Virus record (IMG/VR): IMGVR_UViG_3300026877_000048
Coordinates: 1-46,333 of that record
Direction: 5' to 3' (one strand)
Source of the DNA: a virus
DNA length: 46,333 nt
This document shows positions 1 through 46,333 of this stretch, piece by piece (within the stretch, counting starts at the first letter, position 1; every line of letters starts with the position of its first letter). A model generated the notes under the pieces. It made no database searches. It saw only the letters and a program-made list of their open reading frames with translations, and was not told where the DNA came from. A program made the translations under genes and the position numbers.

Positions 1-142
1 GGGTCGTAGATCGACTCGCGGATCAGGGTCCACGCCGTGGCCCACGCCTGCGTCTGGCGGCGCGGGTGGAAGAGGGGATAGGCCACCGCGCAGAGCGGCA
101 GCGGGCAGGTCTGGAGTCCCCCCAGGGCCTCCGGCGTGGCTT
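1..142. repeat. Terminal direct repeat, left copy (circular join)
   Basis: These 142 bases recur at 46192-46333 with a single difference (G at 56, T at 46247). One open frame reads through the join in both copies, so the molecule is best read as circular, or circularly permuted, at about 46,191 bp with an assembly overlap. The variable base changes a Gln codon to Lys in the spanning glycosyltransferase gene. Confidence 0.9.
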
Positions 143-437
143 CGATGTCATGCTCCCAGATCACCAGATCGCCCACGGCCGGATCGTCCCACGCGGCCCG
201 GACGGCGGCCTCATAGCGGCCGTCGTCGCCGCAGGGCACCACCCACACAAGGCCCCCCGCTGCGGTCCAGCGGGGGGCCAATGCCGCGCGGGCCCGGCGG
301 GTCGGCTCCGTGCGGGGATCCGTACTGGCACCCGGCCCCACCGGGCACAGGAGTACCGGCGTCCCGCCCGCTCCGCTCACAGAGACCGGGAATCCGCTCG
401 ACTTGGCATTCCCGGTCCTGGCCTGAATCCGGCTCAT
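1..437 (-). CDS. Glycosyltransferase-like protein, N-terminal part (gene spans the join)
   Basis: Reading leftward from ATG at 435-437, through base 1 and on at 46191, gives a 276-residue protein ending at 45798. AAGGGG lies about 10 bases before the ATG, which follows the stop of the preceding gene by 7 bases. This part contains VWVVPCGDDGRYEAA and then VIWEHDIEATPEAL, a GT-A-like acidic motif seen in phage-encoded glycosyltransferases, followed by a Cys-rich PLPLC segment. Its target is unknown; a virion protein, a lipid or DNA are all possible. It is coupled to a methyltransferase and a phosphatase downstream. Family assignment rests on motif resemblance only. Confidence 0.65.
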   Translation of the reverse strand, partial: MSRIQARTGNAKSSGFPVSVSGAGGTPVLLCPVGPGASTDPRTEPTRRARAALAPRWTAAGGLVWVVPCGDDGRYEAAVRAAWDDPAVGDLVIWEHDIEATPEALGGLQTCPLPLCAVAYPLFHPRRQTQAWATAWTLIRESIYD

Positions 438-444
438 CCAGATG

Positions 445-741
445 TTACCCCTTCGGCGACTCCTCCGGCGCATCCGATACGGCAGCGGTCGCGGCCGGGC
501 GGACCCGTTGTTGGCCCGCCGCCTGCAACACGTCGCGCAGCAGGGGCACCAGGCCCCCGATCAGCCGATCATAGTACTGCTGGGACTGCGCGCGCTCGTG
601 GTGCATGTCCGCAATGATGAGCATGACGAGCGGCACCACCACCCCGGCCACGTCGGCCGCTGAGAGATGCCACCCGAGGGCCTGGTTCAGCCCCGCGACC
701 AGGGCCGCGACCAGGGCGATCACCACCCGTGTGACAGTCAT
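445..741 (-). CDS. Small membrane protein, holin-like
   Basis: 98 residues. Two hydrophobic stretches (about residues 4-22 and 26-46) are followed by a charged, partly helical tail. The ATG overlaps the stop of the upstream protease gene (ATGA), with GGAGGGG just upstream. Size and topology suit a holin or a small virion membrane protein, and many cell-wall-active genes lie in the same transcription unit. No specific family is recognised, so holin function is inference from topology and context. Confidence 0.6.
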   Translation of the reverse strand: MTVTRVVIALVAALVAGLNQALGWHLSAADVAGVVVPLVMLIIADMHHERAQSQQYYDRLIGGLVPLLRDVLQAAGQQRVRPAATAAVSDAPEESPKG

Positions 742-1319
742 GAGTCCGTCCCCTCCTTATCCGGCAGGAACACGATTTGTCGGGCCCGGGGTAGCACCAC
801 GACCCCGAGGCCGTTCTGGGCGAGAAACGCTATCGACAGCAGGGGCGGCCCGGTGGTGTAGCTGGGATCCACCACGCACGGCTGATCGGGGAACACATGG
901 CCCGCGATAGCCAGGGTGACCTGCGAGCGATAGGCGCTCGCGGACCCCGCCACCCCGCTCACGTTCTCCGTGCCGAAGTGCGGGAGCCCCAGCGTCTCCG
1001 CCAGTTGTCCGTTGAGCATGGTGACGGACGCGCCGGTGTCGAGGAGCATGGCCGTGGTCACCGTCTGGTTTTGAGGCCCGCTCAACTGCACCTGACAGGT
1101 CAGGCTGGCATCAAACAGCCCCACGTCCGGGGCGGCCCAGGCCCCGGGCAGATCCAACGGTGTCGCCGCCTGGGGCGCGGCGGGCGCGGGGGCCGGAGCG
1201 GCCGAGCTAGGCCCGGCGACCGCCTGGCACCCCAAGGCCGCACACAGCGCCCGCCGCAGATCCTCTTCCGTGACCGTGGCGTCCTCCAACAGGTGGCCGA
1301 GCAGACCCTTCAGCTGCAT
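738..1319 (-). CDS. Retropepsin-like aspartic protease
   Basis: 193 residues. The N-terminal 50 residues are helical and then Ala/Pro-rich. From about residue 70 a beta-rich domain carries AMLLDTGASVTMLNGQLAETLGLP with the catalytic Asp near residue 94, the classic D-T/S-G-A/S motif of single-domain retroviral-type aspartic proteases, which act as dimers. A later hydrophobic strand, GVVVLP, could be the second conserved psi-loop partner. GGGGAGG lies about 12 bases before the ATG. It sits among virion and lysis-type genes, so a maturation protease is a fair hypothesis. Such proteases are uncommon in bacterial viruses. The fold call is good; the substrate is unknown. Confidence 0.75.
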   Translation of the reverse strand: MQLKGLLGHLLEDATVTEEDLRRALCAALGCQAVAGPSSAAPAPAPAAPQAATPLDLPGAWAAPDVGLFDASLTCQVQLSGPQNQTVTTAMLLDTGASVTMLNGQLAETLGLPHFGTENVSGVAGSASAYRSQVTLAIAGHVFPDQPCVVDPSYTTGPPLLSIAFLAQNGLGVVVLPRARQIVFLPDKEGTDS

Positions 1320-1322
1320 GGC

Positions 1323-1577
1323 TTAGATCGCCTCCCCACTCCGCGCCCGGAGGAGCCGTTGTACCTGGTCCCGCTGGGCCCGGAGCCACGCCGGGTCGGC
1401 GGCGGCCCAGACGGCGGCGAACACCGCCTCGCGCGTCGTCCCGGGCGGCGGCGCGAGATAGTCGTCATAGCACGCCGCCCAGCGCCCGCCGTGCCGCGCC
1501 AGGTGGCGGAGCAAGTAGAAACAGGCGGGGCAAAAGTCCCCGCCCGCCTCCCCGTCGGTTTGGGTTGGGAGCCGCAT
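1323..1577 (-). CDS. Small cysteine-containing protein, unknown
   Basis: 84 residues, not recognised. It has a CPAC pair near residue 16 followed by a helical, Arg- and Trp-rich remainder that could bind nucleic acid or protein. The ATG at 1575-1577 has no clear ribosome site, so the start is uncertain. The stop lies 3 bases before the aspartic protease ATG, which suggests coupled expression. Confidence 0.5.
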   Translation of the reverse strand: MRLPTQTDGEAGGDFCPACFYLLRHLARHGGRWAACYDDYLAPPPGTTREAVFAAVWAAADPAWLRAQRDQVQRLLRARSGEAI

Positions 1578-1616
1578 GCGTGCGGCGTCGTCGTGCGTTC
1601 GGCGTCGCCCCCCCGA

Positions 1617-1889
1617 CTAGAACCCGACTCCCCGCATAAAGGCTTCCTGCATCCGGGCCGCCCACTTGGAGCCCTTGCCCTGGATCGCCTGCTGGAAGCC
1701 CGCCGCGCCCACGGCCTGCACCCCGGCGTCATACGCCGCCGCCGGGCACCCTGGGACGGGTCCGCCCAGGAACCGCTGCATGCCGGCGCAGTACGCCGCG
1801 CCCTTGCCCGCGACAGCCGCCGCCCACTTGGGCCCCGCGTCGGCCGTCTTGCGCGTCCACTTCTGTTCGGCGCTCGCGAGCGTCGCCAC
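1617..1889 (-). CDS. Small virion-region protein, unknown
   Basis: 90 residues from a GTG start at 1887-1889, chosen because GAAGGAGGG lies 8 bases upstream. The protein is rich in Ala, Gly, Lys and Trp, with repeated KW-A patterns (EQKW, GPKWAAAV, GSKWAARMQEAF). These look like short amphipathic helices with aromatic anchors. No family recognised. It is the first gene after the leader terminator at 1940-1968, so its expression probably depends on read-through of that terminator. Confidence 0.6.
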   Translation of the reverse strand: MATLASAEQKWTRKTADAGPKWAAAVAGKGAAYCAGMQRFLGGPVPGCPAAAYDAGVQAVGAAGFQQAIQGKGSKWAARMQEAFMRGVGF

Positions 1890-1939
1890 TGCTTTGTCCC
1901 TCCTTCGTCCCGCCCCTGGGCGGCGGCAGGGCACCCAGC

Positions 1940-1968
1940 AAAAAGGCCCGGCCATGCTTGGCCGGGCC
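1940..1968 (-). terminator. Intrinsic terminator in leader
   Basis: Perfect 9-bp arms GGCCCGGCC (1945-1953) and GGCCGGGCC (1960-1968) with a 6-base loop, followed on the minus strand by TTTTT. It lies about 40 bases after the promoter at 2010-2018 and before the gene at 1889, so it may be an attenuator. Confidence 0.85.
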
Positions 1969-1977
1969 ACCACTGCC
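1965..1977 (-). promoter_or_regulatory. Conserved leader motif GGCAGTGGTGGCC, copy 1
   Basis: This 13-base motif occurs identically at 10179-10191 and 17393-17405, each time on the minus strand downstream of an extended -10 box. Its last four bases begin the upstream arm of a hairpin. It is probably an RNA element such as an antitermination or processing site. Confidence 0.6.
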
Positions 1978-2009
1978 CACCACCGGCTCAGGTTATGGGA
2001 TTTGGCTTG

Positions 2010-2018
2010 ATTATACCA
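2010..2018 (-). promoter_or_regulatory. Extended -10 promoter, late unit 1
   Basis: Minus-strand TGGTATAAT is a perfect extended -10 box. I see no good -35 hexamer 16-18 bases upstream. The start point would be near 2003. It lies between the beta-helix gene stop and the leader terminator. Confidence 0.6.
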
Positions 2019-2022
2019 CCGG

Positions 2023-3216
2023 CTAGGCCACCCGTGTCGTCACGACGGTGCCGCCGCTCGCCAGGGTCGCCGCGAGCCGGACCCGGGCGGCATCCAGGAC
2101 GCTGATCACGACCGCTGTGCTGGAGGTGTCGCCGAGGTCCGTCACATCCACACCCGTCTGCCCGTGGGCGAGGAGCCGACCGATGGCGAGATGGTGCGTG
2201 CGGTTGTGGAACCGCAGGCCGTCGCCGTTGCCATGGAGGATGACGCTGCCCAGCGTCATGTACCGGACATCGCTGTCGCAGAAGATCCCCGCGCCGCCGT
2301 TGCCGTGCGCGTAGACTTGCCCGATCTCCATGTGCTCGACCGGGTTCTGCGGCGTGCCGTTGCAGTACAGGCCATGGCTACCATTCGTGCTCACCCACAG
2401 GGTCCCCACGAAGAACTTGGCCGTGCCCCCGTAGAAATGCACCCCGTCGATCCCGCAGGAATCGGCGATCAAGGTGTCCCACCACTGTTCGATCATGCCG
2501 GCGGCTTGGACCTGGACCCCCGCGCGGGGCCACGCCAGCGCCGTGACCTGCCCCCACCGATTGCCCCCGACCGTGCCGAGGTGCTGGGCCGTGAACAGGA
2601 TCCCGTACCCGCTGACCAGCGTCTCCGACGGGGCCGTCGGGCCCGGCCCCCCCACAAAGACGCTGGCGAACCGGTTGTCGTGGACGTTGCACTGGCCGGC
2701 GGCTCCGTCCTCGATCACCATCCCATTGCGCCGACCGCCGACGACGTGGATCCGCCCGAAGTGACTCTCGTTAATGTCCCGGAGCGACACGCCCACGGCG
2801 ACCTGCGCCGTCTCTAGGCTGTCCACGACGCACCACCGGGACCCGCCGTCGAACACCACGGCCGGCTGGGTCTGGGTGAGGCCGGCGGGGTCCTCCACGC
2901 GCAGGCTGCCGAGCACGCGCCAATGGAGCACACCGAAGGCGTGGATCACAGCGGTGTCCGCGCGCGGCACGAACACCACCCCCGCCGGGAGGATCCAGGT
3001 CTGCCCCGACTGCGGCGTGAGCGGCGCACTGACCGCATACCGCCCGGGCGGCGCATAGATCAGCCCGCCCGGCCCCGCCGCCGCGATGGCCTGCGTCCAC
3101 GCGGCGGTGTCGTCGGTCGTCCCGTTGCCGACCGCGCCCAGCGCCTGCACATTGACCGCATCCGTGAGGGGGGTCGAATACGGGCCCGGGCCCGAGGGGA
3201 CCGGCGGCGTCGCCAT
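2023..3216 (-). CDS. Right-handed beta-helix protein (pectate-lyase-3-like), probable receptor-binding or spike
   Basis: 397 residues. The N-terminus carries VNVQALGAVGNGTTDDTAAW, the hallmark entry segment of phage tailspike and pectate-lyase-3 beta-helix proteins. The rest is a run of short beta strands with repeated G/N turns (HGNGGAGIFC, HGNGDGLRFH) typical of helix rungs. The ATG at 3214-3216 is set by AAGGAGG 8 bases upstream; an in-frame ATG 72 bases earlier lacks a site. No catalytic residues can be assigned. It probably binds or trims host surface glycans. It is the only spike-type protein of this fold here. Confidence 0.8.
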   Translation of the reverse strand: MATPPVPSGPGPYSTPLTDAVNVQALGAVGNGTTDDTAAWTQAIAAAGPGGLIYAPPGRYAVSAPLTPQSGQTWILPAGVVFVPRADTAVIHAFGVLHWRVLGSLRVEDPAGLTQTQPAVVFDGGSRWCVVDSLETAQVAVGVSLRDINESHFGRIHVVGGRRNGMVIEDGAAGQCNVHDNRFASVFVGGPGPTAPSETLVSGYGILFTAQHLGTVGGNRWGQVTALAWPRAGVQVQAAGMIEQWWDTLIADSCGIDGVHFYGGTAKFFVGTLWVSTNGSHGLYCNGTPQNPVEHMEIGQVYAHGNGGAGIFCDSDVRYMTLGSVILHGNGDGLRFHNRTHHLAIGRLLAHGQTGVDVTDLGDTSSTAVVISVLDAARVRLAATLASGGTVVTTRVA

Positions 3217-3294
3217 GGTGCTGGACCTCCTTCGCGCCCGCCAGGCGTGCCACGCGGCGCACAGCGGGCAAGATGCGGGCCCCGCCATGGGCCG

Positions 3295-3738
3295 TTAGGC
3301 GGCGGCGGGCCCCGGCGGCGGCGAGGGAGCCGGCGTGGTGTGGAACCCCAAGTGCTCCAGCGTCTCCTGGACGGCGTAGAACCCGTCCATGCCGAACCCG
3401 ACGAGATCGCACGCCTTGGCGGGCTGGCCCGTGGCGGTCGGCCGCTCATGCCGCAGGCATAACGTGACCGCGCCGTCCGCAAAGGTGACGTGGCCGACCG
3501 TCTGCCCGGTCGGGCCGGTAACCTGGAGCCGTTGGATCACCGGCGGGTCCGCCGTACTCCCCGGCGGGCCCGCGAGGCCCAGCCGCCGCTCCACGTCCTC
3601 CTGGAACCGGAGACCCACCGTGCGGACGCACTGCTGCTCGACGGCCGATAGTTCCGGGAACGGCAGACTCGCCCGGTCGGGACTCAGGCAGAAGGCCCGA
3701 CCGTAATCGGCTCCCGCGAGACTCAGTTCCTCCGGCAT
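3295..3738 (-). CDS. Virion-region protein, unknown
   Basis: 147 residues, not recognised. A mixed alpha/beta body includes VIQRLQVTGPTGQTVGHVTF, which looks like a beta hairpin, then an Ala/Pro-rich tail. GGGAGGG lies 7 bases before the ATG at 3736-3738. It sits between the beta-helix protein and a coiled-coil membrane protein in one leftward unit. Confidence 0.65.
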   Translation of the reverse strand: MPEELSLAGADYGRAFCLSPDRASLPFPELSAVEQQCVRTVGLRFQEDVERRLGLAGPPGSTADPPVIQRLQVTGPTGQTVGHVTFADGAVTLCLRHERPTATGQPAKACDLVGFGMDGFYAVQETLEHLGFHTTPAPSPPPGPAAA

Positions 3739-3755
3739 GCGGCATCCCTCCCGCG

Positions 3756-4019
3756 TCACCAACGAATCGCGTGCCCCAGCAAGGCCGCGACCACCGCTAC
3801 CAACGCCGTTACCACCACCACGGCCCCGCGCGGCCAGTCGGCCCCCCGCTGGGCCAGCTCCCGCCGGACGGCCTGGAGCTCATCCCGCAACCGCGCCATC
3901 TGCTCGCGCGTGTCCGTCACCGCCTGGGTCAAGGCCGCGACATGCCGGGTCAACTCCTGCACCGTCTCCCACAGCCAGCCGGAGGGGGGCGTGTCGTACC
4001 GGGGTTCGCGCGCATCCAC
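3756..4019 (-). CDS. Coiled-coil protein with C-terminal membrane anchor
   Basis: 87 residues. A heptad-like helix spans about residues 18-60 (TVQELTRHVAALTQAVTDTR), followed by a hydrophobic segment VVVVTALVAVVAALLGHAI at the extreme C-terminus. It resembles a tail-anchored protein such as a hemolysin-XhlA-like or virion membrane protein. The GTG start at 4017-4019 is only weakly supported, by GTGAGG. Confidence 0.65.
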   Translation of the reverse strand: MDAREPRYDTPPSGWLWETVQELTRHVAALTQAVTDTREQMARLRDELQAVRRELAQRGADWPRGAVVVVTALVAVVAALLGHAIRW

Positions 4020-4025
4020 CGGGCC

Positions 4026-4475
4026 TCACCCACGGTACGCCTGCGTGAGGGCCGCCGCCGTGCTCCGCGCGGGGATCACCAGGACGGTGCCGATCCGCAG
4101 GACGTTCGGGTTCGGGCCAATCGCGGCCTGATTGGCGAGGTAGATCCCCGGCCAATAGGCGGCCGTGCCGTAGAACCGCGCCGAGATCTGGCTGAGCGTG
4201 TCGCCCGGCTGGACGACATACGTGCTGGGGTTCGCCACCGTGGGCGTGCCCCCCGTGACCGTCTGGGGCGTCCCCGTCGCGCCTTGCGGCGTGTAGACGG
4301 TGCCCGGTGCCGAACCAGTGCCGGGAGTCGCGAGCGGTTGGGTCAACGGCGTGCCTGGGTTCGGAGCGAAATGGAACAGGGATCCTAGGGCCCAGGCTCC
4401 AAACACGACTGCCCCCAAGAAGAGCACGCCGTTCCGTCCTGTGCTGATTTGCACTCGGGTGGGGTGTGCCGCCAT
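4026..4475 (-). CDS. Membrane-anchored LysM protein
   Basis: 149 residues. An N-terminal membrane segment (about residues 15-32, VLFLGAVVFGAWALGSLF) is followed by a Pro/Thr/Gly linker and a C-terminal LysM domain (YVVQPGDTLSQISARFYG, then NPNVLRIGTVLVIP). LysM binds peptidoglycan. The layout suggests a protein held in a membrane with its wall-binding domain displayed. GGAGGG precedes the ATG by 7 bases, just after the stop of the metallopeptidase gene. Confidence 0.8.
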   Translation of the reverse strand: MAAHPTRVQISTGRNGVLFLGAVVFGAWALGSLFHFAPNPGTPLTQPLATPGTGSAPGTVYTPQGATGTPQTVTGGTPTVANPSTYVVQPGDTLSQISARFYGTAAYWPGIYLANQAAIGPNPNVLRIGTVLVIPARSTAAALTQAYRG

Positions 4476-4476
4476 C

Positions 4477-6123
4477 TTACATCCCTCCACCGCCCGTTTG
4501 GGGTACCGGGCATGTCTCGCAAACCACCATACCCTGCGTCAGGGCTTGGCTCAGCCATTGCGCCGCCCATCGCATGTTCGCGGCGTCGCCCGGCCCCCAC
4601 TGCTGTTCCAGTGCCGCCCAGTCAATCTGCCGGCTCCCGGCCGGGATGAGCTCGCCCTCCCGCGTCTCGATGGGCAAGCCCGCCAGGGTCATTGCCAAAA
4701 TCGTGGTGGCTTCCGCCTGCTGCTCCTGGCGGGTGTGATCCGCCGGGGGCGCGGGCAGGCAGGTCCGGTCATGCAGGAGCGCATGCGCCCCTTCATGGAC
4801 CAGCGTCTGGACGGCGTAGCTGTCCCGGCTGAGCGCCGCCGGCGCGAGCAGGATACTCTCGTTGTCCGGCGTGTACTGCCCCTCCAGGATGTAGTCGGGA
4901 GTCGCCTGCAACGCCCGGTAGCGAATCCGCACCCCACACCCCTGGAGGGCCGCCGCGAGGCGGTCATACGCGGCTGGCACGTCGGGCGGCACCGTGATCG
5001 CCGCGACCTCGGCGGCGGTCGGCTGCCGAATCCACCAGGGGTGCCGGGCCGGGTCCACCGCGACGGTCTGGCGCGGCGGCGGCGGGGCTGTGGGCGTCCA
5101 CACACCGAAGCTCGTCGGGGTCCGCTGCCGGACGGCTTCCGCATAGGCGGTGGCCCATTGGCGGATCGCGTCGGCGGCGGCCTCGACCTGCGCCGGCGTG
5201 GTCGCCGCCTTCACCTGGGCGAGCAACGCCTGCCCCTGCGGCGCGAAACGGTCCAGAATCGCCCGATCCCCGGCGGGCGACCGGGCAATCTTCTCCGGCG
5301 TCCAGTCGTAGTCATACAGGGCTTGCAACTCTTCCTGCACGAACCGCAGCCGGTCGGCCACCTGGGGATCGTGCACCGGCACCCCCTGGCGCACGAGCTC
5401 GGCCGCTTTGTCGGCGACCGCCGCCACGCCCGCGAGGTGGGCGTTCCCGCAGGGCAGGCAGCCCGTGTCCCGCTCCATGTCCGGCGCGTATTGGGAATAG
5501 GGCGGTGGGGTCGGGCCGGACGGGGCCGGCGTCGCCGGCGGGGCCGCCGGGGCCGGGGCCAGGACGGCCGTTTGCAAGCCCGCCGCCGCCGCCCCCAAGG
5601 CCGCCGCGGCCGCCTCCAGATCCGCCACCGACGCGACGGGGTTCACGGCCGCCTGCCGCGCCCGCCGCAGGTGGGGCAATGCCGCCCGCCACCGGGCCTG
5701 CTCGGCCGGGGGGAGGTCCGCCAGGCGCTCCGGGGCCAGGTCAAAGCGTTCCAGCGCGGGCAAACCCTGCCCCCACTGCTGGACATCCCGCAGGCGCTGT
5801 TGGACCTCCGGGTGCGCCAGCCCGTCCTCCCGCGCGAACCGCAGGGCCTCTTTGAGGCTCGCGCTCATGCGGACCACCTGATCCCGGACGGCCGCGACCG
5901 AGGGCGGGGCCCCGGCGTCCGCTGGGCCCGATCCGGCCGCCCCCCCCGCCCCAGCCCGCCAATCGATCTGTTGGGTCAACGTCTCCCGGAGCCGGCGCAT
6001 CTCCGTCGCCAATTCCTGATAGCCCGCCGCCTGCTGCTGGGGGCCGGGACTCAGGAGGCGCACCAGGTGCGGCAACACCTGCGGATGCGTCGCATAGCGG
6101 AGCGCGTCATCCACAAAGCCCAT
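4477..6123 (-). CDS. Large protein with a zinc metallopeptidase domain
   Basis: 548 residues. The first half is mostly helical with Ala/Pro linkers and a short C-LPCG pair. The C-terminal third carries YAVQTLVHEGAHALLHDR with HExxH at about residues 443-447, followed by a Gln/Glu stretch (RQEQQAEATT) that may supply the third zinc ligand, as in ImmA/IrrE- or ArdC-type gluzincins. It lies between the lytic transglycosylase and the LysM protein, so a virion-carried protease, for entry or maturation, is plausible. It could also be injected to cut a host factor. Confidence 0.75.
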   Translation of the reverse strand: MGFVDDALRYATHPQVLPHLVRLLSPGPQQQAAGYQELATEMRRLRETLTQQIDWRAGAGGAAGSGPADAGAPPSVAAVRDQVVRMSASLKEALRFAREDGLAHPEVQQRLRDVQQWGQGLPALERFDLAPERLADLPPAEQARWRAALPHLRRARQAAVNPVASVADLEAAAAALGAAAAGLQTAVLAPAPAAPPATPAPSGPTPPPYSQYAPDMERDTGCLPCGNAHLAGVAAVADKAAELVRQGVPVHDPQVADRLRFVQEELQALYDYDWTPEKIARSPAGDRAILDRFAPQGQALLAQVKAATTPAQVEAAADAIRQWATAYAEAVRQRTPTSFGVWTPTAPPPPRQTVAVDPARHPWWIRQPTAAEVAAITVPPDVPAAYDRLAAALQGCGVRIRYRALQATPDYILEGQYTPDNESILLAPAALSRDSYAVQTLVHEGAHALLHDRTCLPAPPADHTRQEQQAEATTILAMTLAGLPIETREGELIPAGSRQIDWAALEQQWGPGDAANMRWAAQWLSQALTQGMVVCETCPVPQTGGGGM

Positions 6124-6129
6124 CCCGTG

Positions 6130-6648
6130 TCACCCCCTGAATTGGTGCCACGCCCACCACGCCGCCCCGACGACGCCGGCCCAGAAGAGGAGCGGGACCC
6201 CCGTCAACCCCGGCAGGACCCCGGCGGGGGATCCGCCGCCAGCACCGGCCCCGGCCCGGGCCTGGGCGACGGCCGCTTGGGCCTGTGCCAAATAGGCGCG
6301 GTAGGCCCCGTCCGTATACGTCGTCCAGTTCGCGAGGCCGGACGGCGACCGGTACACCGCATAGGCGGCGACCGCATTGTGGACGGGGTCGCTCAGCCAG
6401 GCCCGCCACACGCAGGGGTCGGCGCTCCCCGTCAACTGCCGCAGCAGATCGGTGTGCACCGTGTGGATCTGCCACAGCCCAAAGCTCGTAAACCCGTCGC
6501 AACAGGGGACCCCCGGATTCGCCGTACAGGGATCGCCCGCCGCCGTGGGATCCCAGCCGCTCTCGGCCCCCGCAATCGCGACCATGGTGACCTGGATCGC
6601 GGGCGGGAACACCTGGACCGCCGCCTGGGCGGCCTGGGCGAGACTCAT
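6130..6648 (-). CDS. Lytic transglycosylase (SLT-like) with C-terminal membrane segment
   Basis: 172 residues. MVAIAGAESGWDPTAAGD carries the catalytic Glu (about residue 29) and ESGW motif of the soluble lytic transglycosylase fold. FGLWQIHTVH and the later VAAYAVYRSPSGLANW match the usual second and third motifs. A C-terminal hydrophobic segment (LLFWAGVVGAAWWAWHQF) would anchor it. It cuts glycan strands of peptidoglycan, probably during entry. An anchored transglycosylase recalls those of tailless membrane-containing phages. Confidence 0.85.
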   Translation of the reverse strand: MSLAQAAQAAVQVFPPAIQVTMVAIAGAESGWDPTAAGDPCTANPGVPCCDGFTSFGLWQIHTVHTDLLRQLTGSADPCVWRAWLSDPVHNAVAAYAVYRSPSGLANWTTYTDGAYRAYLAQAQAAVAQARAGAGAGGGSPAGVLPGLTGVPLLFWAGVVGAAWWAWHQFRG

Positions 6649-6666
6649 AGTCCCGGCCCGCCCCCG

Positions 6667-7029
6667 TTAGGGCAGCGCCTCCACCGCCGCCGAGACGGTC
6701 ACCTGGTTCGCCGTGCCCGCCGTGACCGTGACGCTGATCGCGGTCCCGCCCTGCGCCGCGACGGTCACCGCCGCCGTAAACGGCCCGACGGGTTCGCTCA
6801 CGCCGTTAATCGGCGTCAGGGTCTGCTGGCTCCCCGTGGTCGGGTCCGTATACGTCACGCTGACGGTGACGGTCGTGGCCGCCGTTTGCACGATCCCGTA
6901 AACTCCGACCCGATACAGGCCCGTCAGGCCCACGGGGACGGTCACAATCGGGGTCGCGCTGGTCGTGGTCAAGGCAACCAGTTTGTTGCGTGCGACCACG
7001 GCACTGGGCCGAATGGTGTGCAACTCCAT
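6667..7029 (-). CDS. Small beta-rich virion protein
   Basis: 120 residues, almost wholly alternating Val/Thr/Ala strands (TPIVTVPVGLTGLYRVGVYG and similar), suggesting a single beta-sandwich. It has no Cys and few charged residues. AAGGAGG precedes the ATG. It could be a minor capsid, spike-base or decoration protein; no family recognised. Confidence 0.65.
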   Translation of the reverse strand: MELHTIRPSAVVARNKLVALTTTSATPIVTVPVGLTGLYRVGVYGIVQTAATTVTVSVTYTDPTTGSQQTLTPINGVSEPVGPFTAAVTVAAQGGTAISVTVTAGTANQVTVSAAVEALP

Positions 7030-7044
7030 GACCGGGCCGCCTCC

Positions 7045-8028
7045 TTACACCAGGCCGGCCTGCACGGCCGCCGCGAGCTTCTGCGCCTGCTCGGCCCCCA
7101 TCAGCGGGGCCAGCGTCTCGGCGGTGGCCTGGCCGAGGCGGAGCCGCAGGATATTGCTCAGGGCGACCGCCCAGATTTCCAGCCGCACCGGAATGGGGGC
7201 CGCCGGCGTCGTGGTCGCCTGGATGTGAAAGGTCAGGTGCTGCGTCGCCGGCAGGAACACCGTGAGCGGCACGTCGATCCGCAACATGGCCGCGTCGAGG
7301 ACCATGGCCCCCTGCTGACTGTCGCGGTCCACGGTGATCGTGACGCCGTCCTCCTCGTTCGCCGCCGCCGCAATCGACCGGAGGACCAGCAATTGGTTCG
7401 GCTCCGCCCGTTCGGTATGGAACGTGGTGTCCGTCGTGCTGGCGCTCACCAGGAGGGCGTAGTTGAGGGGAGCCCGGATCAGGCGGGGGCGATAGGTCCC
7501 CTCAATGATGCGGTCGAGGGTCATGGGCAGCGTGCCCCGCTGGTCGGTCGGCGTGGTCTCCAGGCCCAGGGACCGGAGCGTCTGCCGTTGCTCGTCCGTC
7601 AGCGGCAAGCCCCGCATGACGCGCCACGCGAGGGTATCGTGCCAGATCGTGTACCGGTACAACAGTTGAATGTTGGCCGCCGGCGCGGCGGTGGTGTTGA
7701 CGAGGTAATGCGAGAGGCTGTCCACGGCCACCCGGCCGGTCGGAAGCGGCGTGAGGTCTGGCGGGACCGTGCCTAAATCCACGCGCCCCAGTGCCTTGTC
7801 GTTCTGGATCCACCATTGCACGCCGGGCGCGGTGGACGCGGCGACCGCGTCGAGAATCACGACGGTTTTCGGATCATTGGTCGGGTTCCACCGTTGGACC
7901 GCCGTTTGCACCGACACCTGGGCATTGGCCGGCACACTGGGGATCAACGCCGTGTAGGCCACCTGCTGGAGCCAGTAGGGCTCGGCATCCCGAATGGTCT
8001 GAACCCCGAAGGTGGTTGTCGCCACCAC
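7045..8028 (-). CDS. Virion protein, beta-rich (capsid candidate)
   Basis: 327 residues. Two beta-rich halves are separated by a helical segment (DEQRQTLRSLGL, near residue 145). The second half (NYALLVSASTTDTTFHTERA, then LTVFLPATQHLTFHIQATTT) looks like a jelly-roll sandwich. The start is GTG with AAGGGGG just upstream. Length and composition suit a capsid or spike protein. I cannot assign a family, and no HK97-fold signature is visible. Confidence 0.6.
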   Translation of the reverse strand: MVATTTFGVQTIRDAEPYWLQQVAYTALIPSVPANAQVSVQTAVQRWNPTNDPKTVVILDAVAASTAPGVQWWIQNDKALGRVDLGTVPPDLTPLPTGRVAVDSLSHYLVNTTAAPAANIQLLYRYTIWHDTLAWRVMRGLPLTDEQRQTLRSLGLETTPTDQRGTLPMTLDRIIEGTYRPRLIRAPLNYALLVSASTTDTTFHTERAEPNQLLVLRSIAAAANEEDGVTITVDRDSQQGAMVLDAAMLRIDVPLTVFLPATQHLTFHIQATTTPAAPIPVRLEIWAVALSNILRLRLGQATAETLAPLMGAEQAQKLAAAVQAGLV

Positions 8029-8099
8029 TGCGACCCCCTTGTCGCGGACCCGGCATCAGGACGGCCCCCGCCTGCCGCGAGGGCCGTTGCCGGCGTCCC

Positions 8100-8417
8100 T
8101 TAACTCACCCGCGCGAGGGTGCCCTCGACGAACCCGATCAGGACGAAGACCGTCCCCGTCGTGGTCGCCGATCCGTACTCCCACTGCTGCTGCCCATTCG
8201 CGCCCGTTGTCAGCAGAAACTGGTTCGCGCTCGGCGTGCCGCTGGTGATCACCTGGGCATACGCGGGCGAGGTGGTCGAGGCCGACCCGCCGCTCGCCTC
8301 CGTCAGGACCAGCACCGAGGTCAGCCGCAGGAAGTGCGGCGCGTCGGCCGGGAGATTCGTGGGCGTGTTGGCGTTCACCGCCCCCGGCGCGAAGGTATAG
8401 CTTTTCGTCGCGGCCAT
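8100..8417 (-). CDS. Small beta-rich virion protein
   Basis: 105 residues, Ser/Thr/Ala-rich with short strands and a hydrophobic end (TGTVFVLIGFVEGTLARV). GGAAGGAGGG lies upstream of the ATG. Its size and place between the two large beta-rich proteins suggest a decoration or accessory capsid role. No family recognised. Confidence 0.6.
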   Translation of the reverse strand: MAATKSYTFAPGAVNANTPTNLPADAPHFLRLTSVLVLTEASGGSASTTSPAYAQVITSGTPSANQFLLTTGANGQQQWEYGSATTTGTVFVLIGFVEGTLARVS

Positions 8418-8438
8418 GGCTTACGCGGCCCTCCTTCC

Positions 8439-9674
8439 TTACGGCTGCTCCACGAGCACGCCGATCACCGCCACGGCCACCTGGTAGGCCGGCGTGGGCG
8501 ACCCGTTGTCGGCGATGAACGGTACGGCGTTGTCCTTGTAGACCAGCAGTTCGCCGGGGAACTGCGGAACCGGGATGAACGTGTTCGGCGCGTTCACGTA
8601 GGGGGCCGCCTGCCCGAAGGCGAGCGGGTTCACGCCCTGCGTGACGAAGATCCCGTTCCGGCCCGTGCCCTCCGGGATCTCGTCGCCGTTGATCAGCCAC
8701 CCGGCCCGGCTCAGGTTCAGGCCCGGTGTGCCCGGGGCCCCCGTCTGGCCCGGCGGGAGCGGCACGCCCCGCACGCCCCACGCCCGCACCCACAGGGCGT
8801 CGTTGTTCAGGTTGAACTCCAGCCCCAGGTTCTGCTGGAGGTCTTCTACGTTGCCGTTGGCCCCGCCCAGGCTCGGGAAGGTGGTGAGCGCATACGGCAG
8901 GTTCGGCGACGTGGCTTGGGCGTTCAGGGCAAAGTGGAAGTAGGGGTTAATCTTGATGGACCCCTGCTCCGTGCCGCCCGGGAACCCCGGCCACGTGCTG
9001 ATGGAGAGCTTGCTGGGGGCCGGGTACGTGAACGACAGCGCCGGCTGACCCGTGAGGGTCCGCCGCATCGTCTGGAGGGAGACTTGGTTCCGCCAGAACT
9101 GCTGGAGGTACGCCAACGCCGCCTCCGTGTACTCGTACCCCTTGACGATGATCCGGAAGCCGCCGCTGCCCGCGCCCGTGACGCCGAACCGGGAGGACAC
9201 CGTGATACCCAGTTCCCGATTATACTTGGGCGCCGAAGCCAAGAGGGGGACATTGCTGCTCGCCCCGCCGCCCCGCCCCAACGGGCCCAGGAGCACGCGC
9301 CACAACGGTTCGCCCAAGCGGATGCGGAAGGTTGCCGACCCCCGCAATTGCGTCCGCAACGGCGTCATGAGGTGCGATCCCGTGCCGGGGAGCGTGATGT
9401 AGTGCCCGTAATCCTTGTTGTCGAGCACCAGCTTGACTTCCCGGAGGTCTTCGTAATTGCCGTTGCTGTCCTGGGGCGGGATGATCTCGATACTCGTGAC
9501 CTCCCGCGCCACCGCTCCATTGGTTGTGGAACTGGTGACGGTGTTGGGGGTCATGTAATTATTGCCATCCTGCGCCCGGCCGCTGGCGTCGTACGTTTTG
9601 GTCTCGTTCGCCGACAATCCGACCGTGTCGGTAATGTCGTAGAACGTGCGCTCAACGATAAACTGATCCGCCAC
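8439..9674 (-). CDS. Candidate major capsid protein
   Basis: 411 residues, the longest cleanly globular beta-rich protein in the late region. It begins at GTG with TAAGGGGGG upstream. It lacks membrane segments and low-complexity linkers, unlike its neighbours, and has balanced composition with many Asn, Gly and aromatic residues (KINPYFHFALNAQ, WLINGDEIPEGTG). The length fits a double jelly-roll capsid protein, and I see no HK97-type features such as a prohead protease or scaffold nearby. The call rests on size, composition and position only. Confidence 0.45.
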   Translation of the reverse strand: MADQFIVERTFYDITDTVGLSANETKTYDASGRAQDGNNYMTPNTVTSSTTNGAVAREVTSIEIIPPQDSNGNYEDLREVKLVLDNKDYGHYITLPGTGSHLMTPLRTQLRGSATFRIRLGEPLWRVLLGPLGRGGGASSNVPLLASAPKYNRELGITVSSRFGVTGAGSGGFRIIVKGYEYTEAALAYLQQFWRNQVSLQTMRRTLTGQPALSFTYPAPSKLSISTWPGFPGGTEQGSIKINPYFHFALNAQATSPNLPYALTTFPSLGGANGNVEDLQQNLGLEFNLNNDALWVRAWGVRGVPLPPGQTGAPGTPGLNLSRAGWLINGDEIPEGTGRNGIFVTQGVNPLAFGQAAPYVNAPNTFIPVPQFPGELLVYKDNAVPFIADNGSPTPAYQVAVAVIGVLVEQP

Positions 9675-9687
9675 GGGCTAGCCCCCC

Positions 9688-10104
9688 TTAGTACCCGCCC
9701 ATGGGCAGGTCAAACGCCGGCGATCCCGCGCTCGCAGGGACCCCCCCGACGCCCGGCGAGACCGTGAGGTTGGTCTGCACGGGCTGCCGCGTGGTGGTGG
9801 TCGTCGTCGTCGTGCTGGAGGTGGTGACCGGCGCCGTCGTCACCACCGTCGCCACCGGCTGCGGCAGAATCCGCCGCCGCACGATGCCGGCGGTAATGGC
9901 CCCGGCCGCCCAATCGGCCGCCCCATGGATGGCGTCGCGGTAGCCCCCGCCCCAGCCCAGGGCGTCGGCGACCAACATCAAGCCCGCAAACAGTTCCGAG
10001 TTCGTGAGCGTGGTGCTGACGGGCTTCGTCCGCACGTCGAGGTAGTCGGCCACGGCCCCGGCGGCGGCACCCCCGCCCCAGCGATACCACGGGATGTTGA
10101 CCAT
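9688..10104 (-). CDS. Virion-region protein with Thr-rich linker
   Basis: 138 residues. The N-terminal half is Gly/Ala-rich and moderately hydrophobic (WGGGAAAGAVADYL; GAADWAAGAITAGIV) and could contact a membrane. It is followed by a Thr/Ser run (TTSSTTTTTTTTRQ) and a beta-type C-terminus. The same Thr-run style is found in the spike-like protein encoded at 12650-14284. The ATG at 10102-10104 has AAGGAGGG upstream. No family recognised. Confidence 0.6.
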   Translation of the reverse strand: MVNIPWYRWGGGAAAGAVADYLDVRTKPVSTTLTNSELFAGLMLVADALGWGGGYRDAIHGAADWAAGAITAGIVRRRILPQPVATVVTTAPVTTSSTTTTTTTTRQPVQTNLTVSPGVGGVPASAGSPAFDLPMGGY

Positions 10105-10150
10105 CAGCCTGTCCCTCCTTGATGGGTCGCCCGCCGGGGCCAGGCCATAC

Positions 10151-10182
10151 AAAAAGGCCGAGGCGCTCCGTGCGCCCCGGCC
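10151..10182 (-). terminator. Intrinsic terminator in leader
   Basis: 11-bp arms (10156-10166 and 10172-10182) with one G-U pair, a 5-base loop, and a minus-strand TTTTT at 10151-10155. It lies between the promoter at 10269-10277 and the gene starting at 10104, repeating the arrangement at 1940-1968. Confidence 0.8.
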
Positions 10183-10191
10183 ACCACTGCC
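10179..10191 (-). promoter_or_regulatory. Conserved leader motif GGCAGTGGTGGCC, copy 2
   Basis: Identical to the copies at 1965-1977 and 17393-17405. It overlaps the upstream arm of the terminator hairpin, about 78 bases after the -10 box. Confidence 0.6.
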
Positions 10192-10268
10192 GGTCACCCG
10201 TTCCGGGCGGAGACGGGTTCCCGGCGTCGCCGCCGTCAACCCGCCGTGCAATGCAGTTGTTAGGCCCT

Positions 10269-10277
10269 ATTATACCA
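10269..10277 (-). promoter_or_regulatory. Extended -10 promoter, late unit 2
   Basis: Minus-strand TGGTATAAT, identical to the box at 2010-2018, with no recognisable -35 element. The upstream flank runs into the 3' end of the gene at 10286-10744. Confidence 0.6.
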
Positions 10278-10285
10278 GCCCGGCC

Positions 10286-10744
10286 CTACGCCGTGCTATC
10301 GGTGACATCGGCCGCCAGGTAGGCGACCTGGGTCGCGCTATCGACGCGCACCTGGATCACGTCGCCCCGGTGCACCGGCAGGGTGAGCACATACCACGCG
10401 CCCGCCGACAGGGCGGTCCCGCCGTTGAGCGTCCCCCAGGTTTGCCCGCCGTCGAGCGACACACTGACCGTGCTGGTGGCCGCCCCCGCCGCCAGGAGCG
10501 CCGTCACCCGCAGGGTCCCGGCCGCCGCGCGGGGGGTCTCGGCCCCGATCAGCACCTGCGCGGCCTGCACGGGCACATTCCGCACGGGATCCGCGAGATC
10601 CGCCGGGAACGTGCTGACGCGCACCGCACGGGGCGGGCGGCCCACGCCGGGGGACGCCGCCGTGGGCGTAATCTCCGGGGACGCCGGCACCGCCAAGGGT
10701 CCGGTCGCCGGCTCCGGGTCGAGCACCAGGGTCTCGTCTGCCAT
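10286..10744 (-). CDS. Beta-rich virion protein, unknown
   Basis: 152 residues. A Pro-rich N-terminus (about 45 residues) precedes a beta-sandwich-like domain (STVSVSLDGGQTWGTLNGGT; LPVHRGDVIQVRVDSATQVA). AAAGGAGG lies upstream of the ATG. It may be a spike or decoration domain; no specific family recognised. Confidence 0.6.
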   Translation of the reverse strand: MADETLVLDPEPATGPLAVPASPEITPTAASPGVGRPPRAVRVSTFPADLADPVRNVPVQAAQVLIGAETPRAAAGTLRVTALLAAGAATSTVSVSLDGGQTWGTLNGGTALSAGAWYVLTLPVHRGDVIQVRVDSATQVAYLAADVTDSTA

Positions 10745-10769
10745 CCGCCGTGACCTCCTTTATCCCGCC

Positions 10770-11351
10770 CTACGACCCCGTGACCTCCCGCCACACCCAG
10801 ACGCCGCCGACGACCAGGAGGCCCCAGACGGCCCAGGGCAGGCCCGCCGGGCCGGGCGCGGTCAGGATCTCCGCAAGGAACTGCCAGCCGCCCACCAAGA
10901 GCGCGACGCCCAGGCCCACAATCGCGCCGAGCACGACGGCGGGCAGCACCCCCACATCGCCCAGGGTGATAGCGAGGAGCGTCGTGCCCAGTCCCGCCAA
11001 CGCCCCCAGCAGGGTCGGACTCCACGGCGCATCCGTCACCCAGCCCAGGGCCACCGTGCCCCCCTGGGCGGTCGCGAGCGGCCGGCCCGGCCAGGTGGGA
11101 ATCGACCGGAGCGCCGGCACCGCCTGTACCACCTGATTCGCCAAGTGCGCCAGCCCGGCGGCCAGGGTACTGGCCGCCGCCACCGTCTGGCCGCCGAGGT
11201 GCAACGGGCCGACCGAGACGGCGGGCACCGTGACCGACCGGAGCGTCAGGCGCAGTTGCACGCGCGTCCCGGCCGGCTGTTGGCGTTCCACTTGGCCGAC
11301 CTGCTGAGCGTCCGGGAACCCGGAGCCCCTAGCTAACAGGCGTGTGGCCAT
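10770..11351 (-). CDS. Polytopic membrane protein, virion region
   Basis: 193 residues. The N-terminal half has a soluble beta/alpha segment; the C-terminal half has three hydrophobic spans (about LLGALAGLGTTLLAITLGDV, AVVLGAIVGLGVALLVGG, and GLPWAVWGLLVVGGVWVW). I chose ATG at 11349-11351 because the G-run lies 9 bases upstream; an alternative ATG is three codons earlier. The gene overlaps its upstream neighbour by 23 bases. It is likely a viral membrane or channel protein. Confidence 0.6.
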   Translation of the reverse strand: MATRLLARGSGFPDAQQVGQVERQQPAGTRVQLRLTLRSVTVPAVSVGPLHLGGQTVAAASTLAAGLAHLANQVVQAVPALRSIPTWPGRPLATAQGGTVALGWVTDAPWSPTLLGALAGLGTTLLAITLGDVGVLPAVVLGAIVGLGVALLVGGWQFLAEILTAPGPAGLPWAVWGLLVVGGVWVWREVTGS

Positions 11352-11574
11352 GGCCGGCATCCCCCCGCTGGTGCCACGCGACCCACGTGGCCTGAATCCC
11401 CCACACCAAGGCTTCGACGGCGACGAGCGGCCACCCTAGCAGATTCACTGCCCAGCCGCCCGCCGTCTCCGTGGTCCAGAGGGGCCACCGCGTGCGGGCC
11501 CGGGCCGCCAAGCCCGTGACGAGCAGGCCGTGCACCGCTCCGATGAGCAGATAACCCAACACCCATTGCCACAT
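11329..11574 (-). CDS. Small two-span membrane protein
   Basis: 81 residues with two hydrophobic spans (WVLGYLLIGAVHGLLVTGLA near residues 4-23 and AVNLLGWPLVAVEALVWGIQ near 42-62) and a short charged tail. The ribosome site is weak. It overlaps the next membrane gene, so the two may work together. Holin-like or virion membrane protein; not resolved. Confidence 0.55.
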   Translation of the reverse strand: MWQWVLGYLLIGAVHGLLVTGLAARARTRWPLWTTETAGGWAVNLLGWPLVAVEALVWGIQATWVAWHQRGDAGHGHTPVS

Positions 11575-11633
11575 GGTGATCGCCTACGCTTGTCGCGTGT
11601 CCTCCCGGATGCCCTCCGGTTATCCCCTCAGTG

Positions 11634-12635
11634 TCAGGTAAACCCGCTGAGGCTCAAGTTGTTTGGCGTCGTGGGACCCGTCTGAACATACACCTGGGTG
11701 AGGCGGCACCCCTCATATTCGGCCACGCCGTAGTGGTGACTCAATGTACAGGTGCCGTAGGGGTGGGCTTGGTAGTACGCCCGGCCCAATCCTAGGAAGG
11801 CGAAGCACAGGGGCCCTTGACACCCCACGTTGCTGGGCAGGCTGTCGGGTACCGCTGGCACGCAATACCAGCGGTACGTCACACCGTCAAAGACGGGGAA
11901 ATACCCTGTGGGGCAGCCGTGCGGCCCGGCCGGAAGCGTGGCCGGCCGTTCAATCGGAATCCCGAAGGGGGCCGCCCGGTTGCCAGAGGGCGGGGTGGGG
12001 GCCGAAGAACCGCCGCCCGCAAACGCTGTCGGGTTTTGCAGTTTCCCCCATGTCGCCGGCCCCACGACACCGTCCACCGTCAGCCCCTCTTGCGCCTGAA
12101 ACTGCTCCACGGCGGCCAGGGTCTCCGGCCCGAAAATGCCATCCACGGCCAGCGGGGCGTTATCAATCCGCACGACGCCCTGCGCGGCCAACTGGTTCAG
12201 GGTCCGTTGGATCAGCATGACGCACGCGCCGGTGCTGCCGTAGCGGTAGTCCCCCTGGCTGCACGCCGCGAAGGTCGCGGCGGGCGACGCGCCCTGGGGC
12301 GTGGTGGCGGCGGGGCTCGGCGTCGTCTGGGCCGTCCCGCTGGGGGATCCGGGGGCGGGGCTGGCGGACGGGCTGCCCGCCGCCGGGTTCGCGCCCAGCG
12401 CGGTCAAATACCCCTCAATCGTCTGGACGGCGTGCGCATCCCCCGCCTGCTGGGCGAGGCTCAGCATTTGCTGGATCTTGGCGATAGCGGTCGCCCGGCG
12501 GCTCGGGATCGCCAGGGCCTCCTGGTACGCCGCGAACGCCTCCGCCTCATACCCCAGGGGCTTCTTGTACAACAAGGCATAGGCGGCCACGGCCACAGCC
12601 GCGTCCAACGCCAAGTTTCCCGTGCTTGCCGCCAT
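11634..12635 (-). CDS. Membrane-anchored peptidoglycan-binding protein
   Basis: 333 residues. A hydrophobic N-terminus (LALDAAVAVAAYALLY) is followed by a helical pair, an Ala/Pro/Ser linker, then a PG_binding_1-type three-helix domain at about residues 135-200 (VMLIQRTLNQLAAQGVV, VDGIFGPETLAAVEQFQ, VDGVVGPATWGKLQ). The Cys-rich C-terminal 100 residues (seven or more Cys) may be a disulfide-bonded host-recognition domain. TAAGGGGGG lies upstream of the ATG. It probably docks the particle to the cell wall. Confidence 0.8.
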   Translation of the reverse strand: MAASTGNLALDAAVAVAAYALLYKKPLGYEAEAFAAYQEALAIPSRRATAIAKIQQMLSLAQQAGDAHAVQTIEGYLTALGANPAAGSPSASPAPGSPSGTAQTTPSPAATTPQGASPAATFAACSQGDYRYGSTGACVMLIQRTLNQLAAQGVVRIDNAPLAVDGIFGPETLAAVEQFQAQEGLTVDGVVGPATWGKLQNPTAFAGGGSSAPTPPSGNRAAPFGIPIERPATLPAGPHGCPTGYFPVFDGVTYRWYCVPAVPDSLPSNVGCQGPLCFAFLGLGRAYYQAHPYGTCTLSHHYGVAEYEGCRLTQVYVQTGPTTPNNLSLSGFT

Positions 12636-12649
12636 AGAGAATGCCCCCC

Positions 12650-14284
12650 TTAGCTGCCCGTCTGAATCACCACAGGCTGGCCGGTCGGCAGGGCGGTCGC
12701 AATGTTCCCATTCTGCGCGTACGCATCATAGTAGCCCCCAGTCGGGTTCGGCACGCGAATGTACCCCGTGTAACCGGGCGGCAACTGTTTGGCTGCCTGG
12801 AATAACTGCTGGAGTACCGTGCTGGAGAAGGCCCCCGATCCCCCGCTCGGGATCTGGGCCGAACTGGTCACCACGGGCACGGTGAGGGTGCCAGGTCCAT
12901 TCGGGGTCTGCGTCGGGATCGTCACGGTCGGACCCCCATAGCCGCTGGGGACCTGATTGAACTGGGTCTGGTTGGGTGTTCCCGGGTGCGGCGTCAGGGG
13001 CGGAATGGTCGGCGTGCCCACGGCCGATGTGCTGCCCGTCACCGTCACTGTCAGGGTGTTCCCTTGGGTCTTGTACGCCTGATCCCCGCTCGGTGCCGTG
13101 ACCGACCGCGCATAGGCGGTCACATAATAGGTTCCTGGCTCTTGCGGCACCAACTGAAAGAGGTTGTTCAGCGAATACGACCCGCTGGACACCCACCCGT
13201 TCTGTTCCGTGGGTTCGCTGGTCGGCGATGCCCCGCCGGGCGGGTAGTACCAGAACTGGTACACAGCCCGGGGTACCCCCGTCGCCTGCGCCTGAAAGGT
13301 GAGCACTTGGCCGACCGTCCCGCTCGTCGGGCCAGTGACCGTCACGCTGGTCGGCTTCTGGGCGGGGGCCGCGACAAAGGTCGCCTGCCCCGTGGCCTGT
13401 TGCCCTGCCGCCGACGCCGTGACGGTCACGGTGTAGGTTTGTGCTGTCAGCGGGGTCACGCTGAAGCTGAAGCTGGGGCCGCTGCCGCTTGCGGTCCCAA
13501 CCACCGTGCCGTCTTGCCCCGTGACACTGCCGGTCCAGGTCACCGTGTCGGAGGCCGGGACATTCGCCACGGTGGCACTCACCGTGACCGGGACCCCGAC
13601 CGGGGTGGTCGCGGGCACCGTGACGGTGACCGGGCCCAGCGGCGTGGGGGCCGTGGTGGCGGATGCCTGGGCCGTCTGGCCTGCGTTCGGGGCCGCCCCG
13701 GGCGTGGTGAGCATTTGCAGCACCACCTGCACCTGCTGCGGTTGGCCCACGTAGACCACCGGCCCGCTCGGGGTGGTGCTGACCAGCAGGGGCGCGCTCG
13801 GCGGCCCCGGCTGGCCGTCGTAGCCAATCGCGACACAGTACACCTGGTACATGGTATTGGCCTGCAAGCCCTCGATCAGCGCCACGTTCGTCGGGCTGCG
13901 GGCGAGGATCAGGTCGGTCCCGTACTCGCGCCACTCGTAGGCCACGGCCCCCGTGACCGGCGAGCAGGCCACCAGGACGCTATGTGCCGTCGCGCCGAGT
14001 TCGTAGAGTTCGGCCGGGGCCCCCGGCGGCGACGGCGGCGGACTGGTGACGCCCGTGGTGGCCGCGATGCTCGCGGCGGACGTCGGTGCGGTCCCCGTCG
14101 CGGCCGGTGCGGTCGTGACCGGCCGGCGGAGCGTGAAGAGGTACGCCAGCCCCGCGAGGATGCCGATTACCGCCGCGTCGGTGCTCAGGTGTACGTTCGA
14201 GAGCAGGCCCGGCTGGGGCGGGCGGTACTTTGTCGTCGTGGTGGTCGTCGTCGTGCTCTCACTCGGAATCGGCTGGGCCGCCAC
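12650..14284 (-). CDS. Membrane-anchored spike with FN3- and Ig-like domains
   Basis: 544 residues. A Thr run followed by KYRPP (about residues 10-24) leads to one membrane span (AAVIGILAGLAYLF), a Thr/Ala/Pro linker, then an FN3-like domain (about 85-170), two Ig/PKD-like domains (about 200-300 and 310-415) and a Gly/Pro/Thr-rich C-terminus. The last Ig-like domain is clearly related to that in the next protein upstream (encoded at 14297-15199). GTG start with a GGGGGG site. The layout fits a membrane-embedded surface spike used for adhesion. Confidence 0.75.
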   Translation of the reverse strand: MAAQPIPSESTTTTTTTTKYRPPQPGLLSNVHLSTDAAVIGILAGLAYLFTLRRPVTTAPAATGTAPTSAASIAATTGVTSPPPSPPGAPAELYELGATAHSVLVACSPVTGAVAYEWREYGTDLILARSPTNVALIEGLQANTMYQVYCVAIGYDGQPGPPSAPLLVSTTPSGPVVYVGQPQQVQVVLQMLTTPGAAPNAGQTAQASATTAPTPLGPVTVTVPATTPVGVPVTVSATVANVPASDTVTWTGSVTGQDGTVVGTASGSGPSFSFSVTPLTAQTYTVTVTASAAGQQATGQATFVAAPAQKPTSVTVTGPTSGTVGQVLTFQAQATGVPRAVYQFWYYPPGGASPTSEPTEQNGWVSSGSYSLNNLFQLVPQEPGTYYVTAYARSVTAPSGDQAYKTQGNTLTVTVTGSTSAVGTPTIPPLTPHPGTPNQTQFNQVPSGYGGPTVTIPTQTPNGPGTLTVPVVTSSAQIPSGGSGAFSSTVLQQLFQAAKQLPPGYTGYIRVPNPTGGYYDAYAQNGNIATALPTGQPVVIQTGS

Positions 14285-14296
14285 GATCCGTCCCCC

Positions 14297-15199
14297 CTAC
14301 CCGGTCACCATGACATAGGCCCCCGGCGGCAGGTACTGCCCCGTGGCGACACTGCCGATCTGGTCCTGCAAGCCGGGGCGGTAGATGCCCACCGTAATGC
14401 TGCGGAGGTTGCCCCGGGGATCATAGGTGGCGATGCCCACGCCGCCGGGGATCCCCGGCCACGGGCCCGCGTACACCTGGACCGTCCGGCCGTAGGTCGC
14501 CAATTGGCGGGGCACGGCCGCGAACGCCGCGCCGCCCACGGTCACGGGATCGCCCGCCGCCGTCACCTGGATCGTGAGCGGGGCCGATTGGGTCTCGTAG
14601 ATCCCCCGCTGGGTCTCGTTCTCATGACTCGGCGCGGTCACATCCCGGGCATACGCCACGACGAGGTACGATCCCGGCCGTTCCGGCACGAACGTCATGA
14701 GGGCATTCGGCCCGTAGCCCTGGACGCTAATCCACCCGTTCTGGATGCCCTGCACCGTGACGCCCTGGCTGTCCACGGGCTGGGCCCCGCCCGGCGGCAA
14801 CAGCCAAAACTGGTACAGGGGATGGCCGACCCCCGTGGCCTGCGCCTGCACCGTGATCGGCTGCCCCACCGTGCCGGTGGAGGGCCCCGTGAGGGTGACG
14901 GCCGTGGGGGCGAGGGCGCCAGGCGTGGTCGACGCCCCGGTCGGGCTGGGGCTGCTGCTGGCGGGGGTGCCGGACGTCGAGGGCGTGCCGGCCGCCCCAG
15001 TCGGCTGGCCCGTCAACCGGGCCCGCAGACTCGCCAGCAGCGGTTGCAGCTTGCCCGTCAGATCGAGGTACACCAAGCCGGCCCCGGCCAGGACGAGCAC
15101 CGTCCCCCACGGGAAGCCGCCGCCCTCGCCGGGTGGGCGGTACCGCACTTGATATTCGGTCTTGTAGTTGGTGGATGCCGGGAACGGCTGCTGCGCCAT
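14297..15199 (-). CDS. Membrane-anchored Ig-like spike, paralogue of the neighbour
   Basis: 300 residues. It shares with the protein encoded at 12650-14284 a Tyr/Thr-rich N-terminus ending in RYRPP, one membrane span (TVLVLAGAGLVYLDLTG), and an Ig-like domain with the pattern TGP-GTVGQ, QAQATGV, YQFW-PPGG, NGW, then PG-Y-V-AYAR-VTAPS. A C-terminal region of about 70 residues (PWPGIPGGVGIATYDPRGN) is unique. AAGGAGG upstream. The pair probably arose by duplication and forms displayed adhesins. Confidence 0.75.
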   Translation of the reverse strand: MAQQPFPASTNYKTEYQVRYRPPGEGGGFPWGTVLVLAGAGLVYLDLTGKLQPLLASLRARLTGQPTGAAGTPSTSGTPASSSPSPTGASTTPGALAPTAVTLTGPSTGTVGQPITVQAQATGVGHPLYQFWLLPPGGAQPVDSQGVTVQGIQNGWISVQGYGPNALMTFVPERPGSYLVVAYARDVTAPSHENETQRGIYETQSAPLTIQVTAAGDPVTVGGAAFAAVPRQLATYGRTVQVYAGPWPGIPGGVGIATYDPRGNLRSITVGIYRPGLQDQIGSVATGQYLPPGAYVMVTG

Positions 15200-15220
15200 G
15201 GTCTGGGCCTCCTTGTCCCG

Positions 15221-15577
15221 CTAGCTCGGATGCAGGAAGCGATCCCGCGCGGCCGCCAGTTGGGCCGTAAACCACGCCTCATGCTGCCAACAGATGACCC
15301 CGATGGCCGGCCACCGGGCGAGCAGGCCGTCCACGACCGCCCGCCACTGGGCGGGCCCCGCCGCCGCCAACGCCTGCCGCACGGCGGGCGGCGTGTGGTT
15401 GAGGGCCACGCGTCGCATCCACGGCGGGAACCGCCCCAGCAGGAGCGTCGCGAGATCCGCCCGCGCCTCCGCCCATTGCCGCACCTGGGCCGGCCCCTGC
15501 GCCGCGAGCCACGGGCCCACCCATTGGACGGCCCACGCCACGGCCGGGTCCGCCGGGCAGTCCCTCCGCACCGCCAT
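15221..15577 (-). CDS. Small helical protein, unknown
   Basis: 118 residues, mostly amphipathic helices rich in Ala, Arg and Trp (AVAWAVQWVGPWLAAQG; WRAVVDGLLARWPAIGVICW). The ATG lies near the stop of the upstream coiled-coil gene with a distant GGGAG, so translational coupling is likely. No family recognised. Confidence 0.6.
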   Translation of the reverse strand: MAVRRDCPADPAVAWAVQWVGPWLAAQGPAQVRQWAEARADLATLLLGRFPPWMRRVALNHTPPAVRQALAAAGPAQWRAVVDGLLARWPAIGVICWQHEAWFTAQLAAARDRFLHPS

Positions 15578-15583
15578 CGGCGA

Positions 15584-16624
15584 TCAGTACTCCCCCATCA
15601 ACGTGTCGGCGAGGCCCGCCGGGGACGCGGGGGGGGCTGCGGCGGGCGGCGGGGGGGACGCGGTCGGGGCGGGCACGGCGGGGCCGACCTGCTCCACGCG
15701 AATCTGGTGGGCACAGAAGGGGCAGGTCAACACCGTGCCGACCGCCGGGGCTTGCGGGATCGCGAACGCCTGCCCGCACGCGGCGCAGGCCACGCGCACG
15801 AGGCCCAGGGTCTCGGGGGCCGGCCCCGGCGCGCCGACCGGCCCAGCGGGCGGCGCTGCGGCGCTGGCGGGGGCCGGCTGCCCCGTCGCCACGGCCGCGA
15901 GGTCGCTCATCAATTGGGCGAACCGCTCCTGCCGCCGTTCCTCCGCCGCGAGCTTCTGGTCGATCTCCTTCTCGCGGAGGCGCAGTTCCCGGGCCCGGAG
16001 GTAGTGGTCGAAGTCGATCACGTTCTCTTGCTCCCGGTGCGCCCGCTCCTGCTCCAGTTCCTTCTTGATTTCCTCGCGCATGGCCAGGTAGGACTGGATC
16101 GGATTGCTCTGGAGATCCTGGAGGAGCTTTTGGCGGGCAATCTCGTCGATCTCGCTGGGCCGCCGGGCCTCCTGGCGGATCGTGTCCAGGAGGTTCATGA
16201 CCGTCTGGGTGAAGTCCTGCTGGAACCGCATCTGGTTCTCCTGCATGCGGCCCTGAATCTCCAAGACGGCCTTCTGGGTGTCGGCCACCGCCCGGGTCAC
16301 GGCCTCCATCACCCGCGCGAGGCCCCCATCCACTTCCGCCTTCCCGTCCCCCTCGCGGGTCAGATCCTTGACCAGCTTGGCCGTGAGCGCGACCTGCAAG
16401 AGCCGGTCGGGGTTCAGCGTGCGCGCGTCGTCCGCCGACGCGGGCGGGCGCTGCTCAATCTCCGTTACCAACCGATCCAGCATAGTCCCGACCGCCCGCT
16501 CGACGGCCTCCTCGAAGCGGCTGGCCTGCCGGGCCCCGGGCGACGGGCTGAACGCGGCCTCGAACGCGGTCCGCATGTCCACACCCCGCGTCGCCGCCGG
16601 GGGGGGCGTCGTCTCGTGCGCCAT
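15584..16624 (-). CDS. Long coiled-coil protein with zinc ribbon
   Basis: 346 residues. A long charged helical region (about residues 30-235) has strong heptad character (MREEIKKELEQERAHREQEN; LREKEIDQKLAAEERRQERF). After an Ala/Pro linker a zinc ribbon follows (CAACGQAFAIP then CPFCAHQI), then another linker and the end GLADTLMGEY. GGAGGG precedes the ATG. It could be an assembly scaffold, an internal virion protein, or a DNA-contacting protein; the charged coil would fit scaffolding. No family recognised. Confidence 0.65.
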   Translation of the reverse strand: MAHETTPPPAATRGVDMRTAFEAAFSPSPGARQASRFEEAVERAVGTMLDRLVTEIEQRPPASADDARTLNPDRLLQVALTAKLVKDLTREGDGKAEVDGGLARVMEAVTRAVADTQKAVLEIQGRMQENQMRFQQDFTQTVMNLLDTIRQEARRPSEIDEIARQKLLQDLQSNPIQSYLAMREEIKKELEQERAHREQENVIDFDHYLRARELRLREKEIDQKLAAEERRQERFAQLMSDLAAVATGQPAPASAAAPPAGPVGAPGPAPETLGLVRVACAACGQAFAIPQAPAVGTVLTCPFCAHQIRVEQVGPAVPAPTASPPPPAAAPPASPAGLADTLMGEY

Positions 16625-16639
16625 GGGGGTCTCTCCCTC

Positions 16640-17296
16640 CTACGCCTCCTCAAAGGCGGAGGCATACAGCCGCCGCGTCAGGGCGACGACTTCCGCCGTG
16701 TCGGTCTGGGCTTCAATGGTCGCAATGAGGGCCGCCACGCGCTCCCGCACCGCCGCGTCGGCCAGTTGCCGGGCCGTCAGCCCCAAGGCCACCGGCACCA
16801 ACCGCTGGAAGCTCAGGCGGAGCACATCGGTGAGGCATTTCGCCATGCCCTCCGCCGTGAACGGGTACGGCTCGCCCGTGTCCGGGTCGGTGAGCCGGGC
16901 CATGACCATGGCCGCATAGGCCGCGATATAGAGGGGGAATTCGATTTGGAGGCCCTTGACGGTGCCGCTGAAGGGTGGCCCGGTCGTCGCCCGCTTGGCC
17001 GAGGCCCCGTGCACAGGGTCCCGATCCCCCACGGCGGGTGTGCTGGTCAGCCGCTCGGTCTTGTCGGGGCCGGGCGGGAGATCTTTCTTGGCGGGCCGCT
17101 GGATCCAGCCACCCTGCTCGGCGCGGGGCCGGTTCAGCCCCGGGACCAGGAGTTCGCCGGTGTCCAGATCCACGAGGCCCTGAATCGTGTGCCCCGCGTT
17201 CTGGCGGTTCGAGTGCGCCAACGCCTTCCCGAAGCCGGATCCGGTGCCGGTCTCCTCCCACCGCTCGTCGCACTCGCCGCAGACCCAGGCCACCAT
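16640..17296 (-). CDS. Zinc-finger-containing protein, first gene of the 17.4-kb late unit
   Basis: 218 residues. The N-terminus has a C-x2-C pair (VCGECDERW) and a nearby His-rich turn; the C-terminal 110 residues are helical (PFTAEGMAKCLTDVLRLSFQ; GLTARQLADAAVRERVAALI). I set the start at ATG 17294-17296 from GGAGGGGGG about 11 bases upstream. It lies downstream of a promoter and a long leader hairpin. A DNA-binding or assembly role is possible; no family recognised. Confidence 0.6.
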   Translation of the reverse strand: MVAWVCGECDERWEETGTGSGFGKALAHSNRQNAGHTIQGLVDLDTGELLVPGLNRPRAEQGGWIQRPAKKDLPPGPDKTERLTSTPAVGDRDPVHGASAKRATTGPPFSGTVKGLQIEFPLYIAAYAAMVMARLTDPDTGEPYPFTAEGMAKCLTDVLRLSFQRLVPVALGLTARQLADAAVRERVAALIATIEAQTDTAEVVALTRRLYASAFEEA

Positions 17297-17324
17297 GCCG
17301 GGGGTCCCCCCTCCGACGCACGAT

Positions 17325-17396
17325 GGCCCCGGATCGGGGGGGTCGGCGCGCCGGTGCCAGCCACCGGGGACGCGGATCCGAACCCGATCCGGGGCC
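17325..17396 (-). promoter_or_regulatory. Long inverted repeat in leader of late unit 3
   Basis: Perfect 14-bp arms GGCCCCGGATCGGG (17325-17338) and CCCGATCCGGGGCC (17383-17396), 44 bases apart, in the 5' leader before the gene at 17296. There is no T run, so this is not a standard terminator. The upstream arm begins inside the conserved 13-base leader motif, as in the other two leaders. Confidence 0.7.
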
Positions 17397-17405
17397 ACCA
17401 CTGCC
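17393..17405 (-). promoter_or_regulatory. Conserved leader motif GGCAGTGGTGGCC, copy 3
   Basis: Identical 13-base motif, 15 bases downstream of the -10 box at 17420-17425, running into the 14-bp hairpin arm. Confidence 0.6.
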
Positions 17406-17419
17406 CTCTTGCTGGGGCC

Positions 17420-17428
17420 ATTATAGCA
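17420..17428 (-). promoter_or_regulatory. Extended -10 promoter, late unit 3
   Basis: Minus-strand TGCTATAAT is a perfect -10 with TGn extension; no -35 consensus is visible. Upstream, CTATSG occurs at 17506, 17517 and 17528, exactly 11 bases apart, and ATAG occurs at 17449 and 17459. These are possible activator sites. Confidence 0.6.
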
Positions 17429-17550
17429 TGGCGGCCTGCCGACGCGGCATAGCCGGGGATAGCCGGGGACCGGGCGCGGCGCGGTCCTAGGGGCCTAAGC
17501 GGCGTCTATCGCGGCCCTATGGCGGGGCTATCGGCGGCCCCGGGCTGGGG

Positions 17551-18324
17551 CTAGCTGGTCGTCTGGCCGCGCCCCTGCGCCGTGACCGCCCCCGCCCAGC
17601 CCTCGTACACCGCCACCACGGCGTTGAACAGCGGGAGGAAGACCGCCTGGAACACGTCGGCCCGCATGGCGACGGCCTTGCCCCGGTTGGTCACCACCGC
17701 ATCCCGCCAGCTTTGGTTCTGGTACGCGGCCGTAATGACGCGCTCGACATAGGTCCACTCCGGCAGGTTGCTGGCCGTGCTGGCGGAGAGCGCGTAGTCC
17801 GCCGCAATGAGGAAGTCGTCCACGATCAGGGTCACCAGGAGGCCGGGGTGGTAGTAGGTGCTATGCACCGTGAGGGGTTCCGCCTGCACCAGCACCGTGT
17901 TCGCCGGGACGGGCAGGCTGAAGGTGGCCGTGCCCTGGGCGGGCACGCGCAGCGGGGCGCTGACGTAGACCAGTTCGGCGATCCCGGGACTCTGGGTCGC
18001 CAGCCACGCATGGATGAGGTTGATGGGCGTCGGGGTCAGGGTGAGCCGCGCGACCGCCCCGCTGGTCAACGGCTGGGTGCGGACGATAACAGGCCCCGCT
18101 GGGGTGGGTGTGGCCGTGGGGGTGACCGGGGCCGGCGTCGGGGGCGTCGGGAAGGTCTGGAGGGCCGCTTGAGCCTGCGCCGCCGCCGCCTCCAGGGCGG
18201 CCTGCTGGCGGGGCGTGGTCACGCCCGCCTGCCCAAACAGCAGGTCGAGCAAGGAGGGAGTCGCGTCGTCCGGCGCGGCGGGCCGGGCGGTCCCAAACAG
18301 CAGAGTGGTGAGGTCAGTCGCCAT
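17551..18324 (-). CDS. Virion protein, beta-rich, unknown
   Basis: 257 residues. A helical N-terminus (TPSLLDLLFGQAGVTTP, then an Ala/Gln helix) and a Thr/Pro linker lead to a beta domain (TATFSLPVPANTVLVQAEPL; GLLVTLIVDDFLI) and a C-terminal helical part. The ATG has a moderate GGAG site. It precedes a 120-base non-coding stretch with the 17.4-kb promoter. Structural role inferred from position and composition. Confidence 0.6.
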   Translation of the reverse strand: MATDLTTLLFGTARPAAPDDATPSLLDLLFGQAGVTTPRQQAALEAAAAQAQAALQTFPTPPTPAPVTPTATPTPAGPVIVRTQPLTSGAVARLTLTPTPINLIHAWLATQSPGIAELVYVSAPLRVPAQGTATFSLPVPANTVLVQAEPLTVHSTYYHPGLLVTLIVDDFLIAADYALSASTASNLPEWTYVERVITAAYQNQSWRDAVVTNRGKAVAMRADVFQAVFLPLFNAVVAVYEGWAGAVTAQGRGQTTS

Positions 18325-18578
18325 CCTGGTCGCTCCGTCTGACGCATCCCCCGCGCCGCTGTCGATGACCGACGGTGTCGGCGGACCGAACCCCAGGAGA
18401 TCCGGGCCGTCGCGCCGGTCACCCGTCTGGGTGGGCCGAGGATAGGGCCGGCTCCCCGCCGATGGGGCAGTGGACGGCGGGGACTTGCGCGCCGGGCGTT
18501 ACGCCGTGGGCCCTCCGAGGAACTCCAGACCACGGGTCTGGCCTCTTTCCCCCAGCGACCGGCCCTCCCCTAAGGGTA
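18325..18578. other. Intergenic segment with small hairpin
   Basis: No convincing gene. It contains an inverted repeat CCAGACC-ACG-GGTCTGG at 18526-18542 without a good T run, weakly terminator-like. GGCAGTGG occurs on the plus strand near 18466, the opposite strand to the late leader motifs. No clear promoter is seen. Confidence 0.5.
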
Positions 18579-19616
18579 TCACCCTTGGAAGGTGTACGTG
18601 TACCCGAACGATTGGCCGGGACTCAGCGTCACGGCGAACCCGATCACCCACAAGGCCGACACCTGGAGGTTGCTGATGCTGCTGGGGGTGGTCGAGCCGG
18701 AGGCCCAGGTCGGGGGCGTAGTCACCGGGGACCCGGCGGCCCAATAGGTGCCAGCCCCATCGTAAGATGATGATGTACCACTGTTGGCCCCGAGGCCGAC
18801 AATGGGCACCCATGCCACGCTGTCGAAGGTCACGGACTGGGCGCTGGTGGTCGTGCCCACGGTGATGCTGTGCTCGATGTACGGGGTCCCACTGGCCCCG
18901 AACGAGATGGCGTCCGACGCCGCCGTGTCCGGGGACAACATATCAATAGTGGGGTTTTCGGAGGAGTTTAGGTTAGCCAGCCAGCCGCCCACACTAAAAT
19001 AACCTGCCTGGAGATATGTTGCAGATGAGTTGGCGTGGCCCATTTGCGGCGTCACGGCGGCCGCGATGTGCGATCCGGTCAGGCCGCCACTCGCCCCGTG
19101 GAGGTACCACACCTGGCCGAATAGGGCGATATAGGGGCGAATCTGGTCGAACCCGAGATAATAGGTGTCCGTGCCGTTATACCAGTTCCCGATTTGCCCC
19201 AGCGTCGGAAAGTTGTACGTGCCATCGTTATAGGCTGGCCCGAACGCGGGCGAATTGGCTGCGACGCCACTCGCGTAAGGATAGTACGTGGTGGCAGTGC
19301 TCGGCATGCCGGAATACCCAAACAGCGCATTGAGAATATCCCACCCCGCGCCGCCGGTGATGGTGTTGAGGCTCCCGTGCGGGTCCCACACGAGGAGCTT
19401 ACCGTGCTCGTCCTTGACCCAAATGTTGCGGACCCGCGCCCGCAGGACGGACTGATACCGCCCCCGACTCGGGCGACGCTTCGTCGGCACCTGGATTTCG
19501 CCGTCCGCCGTCCAAATGGTGCGGGGCCGACGCCAGTCCAGGTCTTTATTGGTGGTGGCGCTCTCCGGGATGTACAGGCCGGACTTGGGCAGCTTGCGGC
19601 CCACGGGGAGGATCAA
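18579..19616 (-). CDS. Virion protein with C-terminal beta domain
   Basis: 345 residues. The basic N-terminal 65 residues (RPSRGRYQSVLRARVRNIWV) give way to a Gly/Ser/Tyr/Asn-rich beta structure through to SFGYTYTFQG. TTG at 19614-19616 is chosen as start because AAGGAGGG lies 8 bases upstream. The upstream gene overlaps it by 71 bases. The composition suits a fibre, tube or adhesin protein; no family recognised. This gene is less G+C biased than its neighbours in the middle (18940-19020). Confidence 0.65.
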   Translation of the reverse strand: MILPVGRKLPKSGLYIPESATTNKDLDWRRPRTIWTADGEIQVPTKRRPSRGRYQSVLRARVRNIWVKDEHGKLLVWDPHGSLNTITGGAGWDILNALFGYSGMPSTATTYYPYASGVAANSPAFGPAYNDGTYNFPTLGQIGNWYNGTDTYYLGFDQIRPYIALFGQVWYLHGASGGLTGSHIAAAVTPQMGHANSSATYLQAGYFSVGGWLANLNSSENPTIDMLSPDTAASDAISFGASGTPYIEHSITVGTTTSAQSVTFDSVAWVPIVGLGANSGTSSSYDGAGTYWAAGSPVTTPPTWASGSTTPSSISNLQVSALWVIGFAVTLSPGQSFGYTYTFQG

Positions 19617-19776
19617 GGCGCATCCCTCCTTGCCAGAGGTAGGTCTTCTCGCCGGTCACGGGGTCAATCAGATATGCTTCGCGCACGCCGTCGTGAATGG
19701 CCCCGGTACCCCGGTTGGGGTGGTAGCGGGCCCCCCGACGCGGCCCAGTCGAGGCCGGTGGCACGGTCGTCGCCAT
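19546..19776 (-). CDS. Small virion-region protein overlapping the next gene
   Basis: 76 residues: a Pro/Arg-rich start, a short beta core (HDGVREAYLIDPVTGEKTYL) and a Pro/Gln/His-rich tail. TAAGGAGGG precedes the ATG. The 71-base overlap with the next gene is unusual here but both starts have excellent ribosome sites. No family recognised. Confidence 0.6.
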   Translation of the reverse strand: MATTVPPASTGPRRGARYHPNRGTGAIHDGVREAYLIDPVTGEKTYLWQGGMRLDPPRGPQAAQVRPVHPGERHHQ

Positions 19777-19791
19777 GGTTGTTCGCCCTCC

Positions 19792-20331
19792 TTACGCCTG
19801 CGCGGCACTGTCGGTAATTGGGAACGGCTCCGTCACGGCCTGCTGGCCGGATGGGACATCCGCCACCGTCACATCGGTGGTGCCGGTACCCGTCGTGCGG
19901 GCCGCTTGGTCGGTCAGCACCGTCTCCGTGACACTCAGGGGCAAGCCCGTCGCAACCACGACCTCGACGACATCCACATCAGACGTGCTCGGCGCGGGCA
20001 CATCGGTAAGGACCAGGGCTTCCACCACCCCTGGCCGCGCCGCGGCCACATCCGCCACCACCAGCGCCTCGGTGGTGCCGCTGCCCGTCACGAGAGCTGG
20101 CACATCCAGGAGAATTCCGCCTGGTGCCACCTGCCCCCCGCTGTAGTACCCCGGCGGAATCGTCTGCCCAGGCTGGAGCGTGGGACTCCCCTGGTTGGGC
20201 ATGGTGCCGACCGCTCCAATGCCCGCCGCTTGGGAGCTAAAGGTGGCGCCGGCCAGGACCTCGGCGGGGGTCGCGTTGCCGACCACCAAGGATTGGCCCT
20301 GCGGGGGCGGGAAGGGAAACTCTTGCGGCAC
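19792..20331 (-). CDS. Tail-fibre-like structural protein
   Basis: 179 residues from GTG at 20329-20331, set by GAGGAGG upstream. Residues about 25-70 contain ATFSSQAAGIGAVGTMPNQG followed by PGQTIPPGYYSGGQV, a repeat type well known from fibre and baseplate proteins of Firmicutes phages. The rest is a run of acidic Val/Thr strands (VVADVAAARPGVVEALVLTD), possibly a repetitive beta structure. It is the clearest link to known phage adsorption proteins in this genome. Confidence 0.65.
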   Translation of the reverse strand: MPQEFPFPPPQGQSLVVGNATPAEVLAGATFSSQAAGIGAVGTMPNQGSPTLQPGQTIPPGYYSGGQVAPGGILLDVPALVTGSGTTEALVVADVAAARPGVVEALVLTDVPAPSTSDVDVVEVVVATGLPLSVTETVLTDQAARTTGTGTTDVTVADVPSGQQAVTEPFPITDSAAQA

Positions 20332-20415
20332 GGCGCAACCGCCTCCTCGTCGAAGTCCTAGCATACCTCAGCCGGCGCCCCTCTGGGGAGGGCCGCTGCG
20401 GGCCTATGGGGCACC

Positions 20416-21306
20416 CTATTGCGTCGGCACGAAGAACGCTTGCAAGGCGGCGAGGGTGGTGTTGGCCCCCGTCGTGAAGTTCACCGTGGCCCCGCTCACC
20501 ACCGGGACCACGAAGGCATATCCCGCCCCCGGGGCCAGATTCTGGCCCTGGTTGATGGCGACATAGTGCGTGCCGTCCACGGTGTACAGGACGGTGGTCG
20601 CCGTCGCGCCGCTCGCCAAGGCGACATGCCCGATCACGCTGCCATTCTGCGGCACGCTGTAGGCGCTGCTGAGCACGCCCGTCCCCGCCGTCACCGACGT
20701 GCCATAGGCCACGTTCGCCACGGTGCTGGGGTCCGTCGTGACCGCCGCGAGTCCCGTCACGCTCACCGGCCACGCCTGGGTGCCCGCCGCGCCTTGGTTG
20801 GCGGTGACGGTCCCGCCGACACTCGGCGTGCCCTCCAGCGTGACCGGCACACTCGGCACCCCGCCCACAGCGGGGACATCCGTGCCCCCCACGGCGGCTA
20901 TGTTCAGGTTGGGGAGGCTGGGGGGGCGCTCGTAGACCACGAACTGATCGCCCGGCGCGGGGGACGCGGGCAGGGCGTCGGCCAGCGTGATCACGGTGCT
21001 CAGGACGCCGTTCGTGACGCTGCTGCTGATCCCCGTGCAGACCGTGGCGAACCGGCCGCTCGACACCCCGGCGGCGTTGGGCAGGCCCGCCAAGACGCCG
21101 GTGGTGAACTCGATCTCGCACCCCACATAGGCGGCGGCGAGCGTCGCGCCGATATACGGCACGGCCCCGGCGGGCTGGACGCAGACCACGGCCAGTTCGG
21201 TACTCGACAGGACGGCGGCCACGGCCCAGTTGCCCTGCCGGACGAGCCGGGTCTGCGTGCCGAGCAGTTCGGCGAGGTTTTCGGGGCCGAGGTCAAAGCC
21301 GGGCAT
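20416..21306 (-). CDS. Beta-rich structural protein, unknown
   Basis: 296 residues. The N-terminus (FDLGPENLAELLGTQTRLVR) is helical, followed by alternating Val/Thr/Gly/Ala strands through to the end. No Cys cluster, membrane span or linker. The ATG lies 1 base after the TGA of the upstream lysin gene. The composition suits a virion appendage or adhesin; no family recognised. Confidence 0.6.
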   Translation of the reverse strand: MPGFDLGPENLAELLGTQTRLVRQGNWAVAAVLSSTELAVVCVQPAGAVPYIGATLAAAYVGCEIEFTTGVLAGLPNAAGVSSGRFATVCTGISSSVTNGVLSTVITLADALPASPAPGDQFVVYERPPSLPNLNIAAVGGTDVPAVGGVPSVPVTLEGTPSVGGTVTANQGAAGTQAWPVSVTGLAAVTTDPSTVANVAYGTSVTAGTGVLSSAYSVPQNGSVIGHVALASGATATTVLYTVDGTHYVAINQGQNLAPGAGYAFVVPVVSGATVNFTTGANTTLAALQAFFVPTQ

Positions 21307-21309
21307 GGG

Positions 21310-22113
21310 TCAGATCGCGCCCCCTTGCCGCGCCCAGGTCACCAGCCGGCGCACCGTGTCGGCCACCTGGGCCACCTGCTGCTGCACCGCCGCGAGATCC
21401 GCCGCCACTTGGGCCAGCGTAGGACCCGTCGGACTCGCGGGCGCGGCGGGGGTCGCCGGTGGGACGGGGACCCCGGCCGGCGGGAGATCCCCGAGCGCGT
21501 CGGGATGCACCGTGTCCAGATCGACCGCATAGCCCGCCACCGCCAGGTCGAGCCGGGTCTGCACGATCTGGTAACCCCGCTTCGCCACATCCGGGACCGC
21601 ACTGGCCGACCGCCAGTAGTGCTGCGTGATCAGCCGCTGGTAGAGGTCCTGGGCGGTGACGCCGGCCGGCTGGCCCGCGCCGACATAGATTCCATCCGTA
21701 TACCCGGCTTGGCGAATGGCCGCACTCCAGGCGTTGATCCACTGCGCCCAGGCTTCCACGGTCACCGTGTCCGGCCACGCCTCGCTGTCGAGCCAGAGGA
21801 TCGCGCCAGCCGGATAGCCCGCCTGCTGGGCCTGGTGCACCGCGAGGGTCGCGCGTTGCATCGCCGCCCCCGGGCCCCCGGCCCAGGCCGCTGGCCAGTA
21901 TCCCTGGAACAGCATGACCTCCAGCCCCGCGTCGAGAGCGGCCTGATAATCGGTGGGCCACCCCCCCGTCATGCAGTCCAGGATCACCCCGACCACCGGA
22001 CCCAGACCGCCCGTGCTTCCGGCCTGGAGGGCCTGGTACCAGTCGGCGGGCCGGCCCGTGCTCCCAAAGTCCACCCACAGGCCCGGCGTCGCGGGTTTCA
22101 CGCTCACGGCCAT
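21310..22113 (-). CDS. Glycoside-hydrolase-like (DUF1906-type) wall hydrolase with C-terminal coiled coil
   Basis: 267 residues. A TIM-barrel-like domain (about residues 8-200) has GLWVDFGSTG at its start, a central AILWLDSEAW strand with acidic residues, GYTDGIYVGAG, and AVDLDTVHPDAL at its end, as in Rv2525c-like/DUF1906 and GH25-like proteins. A Pro/Ala linker and a heptad helix (LAQVAADLAAVQQQVAQVAD) follow. GGAGGAGG precedes the ATG. It probably cleaves cell wall during lysis or entry; catalytic residues are not certain. Confidence 0.75.
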   Translation of the reverse strand: MAVSVKPATPGLWVDFGSTGRPADWYQALQAGSTGGLGPVVGVILDCMTGGWPTDYQAALDAGLEVMLFQGYWPAAWAGGPGAAMQRATLAVHQAQQAGYPAGAILWLDSEAWPDTVTVEAWAQWINAWSAAIRQAGYTDGIYVGAGQPAGVTAQDLYQRLITQHYWRSASAVPDVAKRGYQIVQTRLDLAVAGYAVDLDTVHPDALGDLPPAGVPVPPATPAAPASPTGPTLAQVAADLAAVQQQVAQVADTVRRLVTWARQGGAI

Positions 22114-22131
22114 CGCTGCACCTCCTCCCGC

Positions 22132-22356
22132 TTACCGCACGGGCTTGGCGCCGTCGCCGGGGGCGCGCGGCCCGCCAGGGCGGCCTCGGCGCACCCCGCC
22201 GGACCTGGGCGCAATCCGCCCGTTGAACCGCTCGCCCCGATCCTCTAACCACTCCACGAACGCCTCCCACCAAGCGTCGGCACCCGCCCAGGTCTGCACC
22301 ACGCCGTCGACCTCAATCTCACGCACGAGTCGGCGGGGTGCCCGCTTCACGCGCAT
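22132..22356 (-). CDS. Small basic protein, unknown
   Basis: 74 residues. A short alpha/beta core (VREIEVDGVVQTWAGADAWW) is followed by a Gly/Arg/Pro-rich basic tail. GGGGAGG lies 8 bases before the ATG, which overlaps the end of the upstream gene. No family recognised. Confidence 0.55.
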   Translation of the reverse strand: MRVKRAPRRLVREIEVDGVVQTWAGADAWWEAFVEWLEDRGERFNGRIAPRSGGVRRGRPGGPRAPGDGAKPVR

Positions 22357-22876
22357 CGGGCGTCACCTCCCCCAGCACCCGCAGGGCCGCCCGGACGAGG
22401 GCGGTCGCGATGGCGGCTGGCTGCCCCAAATCCGACACATCCGCGTCCGTCGCCGGCGGCCAGGGATCCGCCCGCACCACGACACCGGCCAGATCCCCCG
22501 CATAGCGCGGGCCATTCAGGTCCCAGACCAATCCCAGCGCGGCCAAGGCCGGCACCGTCCGGTCCAGCGAGCCGCAGAAGTCCTGCGGCTCTCCTGGTGG
22601 GATACGCCACTCCGGATGCCAGTCAGGATCATCGGCATGGTCCCCGAGCTCCTGCAGCCGGTCCTCTAGGGGGGCTTGGCTTTCGGGCCACCAGTCCATG
22701 CCCAGGCAGACTGGACACAAGTCGCCGATGGCGACCACAGAACCCCCACAGTCCTCATCGATATTCGAGTGTCCCTGTGGGCACCGTTTCGCCGGCTGAT
22801 ACGCCGCTGCTGGCCCCAGCACCCGCGCCACGTGTCGCGCAAACGCCGCATTGAGGGCGGCACGATCTACACCCAT
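22319..22876 (-). CDS. Zinc-ribbon protein with phage ABA-sandwich-like C-terminus
   Basis: 185 residues. A helical N-terminus is followed by C-x-n-C and C-x2-C pairs (KRCPQGH, EDCGG, LCPVCLG) and a C-terminal region (YAGDLAGVVVRADPWPPATD then AAIATALVRAALRVLGE) that resembles the ABA-sandwich fold of small phage proteins. ATG at 22874-22876 with CGGAGTGG upstream. Probably an early phage accessory protein; function unknown. Confidence 0.6.
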   Translation of the reverse strand: MGVDRAALNAAFARHVARVLGPAAAYQPAKRCPQGHSNIDEDCGGSVVAIGDLCPVCLGMDWWPESQAPLEDRLQELGDHADDPDWHPEWRIPPGEPQDFCGSLDRTVPALAALGLVWDLNGPRYAGDLAGVVVRADPWPPATDADVSDLGQPAAIATALVRAALRVLGEVTPDAREAGTPPTRA

Positions 22877-23005
22877 AACACCACTCCGCACCAGCAACAG
22901 ACCGGCATCAGCCGCCAGCCCAGCCCGAGAAACCACAGCCACTGCCACCGCCAGTCGGCCGAGCCGCATCGACCGCAGCGGGCCATGGTCAACACCCCCC
23001 TTCGG

Positions 23006-23554
23006 CTATATCGCCGTCAACACACCATCCCTCAGAAAACCGTGATAATCGCGGGCCAAAATCGACCCCGCACCCGCCCCGCAGGTGTCGCCGTTTGTGC
23101 CGACCGTCACCCTCGGCGGATCGCCCTCACGCACCCAGCAGCGGTGCCACCGATCTTGCGGCCGGGTGCAATTACTAGCGCGGCCGTCGATGTCCCAATG
23201 CAGCCCGTTCGGCAGCACCACATGGAGATGGGCACCTGCACAGTTGTCCCAGTACAGGCAGTGACCCAACCGCAAATGCGCCCAAGGGGCCCAATACATC
23301 GCACCCGGCGGCAGGTGTCTAGCAGGTTGGACCCGGTCGCCATCCCAGTAGGCAGCGACCCAATTCAGAATCTGAGTCGGTGCTCCGCAAGCCGGGCAGA
23401 CATGGTCCTCCGCGACACGTGGATCCAGGCCCGCGTATTGCGCTGTCGTCACAGGCACACGCTCAACAACACCGTTACATCGACCGGTGCAGACGAGCTC
23501 CGCCATATAGCCCACAAACTCAACCAATCGGCACGCAATGTCCTGATACATCAT
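23006..23554 (-). CDS. Cysteine-rich phage accessory protein, unknown
   Basis: 182 residues with a C-x2-C pair (VCPACG), a second zinc-ribbon-like pair near the N-terminus, and the segment HVVLPNGLHWDIDGRASNC then HRCWVREGDPPRVTV, ending with GSILARDYHGFLRDG. I recall this pattern from uncharacterised phage proteins but know no function. The ribosome site (GGCAGG) is modest. Codon use is less G+C extreme than in the neighbours, which suggests separate acquisition. Confidence 0.6.
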   Translation of the reverse strand: MMYQDIACRLVEFVGYMAELVCTGRCNGVVERVPVTTAQYAGLDPRVAEDHVCPACGAPTQILNWVAAYWDGDRVQPARHLPPGAMYWAPWAHLRLGHCLYWDNCAGAHLHVVLPNGLHWDIDGRASNCTRPQDRWHRCWVREGDPPRVTVGTNGDTCGAGAGSILARDYHGFLRDGVLTAI

Positions 23555-23621
23555 CTAACACCTGCCCAAAGTCGGAAGGTCTTCATCGCGGACGACCGTC
23601 GTCATCATCTCCATCCGCCGT

Positions 23622-24017
23622 CTACGGCACATCGAACGCGACGGGATTGCCGGGTCCGACCGCACGCGGCGGGGCCACCGCTAAAAACAGGGGGAGTGCG
23701 AGGTCTCCGCGTACCTGGAGATTCAGGAGCCAGGCCCCATGGGGCCGCTGGTGCCGTTTGCGGGCCACCCAGAGTTCCGGCCAGTACGCCGATCCCTCTT
23801 CATCCGAGGCGCGGCAATCTCGCCACGCCGCGCGGAGATCCGGCAAGTCGGCGGGCGTAATCGCCTCGACATCCGCGCCGCCCCAGACAAAGACGTCATT
23901 GCAGCGGACATAAAACGCCAGCGCGGGAGTCGTCGCCCAGCCTAAGGTCTCCGGGCAGTCCTCGAACAAAGCCAGCAGGTCGATGACGGTCTCAAACGTC
24001 CAGGCGGATGCGTCCAT
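23622..24017 (-). CDS. Small phage accessory protein, unknown
   Basis: 131 residues, alpha/beta with many Trp and acidic residues (DLLALFEDCPETLGWATTPA; WPELWVARKRHQRPHGAWLL). AGGAGGG lies 9 bases before the ATG at 24015-24017; an ATG directly after the site is too close. No family recognised. Early-region context. Confidence 0.6.
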   Translation of the reverse strand: MDASAWTFETVIDLLALFEDCPETLGWATTPALAFYVRCNDVFVWGGADVEAITPADLPDLRAAWRDCRASDEEGSAYWPELWVARKRHQRPHGAWLLNLQVRGDLALPLFLAVAPPRAVGPGNPVAFDVP

Positions 24018-24044
24018 CGGGATCATCCCTCCTAGCGCCCCCAC

Positions 24045-24134
24045 CTACACCGACGCGCGGGCGGTTTGGGGACGCGGCTTCGGCACCGGATTGCACAGCG
24101 GGCACACGTCAGGCCGGAAGCCATGCACGCACAT
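24045..24134 (-). CDS. Tiny zinc-knuckle protein
   Basis: 29 residues beginning MCVHGFRPDVCPLCNPV. The C-x2-H and C-x2-C pairs make a compact zinc knuckle common among small phage and actinobacterial-type proteins. AAGGGGGGTGAGG precedes the ATG at 24132-24134, which supports translation despite the small size. Confidence 0.5.
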   Translation of the reverse strand: MCVHGFRPDVCPLCNPVPKPRPQTARASV

Positions 24135-24171
24135 GGGCCTCACCCCCCTTCGCGAACCGACCCGGACCCCG

Positions 24172-24609
24172 TTACCGGGGAAGTCCGTGGGCATCTGCGT
24201 CATAACCCTCCAACGGCTGGTGATCCGCCAAATCCAACCCGCCCCACGCCCACTCCGCCAGACAATGGGCCACCACCTCATCAGAAGTCATGTCGTCTGG
24301 AGCTTCCACCAACGCCCCGGCCCATACGGCGGCCGGCACCGTGTATTCGACCGCCCAGCGTTGATCCGGATCAGCCGGATAGCGGCCGAACACGTCGACC
24401 ATCGGCGTGCCATCCAAATATGTGTCCCGTTCGAGACACAGCGTGAGGTCCGAGGGTTCTGGGACGACAGCCCGGAACGCCTCAAAACACGCCCGGTAGC
24501 CGTCTAACGTGAACCCGGCCTCCGGCGTGAAGTCATCACGATAGTCCCGTTGCAAAATCTCCGCGACCCGCGACCACTCCGCTTGGCGGAGATAGTCGCC
24601 AAACGTCAT
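24172..24609 (-). CDS. Early-region protein, unknown
   Basis: 145 residues, acidic, alpha/beta, with a clear globular pattern (MTFGDYLRQAEWSRVAEILQ; ALVEAPDDMTSDEVVAHCLA). The ATG at 24607-24609 overlaps the stop of a possible tiny membrane gene (ATGA), which favours this start over one two codons upstream. No family recognised. Confidence 0.65.
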   Translation of the reverse strand: MTFGDYLRQAEWSRVAEILQRDYRDDFTPEAGFTLDGYRACFEAFRAVVPEPSDLTLCLERDTYLDGTPMVDVFGRYPADPDQRWAVEYTVPAAVWAGALVEAPDDMTSDEVVAHCLAEWAWGGLDLADHQPLEGYDADAHGLPR

Positions 24610-24758
24610 GCCCGCCATGCCCCAATCACCCCTACCGCCAATGCCACGGGAATCCCCGCCGTCCACCACCAGCCGTTGAACGTGGCCGCCAGGGCCGCTG
24701 CGAGCACCCCTGCTGTGACGCCCGCCGTCCAGCCCCACCCGAACGCCGCGCGCGTCAG
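24606..24758 (-). CDS. Possible tiny membrane protein (start uncertain)
   Basis: An open frame of about 50 codons encodes two hydrophobic spans (VTAGVLAAALAATFNGWWWT and IPVALAVGVIGAWRA), ends in ATGA with the next gene, and fills an otherwise empty 150-base gap. There is no ATG or GTG at a good position; only CTG is available near 24758, or an internal GTG. Tentative. Confidence 0.3.
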   Translation of the reverse strand: MTRAAFGWGWTAGVTAGVLAAALAATFNGWWWTAGIPVALAVGVIGAWRA

Positions 24759-25141
24759 GCGGGGTCCGGCGTGCCGGCGGGCAGGCTCGCCGCCAACTCC
24801 CGCAGGGTCTGCTCGTAGACCGTCTGGTACGCCGCCTGCGCCTGCCGCCGAGCGACCTCGTCCAACCGGAGCAGATCGTCGGGACTCATGGACAGGCCGA
24901 CCACCAAGGCCGCCTTGAGGGCAAACGCCTGCCAGATGGCCTCCAGTTGGTCGACCATCTCCGCCACCTCGCGCGGGGCCCGGTCCCGCAAGAGGGCGCG
25001 GTCCTGGGGATTGCCGAGGAACCAGGCCGTCCCCTGGTAGTACCCCCAGAGCTTGAACGTCCTGTCCACCAAGTGACTGAACTCCTCATGGAGGTGATTC
25101 ATGTGCGCCCCGAACTGCGTCATCTCTTGCCAGGACAGCAT
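24755..25141 (-). CDS. Small helical early protein, unknown
   Basis: 128 residues, almost wholly helical (FGAHMNHLHEEFSHLVDRTF; REVAEMVDQLEAIWQAFALK). AGGAGGG lies 6 bases before the ATG at 25139-25141; the ATG two codons earlier directly abuts the site. No family recognised. Confidence 0.65.
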   Translation of the reverse strand: MLSWQEMTQFGAHMNHLHEEFSHLVDRTFKLWGYYQGTAWFLGNPQDRALLRDRAPREVAEMVDQLEAIWQAFALKAALVVGLSMSPDDLLRLDEVARRQAQAAYQTVYEQTLRELAASLPAGTPDPA

Positions 25142-25152
25142 CGTCATCCCTC

Positions 25153-25221
25153 CTACTGCACGTTGTCGCCGCCGAACCCGCTGATCGCGCCCCTGTCATC
25201 GTGTTCGGCCACAGTGTCCAT
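25153..25221 (-). CDS. Possible 22-residue peptide
   Basis: A short frame starting MDTVAEHDDRGAIS with GAGGGGGG 8 bases upstream of the ATG at 25219-25221. The site and spacing are good, but the size makes this only a candidate. Confidence 0.3.
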   Translation of the reverse strand: MDTVAEHDDRGAISGFGGDNVQ

Positions 25222-25235
25222 GCGCTGAACCCCCC

Positions 25236-25424
25236 TCAACGGCGCCTCGCCCACCACCCCGGCGGACGCCACGTCCACTGTCCCAGCCAATTGCACCACC
25301 GATCCGCTCGGCCCACCACGTACCCGGCCCCCGCACCGACCGCCAGATGGCCGAGGTACGTCACCCAGGCGGGCAGTCCGGGAGCAATCCCGGCCCCGAC
25401 GAACACCTGCATCCACACGCTCAT
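25236..25424 (-). CDS. Small membrane protein
   Basis: 62 residues with two weak hydrophobic spans (MQVFVGAGIAPGLPAWVTYL and LAVGAGAGYVVGRA) and a Trp/Arg-rich end. GTGAGG lies before the ATG at 25422-25424. No family recognised. Confidence 0.5.
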   Translation of the reverse strand: MSVWMQVFVGAGIAPGLPAWVTYLGHLAVGAGAGYVVGRADRWCNWLGQWTWRPPGWWARRR

Positions 25425-25431
25425 GGAGTCC

Positions 25432-25887
25432 TCACGCTCCCTGTCGTAGGCCCGGCGGCCGGGCCCAGCGCGTCCCCGCCCACGCCCGGAACCGCTCCCA
25501 GGCGTCCACCACGCTCGGCATCGGGGCCACATCCGGGCACAACGCTTGCACTAACCACCACTCCGGCAGGGCCTGCTGCAAGTCCGTCGCCGGGCCGTAC
25601 ACCCCGACGGGCAGGCCCCACGCGAGCGCCGCGCCGATCTCGACGAGCGTGTTGAACGCCCGCACATCCGTCACCCAGCAGAACACCGCGTCGGCTCGCT
25701 CCAGCCCCTCCCGCCACTGGCGGAGGGCGTCCCCGTGGTGGCGGGGCGGCGGCACCACCCACGGTCCGCCGTAGGTCCACCCGTCGCGCATGGGCACGAC
25801 CTGGCCCAGCGGCACCTTGCTCCATTCGGGCACCAGTTGCTGCCGCCAGTCGGGCAGCATTTTGCCCGCCATGTAGACCCGGGGCAT
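25432..25887 (-). CDS. Nucleoside 2-deoxyribosyltransferase-like protein
   Basis: 151 residues. The N-terminal VYMAGKM loop, the middle ADAVFCWVTD strand and FNTLVEIGAALAWGLPVGVY (with the conserved Glu of the VEIG motif) match the nucleoside deoxyribosyltransferase-like Rossmann fold. Family members exchange or cleave the base on deoxynucleosides; phage members may salvage or edit nucleotide pools. The start at 25885-25887 has GGAGGGCTGAGG upstream. Its place beside replication genes supports nucleotide metabolism. Confidence 0.75.
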   Translation of the reverse strand: MPRVYMAGKMLPDWRQQLVPEWSKVPLGQVVPMRDGWTYGGPWVVPPPRHHGDALRQWREGLERADAVFCWVTDVRAFNTLVEIGAALAWGLPVGVYGPATDLQQALPEWWLVQALCPDVAPMPSVVDAWERFRAWAGTRWARPPGLRQGA

Positions 25888-25892
25888 CCGCC

Positions 25893-26120
25893 TCAGCCCT
25901 CCGGCTCCCGCCGCTCGGCGACCCGATACTGGGGGCGGGGCGGATGCCGCCGGACCGCCCGCACCGGGGCCCGGCGGGCCGTGATCGCGAGATCCGGCTC
26001 GCGGGGCCGGGTGAAGTAGCCCGGCGGCACCTGCCACCGCTGCCCATGGGCGTACCGCCAGTGACTCTGGATCCCGAGCACCGAATCGGCGATCACGCGC
26101 TGGCACAACGGACACCGCAT
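25893..26120 (-). CDS. C2H2-like zinc-finger protein
   Basis: 75 residues. MRCPLCQRVIADSV then SHWRYAHG gives a C-x2-C...H-x4-H zinc finger at the N-terminus, followed by a basic Arg/Pro tail. AAAGGAG precedes the ATG. Probably binds nucleic acid; target unknown. Confidence 0.6.
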   Translation of the reverse strand: MRCPLCQRVIADSVLGIQSHWRYAHGQRWQVPPGYFTRPREPDLAITARRAPVRAVRRHPPRPQYRVAERREPEG

Positions 26121-26126
26121 GGGACC

Positions 26127-26378
26127 TCACTCCTTTCGTCGCGGCGGGGCCCCCCGGCGGCGGCCCGCCGGCGCCGCCGGGGCCGGATCCCGGGCCTCCC
26201 ACCGCCCGCACGCGGCACAGGCCACGGTCCGGGCGCAGGCCCGCAGGAACGCCGTCGGGGGCGCGTGGAGCCGCACCGTCTCCCAATGCCCGCAGGCCCG
26301 CCGCACCCGATACGGCTGGGGCGGGTACCCGGTTCGGCCCGGTCCGGCGGGGCTCGCCGGCCGCCTCAGGGGACCCAC
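26127..26378 (-). CDS. Small zinc-ribbon protein
   Basis: 83 residues from a GTG at 26376-26378. The Cys pairs RRACGHWET and VACAACGRWEA could form a zinc ribbon; the ends are basic and Pro-rich. The start is uncertain, since the ribosome site is weak and the gene overlaps the Hjc-like gene end by 13 bases. Confidence 0.5.
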   Translation of the reverse strand: MGPLRRPASPAGPGRTGYPPQPYRVRRACGHWETVRLHAPPTAFLRACARTVACAACGRWEARDPAPAAPAGRRRGAPPRRKE

Positions 26379-26716
26379 CGCCGCCCACCCGTCCGCAGGG
26401 GTGCGGTCGGCACCACGATCACCGTCCACGCAATGCCCGGCGGCGGATCCCCCGGCGTGGCGACCACCGGCAGGCCCCCGACGCGCTGGGCCAGTTCCCC
26501 CAGCGCCGCCCGCTCGGCGGGGGCGAGGCGCCCCGACCGGCGGGCCTGCACCAGCACCGGCGGGGCCCCGGCCCGCAGGGCGACCAGATCCACGGGGGTG
26601 CGGCTGCCCGCCACGCGCCACACGGTCCAGCCCGCCGCCTCCAGGGCCGCTCGGCAGGCCCACTCGAAGCGCCGCCCCGCCGCGTACCGGCCCGCCGGCG
26701 TCAAGGCCCGCCTCAC
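26366..26716 (-). CDS. Hjc/PD-(D/E)XK-like nuclease (Holliday junction resolvase-type)
   Basis: 116 residues. GRRFEWACRAALEAAGWTVW, then RTPVDLVALRAG and PVLVQARRSGRL match the PD-(D/E)XK core of archaeal-type resolvases: a Glu on helix 1, Asp in PVDLVAL, and Q-x-R in place of the usual E-x-K on the third strand. That substitution is notable and could weaken catalysis. GTG start at 26714-26716 overlaps the stop of the helicase-loader gene (GTGA). It would resolve branched replication or recombination intermediates. Confidence 0.65.
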   Translation of the reverse strand: MRRALTPAGRYAAGRRFEWACRAALEAAGWTVWRVAGSRTPVDLVALRAGAPPVLVQARRSGRLAPAERAALGELAQRVGGLPVVATPGDPPPGIAWTVIVVPTAPLRTGGRRWVP

Positions 26717-27291
26717 GCCGGGGCCTCCCGGTCGAGGGCCCGGCGCAGCACGTCCGCCAGCGCCTGGGGGCCGGGATCCCCCGCCCGGCTCCCGGCGGCC
26801 AACGCCCCGTCGCGCAGGTCCACGGGCAGCCGGCGGGCCCGATCTGCCTCCGTGACGTGGGCACTGTAGTACCGCGCGAACTGGCCCCGGAGCACGTCGG
26901 GGTCGCCCAGGCAGATCGCCTCCCACCCCAGGGCCTCGGCGACGGCCCGCACCGGGGGATCCAGGCTCGCCAGCGCCGCGTCGGGCTGGTAGTAGCCGTA
27001 CCGCCGCACGGCGGCCTGCACCTGCGCCCACGCGGCCTCCACGCTGGGCTGATGGGGCGCGGTGAGTTGGGCCGCCGCCGCCCGAATCGCGCCCGGCGTC
27101 GGCCACCACGCCCCCGTCTGCTCCATCAGCACCCGCCGCACTGCCGCTTGGGCGAGATCGGCGGGCACATCCCCCAGCAGGTCGGTCCAGACCGCGACCA
27201 TGCGCGAGAGCTGCGGCTCCGGCGGCACCGTCAGCCCTGGCAGCGCGGTCACGCAGAACGCGATTAAGGCGCGTACCTCACGGTGGGTCAT
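26713..27291 (-). CDS. Replicative helicase loader (G39P-like)
   Basis: 192 residues. The N-terminal 110 residues are helical with VWTDLLGDVPADLAQAAVRR and a Pro-rich turn (AWWPTPGAIRAAAAQL), the usual pattern of the SPP1 G39P-type loader and inhibitor family found after replication initiators in Firmicutes phages. ATG at 27289-27291 with GAGGAGGG 8 bases upstream overlaps the initiator gene stop. It likely recruits the host DnaB/DnaC-type helicase, since no phage helicase is encoded here. Confidence 0.7.
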   Translation of the reverse strand: MTHREVRALIAFCVTALPGLTVPPEPQLSRMVAVWTDLLGDVPADLAQAAVRRVLMEQTGAWWPTPGAIRAAAAQLTAPHQPSVEAAWAQVQAAVRRYGYYQPDAALASLDPPVRAVAEALGWEAICLGDPDVLRGQFARYYSAHVTEADRARRLPVDLRDGALAAGSRAGDPGPQALADVLRRALDREAPA

Positions 27292-28333
27292 CCGTCCGTC
27301 CCTCCTCGTCGGTCGGTGGGGTCGCGGTCGGCGGCGGCCCCCGGTCGGCGTGCAACAGGGCCTCCACCGCCGCTCCGCCGGCCAGCCAGTCGTGGCGCGG
27401 ACGGCCGTTGGGCCGGTCGCGCGGCAGGGGGGCTCCTTGGCTCGCCCGCCACTCGCCGAAACTGCGCCACCATAGGTCCGGCTCATGGCGGCGCCGGACC
27501 CAGTATGGGTGGTCGCGTGCCCAGGTCCACCAGTCCGCCAGACTCGTGACGTCCCGCCCCGCCTGGATCCACCTCGTGAGGATCCCGCCCGCCACCAAGT
27601 GCCAGTCGCGGGGTAACGGGATCCCCTGCGCCGTCAGTTCGTCGCGCCAAGTCTTTACGAGGGCGCGGATCGCCGGGTCGAGGCGTCGCGGGGCTTGGCG
27701 TGGTTGAGGAGCCGGCGCCGCCGCGTCGGTTGGCCGATGGGGTGCCGCCCCCGCCGCGTCAGCGGGGGTGAGGCCGTTTGCGTTAGCAAACGGGAGGGGG
27801 GGATCCTCCGAAGGAGAAGGGGAGGGAGAAGGCGAAGGTGCAGGTGAAGGTGAAGGCGAAGGTGAGGCGCGCAGTTGCGCGTCATCGCGCTCAGGTACGC
27901 GCAGGTGCGCGTCATCGCGCGCATCCTCGCGCGACCCCGCGCGACTGGTGGGCCCGGCCATGGCACTGGTGGGCGGCGCGGGATACTTCGACCGGTCGCG
28001 GTCTCGTTTCTCGGCCCGGATATGCGTCTGATACGCGAACCACTTGTCCTTCGGGATCGCGATGTAGTCGCGACCATCCGGGCCTTGGTAGAGCAGAATG
28101 AGACCGACTTGGGCATACAGTTGCAGGGCCGCGCGAATCTCGTCGTCGCTAAAGGCGAACGCCGAAAAGACTTGGCGTCGGATCCGGCTCGGTGAGGCGG
28201 ACGCGCGGCCCCAATCATCGAAGTAGGTCAGGAGCCACGGCCACATCAGGGCAGCTGTGGGATTCTCCTGCGCGACCCGATCCAGGTTTTCGTCGAAACT
28301 GATGTCCGAGCTAATGAAGACTTTGCGCGCCAT
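27278..28333 (-). CDS. Replication initiator / DnaD-like replisome organiser
   Basis: 351 residues from ATG at 28331-28333 (GGGAGG about 11 bases upstream). The N-terminal winged-helix-type region (KVFISSDISFDENLDRVAQE; SDDEIRAALQLYAQVGLILL) resembles phage replication initiators. A Ser/Pro-repeat linker (about residues 165-190), encoded by a GAAGGT-like purine repeat on the other strand, separates it from a C-terminal domain rich in Trp (WWTWARDHPYW) like DnaD/DnaB-interacting modules. The NNNGG array lies directly upstream. It probably binds an origin nearby. Confidence 0.7.
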   Translation of the reverse strand: MARKVFISSDISFDENLDRVAQENPTAALMWPWLLTYFDDWGRASASPSRIRRQVFSAFAFSDDEIRAALQLYAQVGLILLYQGPDGRDYIAIPKDKWFAYQTHIRAEKRDRDRSKYPAPPTSAMAGPTSRAGSREDARDDAHLRVPERDDAQLRASPSPSPSPAPSPSPSPSPSEDPPLPFANANGLTPADAAGAAPHRPTDAAAPAPQPRQAPRRLDPAIRALVKTWRDELTAQGIPLPRDWHLVAGGILTRWIQAGRDVTSLADWWTWARDHPYWVRRRHEPDLWWRSFGEWRASQGAPLPRDRPNGRPRHDWLAGGAAVEALLHADRGPPPTATPPTDEEGRTDDPP

Positions 28334-28390
28334 CCATCCGGTCGCCTCCCGGTGCAGGTTCACGGGTTGCCGCGTCGTCGCGCACGTCAC

Positions 28391-29600
28391 CCAGGGGTGG
28401 GGCGGGCAGGGCTAGGCGGGTCGGGCTTGGATCGGCCCGGTCTGGCATGGCAAGTCGCGCTCGGCAGGGGGTGGGCGGGTCCGGGCAGGGCCGTCGGGCG
28501 AGGGGTGGCGGGGGCTGGGACGGCCAGTCGGGCCTGGGCGGGCGGGCATAGGCCAGGAATGTCGGGCGTGGCAAGGGGTGGCGAGGACTGGCGGGGCGAG
28601 GAGCGTCGTGTCGGCCGGGGACGGCCGGGGACGGGCTGGGAAGTCGGGCGCGGCGTGGCTGGGTGCGGCCTGGCCTGGGGCGGCGAGGGCGGGCTTGGGG
28701 AGTCGGGCGCGTCGGGCTGGCACGGAGTGGGCGGGGGTGGCGGGTCGGACCGGGCTGGATCGGGATGGAGAGTCGGACGGGCCAGGCTCGGGCAGGGCAG
28801 GGGAGTCGGTCACGGCCAGGCCGGGACGGGTCAGGTGCGGCTTGTCGGGCACGGCAAGGAGTGGGCTGGAAGGGATGGTCGGGCACGGGGCGGACGGGTC
28901 AGGAACGGATTGGTTCGTCGGGCGCGGCTTGGGACGGCGCGGCCGGGCTTGGCGGGGCACGGCTTGGTCGGTCGGGTCCGGTAAGGCCCGGGGTGGTCAG
29001 GTAGGGATGGTCGGACGCGGCTAGGGCCGGAGGGGACAGGGAGGTCGGGCAGGGGCAGGAAAGGTGAGGCACGTCGGGCAAGGGCGGGGGGGGGCGGGAT
29101 TGTCGGGGGACGGCTTGGTCGGTCGGATCCGGCAAGGCCCGGGGTGGACGGGGTGGTCGGGGCCGGAGCGGTATGGGGAGGCGAGGCAGGTCGGGCAAGG
29201 ATTGGGGCGGATTGAGGGGGAAGGGGCAGGGTGGTCGGGTAGGCCCGGAAGGGCGCGGTCTGGCCAGGCACGGATCGTCGGGCCTGGCGAGGCTGGGGCT
29301 GGTGAGGATGGTCGGGTCTAGCGGGGACGGGTGCGGAGAGGCAAGGACTGGTTTGTCGGGCCAGGACCGGCAAGGAACGGACGGGCAGGGCAACTCGGGG
29401 ACGGTGCGGGGCGGCTTGGGTCGTCGGGTAGGGAGCGGAGGGGCCTGGATAGGCCAGGATAGTCGGGCACGGGCGGGACAGGCACGCTGTGGGCGGTCGG
29501 GCTTGGATAGGCGTGGACGGGTCTGGCAAGGGTGGTCGGGGGCGGCTGGGGTCGGAAAGGATGGGTCGGTCGGAGGAAGGGCTAGCCGGAGTAACCGGCG
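28391..29600. repeat. NNNGG pentamer array (about 1.2 kb, non-coding)
   Basis: On the plus strand a GG dinucleotide falls at nearly every fifth base. The pentamers are grouped in blocks that start with TCGG (usually TCGGG) and end with one 4-base unit, so successive TCGG starts are mostly 29, 34, 39 or 44 bases apart (5n+4). Starts include 28421, 28455, 28494, 28528, 28562, 28806, 28845, 28879, 28918, 28972, 29011, 29045, 29074, 29123, 29157, 29191, 29235, 29278, 29312, 29356, 29395, 29424, 29463, 29497 and 29536. A few stretches (near 28611, 28712-28800 and 29235) slip the phase by one base. Block lengths are not multiples of 3, which argues against coding. The G-rich strand could form two-tetrad G-quadruplexes. 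It fills the gap upstream of the replication initiator. Confidence 0.9.
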
Positions 29601-29628
29601 TCGGGGGGGGCGGGGCGGGCGACGGGGG

Positions 29629-30336
29629 TTACCCGCCGACCCGCTCCCAGCGCGTGACCTCAAATGTGCCATAGCCCTGGGACCGGTCCGCGCCCAGGCC
29701 GTTGCGCTCGGCATGGATCCAGATGGTCCGCCACTGGTCCGGCCGGATGCAGTCTTGCCAGACCCACACTTCGCCGGTGATGGTGACGTCTTCGACGTAT
29801 TCCACGTAGGTCAGCGTGGACCGCTCCCCCTTCGGCCCGTAGACATGGCCGATCTTTTGGAGCCGGCCATCCGGCTCCTGGCGGCCGAGATACAGGCGGT
29901 CGGGGGCCACGAACACCCGTTCCGCCACAAAGGCGCGGGCGGCCTTCTTGGTCGGGCCCCAGCGTTCGCCGGCAAACGCGATGTTCACCGACTCCTTGAT
30001 GAGCGCCTTGAGTTGGCGGCTCTCGATGTAGAGCCCCCGCTCGTCGCTCTTGAACCCGTTCGTCTTGGCCTGCCCGGCGATCTGCTTAATGGCGGCGTCG
30101 AAGAGCTCCGGGGCGACGTTGATGTCCACCCCGGGGTCATACCCCAGATCGATGAGCGTTTCGCGCACCATCTCCCGGATCTCTTGGTCGTTGGTGACGC
30201 CGGTGGTCTTGCGGAGCCAGCCTTCAATCACCCGGGGGTCTTTGGGCACGCCGCCCATCAGCCGGCCGGGGACATGGAGCGTGAAGGCATAGACGGTGTA
30301 GAGGTCGCGGGCGTGGTCGGCGAAGATGCTGCTCAT
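29629..30336 (-). CDS. Conserved phage protein with RAMP-like Gly-rich loop
   Basis: 235 residues from ATG at 30334-30336 (AAGGAGG 8 bases upstream). The start YTVYAFTLHVPGRLMGGVPK, the middle RGLYIESRQLKALIKESVNI, then KGERSTLTYVEYVEDVTI and the end ERNGLGADRSQGYGTFEV match a phage family I recall but whose function I do not know. The last segment resembles the G-rich loop of CRISPR RAMP/ferredoxin-fold RNA-binding proteins. There are no other cas genes. It could be an RNA- or DNA-binding protein. It lies just upstream of the pentamer array. Confidence 0.6.
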   Translation of the reverse strand: MSSIFADHARDLYTVYAFTLHVPGRLMGGVPKDPRVIEGWLRKTTGVTNDQEIREMVRETLIDLGYDPGVDINVAPELFDAAIKQIAGQAKTNGFKSDERGLYIESRQLKALIKESVNIAFAGERWGPTKKAARAFVAERVFVAPDRLYLGRQEPDGRLQKIGHVYGPKGERSTLTYVEYVEDVTITGEVWVWQDCIRPDQWRTIWIHAERNGLGADRSQGYGTFEVTRWERVGG

Positions 30337-30376
30337 GGGATGACCTCCTTGATGGGATAGAGATGGGGGGATCGGA

Positions 30377-30991
30377 TTAGCCCTCCGCGCCCCCGACCTG
30401 GAACGCCTGTGCTTCCGCCTCGCGGTACAGGCGGGTGAGGTCGGCGGGCGAGAGGTGATCATGGACGACCGCCCGGTCGTGGGGGAGTTTCCCGAGCACC
30501 GACCGCAGGAAGAGCACTTCCCGCGTGTTGGTCCGCACGTTGGTCAAGTAGACCTGGATGGCCGCTTTGAGATCGGCCGCGAGCGCGTCCAGGAGCGGCA
30601 CGCGCCGGCCGGGGGCGACCGGCACCCGGTAGTGGTGCCACTCGACAGGGATCATGCCGGTCGGGTCCGGCCACCGCACCGCCCGGCGCACGGCGTGCCG
30701 GGCCGCGTGCAAGAGCCGGGTGTATTCGGCCCGGGCCATCGCCCGCACCACGCCGGGCAGTTCCTCGTCCCGGAAGCCGGGGATGGCCCACAGGTGCTCC
30801 GTCACGCGGTCGAGGAAAGTCTCTTCGTCGAGGTCCGGGTAGCGGTCATAGAAGGCCGCCACCGCCCGCCGGATGGTGCGGGTGGCCCGCCGGGCCGACG
30901 GGATCTGGATGGTCTCATACGGCGCGTCCCCCGTCGGGCCGGGCCGGGTTCGGTCGTCCGGGGGCGGGGGGGTCTGTCGCTGACGTGCCAT
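30377..30991 (-). CDS. Early-region helical protein, unknown
   Basis: 204 residues. A Pro/Arg-rich N-terminus is followed by a helical body with many Arg, Asp and Glu (RRAVAAFYDRYPDLDEETFL; AADLKAAIQVYLTNVRTNTR). AGAAGGAGG precedes the ATG. It is likely co-expressed with the RAMP-like gene. Composition would allow DNA binding; no family recognised. Confidence 0.6.
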   Translation of the reverse strand: MARQRQTPPPPDDRTRPGPTGDAPYETIQIPSARRATRTIRRAVAAFYDRYPDLDEETFLDRVTEHLWAIPGFRDEELPGVVRAMARAEYTRLLHAARHAVRRAVRWPDPTGMIPVEWHHYRVPVAPGRRVPLLDALAADLKAAIQVYLTNVRTNTREVLFLRSVLGKLPHDRAVVHDHLSPADLTRLYREAEAQAFQVGGAEG

Positions 30992-30994
30992 GGT

Positions 30995-31189
30995 CTATTT
31001 GCCTCCTTCTTGTCGCCAGAGTCGCACAGCGGTCACGAGGTCCATGACCGCCCCGCAGAGCAGACAAATGTCGGTCGTGCCGTCCGTGATCCCTCGCCGG
31101 TTGTCGCACGCCGCCGGGCGTGCGGCCCGGCCGGCCGCGAGGGTGCCGGGGGCGGGTGGGGCACTCGGCCCCTTAGGGCGGCGGGCCAT
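30995..31189 (-). CDS. Small protein with zinc pair
   Basis: 64 residues. A basic, Ala/Pro-rich start is followed by ICLLCGAVMDLVTAVRLW, a C-x2-C pair on a helix. The ATG overlaps the upstream gene end by 17 bases, with GGGGG upstream. No family recognised. Confidence 0.45.
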   Translation of the reverse strand: MARRPKGPSAPPAPGTLAAGRAARPAACDNRRGITDGTTDICLLCGAVMDLVTAVRLWRQEGGK

Positions 31190-31460
31190 GATCGGCGACC
31201 CCCTCGCCTTCGCCCACGTACCGCCCGCGATGCCACGCGCCGCAGTAGCAGTACTGCATATCGGTCAGCGAGTCCGCCCGGCACGCGGCGACGGAGGCTG
31301 CGGCATGGTGCAACGGGTGCAGACCCGCCGCCTTCGGCCCGTAGACGGCGACGATGGCGAGCTCCGCCCAGCAAAACCGGCCCGGATGCCGCCGGTCGAG
31401 GCGGCCCACCCGATTCAGGTGATGGAGTTGCCGGGGGGTCCAACCCGTTACCGGACTCAT
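31173..31460 (-). CDS. Small early protein, unknown
   Basis: 95 residues. It starts MSPVTGWTPRQLHHLNRVGR, has a His-rich middle and a CYCG pair near the C-terminus (DMQYCYCGAWHRGRYVG). ATG at 31458-31460 overlaps the upstream stop (ATGA), with AAGGGGGG upstream. Possibly a small zinc-binding regulator; no family recognised. Confidence 0.55.
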   Translation of the reverse strand: MSPVTGWTPRQLHHLNRVGRLDRRHPGRFCWAELAIVAVYGPKAAGLHPLHHAAASVAACRADSLTDMQYCYCGAWHRGRYVGEGEGVADHGPPP

Positions 31461-31726
31461 GGGGTCTGCCCCCCTTCGGGCGTGGCGGGGGCGTCCTGCA
31501 ATTCCTGCCGCAGGACCCACTCCAACCATTGGCACACGGTGCGGACCATGGGGAGGTCCAGTGGCCCCCACGGCACGAACAGGACGAAGCTGCGCCAGAG
31601 GGCGGATTGGTGGCGCTGTGCCTGCAATTCCACCACGGCGGTCGGACGATCCGCGTGACGGTCCCGCAGGACATACCGCCGGCGTATCTTAACCCATTCC
31701 TGCTGCGGGATCGGTTGCCCGCTCAC
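31457..31726 (-). CDS. Small paired early protein A, unknown
   Basis: 89 residues. GTG start with GAGGAGG upstream. The C-terminal half (FVLFVPWGPLDLPMVRTVCQ then WLEWVLRQELQDAP) is similar to the neighbour encoded at 31689-31970 (VPWNHLPLSTAQAVAQWLAE), suggesting tandem duplication. No family recognised. Confidence 0.6.
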   Translation of the reverse strand: MSGQPIPQQEWVKIRRRYVLRDRHADRPTAVVELQAQRHQSALWRSFVLFVPWGPLDLPMVRTVCQWLEWVLRQELQDAPATPEGGQTP

Positions 31727-31970
31727 GGGCCTCGCCTCCTCGTTCGACCGGCCAGGGCGGCGGGTTCTGGCATTCCGCCTGCATGACCTCGGCTAACCAT
31801 TGGGCGACCGCTTGGGCCGTGCTCAGCGGTAGGTGGTTCCACGGCACCTGCACGTCGAAGCGGCTGCTCCAGCCGGACGCCCCGGCGTAGCCCTCGTAGC
31901 GGATCCGGAAGACGCCTTGGAGATAGGACTGGCGGTCGTACCACGTATACACGCGCTCGATGTGGGTCAT
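31689..31970 (-). CDS. Small paired early protein B, paralogue of A
   Basis: 93 residues. It shares with the downstream gene the order Tyr-rich strands, VPW-x2-LPL, then a WL-E-V helix and a Pro-rich end. The start at 31968-31970 is weakly supported. It overlaps its paralogue by 38 bases. Function unknown. Confidence 0.55.
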   Translation of the reverse strand: MTHIERVYTWYDRQSYLQGVFRIRYEGYAGASGWSSRFDVQVPWNHLPLSTAQAVAQWLAEVMQAECQNPPPWPVERGGEARERATDPAAGMG

Positions 31971-31983
31971 CTCGCGCCGGGTC

Positions 31984-32226
31984 CTATAGTGCGGGACGGT
32001 GCCGGGTGGGTTGCCCACCGTGTCCACCCCCTGGGATCGCGCGCAGTTCCCGCAACAATTGCCGCCGCCGCTGGTCCGCCGCGATGAGTTCATACAGGGC
32101 CAGATCCACCCACGCTCCGGACGCTTCTTCGAAGCGGCTCAGGGCCGCCTCGTAAGCCGCCTGGGCCGCGTCGTACTGGGCCCGGAGCACCGTCACGGGG
32201 TCGGGGTCACGGCGTCGGCGCCACAT
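31984..32226 (-). CDS. Small coiled-coil protein
   Basis: 80 residues. A continuous charged helix (VLRAQYDAAQAAYEAALSRF, then ELIAADQRRRQLLRELRAI) and a Gly/His-rich tail. AAAGGGG precedes the ATG at 32224-32226. No family recognised. Confidence 0.55.
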   Translation of the reverse strand: MWRRRRDPDPVTVLRAQYDAAQAAYEAALSRFEEASGAWVDLALYELIAADQRRRQLLRELRAIPGGGHGGQPTRHRPAL

Positions 32227-32500
32227 GCAGATCCCCTTTCCCCGCCGACTTGCTGAGCACCGGATGATGCTCGACGCCGTACTGTCTAATCGCGGCGGTG
32301 AGTGCCTGGCCCACCTCGGTCCAGTCGACGACCCGCACACAGAGTTGGCAGGCCCAGAGGCGGAGTACGCCGCCGCCGAGGCTACGCGATCCCCTCTCGA
32401 AATCCACTTGAACCGCGATGTTAACGGCCTCGTCGGGCGCGGCAGCGTACATCCCTCGCATTTCCACACCGCAGAAGGTGCACTGCAACTGATAGCTCAT
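32207..32500 (-). CDS. Small zinc-ribbon protein
   Basis: 97 residues. LQCTFCGVEMRG and WACQLCVRVVDW supply two C-x2-C pairs about 35 residues apart, a zinc-ribbon layout. ATG at 32498-32500 overlaps the upstream stop (ATGA). Likely a small nucleic-acid- or protein-binding factor; no family recognised. Confidence 0.6.
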   Translation of the reverse strand: MSYQLQCTFCGVEMRGMYAAAPDEAVNIAVQVDFERGSRSLGGGVLRLWACQLCVRVVDWTEVGQALTAAIRQYGVEHHPVLSKSAGKGDLHVAPTP

Positions 32501-32757
32501 GACTTCTGACTCCCTTGCCCGGATCCCGGTAGGTGTTGATCCGCAAACGCCTGGCCGACTTTCTCCCAGACCTCGGGCCAGGTTGCCAGCCGATGGGCTA
32601 GGCAGGACGGACAGATGTGTACGGAATACCAGAGCGCCGTATTGGGATCGAGTCGCACGCCGGCCGTGACCTCGACCCACCGATTGTTCCGCGCTTCGAC
32701 CCACGGGGCGATCTGCCCGCATAGCGCAAACGTCATGTGATGCTCCTGCTCACCCAT
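32497..32757 (-). CDS. Small zinc-pair protein
   Basis: 86 residues. HMTFALCGQIAPWVEA and HICPSCLAHRLA resemble the Cys pairs of the next gene, so the two may be diverged paralogues. GAGGAGGG precedes the ATG at 32755-32757. No function assigned. Confidence 0.55.
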   Translation of the reverse strand: MGEQEHHMTFALCGQIAPWVEARNNRWVEVTAGVRLDPNTALWYSVHICPSCLAHRLATWPEVWEKVGQAFADQHLPGSGQGSQKS

Positions 32758-32900
32758 CAGGGCCGCCCTCCTCTCAGCACCGCACCGAGCTCGAGAAACA
32801 CCACGGTCGCGAACCAAAGGAACCCGACGGTCGCGGCACCCGCCATCACTCGCCCGGCCCACCACAGCGGCGAGCAGGGCCGCACGCGCACGCGCCTCAT
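32757..32900 (-). CDS. Small single-span membrane protein
   Basis: 47 residues. A basic start (MRRVRVRPCSPLWW) leads to a single hydrophobic span (AGAATVGFLWFATVVFLELG) and a short basic end. GGAGG lies before the ATG at 32898-32900, and the stop overlaps the next ATG (TGATG). Confidence 0.5.
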   Translation of the reverse strand: MRRVRVRPCSPLWWAGRVMAGAATVGFLWFATVVFLELGAVLRGGRP

Positions 32901-33007
32901 GGGTCGGTCGCCTCCAGCACAAGCTCGACCAGATGCACGGGCGTGCGCGACGCCCAGGCATAGCCCAGCAACCACCAGCCATCGCGCGGGGCCAATACCA
33001 ACGTCAC
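32897..33007 (-). CDS. Possible 36-residue protein
   Basis: A GTG-started frame encodes LVLAPRDGWWLLGYAWASRT then VELVLEATDP, ending in ATGA with the next membrane gene and beginning in GTGA with the previous small frame. The ribosome site is weak, but the perfect overlap at both ends supports it. Confidence 0.35.
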   Translation of the reverse strand: MTLVLAPRDGWWLLGYAWASRTPVHLVELVLEATDP

Positions 33008-33120
33008 CCCGGCCGCCCGCCACGTTGCACAACATCAGTGTGAGCGGACGCCATGCCAGCCCGGACCGCGGGCCAGTGCGGGTGGCCGGGGCTCAAGGGC
33101 ACGTCGTAGACCTCAGGCAC
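33004..33120 (-). CDS. Possible 38-residue protein
   Basis: A GTG at 33118-33120 overlaps the end of recT, with GGTGAGG just upstream. It encodes EVYDVPLSPGHPHWPAVRAG and a short tail, and ends in GTGA with the next small frame. Plausible part of the early operon; unknown. Confidence 0.4.
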   Translation of the reverse strand: MPEVYDVPLSPGHPHWPAVRAGMASAHTDVVQRGGRPG

Positions 33121-34252
33121 GGGCCTCACCGCCTTCCGCCGCCTCGGCCCGCTGCCGCGCGGCCCAGGTCTTCCGGAGCGCGGTCAGGGCCTGCTTCGCC
33201 TCCTCCGGCGTCCAGGTCCGGGGATCGGCACCGCCCCGCGCGACCCCCAGGGCCGCCTTGGCGATATAGGCGGCACTCTGCTCGCCCAACTGGGCCCGGA
33301 GGGCCTGGTACTCTGGCCACCACGGCGGCTCCGCCGGGGCTTCGGGCCCTGCGGGCCCGGCGTCCGCTGCCGGGGCCACCGGGGGCACGGCGGCGGGGGC
33401 CTCCGGGGCCGCCTCGGGTGCGGCCTCGGGTGCCGGAGCGGGCACGGCCACCCCAGGCGGCTCGGCGGTCGGGGCCAGGGCCTGCCACGCCCGCTGCGCG
33501 GTCTCGTCGCCGTACTCGCGGGCTTCTTCCTCACCGATTGCGACGGCGGCTTCCCAGGCGAGCGGCAGGCGCTTCGCCAGCCGCCGCAGGACGGTCTTAC
33601 GGGCCATTTCCACGTAGTCCGTCACCCAGGGGCCGCTGTCCTTAGCGCGGCTTCGGGCGCGGATCGCGTCCACCTCCGCGCGGGTCATGACCTCGATGTC
33701 CCACGTCTCCTGATCCCACGCGGCGAGGGCGTAAAACAGGTGCGGCTCGCCCTGCCGGGCTGCGAATGCCGGCCGGTGCGTCACCTGTGGCCGGCTCCCC
33801 AAATCGACCTCGAACACATCCTGCGGCCAGACCGGGTGGGCCGCGACTAGGCGGATGCTACTACCCCGCCGGATGAGTTCCAGCAGGCCCCGATAGCCGA
33901 TCACCGCCTGCGCCTCATAGACTTTCCGCTGGCTGTTCCAGAAGGGGATGAGGTACACGTGCCCCAGCGGTCCGGGCATGAGACCCAATCCGGCACAATA
34001 ATGCAGACTGCTGATGAGGGATTCGGGCGAACATTCAGCCAGTTTGGGCGTCGTGCGGAGGCTCGACACCATGACGGCGATCAACCGCTCCGGGGTGATG
34101 GTGCGCGGCAGCACGGCCGCAATGCGGTCCCGCTCCGCCAGGAGCAGGTCGGCCACGGTCCGCCCCCGGCTGCCCGCCGCCTGGGTCGCCGCCGCCCGCG
34201 TCTGCAACTGCTGCGCCAGAGCCTGGGTTTGGGCCTGCGTGCCTCGTGCCAT
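33113..34252 (-). CDS. recT: RecT-family single-strand annealing protein
   Basis: 379 residues from ATG at 34250-34252, set by GAAGGAGGG. The RecT core (about residues 25-240) is clear: LLLAERDRIAAVLPRTITPE, PESLISSLHYCAGLGLMPGP, VYLIPFWNSQRKVYEAQAVI and YVEMARKTVLRRLAKRLPL. A long Ala/Pro/Glu linker and a small helical C-terminus follow, longer than typical RecT (about 270 residues). With the YqaJ exonuclease directly upstream it forms a Red-type recombination pair for repair, recombination or circularisation. Confidence 0.9.
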   Translation of the reverse strand: MARGTQAQTQALAQQLQTRAAATQAAGSRGRTVADLLLAERDRIAAVLPRTITPERLIAVMVSSLRTTPKLAECSPESLISSLHYCAGLGLMPGPLGHVYLIPFWNSQRKVYEAQAVIGYRGLLELIRRGSSIRLVAAHPVWPQDVFEVDLGSRPQVTHRPAFAARQGEPHLFYALAAWDQETWDIEVMTRAEVDAIRARSRAKDSGPWVTDYVEMARKTVLRRLAKRLPLAWEAAVAIGEEEAREYGDETAQRAWQALAPTAEPPGVAVPAPAPEAAPEAAPEAPAAVPPVAPAADAGPAGPEAPAEPPWWPEYQALRAQLGEQSAAYIAKAALGVARGGADPRTWTPEEAKQALTALRKTWAARQRAEAAEGGEARA

Positions 34253-34254
34253 GG

Positions 34255-35223
34255 TTACGGTCCCTCCTTCGCGGCCCGCATGGGGCCGACCCACAGCCAC
34301 GGCCGCGTCGTCACGGGCCGGGTGTACTGCTCGGCGAGGTCCGGGTGGTCCCGGCGCAGGGCCTCCGCGTCCAGGGTCCGGCGGGTCTGGGTCCGCCACG
34401 TCGCGATGCGCTGACCGCGATACACGATGGTCTCGGCGTCCTGGGCCAGCGCCTGGAGCTCCGCCACGCACTGCTGCATCACGGCCTCCGCCGCGTCGCG
34501 CTGCGCCCGCGCCGTGGTGTACCGGCGCAGGATGGCGCTGCCCAGGTCCTCCGGCACGTCGTACACTAGGCCCGGCGTGTGGGTCGGGTAGAGCCGCCGC
34601 AGGGCCTCCCACGTCGCGGGGTGATCATCCACCGGCGGCGGCGTCTGGGGGACGACAAACTGCTCCCAGAACGTGGTCTCTAAGGCGATTAGGTGCTCAA
34701 TCAATTGCGGATCCCGTTCCACCCGCCGCCAGACGAGCCGCTGCCCGCCGATGAGCGCCGCGACATAGGCATGCGACGCGCCCGTGATGGCGAGGTAGTG
34801 GTGGACCTGGACCAGATACGGCTCCGGCACGCGGTCGTCCGCCCACTCCCCGGCATGCCGCTCGCCCGTGGTCTTGCACTCCAGGATCACGGGCCGACCT
34901 TCGCCCAGGACCCACCGGTCGATATGACCCGCGATGTACGGGTACTGCGGGTGCGTGAGCCGGGCCGTCGTGCGGCGGACCTTTTTGCCGGCCCGCTGGG
35001 CAAATTCCTTAGCGATGAGGTCTTCCAATAGTTGCCCCCACCGGGCCGCCTCACTGGGGGGGTCCGCCGCGATGGGCAGTTGGCCGGTCTTTTGCAACCA
35101 GACCGTGTAGGCGCTCTTGTAGGGATCCACGCCCGCAATCGCCGGCGCGTCGGATCCGCCGATGTATTGGGTCCGATCTTGCCTCGACTCCGCCATACTG
35201 GCTACACTGTCCTTAGCAGTCAT
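34255..35223 (-). CDS. YqaJ-type lambda-exonuclease-family nuclease
   Basis: 322 residues from ATG at 35221-35223 (GCAGGAGG upstream). YIGGSDAPAIAGVDPYKSAY at the N-terminus, EAARWGQLLEDLIAKEFAQR, then AGHIDRWVLGEGRPVILECK contain the Asp and ExK residues of the PD-(D/E)XK active site, and LVQVHHYLAITGASHAYVAA is the usual following Q-x-H-Y motif. It ends 2 bases before recT. It would resect double-strand ends to feed RecT. Confidence 0.9.
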   Translation of the reverse strand: MTAKDSVASMAESRQDRTQYIGGSDAPAIAGVDPYKSAYTVWLQKTGQLPIAADPPSEAARWGQLLEDLIAKEFAQRAGKKVRRTTARLTHPQYPYIAGHIDRWVLGEGRPVILECKTTGERHAGEWADDRVPEPYLVQVHHYLAITGASHAYVAALIGGQRLVWRRVERDPQLIEHLIALETTFWEQFVVPQTPPPVDDHPATWEALRRLYPTHTPGLVYDVPEDLGSAILRRYTTARAQRDAAEAVMQQCVAELQALAQDAETIVYRGQRIATWRTQTRRTLDAEALRRDHPDLAEQYTRPVTTRPWLWVGPMRAAKEGP

Positions 35224-35288
35224 GTGGCTGTACCTCCTGCCGATCTGACTGCGGACCCCGCCGCGCGAGCCCCGGCGGGGTCGCTGTG

Positions 35289-35489
35289 CTACGTGCCGGG
35301 GCCGTAGTAGAGCACCCGCCACGGGCCTTGCCGCCACAGTCCCCCGGCGGGGTGCCAGACCGGCAGGGTCCCGACGTAGCCACACCGCCCGCAGCGGATG
35401 TCCAACCATTCCTCAACCCCGTTCCGTTGATACTGCACCTGGATCGCCGGGGCCCCGCACTTGGGGCAGGTGTCGCGGGCCCTATCCAT
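35289..35489 (-). CDS. Small zinc-ribbon protein
   Basis: 66 residues. DTCPKCGAPAIQVQYQ and IRCGRCGYVG give a classic two-knuckle zinc ribbon, followed by a Trp-rich end. GGAAGGGGG precedes the ATG. It overlaps the AbrB-like gene stop by 8 bases, which suggests linked expression. Confidence 0.65.
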   Translation of the reverse strand: MDRARDTCPKCGAPAIQVQYQRNGVEEWLDIRCGRCGYVGTLPVWHPAGGLWRQGPWRVLYYGPGT

Positions 35490-35781
35490 GCGTCGATCCC
35501 CCTTCCGCCAACACGTGCCGCAGCGTCGCCCGGCAGGCCGCACAGACCGTCTGGCCGAGCACGTTGCGCTCGGTATCGCTGTCGGCCCCGCAGAACACAC
35601 AGGTCCCTGTCCATCGCTCAATGACAACCCGGGATCCGTCGCGGCGAATGATGAGCGCGGTGTTAGCCGACCACCCCAGTTCCCGGCGGATCGCCACGGG
35701 AATGACCACCCGCCCGAGGTCGTCCATCAGGTGCGGGGCCCGGGCCTGCGCCGCGAGGTGCGCCGCGCCAGGGGCGGGCAT
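35482..35781 (-). CDS. AbrB/SpoVT-type regulator with C-terminal zinc ribbon
   Basis: 99 residues. HLMDDLGRVVIPVAIRRELG then LIIRRDGSRVVIERW is the swapped-hairpin AbrB DNA-binding fold. It is followed by CVFCG and VCAACRATL, a zinc ribbon also found after AbrB domains in Firmicutes regulators. GGAGGG precedes the ATG. It may tune phage early genes or mimic a host transition-state regulator. The fold call is firm; its sites are unknown. Confidence 0.8.
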   Translation of the reverse strand: MPAPGAAHLAAQARAPHLMDDLGRVVIPVAIRRELGWSANTALIIRRDGSRVVIERWTGTCVFCGADSDTERNVLGQTVCAACRATLRHVLAEGGSTHG

Positions 35782-35782
35782 C

Positions 35783-36061
35783 TCAGGATCCCTCCGGCGC
35801 CGCCGGGGCCCGATCTAGGGCCCAAAGGGACAGCGTCAAGTTCCACGTGTCGGGGGCGCTATCCGTCTCCGTGAGCTCCACGACATAGGTGCGCGTGGGA
35901 TCCATCTGCGCCAGCGCATGCCCCACGACGTGGTGGATGGCCCCTTCCTCCCCCGGATCGGCGGTCCGGTGCCAGTACACGCGCCGGTGGGCGTGGAACC
36001 GATCCCGGATCTCATCGGGGGTCCCCTGCGCCCGAAACGTCCACTTGTGGGGACTCGTCAT
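35783..36061 (-). CDS. Early-region protein, unknown
   Basis: 92 residues, alpha/beta (WTFRAQGTPDEIRDRFHAHR; TYVVELTETDSAPDTWNLTL). ATG at 36059-36061 overlaps the excisionase-like stop (ATGA), with AGGAGG upstream. No family recognised. Confidence 0.6.
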   Translation of the reverse strand: MTSPHKWTFRAQGTPDEIRDRFHAHRRVYWHRTADPGEEGAIHHVVGHALAQMDPTRTYVVELTETDSAPDTWNLTLSLWALDRAPAAPEGS

Positions 36062-36267
36062 GCGTGCGTCACCTCCTGCGCGGGGGACGACTCCGCCGCC
36101 CGCTGGGCCTGCGCCTGCGCGGCGAGCCACGCCTCCGCCTCCAGCGATGGGATGTACCAGCGCCGCCCCTGCTGGAGCGCCGGCATCCCAGCGTCGATCC
36201 ACTGCCGGACCCGCACGCGGTCGACATGGTTCAGCCGAGCGAAGGCGCGAAGACTCATGATGGGCAT
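36058..36267 (-). CDS. Excisionase-like winged-helix protein
   Basis: 69 residues. MSLRAFARLNHVDRVRVRQW then IDAGMPALQQGRRWYIPSLE matches the MerR/excisionase-type helix-turn-helix plus wing used by small phage Xis proteins. It lies right after the cro-like gene, opposite the integrase operon, the usual place for an excision or lytic-switch factor. GGAAGG precedes the ATG. Confidence 0.65.
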   Translation of the reverse strand: MPIMSLRAFARLNHVDRVRVRQWIDAGMPALQQGRRWYIPSLEAEAWLAAQAQAQRAAESSPAQEVTHA

Positions 36268-36270
36268 TTC

Positions 36271-36546
36271 TCACATCACCTTCCGGCGCTCCCGGCGCGC
36301 CCGCGTCTTTTTGTGGGCTATTTCTGTAAACACACCCGGGAGCACACAAACATCACGTGGGTCGAGTCCAACCCGGTAGAGACCCGCCATAAACTTGGCA
36401 CCGGGCCGGGCCTTGCCCTCTAGCACGCGCCACACATACGTCCGTTCGCATCCCATTTCCCGGGCCAAGTCGCGGGCTGTCCAGCCTTTCCAAGCCAGCC
36501 ACGCCTTCATCCGTTCGCGATCCAAGTCTACGCCTGAGTGGGGCAT
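36271..36546 (-). CDS. Cro-like Xre-family regulator
   Basis: 91 residues. AWLAWKGWTARDLAREMGCE then RTYVWRVLEGKARPGAKFMA is a standard Xre helix-turn-helix, with a basic C-terminal tail (KKTRARRERRKVM). It is divergent from the repressor at 36700, so it is the likely Cro counterpart, first gene of the leftward lytic unit. Confidence 0.75.
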   Translation of the reverse strand: MPHSGVDLDRERMKAWLAWKGWTARDLAREMGCERTYVWRVLEGKARPGAKFMAGLYRVGLDPRDVCVLPGVFTEIAHKKTRARRERRKVM

Positions 36547-36699
36547 GGTCGGCTCTCACCATCTTTCCGTTGTCTCTGTAGTAACAATGGACTAGTCGCC
36601 TTGTGTTGTCAAGCACCAAAATAGGTCTGGGGAGGGATTGCCGCTATGCACATGGGCAACCTAGCATGGAATCGAGATTATGGCAGGAGGGGGCCGCTG
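36547..36699. promoter_or_regulatory. Divergent switch region between repressor and Cro genes
   Basis: 153 bases, more A+T rich than the surroundings. The minus strand has a perfect TTGACA at 36607-36612; 17 bases on, the -10 (CATTGT, 36584-36589) is weak. The plus strand before the repressor has AGGAGG at 36685-36690. Operators for the two Xre proteins are expected here, but I see no clear palindrome. Confidence 0.55.
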
Positions 36700-37086
36700 A
36701 TGGCGAACGGCACGTCGAAGAGCGATGCAGTCCGCCGACTGGCGGCACTCATCGACCAAATTGTGACCGAACGGAACGTGTCGCTGAATTCCGTGGCGCT
36801 GCGGGCTGGGATTACGGAAGGCTACTTGTCCCGCATCCGCCGGGGCCAGGTGATCAATCCGCCGTCCCCGAACGTGCTGAAAAAGCTGGCCCCCGTGCTG
36901 CGGGTGCCCTATCACGAACTCTTGCGGGCCGCGGGGTACCTCGATGACGATGAGGACCTTGAGGCCCAGCATCTGATGCACCGGGCACGGCACGAACTCA
37001 GCCCGGACGACTATGAAGAAGTGTTGGCCTATGTCCGTTTTCGCTTAGACCGGGCCCGCGTGCGCCAAAACCGAACCCAGTCGTAG
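36700..37086 (+). CDS. Xre-family prophage repressor
   Basis: 128 residues from ATG at 36700 (AGGAGG upstream). LIDQIVTERNVSLNSVALRA then GITEGYLSRIRRGQVINPPS is an Xre helix-turn-helix; the C-terminal part (DDYEEVLAYVRFRLDRARVR) may serve dimerisation. It has no LexA/CI peptidase domain; instead the next gene encodes an ImmA/IrrE peptidase, implying induction by proteolysis in trans. Confidence 0.8.
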   Translation: MANGTSKSDAVRRLAALIDQIVTERNVSLNSVALRAGITEGYLSRIRRGQVINPPSPNVLKKLAPVLRVPYHELLRAAGYLDDDEDLEAQHLMHRARHELSPDDYEEVLAYVRFRLDRARVRQNRTQS

Positions 37087-37103
37087 GAGGCGCGGCAACG
37101 CTC

Positions 37104-37703
37104 ATGACACCGGAATCGTGGGCGGAGTGGTGCTTGACGGTCCTGGGCTGGCGACCGCCGGATCCCCCGAGTCCGAATCGCCTGGCCCAAGTGCTCGGTA
37201 TTACCGTAATCGGCAAGCCAACGGGACCGCGCACGTGGGACGGGACCTCCGGTCGGGATCGCGACTTGTGGTGGATCTGTCTCAATCGGTCCCGACCCTG
37301 GACCCGCCGACAATGGACGTTAGCCCATGAAATCGGCCATATTTTGCAGCACGGCGACCGTCGCGTCCGGGGCCTCTGGCACCGGGACGGGTCCGCTGCC
37401 AATGTCCTGGAGCGGGAGGCGGACCGCTTTGCGGCGGCCTTTCTGATGCCCGAAGCCCTGATGGATGCCCTCGTCATGAACGCCGTTCAGCCGCTGTCGG
37501 TGGAGGCCCTGGCTCGGTACCTCGGTCTCAGTGAACAGGCTGTCGCACGACGGCTGGAGGAGTTGTATCCTCCGCCGTTTTTTGATGTGCCCCGTCTGCG
37601 GAGCCGCCACGGGGCAGCGGCCCGCCAAGGGAGGACATGCTCATGCGGTCGTTTGGTGCCACACGGCTGTATATCCTGCTCCGAGCCACCCTGTCAGGCA
37701 TAG
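37104..37703 (+). CDS. ImmA/IrrE-family zinc metallopeptidase
   Basis: 199 residues. QWTLAHEIGHILQHGDRR carries HExxH at about residues 75-79, and LEREADRFAAAFLMPEALMD supplies the downstream Glu, the full ImmA signature. Members cleave partner Xre repressors upon DNA damage. The adjoining repressor at 36700-37086 is its likely target. The C-terminal end overlaps the next gene by 61 bases and contains a Cys-rich tail. Confidence 0.85.
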   Translation: MTPESWAEWCLTVLGWRPPDPPSPNRLAQVLGITVIGKPTGPRTWDGTSGRDRDLWWICLNRSRPWTRRQWTLAHEIGHILQHGDRRVRGLWHRDGSAANVLEREADRFAAAFLMPEALMDALVMNAVQPLSVEALARYLGLSEQAVARRLEELYPPPFFDVPRLRSRHGAAARQGRTCSCGRLVPHGCISCSEPPCQA

Positions 37704-37963
37704 TGGTCTTCCTGGCCCTGGTGGCGGAATGGATGTTATGGCTCCCGCTGATGGGGGCCGGGGTGCTCGGGACCCATGCGGGGGCCATCCTGTATGACCT
37801 GCCCATAGTCCTGCGGGCGGGTCTGGCCTTCGGGGTGGCGGTCGTCGCCCTGTGGCTGTGGGCCTGGCTTCGGATGCGGGCCGAATACCTCCAAATGATT
37901 CTCGACATTCACGGGGCGGTACAACAACTGGCATCCCGTCACTCGCCGGGGGAGGGGGCGTAA
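37643..37963 (+). CDS. Small two-span membrane protein in lysogeny operon
   Basis: 106 residues from ATG 37643 (AAGGGAGG 8 bases upstream). Two hydrophobic spans (LLRATLSGIVVFLALVAEWM and AGLAFGVAVVALWLWAWLR) precede a soluble helix. Placed between the repressor module and a lipoprotein, it could be a superinfection-exclusion protein expressed from the prophage. No family recognised. Confidence 0.6.
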   Translation: MRSFGATRLYILLRATLSGIVVFLALVAEWMLWLPLMGAGVLGTHAGAILYDLPIVLRAGLAFGVAVVALWLWAWLRMRAEYLQMILDIHGAVQQLASRHSPGEGA

Positions 37964-37967
37964 GCGT

Positions 37968-38603
37968 ATGCGCGGGTCTTGGGTTGCGCTGGGGTTCGCG
38001 ATGGGGCTGTTGACCGGGTGCGGCCCGGTCGGGGCCGGATCGGCGGCACAGGCCCCCAGCATCTCCGGGTCCCCCACGCTTCCGAGTCGGTCGGCCGGGC
38101 CCGGACCGACGCCGTCGTCCCCGGCCACGGCCCCGACTCCCCTAGTGCCGTCCTCAGCCGCGATCCAAGCGGTAATGGCCCACACGTTCCCCGTTGGCTC
38201 CGCCGACGTGGGCCTGCCCCGCGATGCGTTTTATCCCACGGCGGCCCCGGTCACCGTACCGGACGGGCAGGGGGGCTGGCTGACCGCCGTGGTGGGGTCC
38301 TGGCGGGGGAGCGCGGACGGCGCGGGTCAAGCGGTGTTTTTCTGGCACGATACGCAGTTTGTCGGGTGGTCCGCCAGCCGCATGGTCCTGTTCCCGCACG
38401 TGACGGCGGGGGGCACCAGCATCCTCGTAAGCTACCCAGAGTGGCCGGCCGGCGAAAGTTTCGCGCAATGGACGGACAACCTGATCACGGCCCCCCAAGT
38501 CCTGATTCAGTACACGTGGGCTCAGGGCCGGGTGTGGGCATCGCCGTGGAATGCCGTGCCCCCGAATACCACGAATGAGCCGGCCCTGGAATACCTGCCA
38601 TGA
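37968..38603 (+). CDS. Secreted lipoprotein, LppP/LprE-like
   Basis: 211 residues. The signal peptide ends in the lipobox LLTGC (Cys near residue 19), so the protein is lipid-anchored outside the membrane. A Ser/Pro/Thr linker then leads to a domain with VVGSWRGSADGAGQAVFFWH and VLIQYTWAQGRVWAS, resembling mycobacterial LppP/LprE lipoproteins. Being in the lysogeny operon, it may alter the lysogen surface, for example by blocking superinfection. Its stop overlaps the integrase ATG. Confidence 0.65.
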   Translation: MRGSWVALGFAMGLLTGCGPVGAGSAAQAPSISGSPTLPSRSAGPGPTPSSPATAPTPLVPSSAAIQAVMAHTFPVGSADVGLPRDAFYPTAAPVTVPDGQGGWLTAVVGSWRGSADGAGQAVFFWHDTQFVGWSASRMVLFPHVTAGGTSILVSYPEWPAGESFAQWTDNLITAPQVLIQYTWAQGRVWASPWNAVPPNTTNEPALEYLP

Positions 38604-39778
38604 ACCTCCGCCGCCATAAGCCCGGATCCTGGCGCCTCACCTGGGAACTCGGCCGGGACCCGGCTACGGGCAAACGGCTCCGCGAAACGCGCGTGGTCAC
38701 GGGCACCAAGGCGGAGGCGGCCCGGATCTGGCGGGAGCGCCAGGCCGCGATTGAAGCGGACGCCGCGCGGCGGGCGCGGATGGCGCAGGATCCGGCGTAT
38801 CGCCCGCTCCGCATGCTGTTCGACCAGTGGCTCGCGGAGGCGGTTCAGCCGCACCGTTCGCCCAGCACGACGGAGCTCTACACTTACGTCGTCCGCCGGT
38901 GGCTCGCTCCCACGCTCGGCGCGACGCGATTGGCCGACCTCACGCCCGAGACCTTCACCACGGTCCTCGCGACCTGGCGGGAGACCCCGCGCCAAGGCTC
39001 GGGTGAGCCCAGGGGGGTCAGCCCCACCACCATCCGCATCGCTTGGCAGGTCTTGCGGACGGCGGTCCGCTGGGCCTGGCGCCAGGGGTGGATCCGGGAC
39101 GACCCGATGGCGCGCGTCTCCGGCCCCCCCGTCGGGCTCCCACCGGAACGCTGGTGGACACCGGCCCAGGCACGCCAGTTTTTGGCCGGCACTGCCGATG
39201 ACTGGTACGGCGCGGTCTGGGCGCTCGGCCTCCTGGGGGGCCTCCGCATCGGGGAGATCCTGGGTTTGCGCTGGGCGGATATCGATCTGGAGCAGGGCGT
39301 GATCTGGATCCGTCAGGTCCGGGGTCGCACCAGCTTCGGGCCACCGAAGACGGCCCGAAGTCGCCGACCGGTCGCCCTGGACGACGCCCTCCGGGCGGTG
39401 CTGGACCAACAAGCCGCCCGGCAAGCCGCCTACCGCGCCCGGTTGGGACGTGACTGGCCCGCTGCGGATCTGGTGATTACCACCCACACGGGGACCCCGG
39501 CCAATCGCCGGAATGTGGCGCGGGCCTTCGCGGCGGCGTGCGACCGGGTGGGCGTCCCGCGTATCCGCCTCCATGATCTCCGGCACACGCATGCGACCCT
39601 GCTGCGCCAAGCGGGGGCCGACTGGAAAGTCATTGCCGACCGGCTCGGGCACAGCAGTCCTACCATCACGGCCCGGGTCTACCTCCACGCCGATCTCCGC
39701 GACCAGGCGGACGCGGCGGCGCGCGTCAGCCAGCGGATTCTTGCCGAGGGCACACAAGAGGGCACACGCCCGCGCTGA
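38600..39778 (+). CDS. int: Phage tyrosine integrase
   Basis: 392 residues. The N-terminal AP2-like arm-binding domain (WRLTWELGRDPATGKRLRET) and SAM-like core-binding domain precede the catalytic domain with Arg near 215 (GGLRIGEILGLRW), HDLRHTHATLL near 325-335, GHSSPTI and the nucleophile Tyr near 361 (ARVYLHADL). ATG overlaps the lipoprotein stop. Repeated GGCACAC sites at its 3' end and downstream suggest attP follows. It integrates and excises the element. Confidence 0.9.
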   Translation: MNLRRHKPGSWRLTWELGRDPATGKRLRETRVVTGTKAEAARIWRERQAAIEADAARRARMAQDPAYRPLRMLFDQWLAEAVQPHRSPSTTELYTYVVRRWLAPTLGATRLADLTPETFTTVLATWRETPRQGSGEPRGVSPTTIRIAWQVLRTAVRWAWRQGWIRDDPMARVSGPPVGLPPERWWTPAQARQFLAGTADDWYGAVWALGLLGGLRIGEILGLRWADIDLEQGVIWIRQVRGRTSFGPPKTARSRRPVALDDALRAVLDQQAARQAAYRARLGRDWPAADLVITTHTGTPANRRNVARAFAAACDRVGVPRIRLHDLRHTHATLLRQAGADWKVIADRLGHSSPTITARVYLHADLRDQADAAARVSQRILAEGTQEGTRPR

Positions 39779-40041
39779 GCATGTGCCCGCGTGGCCGGAA
39801 AGCCTTGGCCTGCTTGGAAATCGGGCGAGAGGACACACCGCGATCCCCTGTGACGACAATGGTGGCCCCGTGGTCGGCGGGGGGTCGGCATGGCCCGCCC
39901 GCGTCGGCCGATGGCCGCCGATCCGCACCGCAAGGCCGTTCCGGCCTATGCCGGTCCATTGCGCCCCTTGCGTACCCCAGCGGATCCTTGGAGCGTCCCG
40001 ACGATAGTTAGCACTACGAAGGGCACACGGATGGCACACGC
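39747..40041. other. Candidate attP region of the integrase
   Basis: AGGGCACAC occurs at 39747-39755 and 39759-39767 (12 bases apart, in the int gene end) and again at 40020-40028, with a related TGGCACAC at 40032. Such repeats fit arm-type sites on both sides of a core. Between them are a hairpin (AGGCCG-TTC-CGGCCT at 39933-39947) and an A+T-richer segment (40002-40019). No host tRNA end is recognised. The rest of the 279-base gap has no gene. Confidence 0.5.
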
Positions 40042-40057
40042 CGGCGCCCCGGCGTCG

Positions 40058-40846
40058 TCACGGCGATCCGGCCGCCGGGGTCGCCCACAGGAGCCGACTC
40101 CCGGTCCCGGCGGGCACGGCCTCCAGCCACAGGGCTTGGTGCGTTCCGGGGATCGTGCCCTGCGCTACCCAGGCCCCGTCGCGCACCGGGTGCACGGGCA
40201 GGGTCAGGTGCGCGGCTTCCCACTGCGCCCACTGGGCGGGCGGCGCCGGCCACGCCGACACGTGGATCACCTGCCAGCCGCGCGGTGGCCCGGGCGGCCC
40301 CGCCGGGGTCGGCGCGGACGCTGGCGACGGGGTCACGCGGGCCGGTTGCCCCGACACGGGGGCGGGGGTCGCGGCCGGAGCCGAGTCGCGCGGGGGCGTC
40401 GGGGCGGGCGGCCGGACATTGTGCACGTAGAGGCCCGGATTAAGCTGCTGCAACGCAGCATGGATCTGGGCCTGGGGCGCGAGCCAGCCCGCGAGGAAGC
40501 CGATCCCCCCGGCGACCCCCAGGGCCGCGAGCAGTCCCGTCCCGATCACGATAGCCCGCGTCAGCCGCCGGGAGGGCCACTCCCGCACGGGGCCCCCCGT
40601 ATACACCGGATGCGGGGCGGCCGGATCGGCGGGCGGGGGCGGAACGGCCTCGGGTGCGCCGTTCGGCACGGCGGCGTCGGCCCGGCCTGGCGGCCCCGGG
40701 GCCGTCAGGAGCCAGCCGCAGGCGGGGCAGCAGACGGCGCTGGGGTCGGGGACGGGCCGTCCGCACCGGGGGCAGGATCCGGGGCCGGGGCCGGCGGGGT
40801 CGGCGGCGCGGGGATCACGGCGGGGACGGGATGGGTCGCGAACCAT
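40058..40846 (-). CDS. Membrane protein with N-terminal zinc ribbon
   Basis: 262 residues from ATG at 40844-40846 (GAGGAGG 12 bases upstream). SCPRCGRPVPDPSAVCCPAC is a clear zinc ribbon near residue 24; one membrane span (IVIGTGLLAALGVAGGIGFL) follows after a Pro-rich stretch. The outer part has a Pro/Ala linker and a beta domain (GWQVIHVSAWPAPPAQWAQW). It overlaps the ribbon-helix-helix gene by 142 bases. Zinc-ribbon-plus-span proteins often sense or scaffold; function unknown. Confidence 0.6.
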   Translation of the reverse strand: MVRDPSRPRRDPRAADPAGPGPGSCPRCGRPVPDPSAVCCPACGWLLTAPGPPGRADAAVPNGAPEAVPPPPADPAAPHPVYTGGPVREWPSRRLTRAIVIGTGLLAALGVAGGIGFLAGWLAPQAQIHAALQQLNPGLYVHNVRPPAPTPPRDSAPAATPAPVSGQPARVTPSPASAPTPAGPPGPPRGWQVIHVSAWPAPPAQWAQWEAAHLTLPVHPVRDGAWVAQGTIPGTHQALWLEAVPAGTGSRLLWATPAAGSP

Positions 40847-40977
40847 GCACGCAGGGCCTCCTCGACGATCCGGGACTGCGGGATCCGCCAGGCGAGGGAC
40901 GCATATCGCAGCAGGTCGACAATCTCGGGATGGATATTGCTCACCGTCAACGACTTGAGGTGCGGATTGCGGCCCAT
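40705..40977 (-). CDS. Ribbon-helix-helix-like DNA-binding protein
   Basis: 90 residues. LKSLTVSNIHPEIVDLLRYA then WRIPQSRIVEEALRAWF is a typical ribbon-helix-helix pattern (strand plus two helices), with a Pro/Ala tail. AAAGGAGG precedes the ATG at 40975-40977. It may repress its own operon or the 43.6-kb promoter, where short palindromes are present. Confidence 0.7.
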   Translation of the reverse strand: MGRNPHLKSLTVSNIHPEIVDLLRYASLAWRIPQSRIVEEALRAWFATHPVPAVIPAPPTPPAPAPDPAPGADGPSPTPAPSAAPPAAGS

Positions 40978-40978
40978 C

Positions 40979-41542
40979 GGGGCCTGCCTCCTTTGCTCCA
41001 ACGGTCCAGACGGATGGGGCCTGCGCGGCGAGCCACGCCTCCACGGCCGCGAGCTCGGCCTCCAGGGCCTCCCGCTCCGGCCGATGCTCCGCGAGCCAGG
41101 CGAGGTAGCGGGGATCCTGGGCGGCCTGCCACTCGGCGGCGGCCCAGGCGTCGGCGTGTGTGTGGTACAGGTGCCCGGCCTCCGCCCGACAGGCGGCGAG
41201 CAAGGCCGCTTCGGACTCGAAGCCCAACTCGGCGGCCACCTCATCCGCCGGCACGCCGTCCCGCATGCGCCGGTAGTGGGCCGGCACACTCTCCCGCCAA
41301 TCCTGCGCCGTATCGGGACTGCCGGGCCGGAGCATCCGCCCGCCCGTGACCTCCCGGATCCGGCTCAGCAGGGTCGGCAGGGCCCGCTGAGTGGCCCATA
41401 GCCGGTCCGCAATGTCGGCCGTGATCTCCGCCAGGACCGCCGCCTCCTCCTCCTCCCACTGGGCGAGCTCGGCCCGCAAGGCGGCGGCCGCCTCCTCCCA
41501 CAAGGCGCGGTCGGTCTGGAGCCCGAGGGCGGCGGCGCTCAT
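40979..41542 (-). CDS. Charged helical protein (3' end unresolved)
   Basis: From ATG at 41540-41542 a helical, Glu/Ala-rich protein (WEEAAAALRAELAQWEEEEA; EALEAELAAVEAWLAAQAPS) runs for about 188 codons. Its frame then has no stop and stays open to 40058, through the ribbon-helix-helix gene in another frame and into the zinc-ribbon membrane gene. The peptide in the overlap looks non-coding. Either a sequencing indel hides the stop, or a 494-residue fusion is made. The ATG overlaps the upstream stop (ATGA). Confidence 0.5.
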
Positions 41543-41757
41543 GTAGACCACCACCGAAGCTGCCGCCCGATCCGCGCGGGGCGCGTCAGGCGGTCCAGCG
41601 TCGCGTGCGCTTGGGCGACAGCACCCGGTTCGTCCGGTGCCCACCCGTCCGCGACGACGCGCCCGGCCCGGTCGGCGACCACCCACCCCACACGTCCGCC
41701 GACCCAATCCGTCTGGAGGTAGATGCTATACTGAGAGTGCCCTGTGATGGTTGGCAT
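41539..41757 (-). CDS. Small RNase-H-fold-like protein
   Basis: 72 residues. SQYSIYLQTDWVGGRVGWVV then GRVVADGWAPDEPGAVAQAH resembles the first strands of an RNase H-like fold (strand, turn, acidic strand), but the usual catalytic set is not complete. GAGGAGG precedes the ATG at 41755-41757. The fold call is tentative. Confidence 0.5.
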   Translation of the reverse strand: MPTITGHSQYSIYLQTDWVGGRVGWVVADRAGRVVADGWAPDEPGAVAQAHATLDRLTRPARIGRQLRWWST

Positions 41758-41852
41758 GGGGCATCCTCCTCTGAGGGCACCCCCGGTCGGCGTCGGGCCG
41801 CCGCCGGGGGTCGCAACACTTAGGCACGTCGGTGTACATGACCTTGCCGACC

Positions 41853-42212
41853 TCATGCCTTTTCCAGCCGACGCGCCAGCGCCCGGATGGAGGCCCAGCG
41901 ACGGTACTGCCGCCACTCTTTGTGCACGTCGGCGATACCCGCGCCGAGGCATTTTTCGCAGCCGGGGTGAGTTACCGGATGCCACGTATAACCGTCCGCG
42001 AGTAATGCTGCATCGTCAGCACCGCCGGCCGGAATGGGCCGGAACACAGGCTCCGGGTAGAGCTCGATTGCGCCGTCTTCCGCCCCCTCAGGAAAGTGGA
42101 GGCGAAACACGGAGATGGCTTGGGCCGCCCGGTATGCGGAAGACGGCCGCCAGTAGCAGCCCAGATAGGCAATACTGACATCGCCCTGTATCACACCGCG
42201 CGTCATGGACAT
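41853..42212 (-). CDS. Accessory protein, unknown
   Basis: 119 residues, alpha/beta, with a C-x2-C pair (HPGCEKCLGAG) and a basic helical end (WRQYRRWASIRALARRLEKA). AAAGGAG precedes the ATG at 42210-42212. The 95-base gap downstream holds no gene. No family recognised. Confidence 0.6.
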   Translation of the reverse strand: MSMTRGVIQGDVSIAYLGCYWRPSSAYRAAQAISVFRLHFPEGAEDGAIELYPEPVFRPIPAGGADDAALLADGYTWHPVTHPGCEKCLGAGIADVHKEWRQYRRWASIRALARRLEKA

Positions 42213-42286
42213 CTGAACGTCTCCTTTCGAGTGCCGCCCCCATCGGGGGAGTAGGTGGCCTGCCTCCCTCTGGTCCGAAGTGGGTC

Positions 42287-42481
42287 CTAACGGACGTAGC
42301 CGTCCCGGCGGAGGTAGCGTGGGTCGCCCGTGCCGATCCGGCACGCGATGACCCAGGCGGGTGCGACGGTCCCGTCGGGCCGCACGATGTTCATCCGCTC
42401 GGGGTGGGCATTCCACCCCAGCAGATGGTCCCGGATGTACGCCACCGCCTCGCGGCGGCTGGAAAACGCGAGATAGTCCAT
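42287..42481 (-). CDS. Small accessory protein, unknown
   Basis: 64 residues, alpha/beta (MDYLAFSSRREAVAYIRDHL; VIACRIGTGDPRYLRRDGYV). GAGGAGG precedes the ATG. No family recognised. Confidence 0.6.
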   Translation of the reverse strand: MDYLAFSSRREAVAYIRDHLLGWNAHPERMNIVRPDGTVAPAWVIACRIGTGDPRYLRRDGYVR

Positions 42482-42516
42482 CGGGCATCCTCCTCTTCAG
42501 GTCCAATTGCGGGCTG

Positions 42517-42921
42517 TTATCGGATCTGGATCCGGATTCGTGGGGCCTTGAGCGTGCCTTGCATGTCGCCCGCAGCCCAGTCGGCGCAGTAGCGTTGGGT
42601 CATCGACACCTGGGCACCGAACTTCGCGGCGATTGGCGCAACCGCTTTGGCTTGGCGCCACCGGATCTGGTCCGTCGCGCCGAGGATATAAGCTGGCCGA
42701 TCATTGGAAAATGCCAGCACGTCCCCCAGCACAACGAGCCGCCCGGTCGGCTTGTGATACAGGACGCCGACCGTTTGCGGGTATTCGCGGCTCGCTCGTA
42801 GGTAGACATCGATGAAGCCGACGTCGACGGATTCCGCGTGGAGACGTGCCATACCCGCGTGCCCTCGCACTTTGCGCCAGGGTATTAACTGCAAATGTGC
42901 GTTCCTTGGATCTTGGTGCAT
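42517..42921 (-). CDS. Accessory protein, unknown
   Basis: 134 residues with a beta-rich core (GVLYHKPTGRLVVLGDVLAF) and basic ends. GGAGGAGGG precedes the ATG. Codon use is somewhat less G+C biased than in the virion genes, as in its neighbours from 41.8 to 43.6 kb, suggesting a separately acquired block. No family recognised. Confidence 0.6.
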   Translation of the reverse strand: MHQDPRNAHLQLIPWRKVRGHAGMARLHAESVDVGFIDVYLRASREYPQTVGVLYHKPTGRLVVLGDVLAFSNDRPAYILGATDQIRWRQAKAVAPIAAKFGAQVSMTQRYCADWAAGDMQGTLKAPRIRIQIR

Positions 42922-43008
42922 GATGAGCCCTCCTCCGGGATCTGGGGCTTGTGCCCTTGAGCGGAGCGGGGGATGGCTCCCCCGGTCCCGGCTTGCACGG
43001 GACGGTCC

Positions 43009-43578
43009 CTAGCGGGCTGCATACAGGGTATGGATTGGCCATTGCGTCAAGGGCACGATGCCGGTCCAATACTCCTCTTGGCGTGTGCGGTAGTACGCTG
43101 GGTACTCGAATCCTTCCGCCAGCCCCCAGCCCACCACCATCGGATGGGCATTGACCGCGTCCACCACATACCCTGTCGCGAGGCGGCCGGGCTGGCGCAC
43201 GATGGCACGGGCGACTTGCTCGACCAGGAGCATGACGCCATACTGGTCGAGCGACCAGAGATAGCGCGCCAGTCCATAGGCGTCCCGGCCCGTGCCGACC
43301 GTGTACAGGATGCCATCGGCCGCGATACTGCGGGCGTATTCGTCGCGGGCCCATCCTGTCATGGTGCCATCGTCGTCGCGCGGCCCGTAGTTACCGTGAT
43401 GCCAGTAATGGCGGGCGATCTCCGCCAAGCACCCCCGTACATACGTGGACCGCCAGTGTTTCTCGATGCCGCGCGGCGCCGTCAGGGCATAGTGCCGGAC
43501 GAGGGCCCGCACGTCCTTCTGCGTAACCGGCCGGGCTGGCATCGTGGCCGGGCACTGTTCGATGGGCAGTGGCTTCAT
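43009..43578 (-). CDS. Accessory protein under the 43.6-kb promoter, unknown
   Basis: 189 residues from ATG at 43576-43578 (GGAGGAGGAG upstream). Helical N-terminal half (TQKDVRALVRHYALTAPRGI; YVRGCLAEIARHYWHHGNYG) and an alpha/beta C-terminal half with aromatic residues (GFEYPAYYRTRQEEYW). First gene of a leftward unit with a strong promoter and operator-like palindromes. No family recognised. Confidence 0.6.
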   Translation of the reverse strand: MKPLPIEQCPATMPARPVTQKDVRALVRHYALTAPRGIEKHWRSTYVRGCLAEIARHYWHHGNYGPRDDDGTMTGWARDEYARSIAADGILYTVGTGRDAYGLARYLWSLDQYGVMLLVEQVARAIVRQPGRLATGYVVDAVNAHPMVVGWGLAEGFEYPAYYRTRQEEYWTGIVPLTQWPIHTLYAAR

Positions 43579-43614
43579 GAGGCATCTCCTCCTCCGAAAC
43601 CTCGTTCTGGTGCC

Positions 43615-43643
43615 ATAGTACATGGGTACCAGTACCGTGTCAA
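43615..43643 (-). promoter_or_regulatory. Sigma-70-type promoter with operator in spacer
   Basis: Minus strand: perfect TTGACA at 43638-43643, a 17-base spacer, and TACTAT at 43615-43620. The spacer holds a perfect palindrome GGTAC-CA-GTACC (43625-43636), a natural repressor site. It would drive the gene at 43578 and the accessory operon below it. Confidence 0.75.
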
Positions 43644-43671
43644 TACCCTGCCCGAAAATTTTTTGGGGTAG

Positions 43672-43693
43672 TGTGAATGGGAACACATTCACA
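43672..43693. promoter_or_regulatory. Inverted repeat upstream of promoter
   Basis: Perfect 8-bp arms TGTGAATG and CATTCACA with a 6-base spacer, about 30 bases upstream of the -35. A plausible activator or second operator site. Confidence 0.6.
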
Positions 43694-43760
43694 AAGTGAG
43701 GCATGTGGCGCGGTTGGCATCGCCGCGAATGGGCACGTCGCATATACACGCGCGCGCGCG

Positions 43761-43801
43761 AAAAGAGAAAGAGAAGGGCGCCCGCCTCATGCTCGGCGCC
43801 C
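43761..43801 (-). terminator. Terminator after the second recombinase
   Basis: 7-bp arms GGGCGCC (43776-43782) and GGCGCCC (43795-43801), followed on the minus strand by a T-rich run (TTCTCTTTCTCTTTT). It lies downstream of the recombinase stop at 43935 and would end the late transcript. Confidence 0.6.
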
Positions 43802-43934
43802 GTCCTCTTCAGAAAAGCCGCGTTAGCTAACGTGCCAGTAGACCAGCGAAGTGTGTAACAATGGGATTCGAATCGCAAACGTTTTCCAAAAAATTTTTTT
43901 GCGATCCGGGGCGTGGTGGAGTAGGGGGCCACGT

Positions 43935-44828
43935 CTATCCCCCCTTGCGCCACCTCTCGGCTAACACCAGGCCGCTCCCCTGCCCCGGCAGCACATGCAG
44001 GTACTCGCCCGTCGTGTCCAGCCGGGCATGCCCCAGCGTCTGCTGCACCACATGCAACGGCACGCCGGCCGCAATCGCGTGCGTCGCGTGCGCGTGCCGG
44101 AGCCAGTGCGGGCTGACGCGCTTGCCCAGCCCCGCCCGCTCCGCCGCCCGGCGGACGATCTGCCACCCCCGGGCCGCCGAAAACGGCCAGATGGGGGCCT
44201 CCGGCCCGTCCCCCTGCCGCCACCGGCGGAGGTCCCCCATGAGGCCCGCCGGGAGCCGGATTTCCCGCTGCTTCCGCCCCTTCCCCACCACCCGGAGGAT
44301 CCCCTCCCCCTGCTCGGCCGGGAAGAGGTCGCCCCAGCGCACGCTCACCGCCTCACTGATCCGACACCCCGTCAAGTACAGGAACCGGAGGAACAGCGCG
44401 TTCCGGCCCGACCCCGCCGCCGCAATGAGGCGGTCCACCTCCGCCTCCGTCAGCCGCCGCTCTAGGCGCCGGTCGGGCGGGGGCGCGAGCCGCAGGGCGT
44501 GCCAAGGGTTCTGGCGGACCCAGCCCTGGGCCTGCCAGTACCCCCACAGCGCGGCCAGGGCCCGCACCGTGAGATCCACGGTGGCCGCACTGTACCCCGC
44601 CTGCTCCAACGCCCGGACGCAGGCCCGGGCGTCGTCCGGGGTCAGGGCGGGGTCGAGGGCGGGATAGGCCCGCTGCGCCCGCTGCCAGGCTTGGACGTAG
44701 GTCCGCCGGGTCTTCCCCGTATGCTGCATGAGCCACGCATTGACCGCTGCGTCGAGCACCCGGAGGCGCTGGGCCTCCCCCGACGCCGGGATGAGGCCCG
44801 GTGGTGGCGTCCTATTGCGGCCCGCCAT
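43935..44828 (-). CDS. XerC/D-like tyrosine recombinase
   Basis: 297 residues. SAM-like domain (about 20-110), then the catalytic set: Arg near 156 (LTGCRISEAVSVRW), HWLRHAHATHAIA near 241-253, LGHARLDTT and nucleophile Tyr near 276 (GEYLHVLP). It lacks the AP2 arm-binding domain of the integrase at 38600 and is the size of Xer enzymes, so dimer resolution or integration at dif-like sites is possible. GGAGGAGGGG precedes the ATG. Palindromes lie just past its stop. Confidence 0.85.
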   Translation of the reverse strand: MAGRNRTPPPGLIPASGEAQRLRVLDAAVNAWLMQHTGKTRRTYVQAWQRAQRAYPALDPALTPDDARACVRALEQAGYSAATVDLTVRALAALWGYWQAQGWVRQNPWHALRLAPPPDRRLERRLTEAEVDRLIAAAGSGRNALFLRFLYLTGCRISEAVSVRWGDLFPAEQGEGILRVVGKGRKQREIRLPAGLMGDLRRWRQGDGPEAPIWPFSAARGWQIVRRAAERAGLGKRVSPHWLRHAHATHAIAAGVPLHVVQQTLGHARLDTTGEYLHVLPGQGSGLVLAERWRKGG

Positions 44829-44866
44829 GGGATCCCCTCCTCCCTAAGGCGTTTCTATTGAGGCCG

Positions 44867-45283
44867 TCAGTCCGCAGGCGGAGACCACGCCGTCACGGCG
44901 GCCCAGAGCGCCGGATTGGGGTTCGCTTCGGGATTGACCCGCCGCACGCACGTGATGGCCGTCGCGGCATCCCAGTCCCGGTGTCGGTCTCGCAGGATCG
45001 CCACTAGGACGGCGGTCGAGCGACTACGCCCCATCCCGCAATGGACGAGCACGGGAGCCGGGGCAGCCCGGACCATCCGCACCACCGCCGTCAAGAGGAC
45101 CGGGTCGGGGGCCCACTGGCCGTCATCGACCATGGGTACCGTAATCCACACCTTCCCAGGCACGGCCGGATCTGGGCACTCCGCACAGCAATTGACCAGC
45201 GTTGCCCAGGGGGCCACATCGTCAGGGGTCCGCGGCCACTCCCCCTGCCACAACCCTGGTTCGATTTCCACAGCCCAACTCAT
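44867..45283 (-). CDS. Dual-specificity-phosphatase-like protein
   Basis: 138 residues. VLVHCGMGRSRSTAVLVAIL is the HC-x5-R phosphatase signature (Cys near 82, Arg near 88). The upstream NCCAECPDPAVP segment and VDDGQWAPDPVLL (with Asp) resemble the general-acid region of small cysteine phosphatases. ATG overlaps the methyltransferase stop (ATGA). It could dephosphorylate a protein, sugar or nucleotide made by the two coupled enzymes. Confidence 0.8.
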   Translation of the reverse strand: MSWAVEIEPGLWQGEWPRTPDDVAPWATLVNCCAECPDPAVPGKVWITVPMVDDGQWAPDPVLLTAVVRMVRAAPAPVLVHCGMGRSRSTAVLVAILRDRHRDWDAATAITCVRRVNPEANPNPALWAAVTAWSPPAD

Positions 45284-45801
45284 CCTGATCCTTCCGGCTT
45301 CCGCACGATCACGCGCAGGTGGTGGCCCTGGGGTCCCACCCGCTCCCGGAGCAGGAGCTCAAAGCGCACATCAATCCCGTAGTGGGCCGTGGGCACTTCC
45401 GGCCGTCCCCCACAGAAGTAGTCCCACGTGGCCTCCGTCCACGGGGGCGCTTCGTGGGTGGGGTCCTGCGCCCACTCCGGGTACTCGACCGGGGTGACGC
45501 TCTCGAACAGGCCGCCCGGCACGAGGCACCGATAAATCTCCCGCAGGAGGTAAATGCGCGGCCGGTGCACCCGGACGGTCACCCGCTCCGCCTCCGGGCC
45601 CGTCCGGTCCACCACCCGCTCCCACACGGCGACAGGCAGGTGCTCCAGGAAATCGTAGGCGACAAAGCCCTGGACACTGGCATCCGCGAAGGGCAGCGGC
45701 TCGAACCCGGCCCAGCACACCACATCCACGCCTGGGCCGGGGACACAGTCCAGCCCGATCTCCGCCCGCTTGTGCGGGCCGCATCCCAGATCCACCGTCA
45801 T
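45280..45801 (-). CDS. SAM-dependent methyltransferase (class I)
   Basis: 173 residues. TVDLGCGPHKRAEIGLDCVP is the SAM-binding motif I with motif II Asp; PFADASVQGFVAYDFLEHLP and IYRCLVPGGLFESVTP are motifs IV-V of the Methyltransf_11-like fold. ATG overlaps the glycosyltransferase stop (ATGA) and the phosphatase follows by another ATGA. The trio probably builds or modifies a glycan or small molecule. Similar glycosyltransferase-methyltransferase pairs occur in actinobacteriophages. Confidence 0.85.
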   Translation of the reverse strand: MTVDLGCGPHKRAEIGLDCVPGPGVDVVCWAGFEPLPFADASVQGFVAYDFLEHLPVAVWERVVDRTGPEAERVTVRVHRPRIYLLREIYRCLVPGGLFESVTPVEYPEWAQDPTHEAPPWTEATWDYFCGGRPEVPTAHYGIDVRFELLLRERVGPQGHHLRVIVRKPEGSG

Positions 45802-46333
45802 GCGTCCACCCCCTCCGCCGCCTCCTCGTCGGGGTACGGATGGCACGCATCGCCGTGGTGATGGGCGACCGCCGGCCAGTGGATGTGCGCCCGGATGCCG
45901 TGCCGGTAGAGCCAGTCACTCACCCGACTGTCGAGGTTATGCCACGGTCCGGGATCCCAGGCGGCCGGCCAGCGGGCCCGGAGGCGTCGGCGGAACCGCA
46001 CCAAGCCGAAGCCCACCAAGTCCGCCCCTGTCTCGCCGTCGCGAATCCACCGCTGGGAGCCGTCAGGCCGCACCACCCGGTGCGCCCACGACACCCAGGG
46101 CGGCCCGCCCGGCGGCTCGGCCAACGCCGGGGCCAGCAGGTCCGCCATCATCCGCGCCGTGCGGATCACCTGCGCCACCCGGCGATCCGTGGGGTCGTAG
46201 ATCGACTCGCGGATCAGGGTCCACGCCGTGGCCCACGCCTGCGTCTTGCGGCGCGGGTGGAAGAGGGGATAGGCCACCGCGCAGAGCGGCAGCGGGCAGG
46301 TCTGGAGTCCCCCCAGGGCCTCCGGCGTGGCTT
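45798..46333 (-). CDS. Glycosyltransferase-like protein, C-terminal part (continues at base 1)
   Basis: This is the last part of the 276-residue protein that starts at 437. It includes VAYPLFHPRRKTQAWATAWT, RVVRPDGSQRW, GADLVGFGLVRFRRRLRARW and a His-rich C-terminal end (VAHHHGDACHPYP), in line with phage GT-A-like enzymes that end with a GFG-F/R segment and metal-binding His. The Lys/Gln difference between the two terminal copies falls here. Leftward genes follow with perfect ATGA coupling. Confidence 0.65.
   Translation of the reverse strand, partial: ATPEALGGLQTCPLPLCAVAYPLFHPRRKTQAWATAWTLIRESIYDPTDRRVAQVIRTARMMADLLAPALAEPPGGPPWVSWAHRVVRPDGSQRWIRDGETGADLVGFGLVRFRRRLRARWPAAWDPGPWHNLDSRVSDWLYRHGIRAHIHWPAVAHHHGDACHPYPDEEAAEGVDA
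46192..46333. repeat. Terminal direct repeat, right copy (circular join)
   Basis: Second copy of bases 1-142, with one mismatch at 46247. It lies inside the glycosyltransferase gene, not in a non-coding end, which fits an assembly overlap of a circular molecule better than a functional terminal repeat of linear virion DNA. Confidence 0.9.

Follow-up and report, generated by a model that had tools for sequence, protein, structure and literature searches.

VIPR (Viral Interference Programmable Repeat) is known from one preprint, posted in April 2026, which reports it from Escherichia phage SUSP1 and a Pseudomonas fulva prophage (PMC13142463). According to that preprint, a phage RAMP protein, Vipr (about 20 kDa, with a G-loop), works with YNNGG-repeat RNAs whose NN positions pair with DNA while one base is skipped, and phages appear to use the system to identify genes of their competitors, vipr among them, and to silence these (PMC13142463). 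The pentamers are described as intergenic and tandem, with a fixed GGY and a hypervariable NN or a related consensus (PMC13142463). The same source gives accessory genes vap1-6 and guide RNAs with a structured 3′ tail, lists hammerhead-interspersed arrays as a further type, and mentions "staggered arrays with overlapping vrRNAs" among the systems (PMC13142463).

We describe a 1.2-kb element in a 46,333-bp viral record (the window, meaning the whole stretch of DNA analysed) that is, in our judgement, very probably the guide array of a VIPR system. An earlier note on this DNA, whose author knew of no described element of this kind, has been overtaken by the preprint (PMC13142463). Like the published systems, the window family is phage-borne and combines one small RAMP protein and a small accessory gene with non-coding tandem pentamers, in which two bases are fixed and the others vary freely; guides from relatives of the window also match DNA with one base skipped, in competing phages and at targets that include vipr. 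The window differs from the published arrays in being one continuous 1.2-kb array whose short blocks are split by CGAC and in which separate 3′ tails were not recognised. Its array carries CC on the vipr strand, whereas the presumed vipr locus of SUSP1, which we located in the public record, is GG-sense, with GGTNN arrays on the vipr-sense strand. The main text of the preprint does not make GG on that strand a defining feature (PMC13142463). Because the Y position of the YNNGG consensus is unconserved in the window, its array fits VIPR only under the "related consensus" wording.

The window protein also has in common with the Cas7-type backbone of class 1 CRISPR-Cas (Csm3, Cmr4 and type VII Cas7) a RAMP fold and a glycine-rich loop. 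Backbone proteins of the Cas7 type interrupt the pairing of the guide at each sixth base. Unlike class 1 CRISPR-Cas, the window has no conserved 20-40-bp repeats, its guide positions are not contiguous, and no cas genes were recognised among the window genes searched. The family adds 72 viral loci and Microcystis phage Mae-JY09, with a very regular and easily searched grammar. Coming from other phages, it independently supports a proposition for which the preprint has so far been the sole source, namely that RAMP proteins which predate CRISPR read DNA by a gapped code blind to the wobble base (PMC13142463).

Periodicity and block grammar of the array

The earlier note had reported GG at every fifth base of the plus strand for about 1.2 kb, with block starts 29, 34, 39 or 44 bases apart, and both observations held. 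Across 28391-29600, the region it had named, plus-strand GG autocorrelation was 1.80 times expectation at lag 5 (1.64 and 1.47 at lags 10 and 15), compared with a lag-5 maximum of 1.24 in 500 Markov shuffles. Further peaks (1.6 to 1.8) fell at lags 29, 34, 39 and 44, and the distance from one TCGG to the next was mostly 5n+4. Dynamic programming resolved the minus strand into 221 NNNCC pentamers and 30 exact CGAC tetramers and left just three bases unparsed, so that a 5n+4 block is n pentamers plus one CGAC. The description of blocks that begin with TCGG and end with a 4-base unit was thus right in its 5n+4 structure, but the two elements together are a single tetramer, GTCG on the plus strand and CGAC on the minus strand. 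Our best estimate of the array limits is 28395-29622 on the minus strand, where (NNNCC)n blocks are split by CGAC, equivalent to GTCG(GGNNN)n on the plus strand. There are about 30 blocks, most of them with 5-8 pentamers and the longest with 11 (28647..28701, minus strand; read bases TC AA CG TC GC AG AG GC CA AC GC).

Entropy at minus-strand pentamer positions 1 to 5 was 1.98, 1.98, 1.88, 0.53 and 0.23 bits, so that positions 1 and 2 are almost random; spacing is conserved while the bases between are free, as had been proposed. The array lacks identical 20-40 bp direct repeats, its only recurring unit being the 4-base CGAC. The grammar and the parse rule out a CRISPR array, a minisatellite and a coding sequence, in agreement with the earlier reading.

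No structured 3′ tail was recognised between the array blocks. A scan of 16 loci against Rfam at the gathering score returned only tRNAs, with nothing credible in the window and no hammerhead ribozyme match between guides. CGAC might be the only handle of each guide RNA, in place of a 3′ tail. A short hairpin, GCCGG-TTACT-CCGGC (29578..29604, no strand assigned), lies at the end of the array nearest to vipr and is a possible processing or terminator element. Two stretches of the array, 28972-29010 and 29123-29156, are diverged duplicates of a pair of guides that share their read bases and differ at the third base, a pattern that would suit the targeting of variant forms of a single gene.

The vipr-like gene and related loci

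The array, itself non-coding, is flanked on both sides by minus-strand genes. It starts 6 bases past the stop of a vipr-like gene (29629..30336, minus strand) whose 235-aa product carries a RAMP-type glycine-rich loop, GLGADRSQGYGTF, near its C-terminus. Directly upstream of vipr, on the same strand, is a vap-like accessory gene of 204 aa (30377..30991, minus strand), and the two genes and the array are co-directional. Among about 45 distinct related loci, the vap-like gene lies on the vipr strand and upstream of vipr in nearly all.

Pfam gave no gathering-level match for the vipr-like protein. An AlphaFold model built with 56 homologues (pLDDT 92, pTM 0.83) was compared with known structures by Foldseek, which returned Csm3, Cmr, type VII Cas7 and Cas7-11 chains with a best E of 3.7e-8; of the 50 PDB matches listed, all were Cas7, Csm, Cmr or Cas7-11 save one labelled merely "a bacterial protein". 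Residues invariant across the 56 homologues include G213, G215, A216, R218 and G223 of the G-loop. By its predicted fold, then, the protein folds as a Cas7/Csm3-type RAMP. Alignment by hhalign with the presumed SUSP1 Vipr, whose gene we took from the public record by its size, G-loop and adjacent arrays, gave a weak match (E 0.002, probability 13%). A first search found eight viral relatives and a profile search extended these to 72 viral loci; a search of bacterial genome contigs found none. The locus L077 has two RAMP-like genes side by side (3168-3743 and 3980-4642), one with a SUSP1-Vipr-like G-loop (GIGRWRPR) and flanked by GGC-type arrays, the other of the window's type.

We searched the relatives with a local parser for NNN[C/A]C pentamers and CGAC, which found essentially no arrays in shuffled sequence. 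The array grammar recurs on the vipr-sense strand in 47 of the 63 distinct viral loci, upstream of vipr in 27 and downstream in 20. An opposite-strand array was found in three loci, and L064 carries both orientations. The 47-to-3 bias holds whether the array is upstream or downstream of vipr. Upstream arrays often take up nearly the whole gap between vap and vipr and leave only narrow margins: the array of L030 covers about 3467-3978, between the end of vap at 3461 and the start of vipr at 3998, and L028, L043 and L050 are similar. Given the fixed orientation and the filling of this gap, the simplest reading is that vap, vipr and array would be co-transcribed, and the guide RNA would then carry CC. 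A VIPR array transcribed instead from the plus strand as GGNNN, antisense to vipr, would differ from this reading in strand only; it would leave the published GG motif as it is, and plus-strand NNNGG is close to YNNGG. We think this the less likely of the two, since the orientation is the same on either side of vipr and the filled vap-vipr gap leaves little non-coding room for a divergent promoter.

The loci also bear on the roles that had first been proposed for the element, among them a replication origin, a G-quadruplex site or a protein-wrapping site serving the neighbouring initiator. A DnaD-like replication gene (27278..28333, minus strand, co-directional) does adjoin the array, about 60 bp beyond it, and weakly matches the phage replication initiation family phrog_1408 (E 7e-7); the plus strand is G-rich, and GG doublets with 3-base loops could stack. 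The array nevertheless goes with the RAMP gene that flanks its other end, as seen at 47 of 63 loci, while a search for viral relatives of the initiator found none. In the AT-richer relatives L021 and L024, moreover, CGAC, the 5-base grammar and the terminal C are kept while the first C has mostly become A, so that the GG/CC doublet is mostly lost. Blocks of relatives also match genes of other phages under the pairing rule. Together these observations make an element acting at the DNA level highly improbable.

The loss of the doublet speaks equally against a decoy, in which many NGG motifs or RNA-binding sites would soak up a nuclease or an RNA-binding protein of the host. NGG sites are indeed numerous on one strand, but the variable bases have almost the highest possible entropy and those of relatives match rival genes, and we give a decoy next to no credence. 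The G-quadruplex and NGG-PAM ideas are accordingly very unlikely, and we carry forward the reading of the array as a set of VIPR guides.

In Microcystis phage Mae-JY09 (PP395641, 37174-38910), vap-like and vipr genes, both annotated only as hypothetical protein, are followed by a CGAC array. This array ends with a perfect inverted repeat, GAACTTCCCCCTGCGCAGGGGGAAGTTC.

Guide matches under the one-base-skip rule

The pairing rule of the preprint, two read bases and then one skipped target base (PMC13142463), was applied to 114 guide blocks of the vipr family, which we scanned over 2.7 Mb of DNA from related phages after masking the arrays. Skipping one base gave three 18/18 matches, and shuffled guides gave none. 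Skips of 0, 2 and 3 produced no 18/18 match outside arrays and no excess over shuffles; exact matches at skip 3 were nearly all self-matches of arrays or candidate blocks, and the only other one was a 14-base match at chance level. The target evidence comes from 2 of the 114 guides, both from relatives.

The first guide, from L020, matched the vipr gene of L036 at 18/18, across the codons for LAERVFVDE, and its own vipr at 14/18 (4 mismatches). About a dozen places matched it with two mismatches, several of them other vipr genes. The pairing does not extend into the codons beyond the CGAC on either side, and we therefore took one block as one guide. A second, 10-pentamer L020 guide gave no match when searched for a target. 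The other matching guide, from L042, met the terminase Walker-A motif VRGPHGLGK at 18/18 in two phages and at 17/18 in a third; these three terminases, so identified by phrog_2, differ at wobble bases.

The skipped base was the codon wobble position in all of the L020 and L042 guide matches. We also considered three read bases per pentamer and rejected this, as the third pentamer base agreed with the skipped target base in only 1/8 cases for the L020 match and 4/8 for the L042 match; the third base does not follow the skipped base and is apparently not read. These matches suggest what such guides aim at, namely the Walker-A motif of terminase and a rival's vipr gene, with the wobble base ignored.

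Among the window's own guides, the 11-pentamer block (28647..28701) and the 10-pentamer block had no exact match in viral contigs. Two 8-pentamer guides had 4 and 11 viral matches, roughly the chance expectation, and with two or more mismatches allowed, matches of window guides in related phages were likewise at chance level. Two of the 11 matches fall in the coding frame of a phage ParB-methylase gene, at the motif LGRAENLL (L249:1706-1728 and L255:3775-3797), a motif that was not seen in two homologues checked. ParB-methylase is a suggestive candidate target of this guide, at the chance level of the scan.

Proposed mechanism and neighbouring genes

We propose that vap, vipr and the array would act as a co-directional operon. 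The array RNA would be cut into, or used as, about 30 guides, each of them one CGAC-to-CGAC block of 5-11 pentamers. A Cas7-like Vipr would coat this RNA and hold the fixed CC of each pentamer (GG if the other strand is transcribed), leaving the two most variable bases to pair with double-stranded DNA while the target skips one base per step. Because one target base is skipped at each step, such a guide would read codon positions 1 and 2 and ignore the wobble base. The likely outcome would be the silencing of genes of rival phages. In this scheme, RNA binding, transcriptional silencing and a role in phage conflict would be as the preprint describes for VIPR (PMC13142463).

It is possible, and we put it forward tentatively, that the window represents a separate VIPR type, with a vipr-sense (NNNCC)n guide RNA, a C-based doublet, CGAC as one-word punctuation and each block serving as a separate guide with 10-22 informative bases. 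A sense-strand CC together with the CGAC punctuation may be what defines such a type. This raises the question of how one system can have CC as its fixed doublet on the vipr strand when another has GG there.

We do not think that the DnaD-like gene is part of the VIPR system. Within it, at 27809-27932, are GAAGG-type hexamer and 12-mer repeats together with a 30-bp repeat. Elsewhere the window encodes a RecT annealing protein (33113-34612), a YqaJ exonuclease (34255-35409) and a tyrosine integrase (43935-44828), and from these genes the phage is probably temperate and has a recombination pair.
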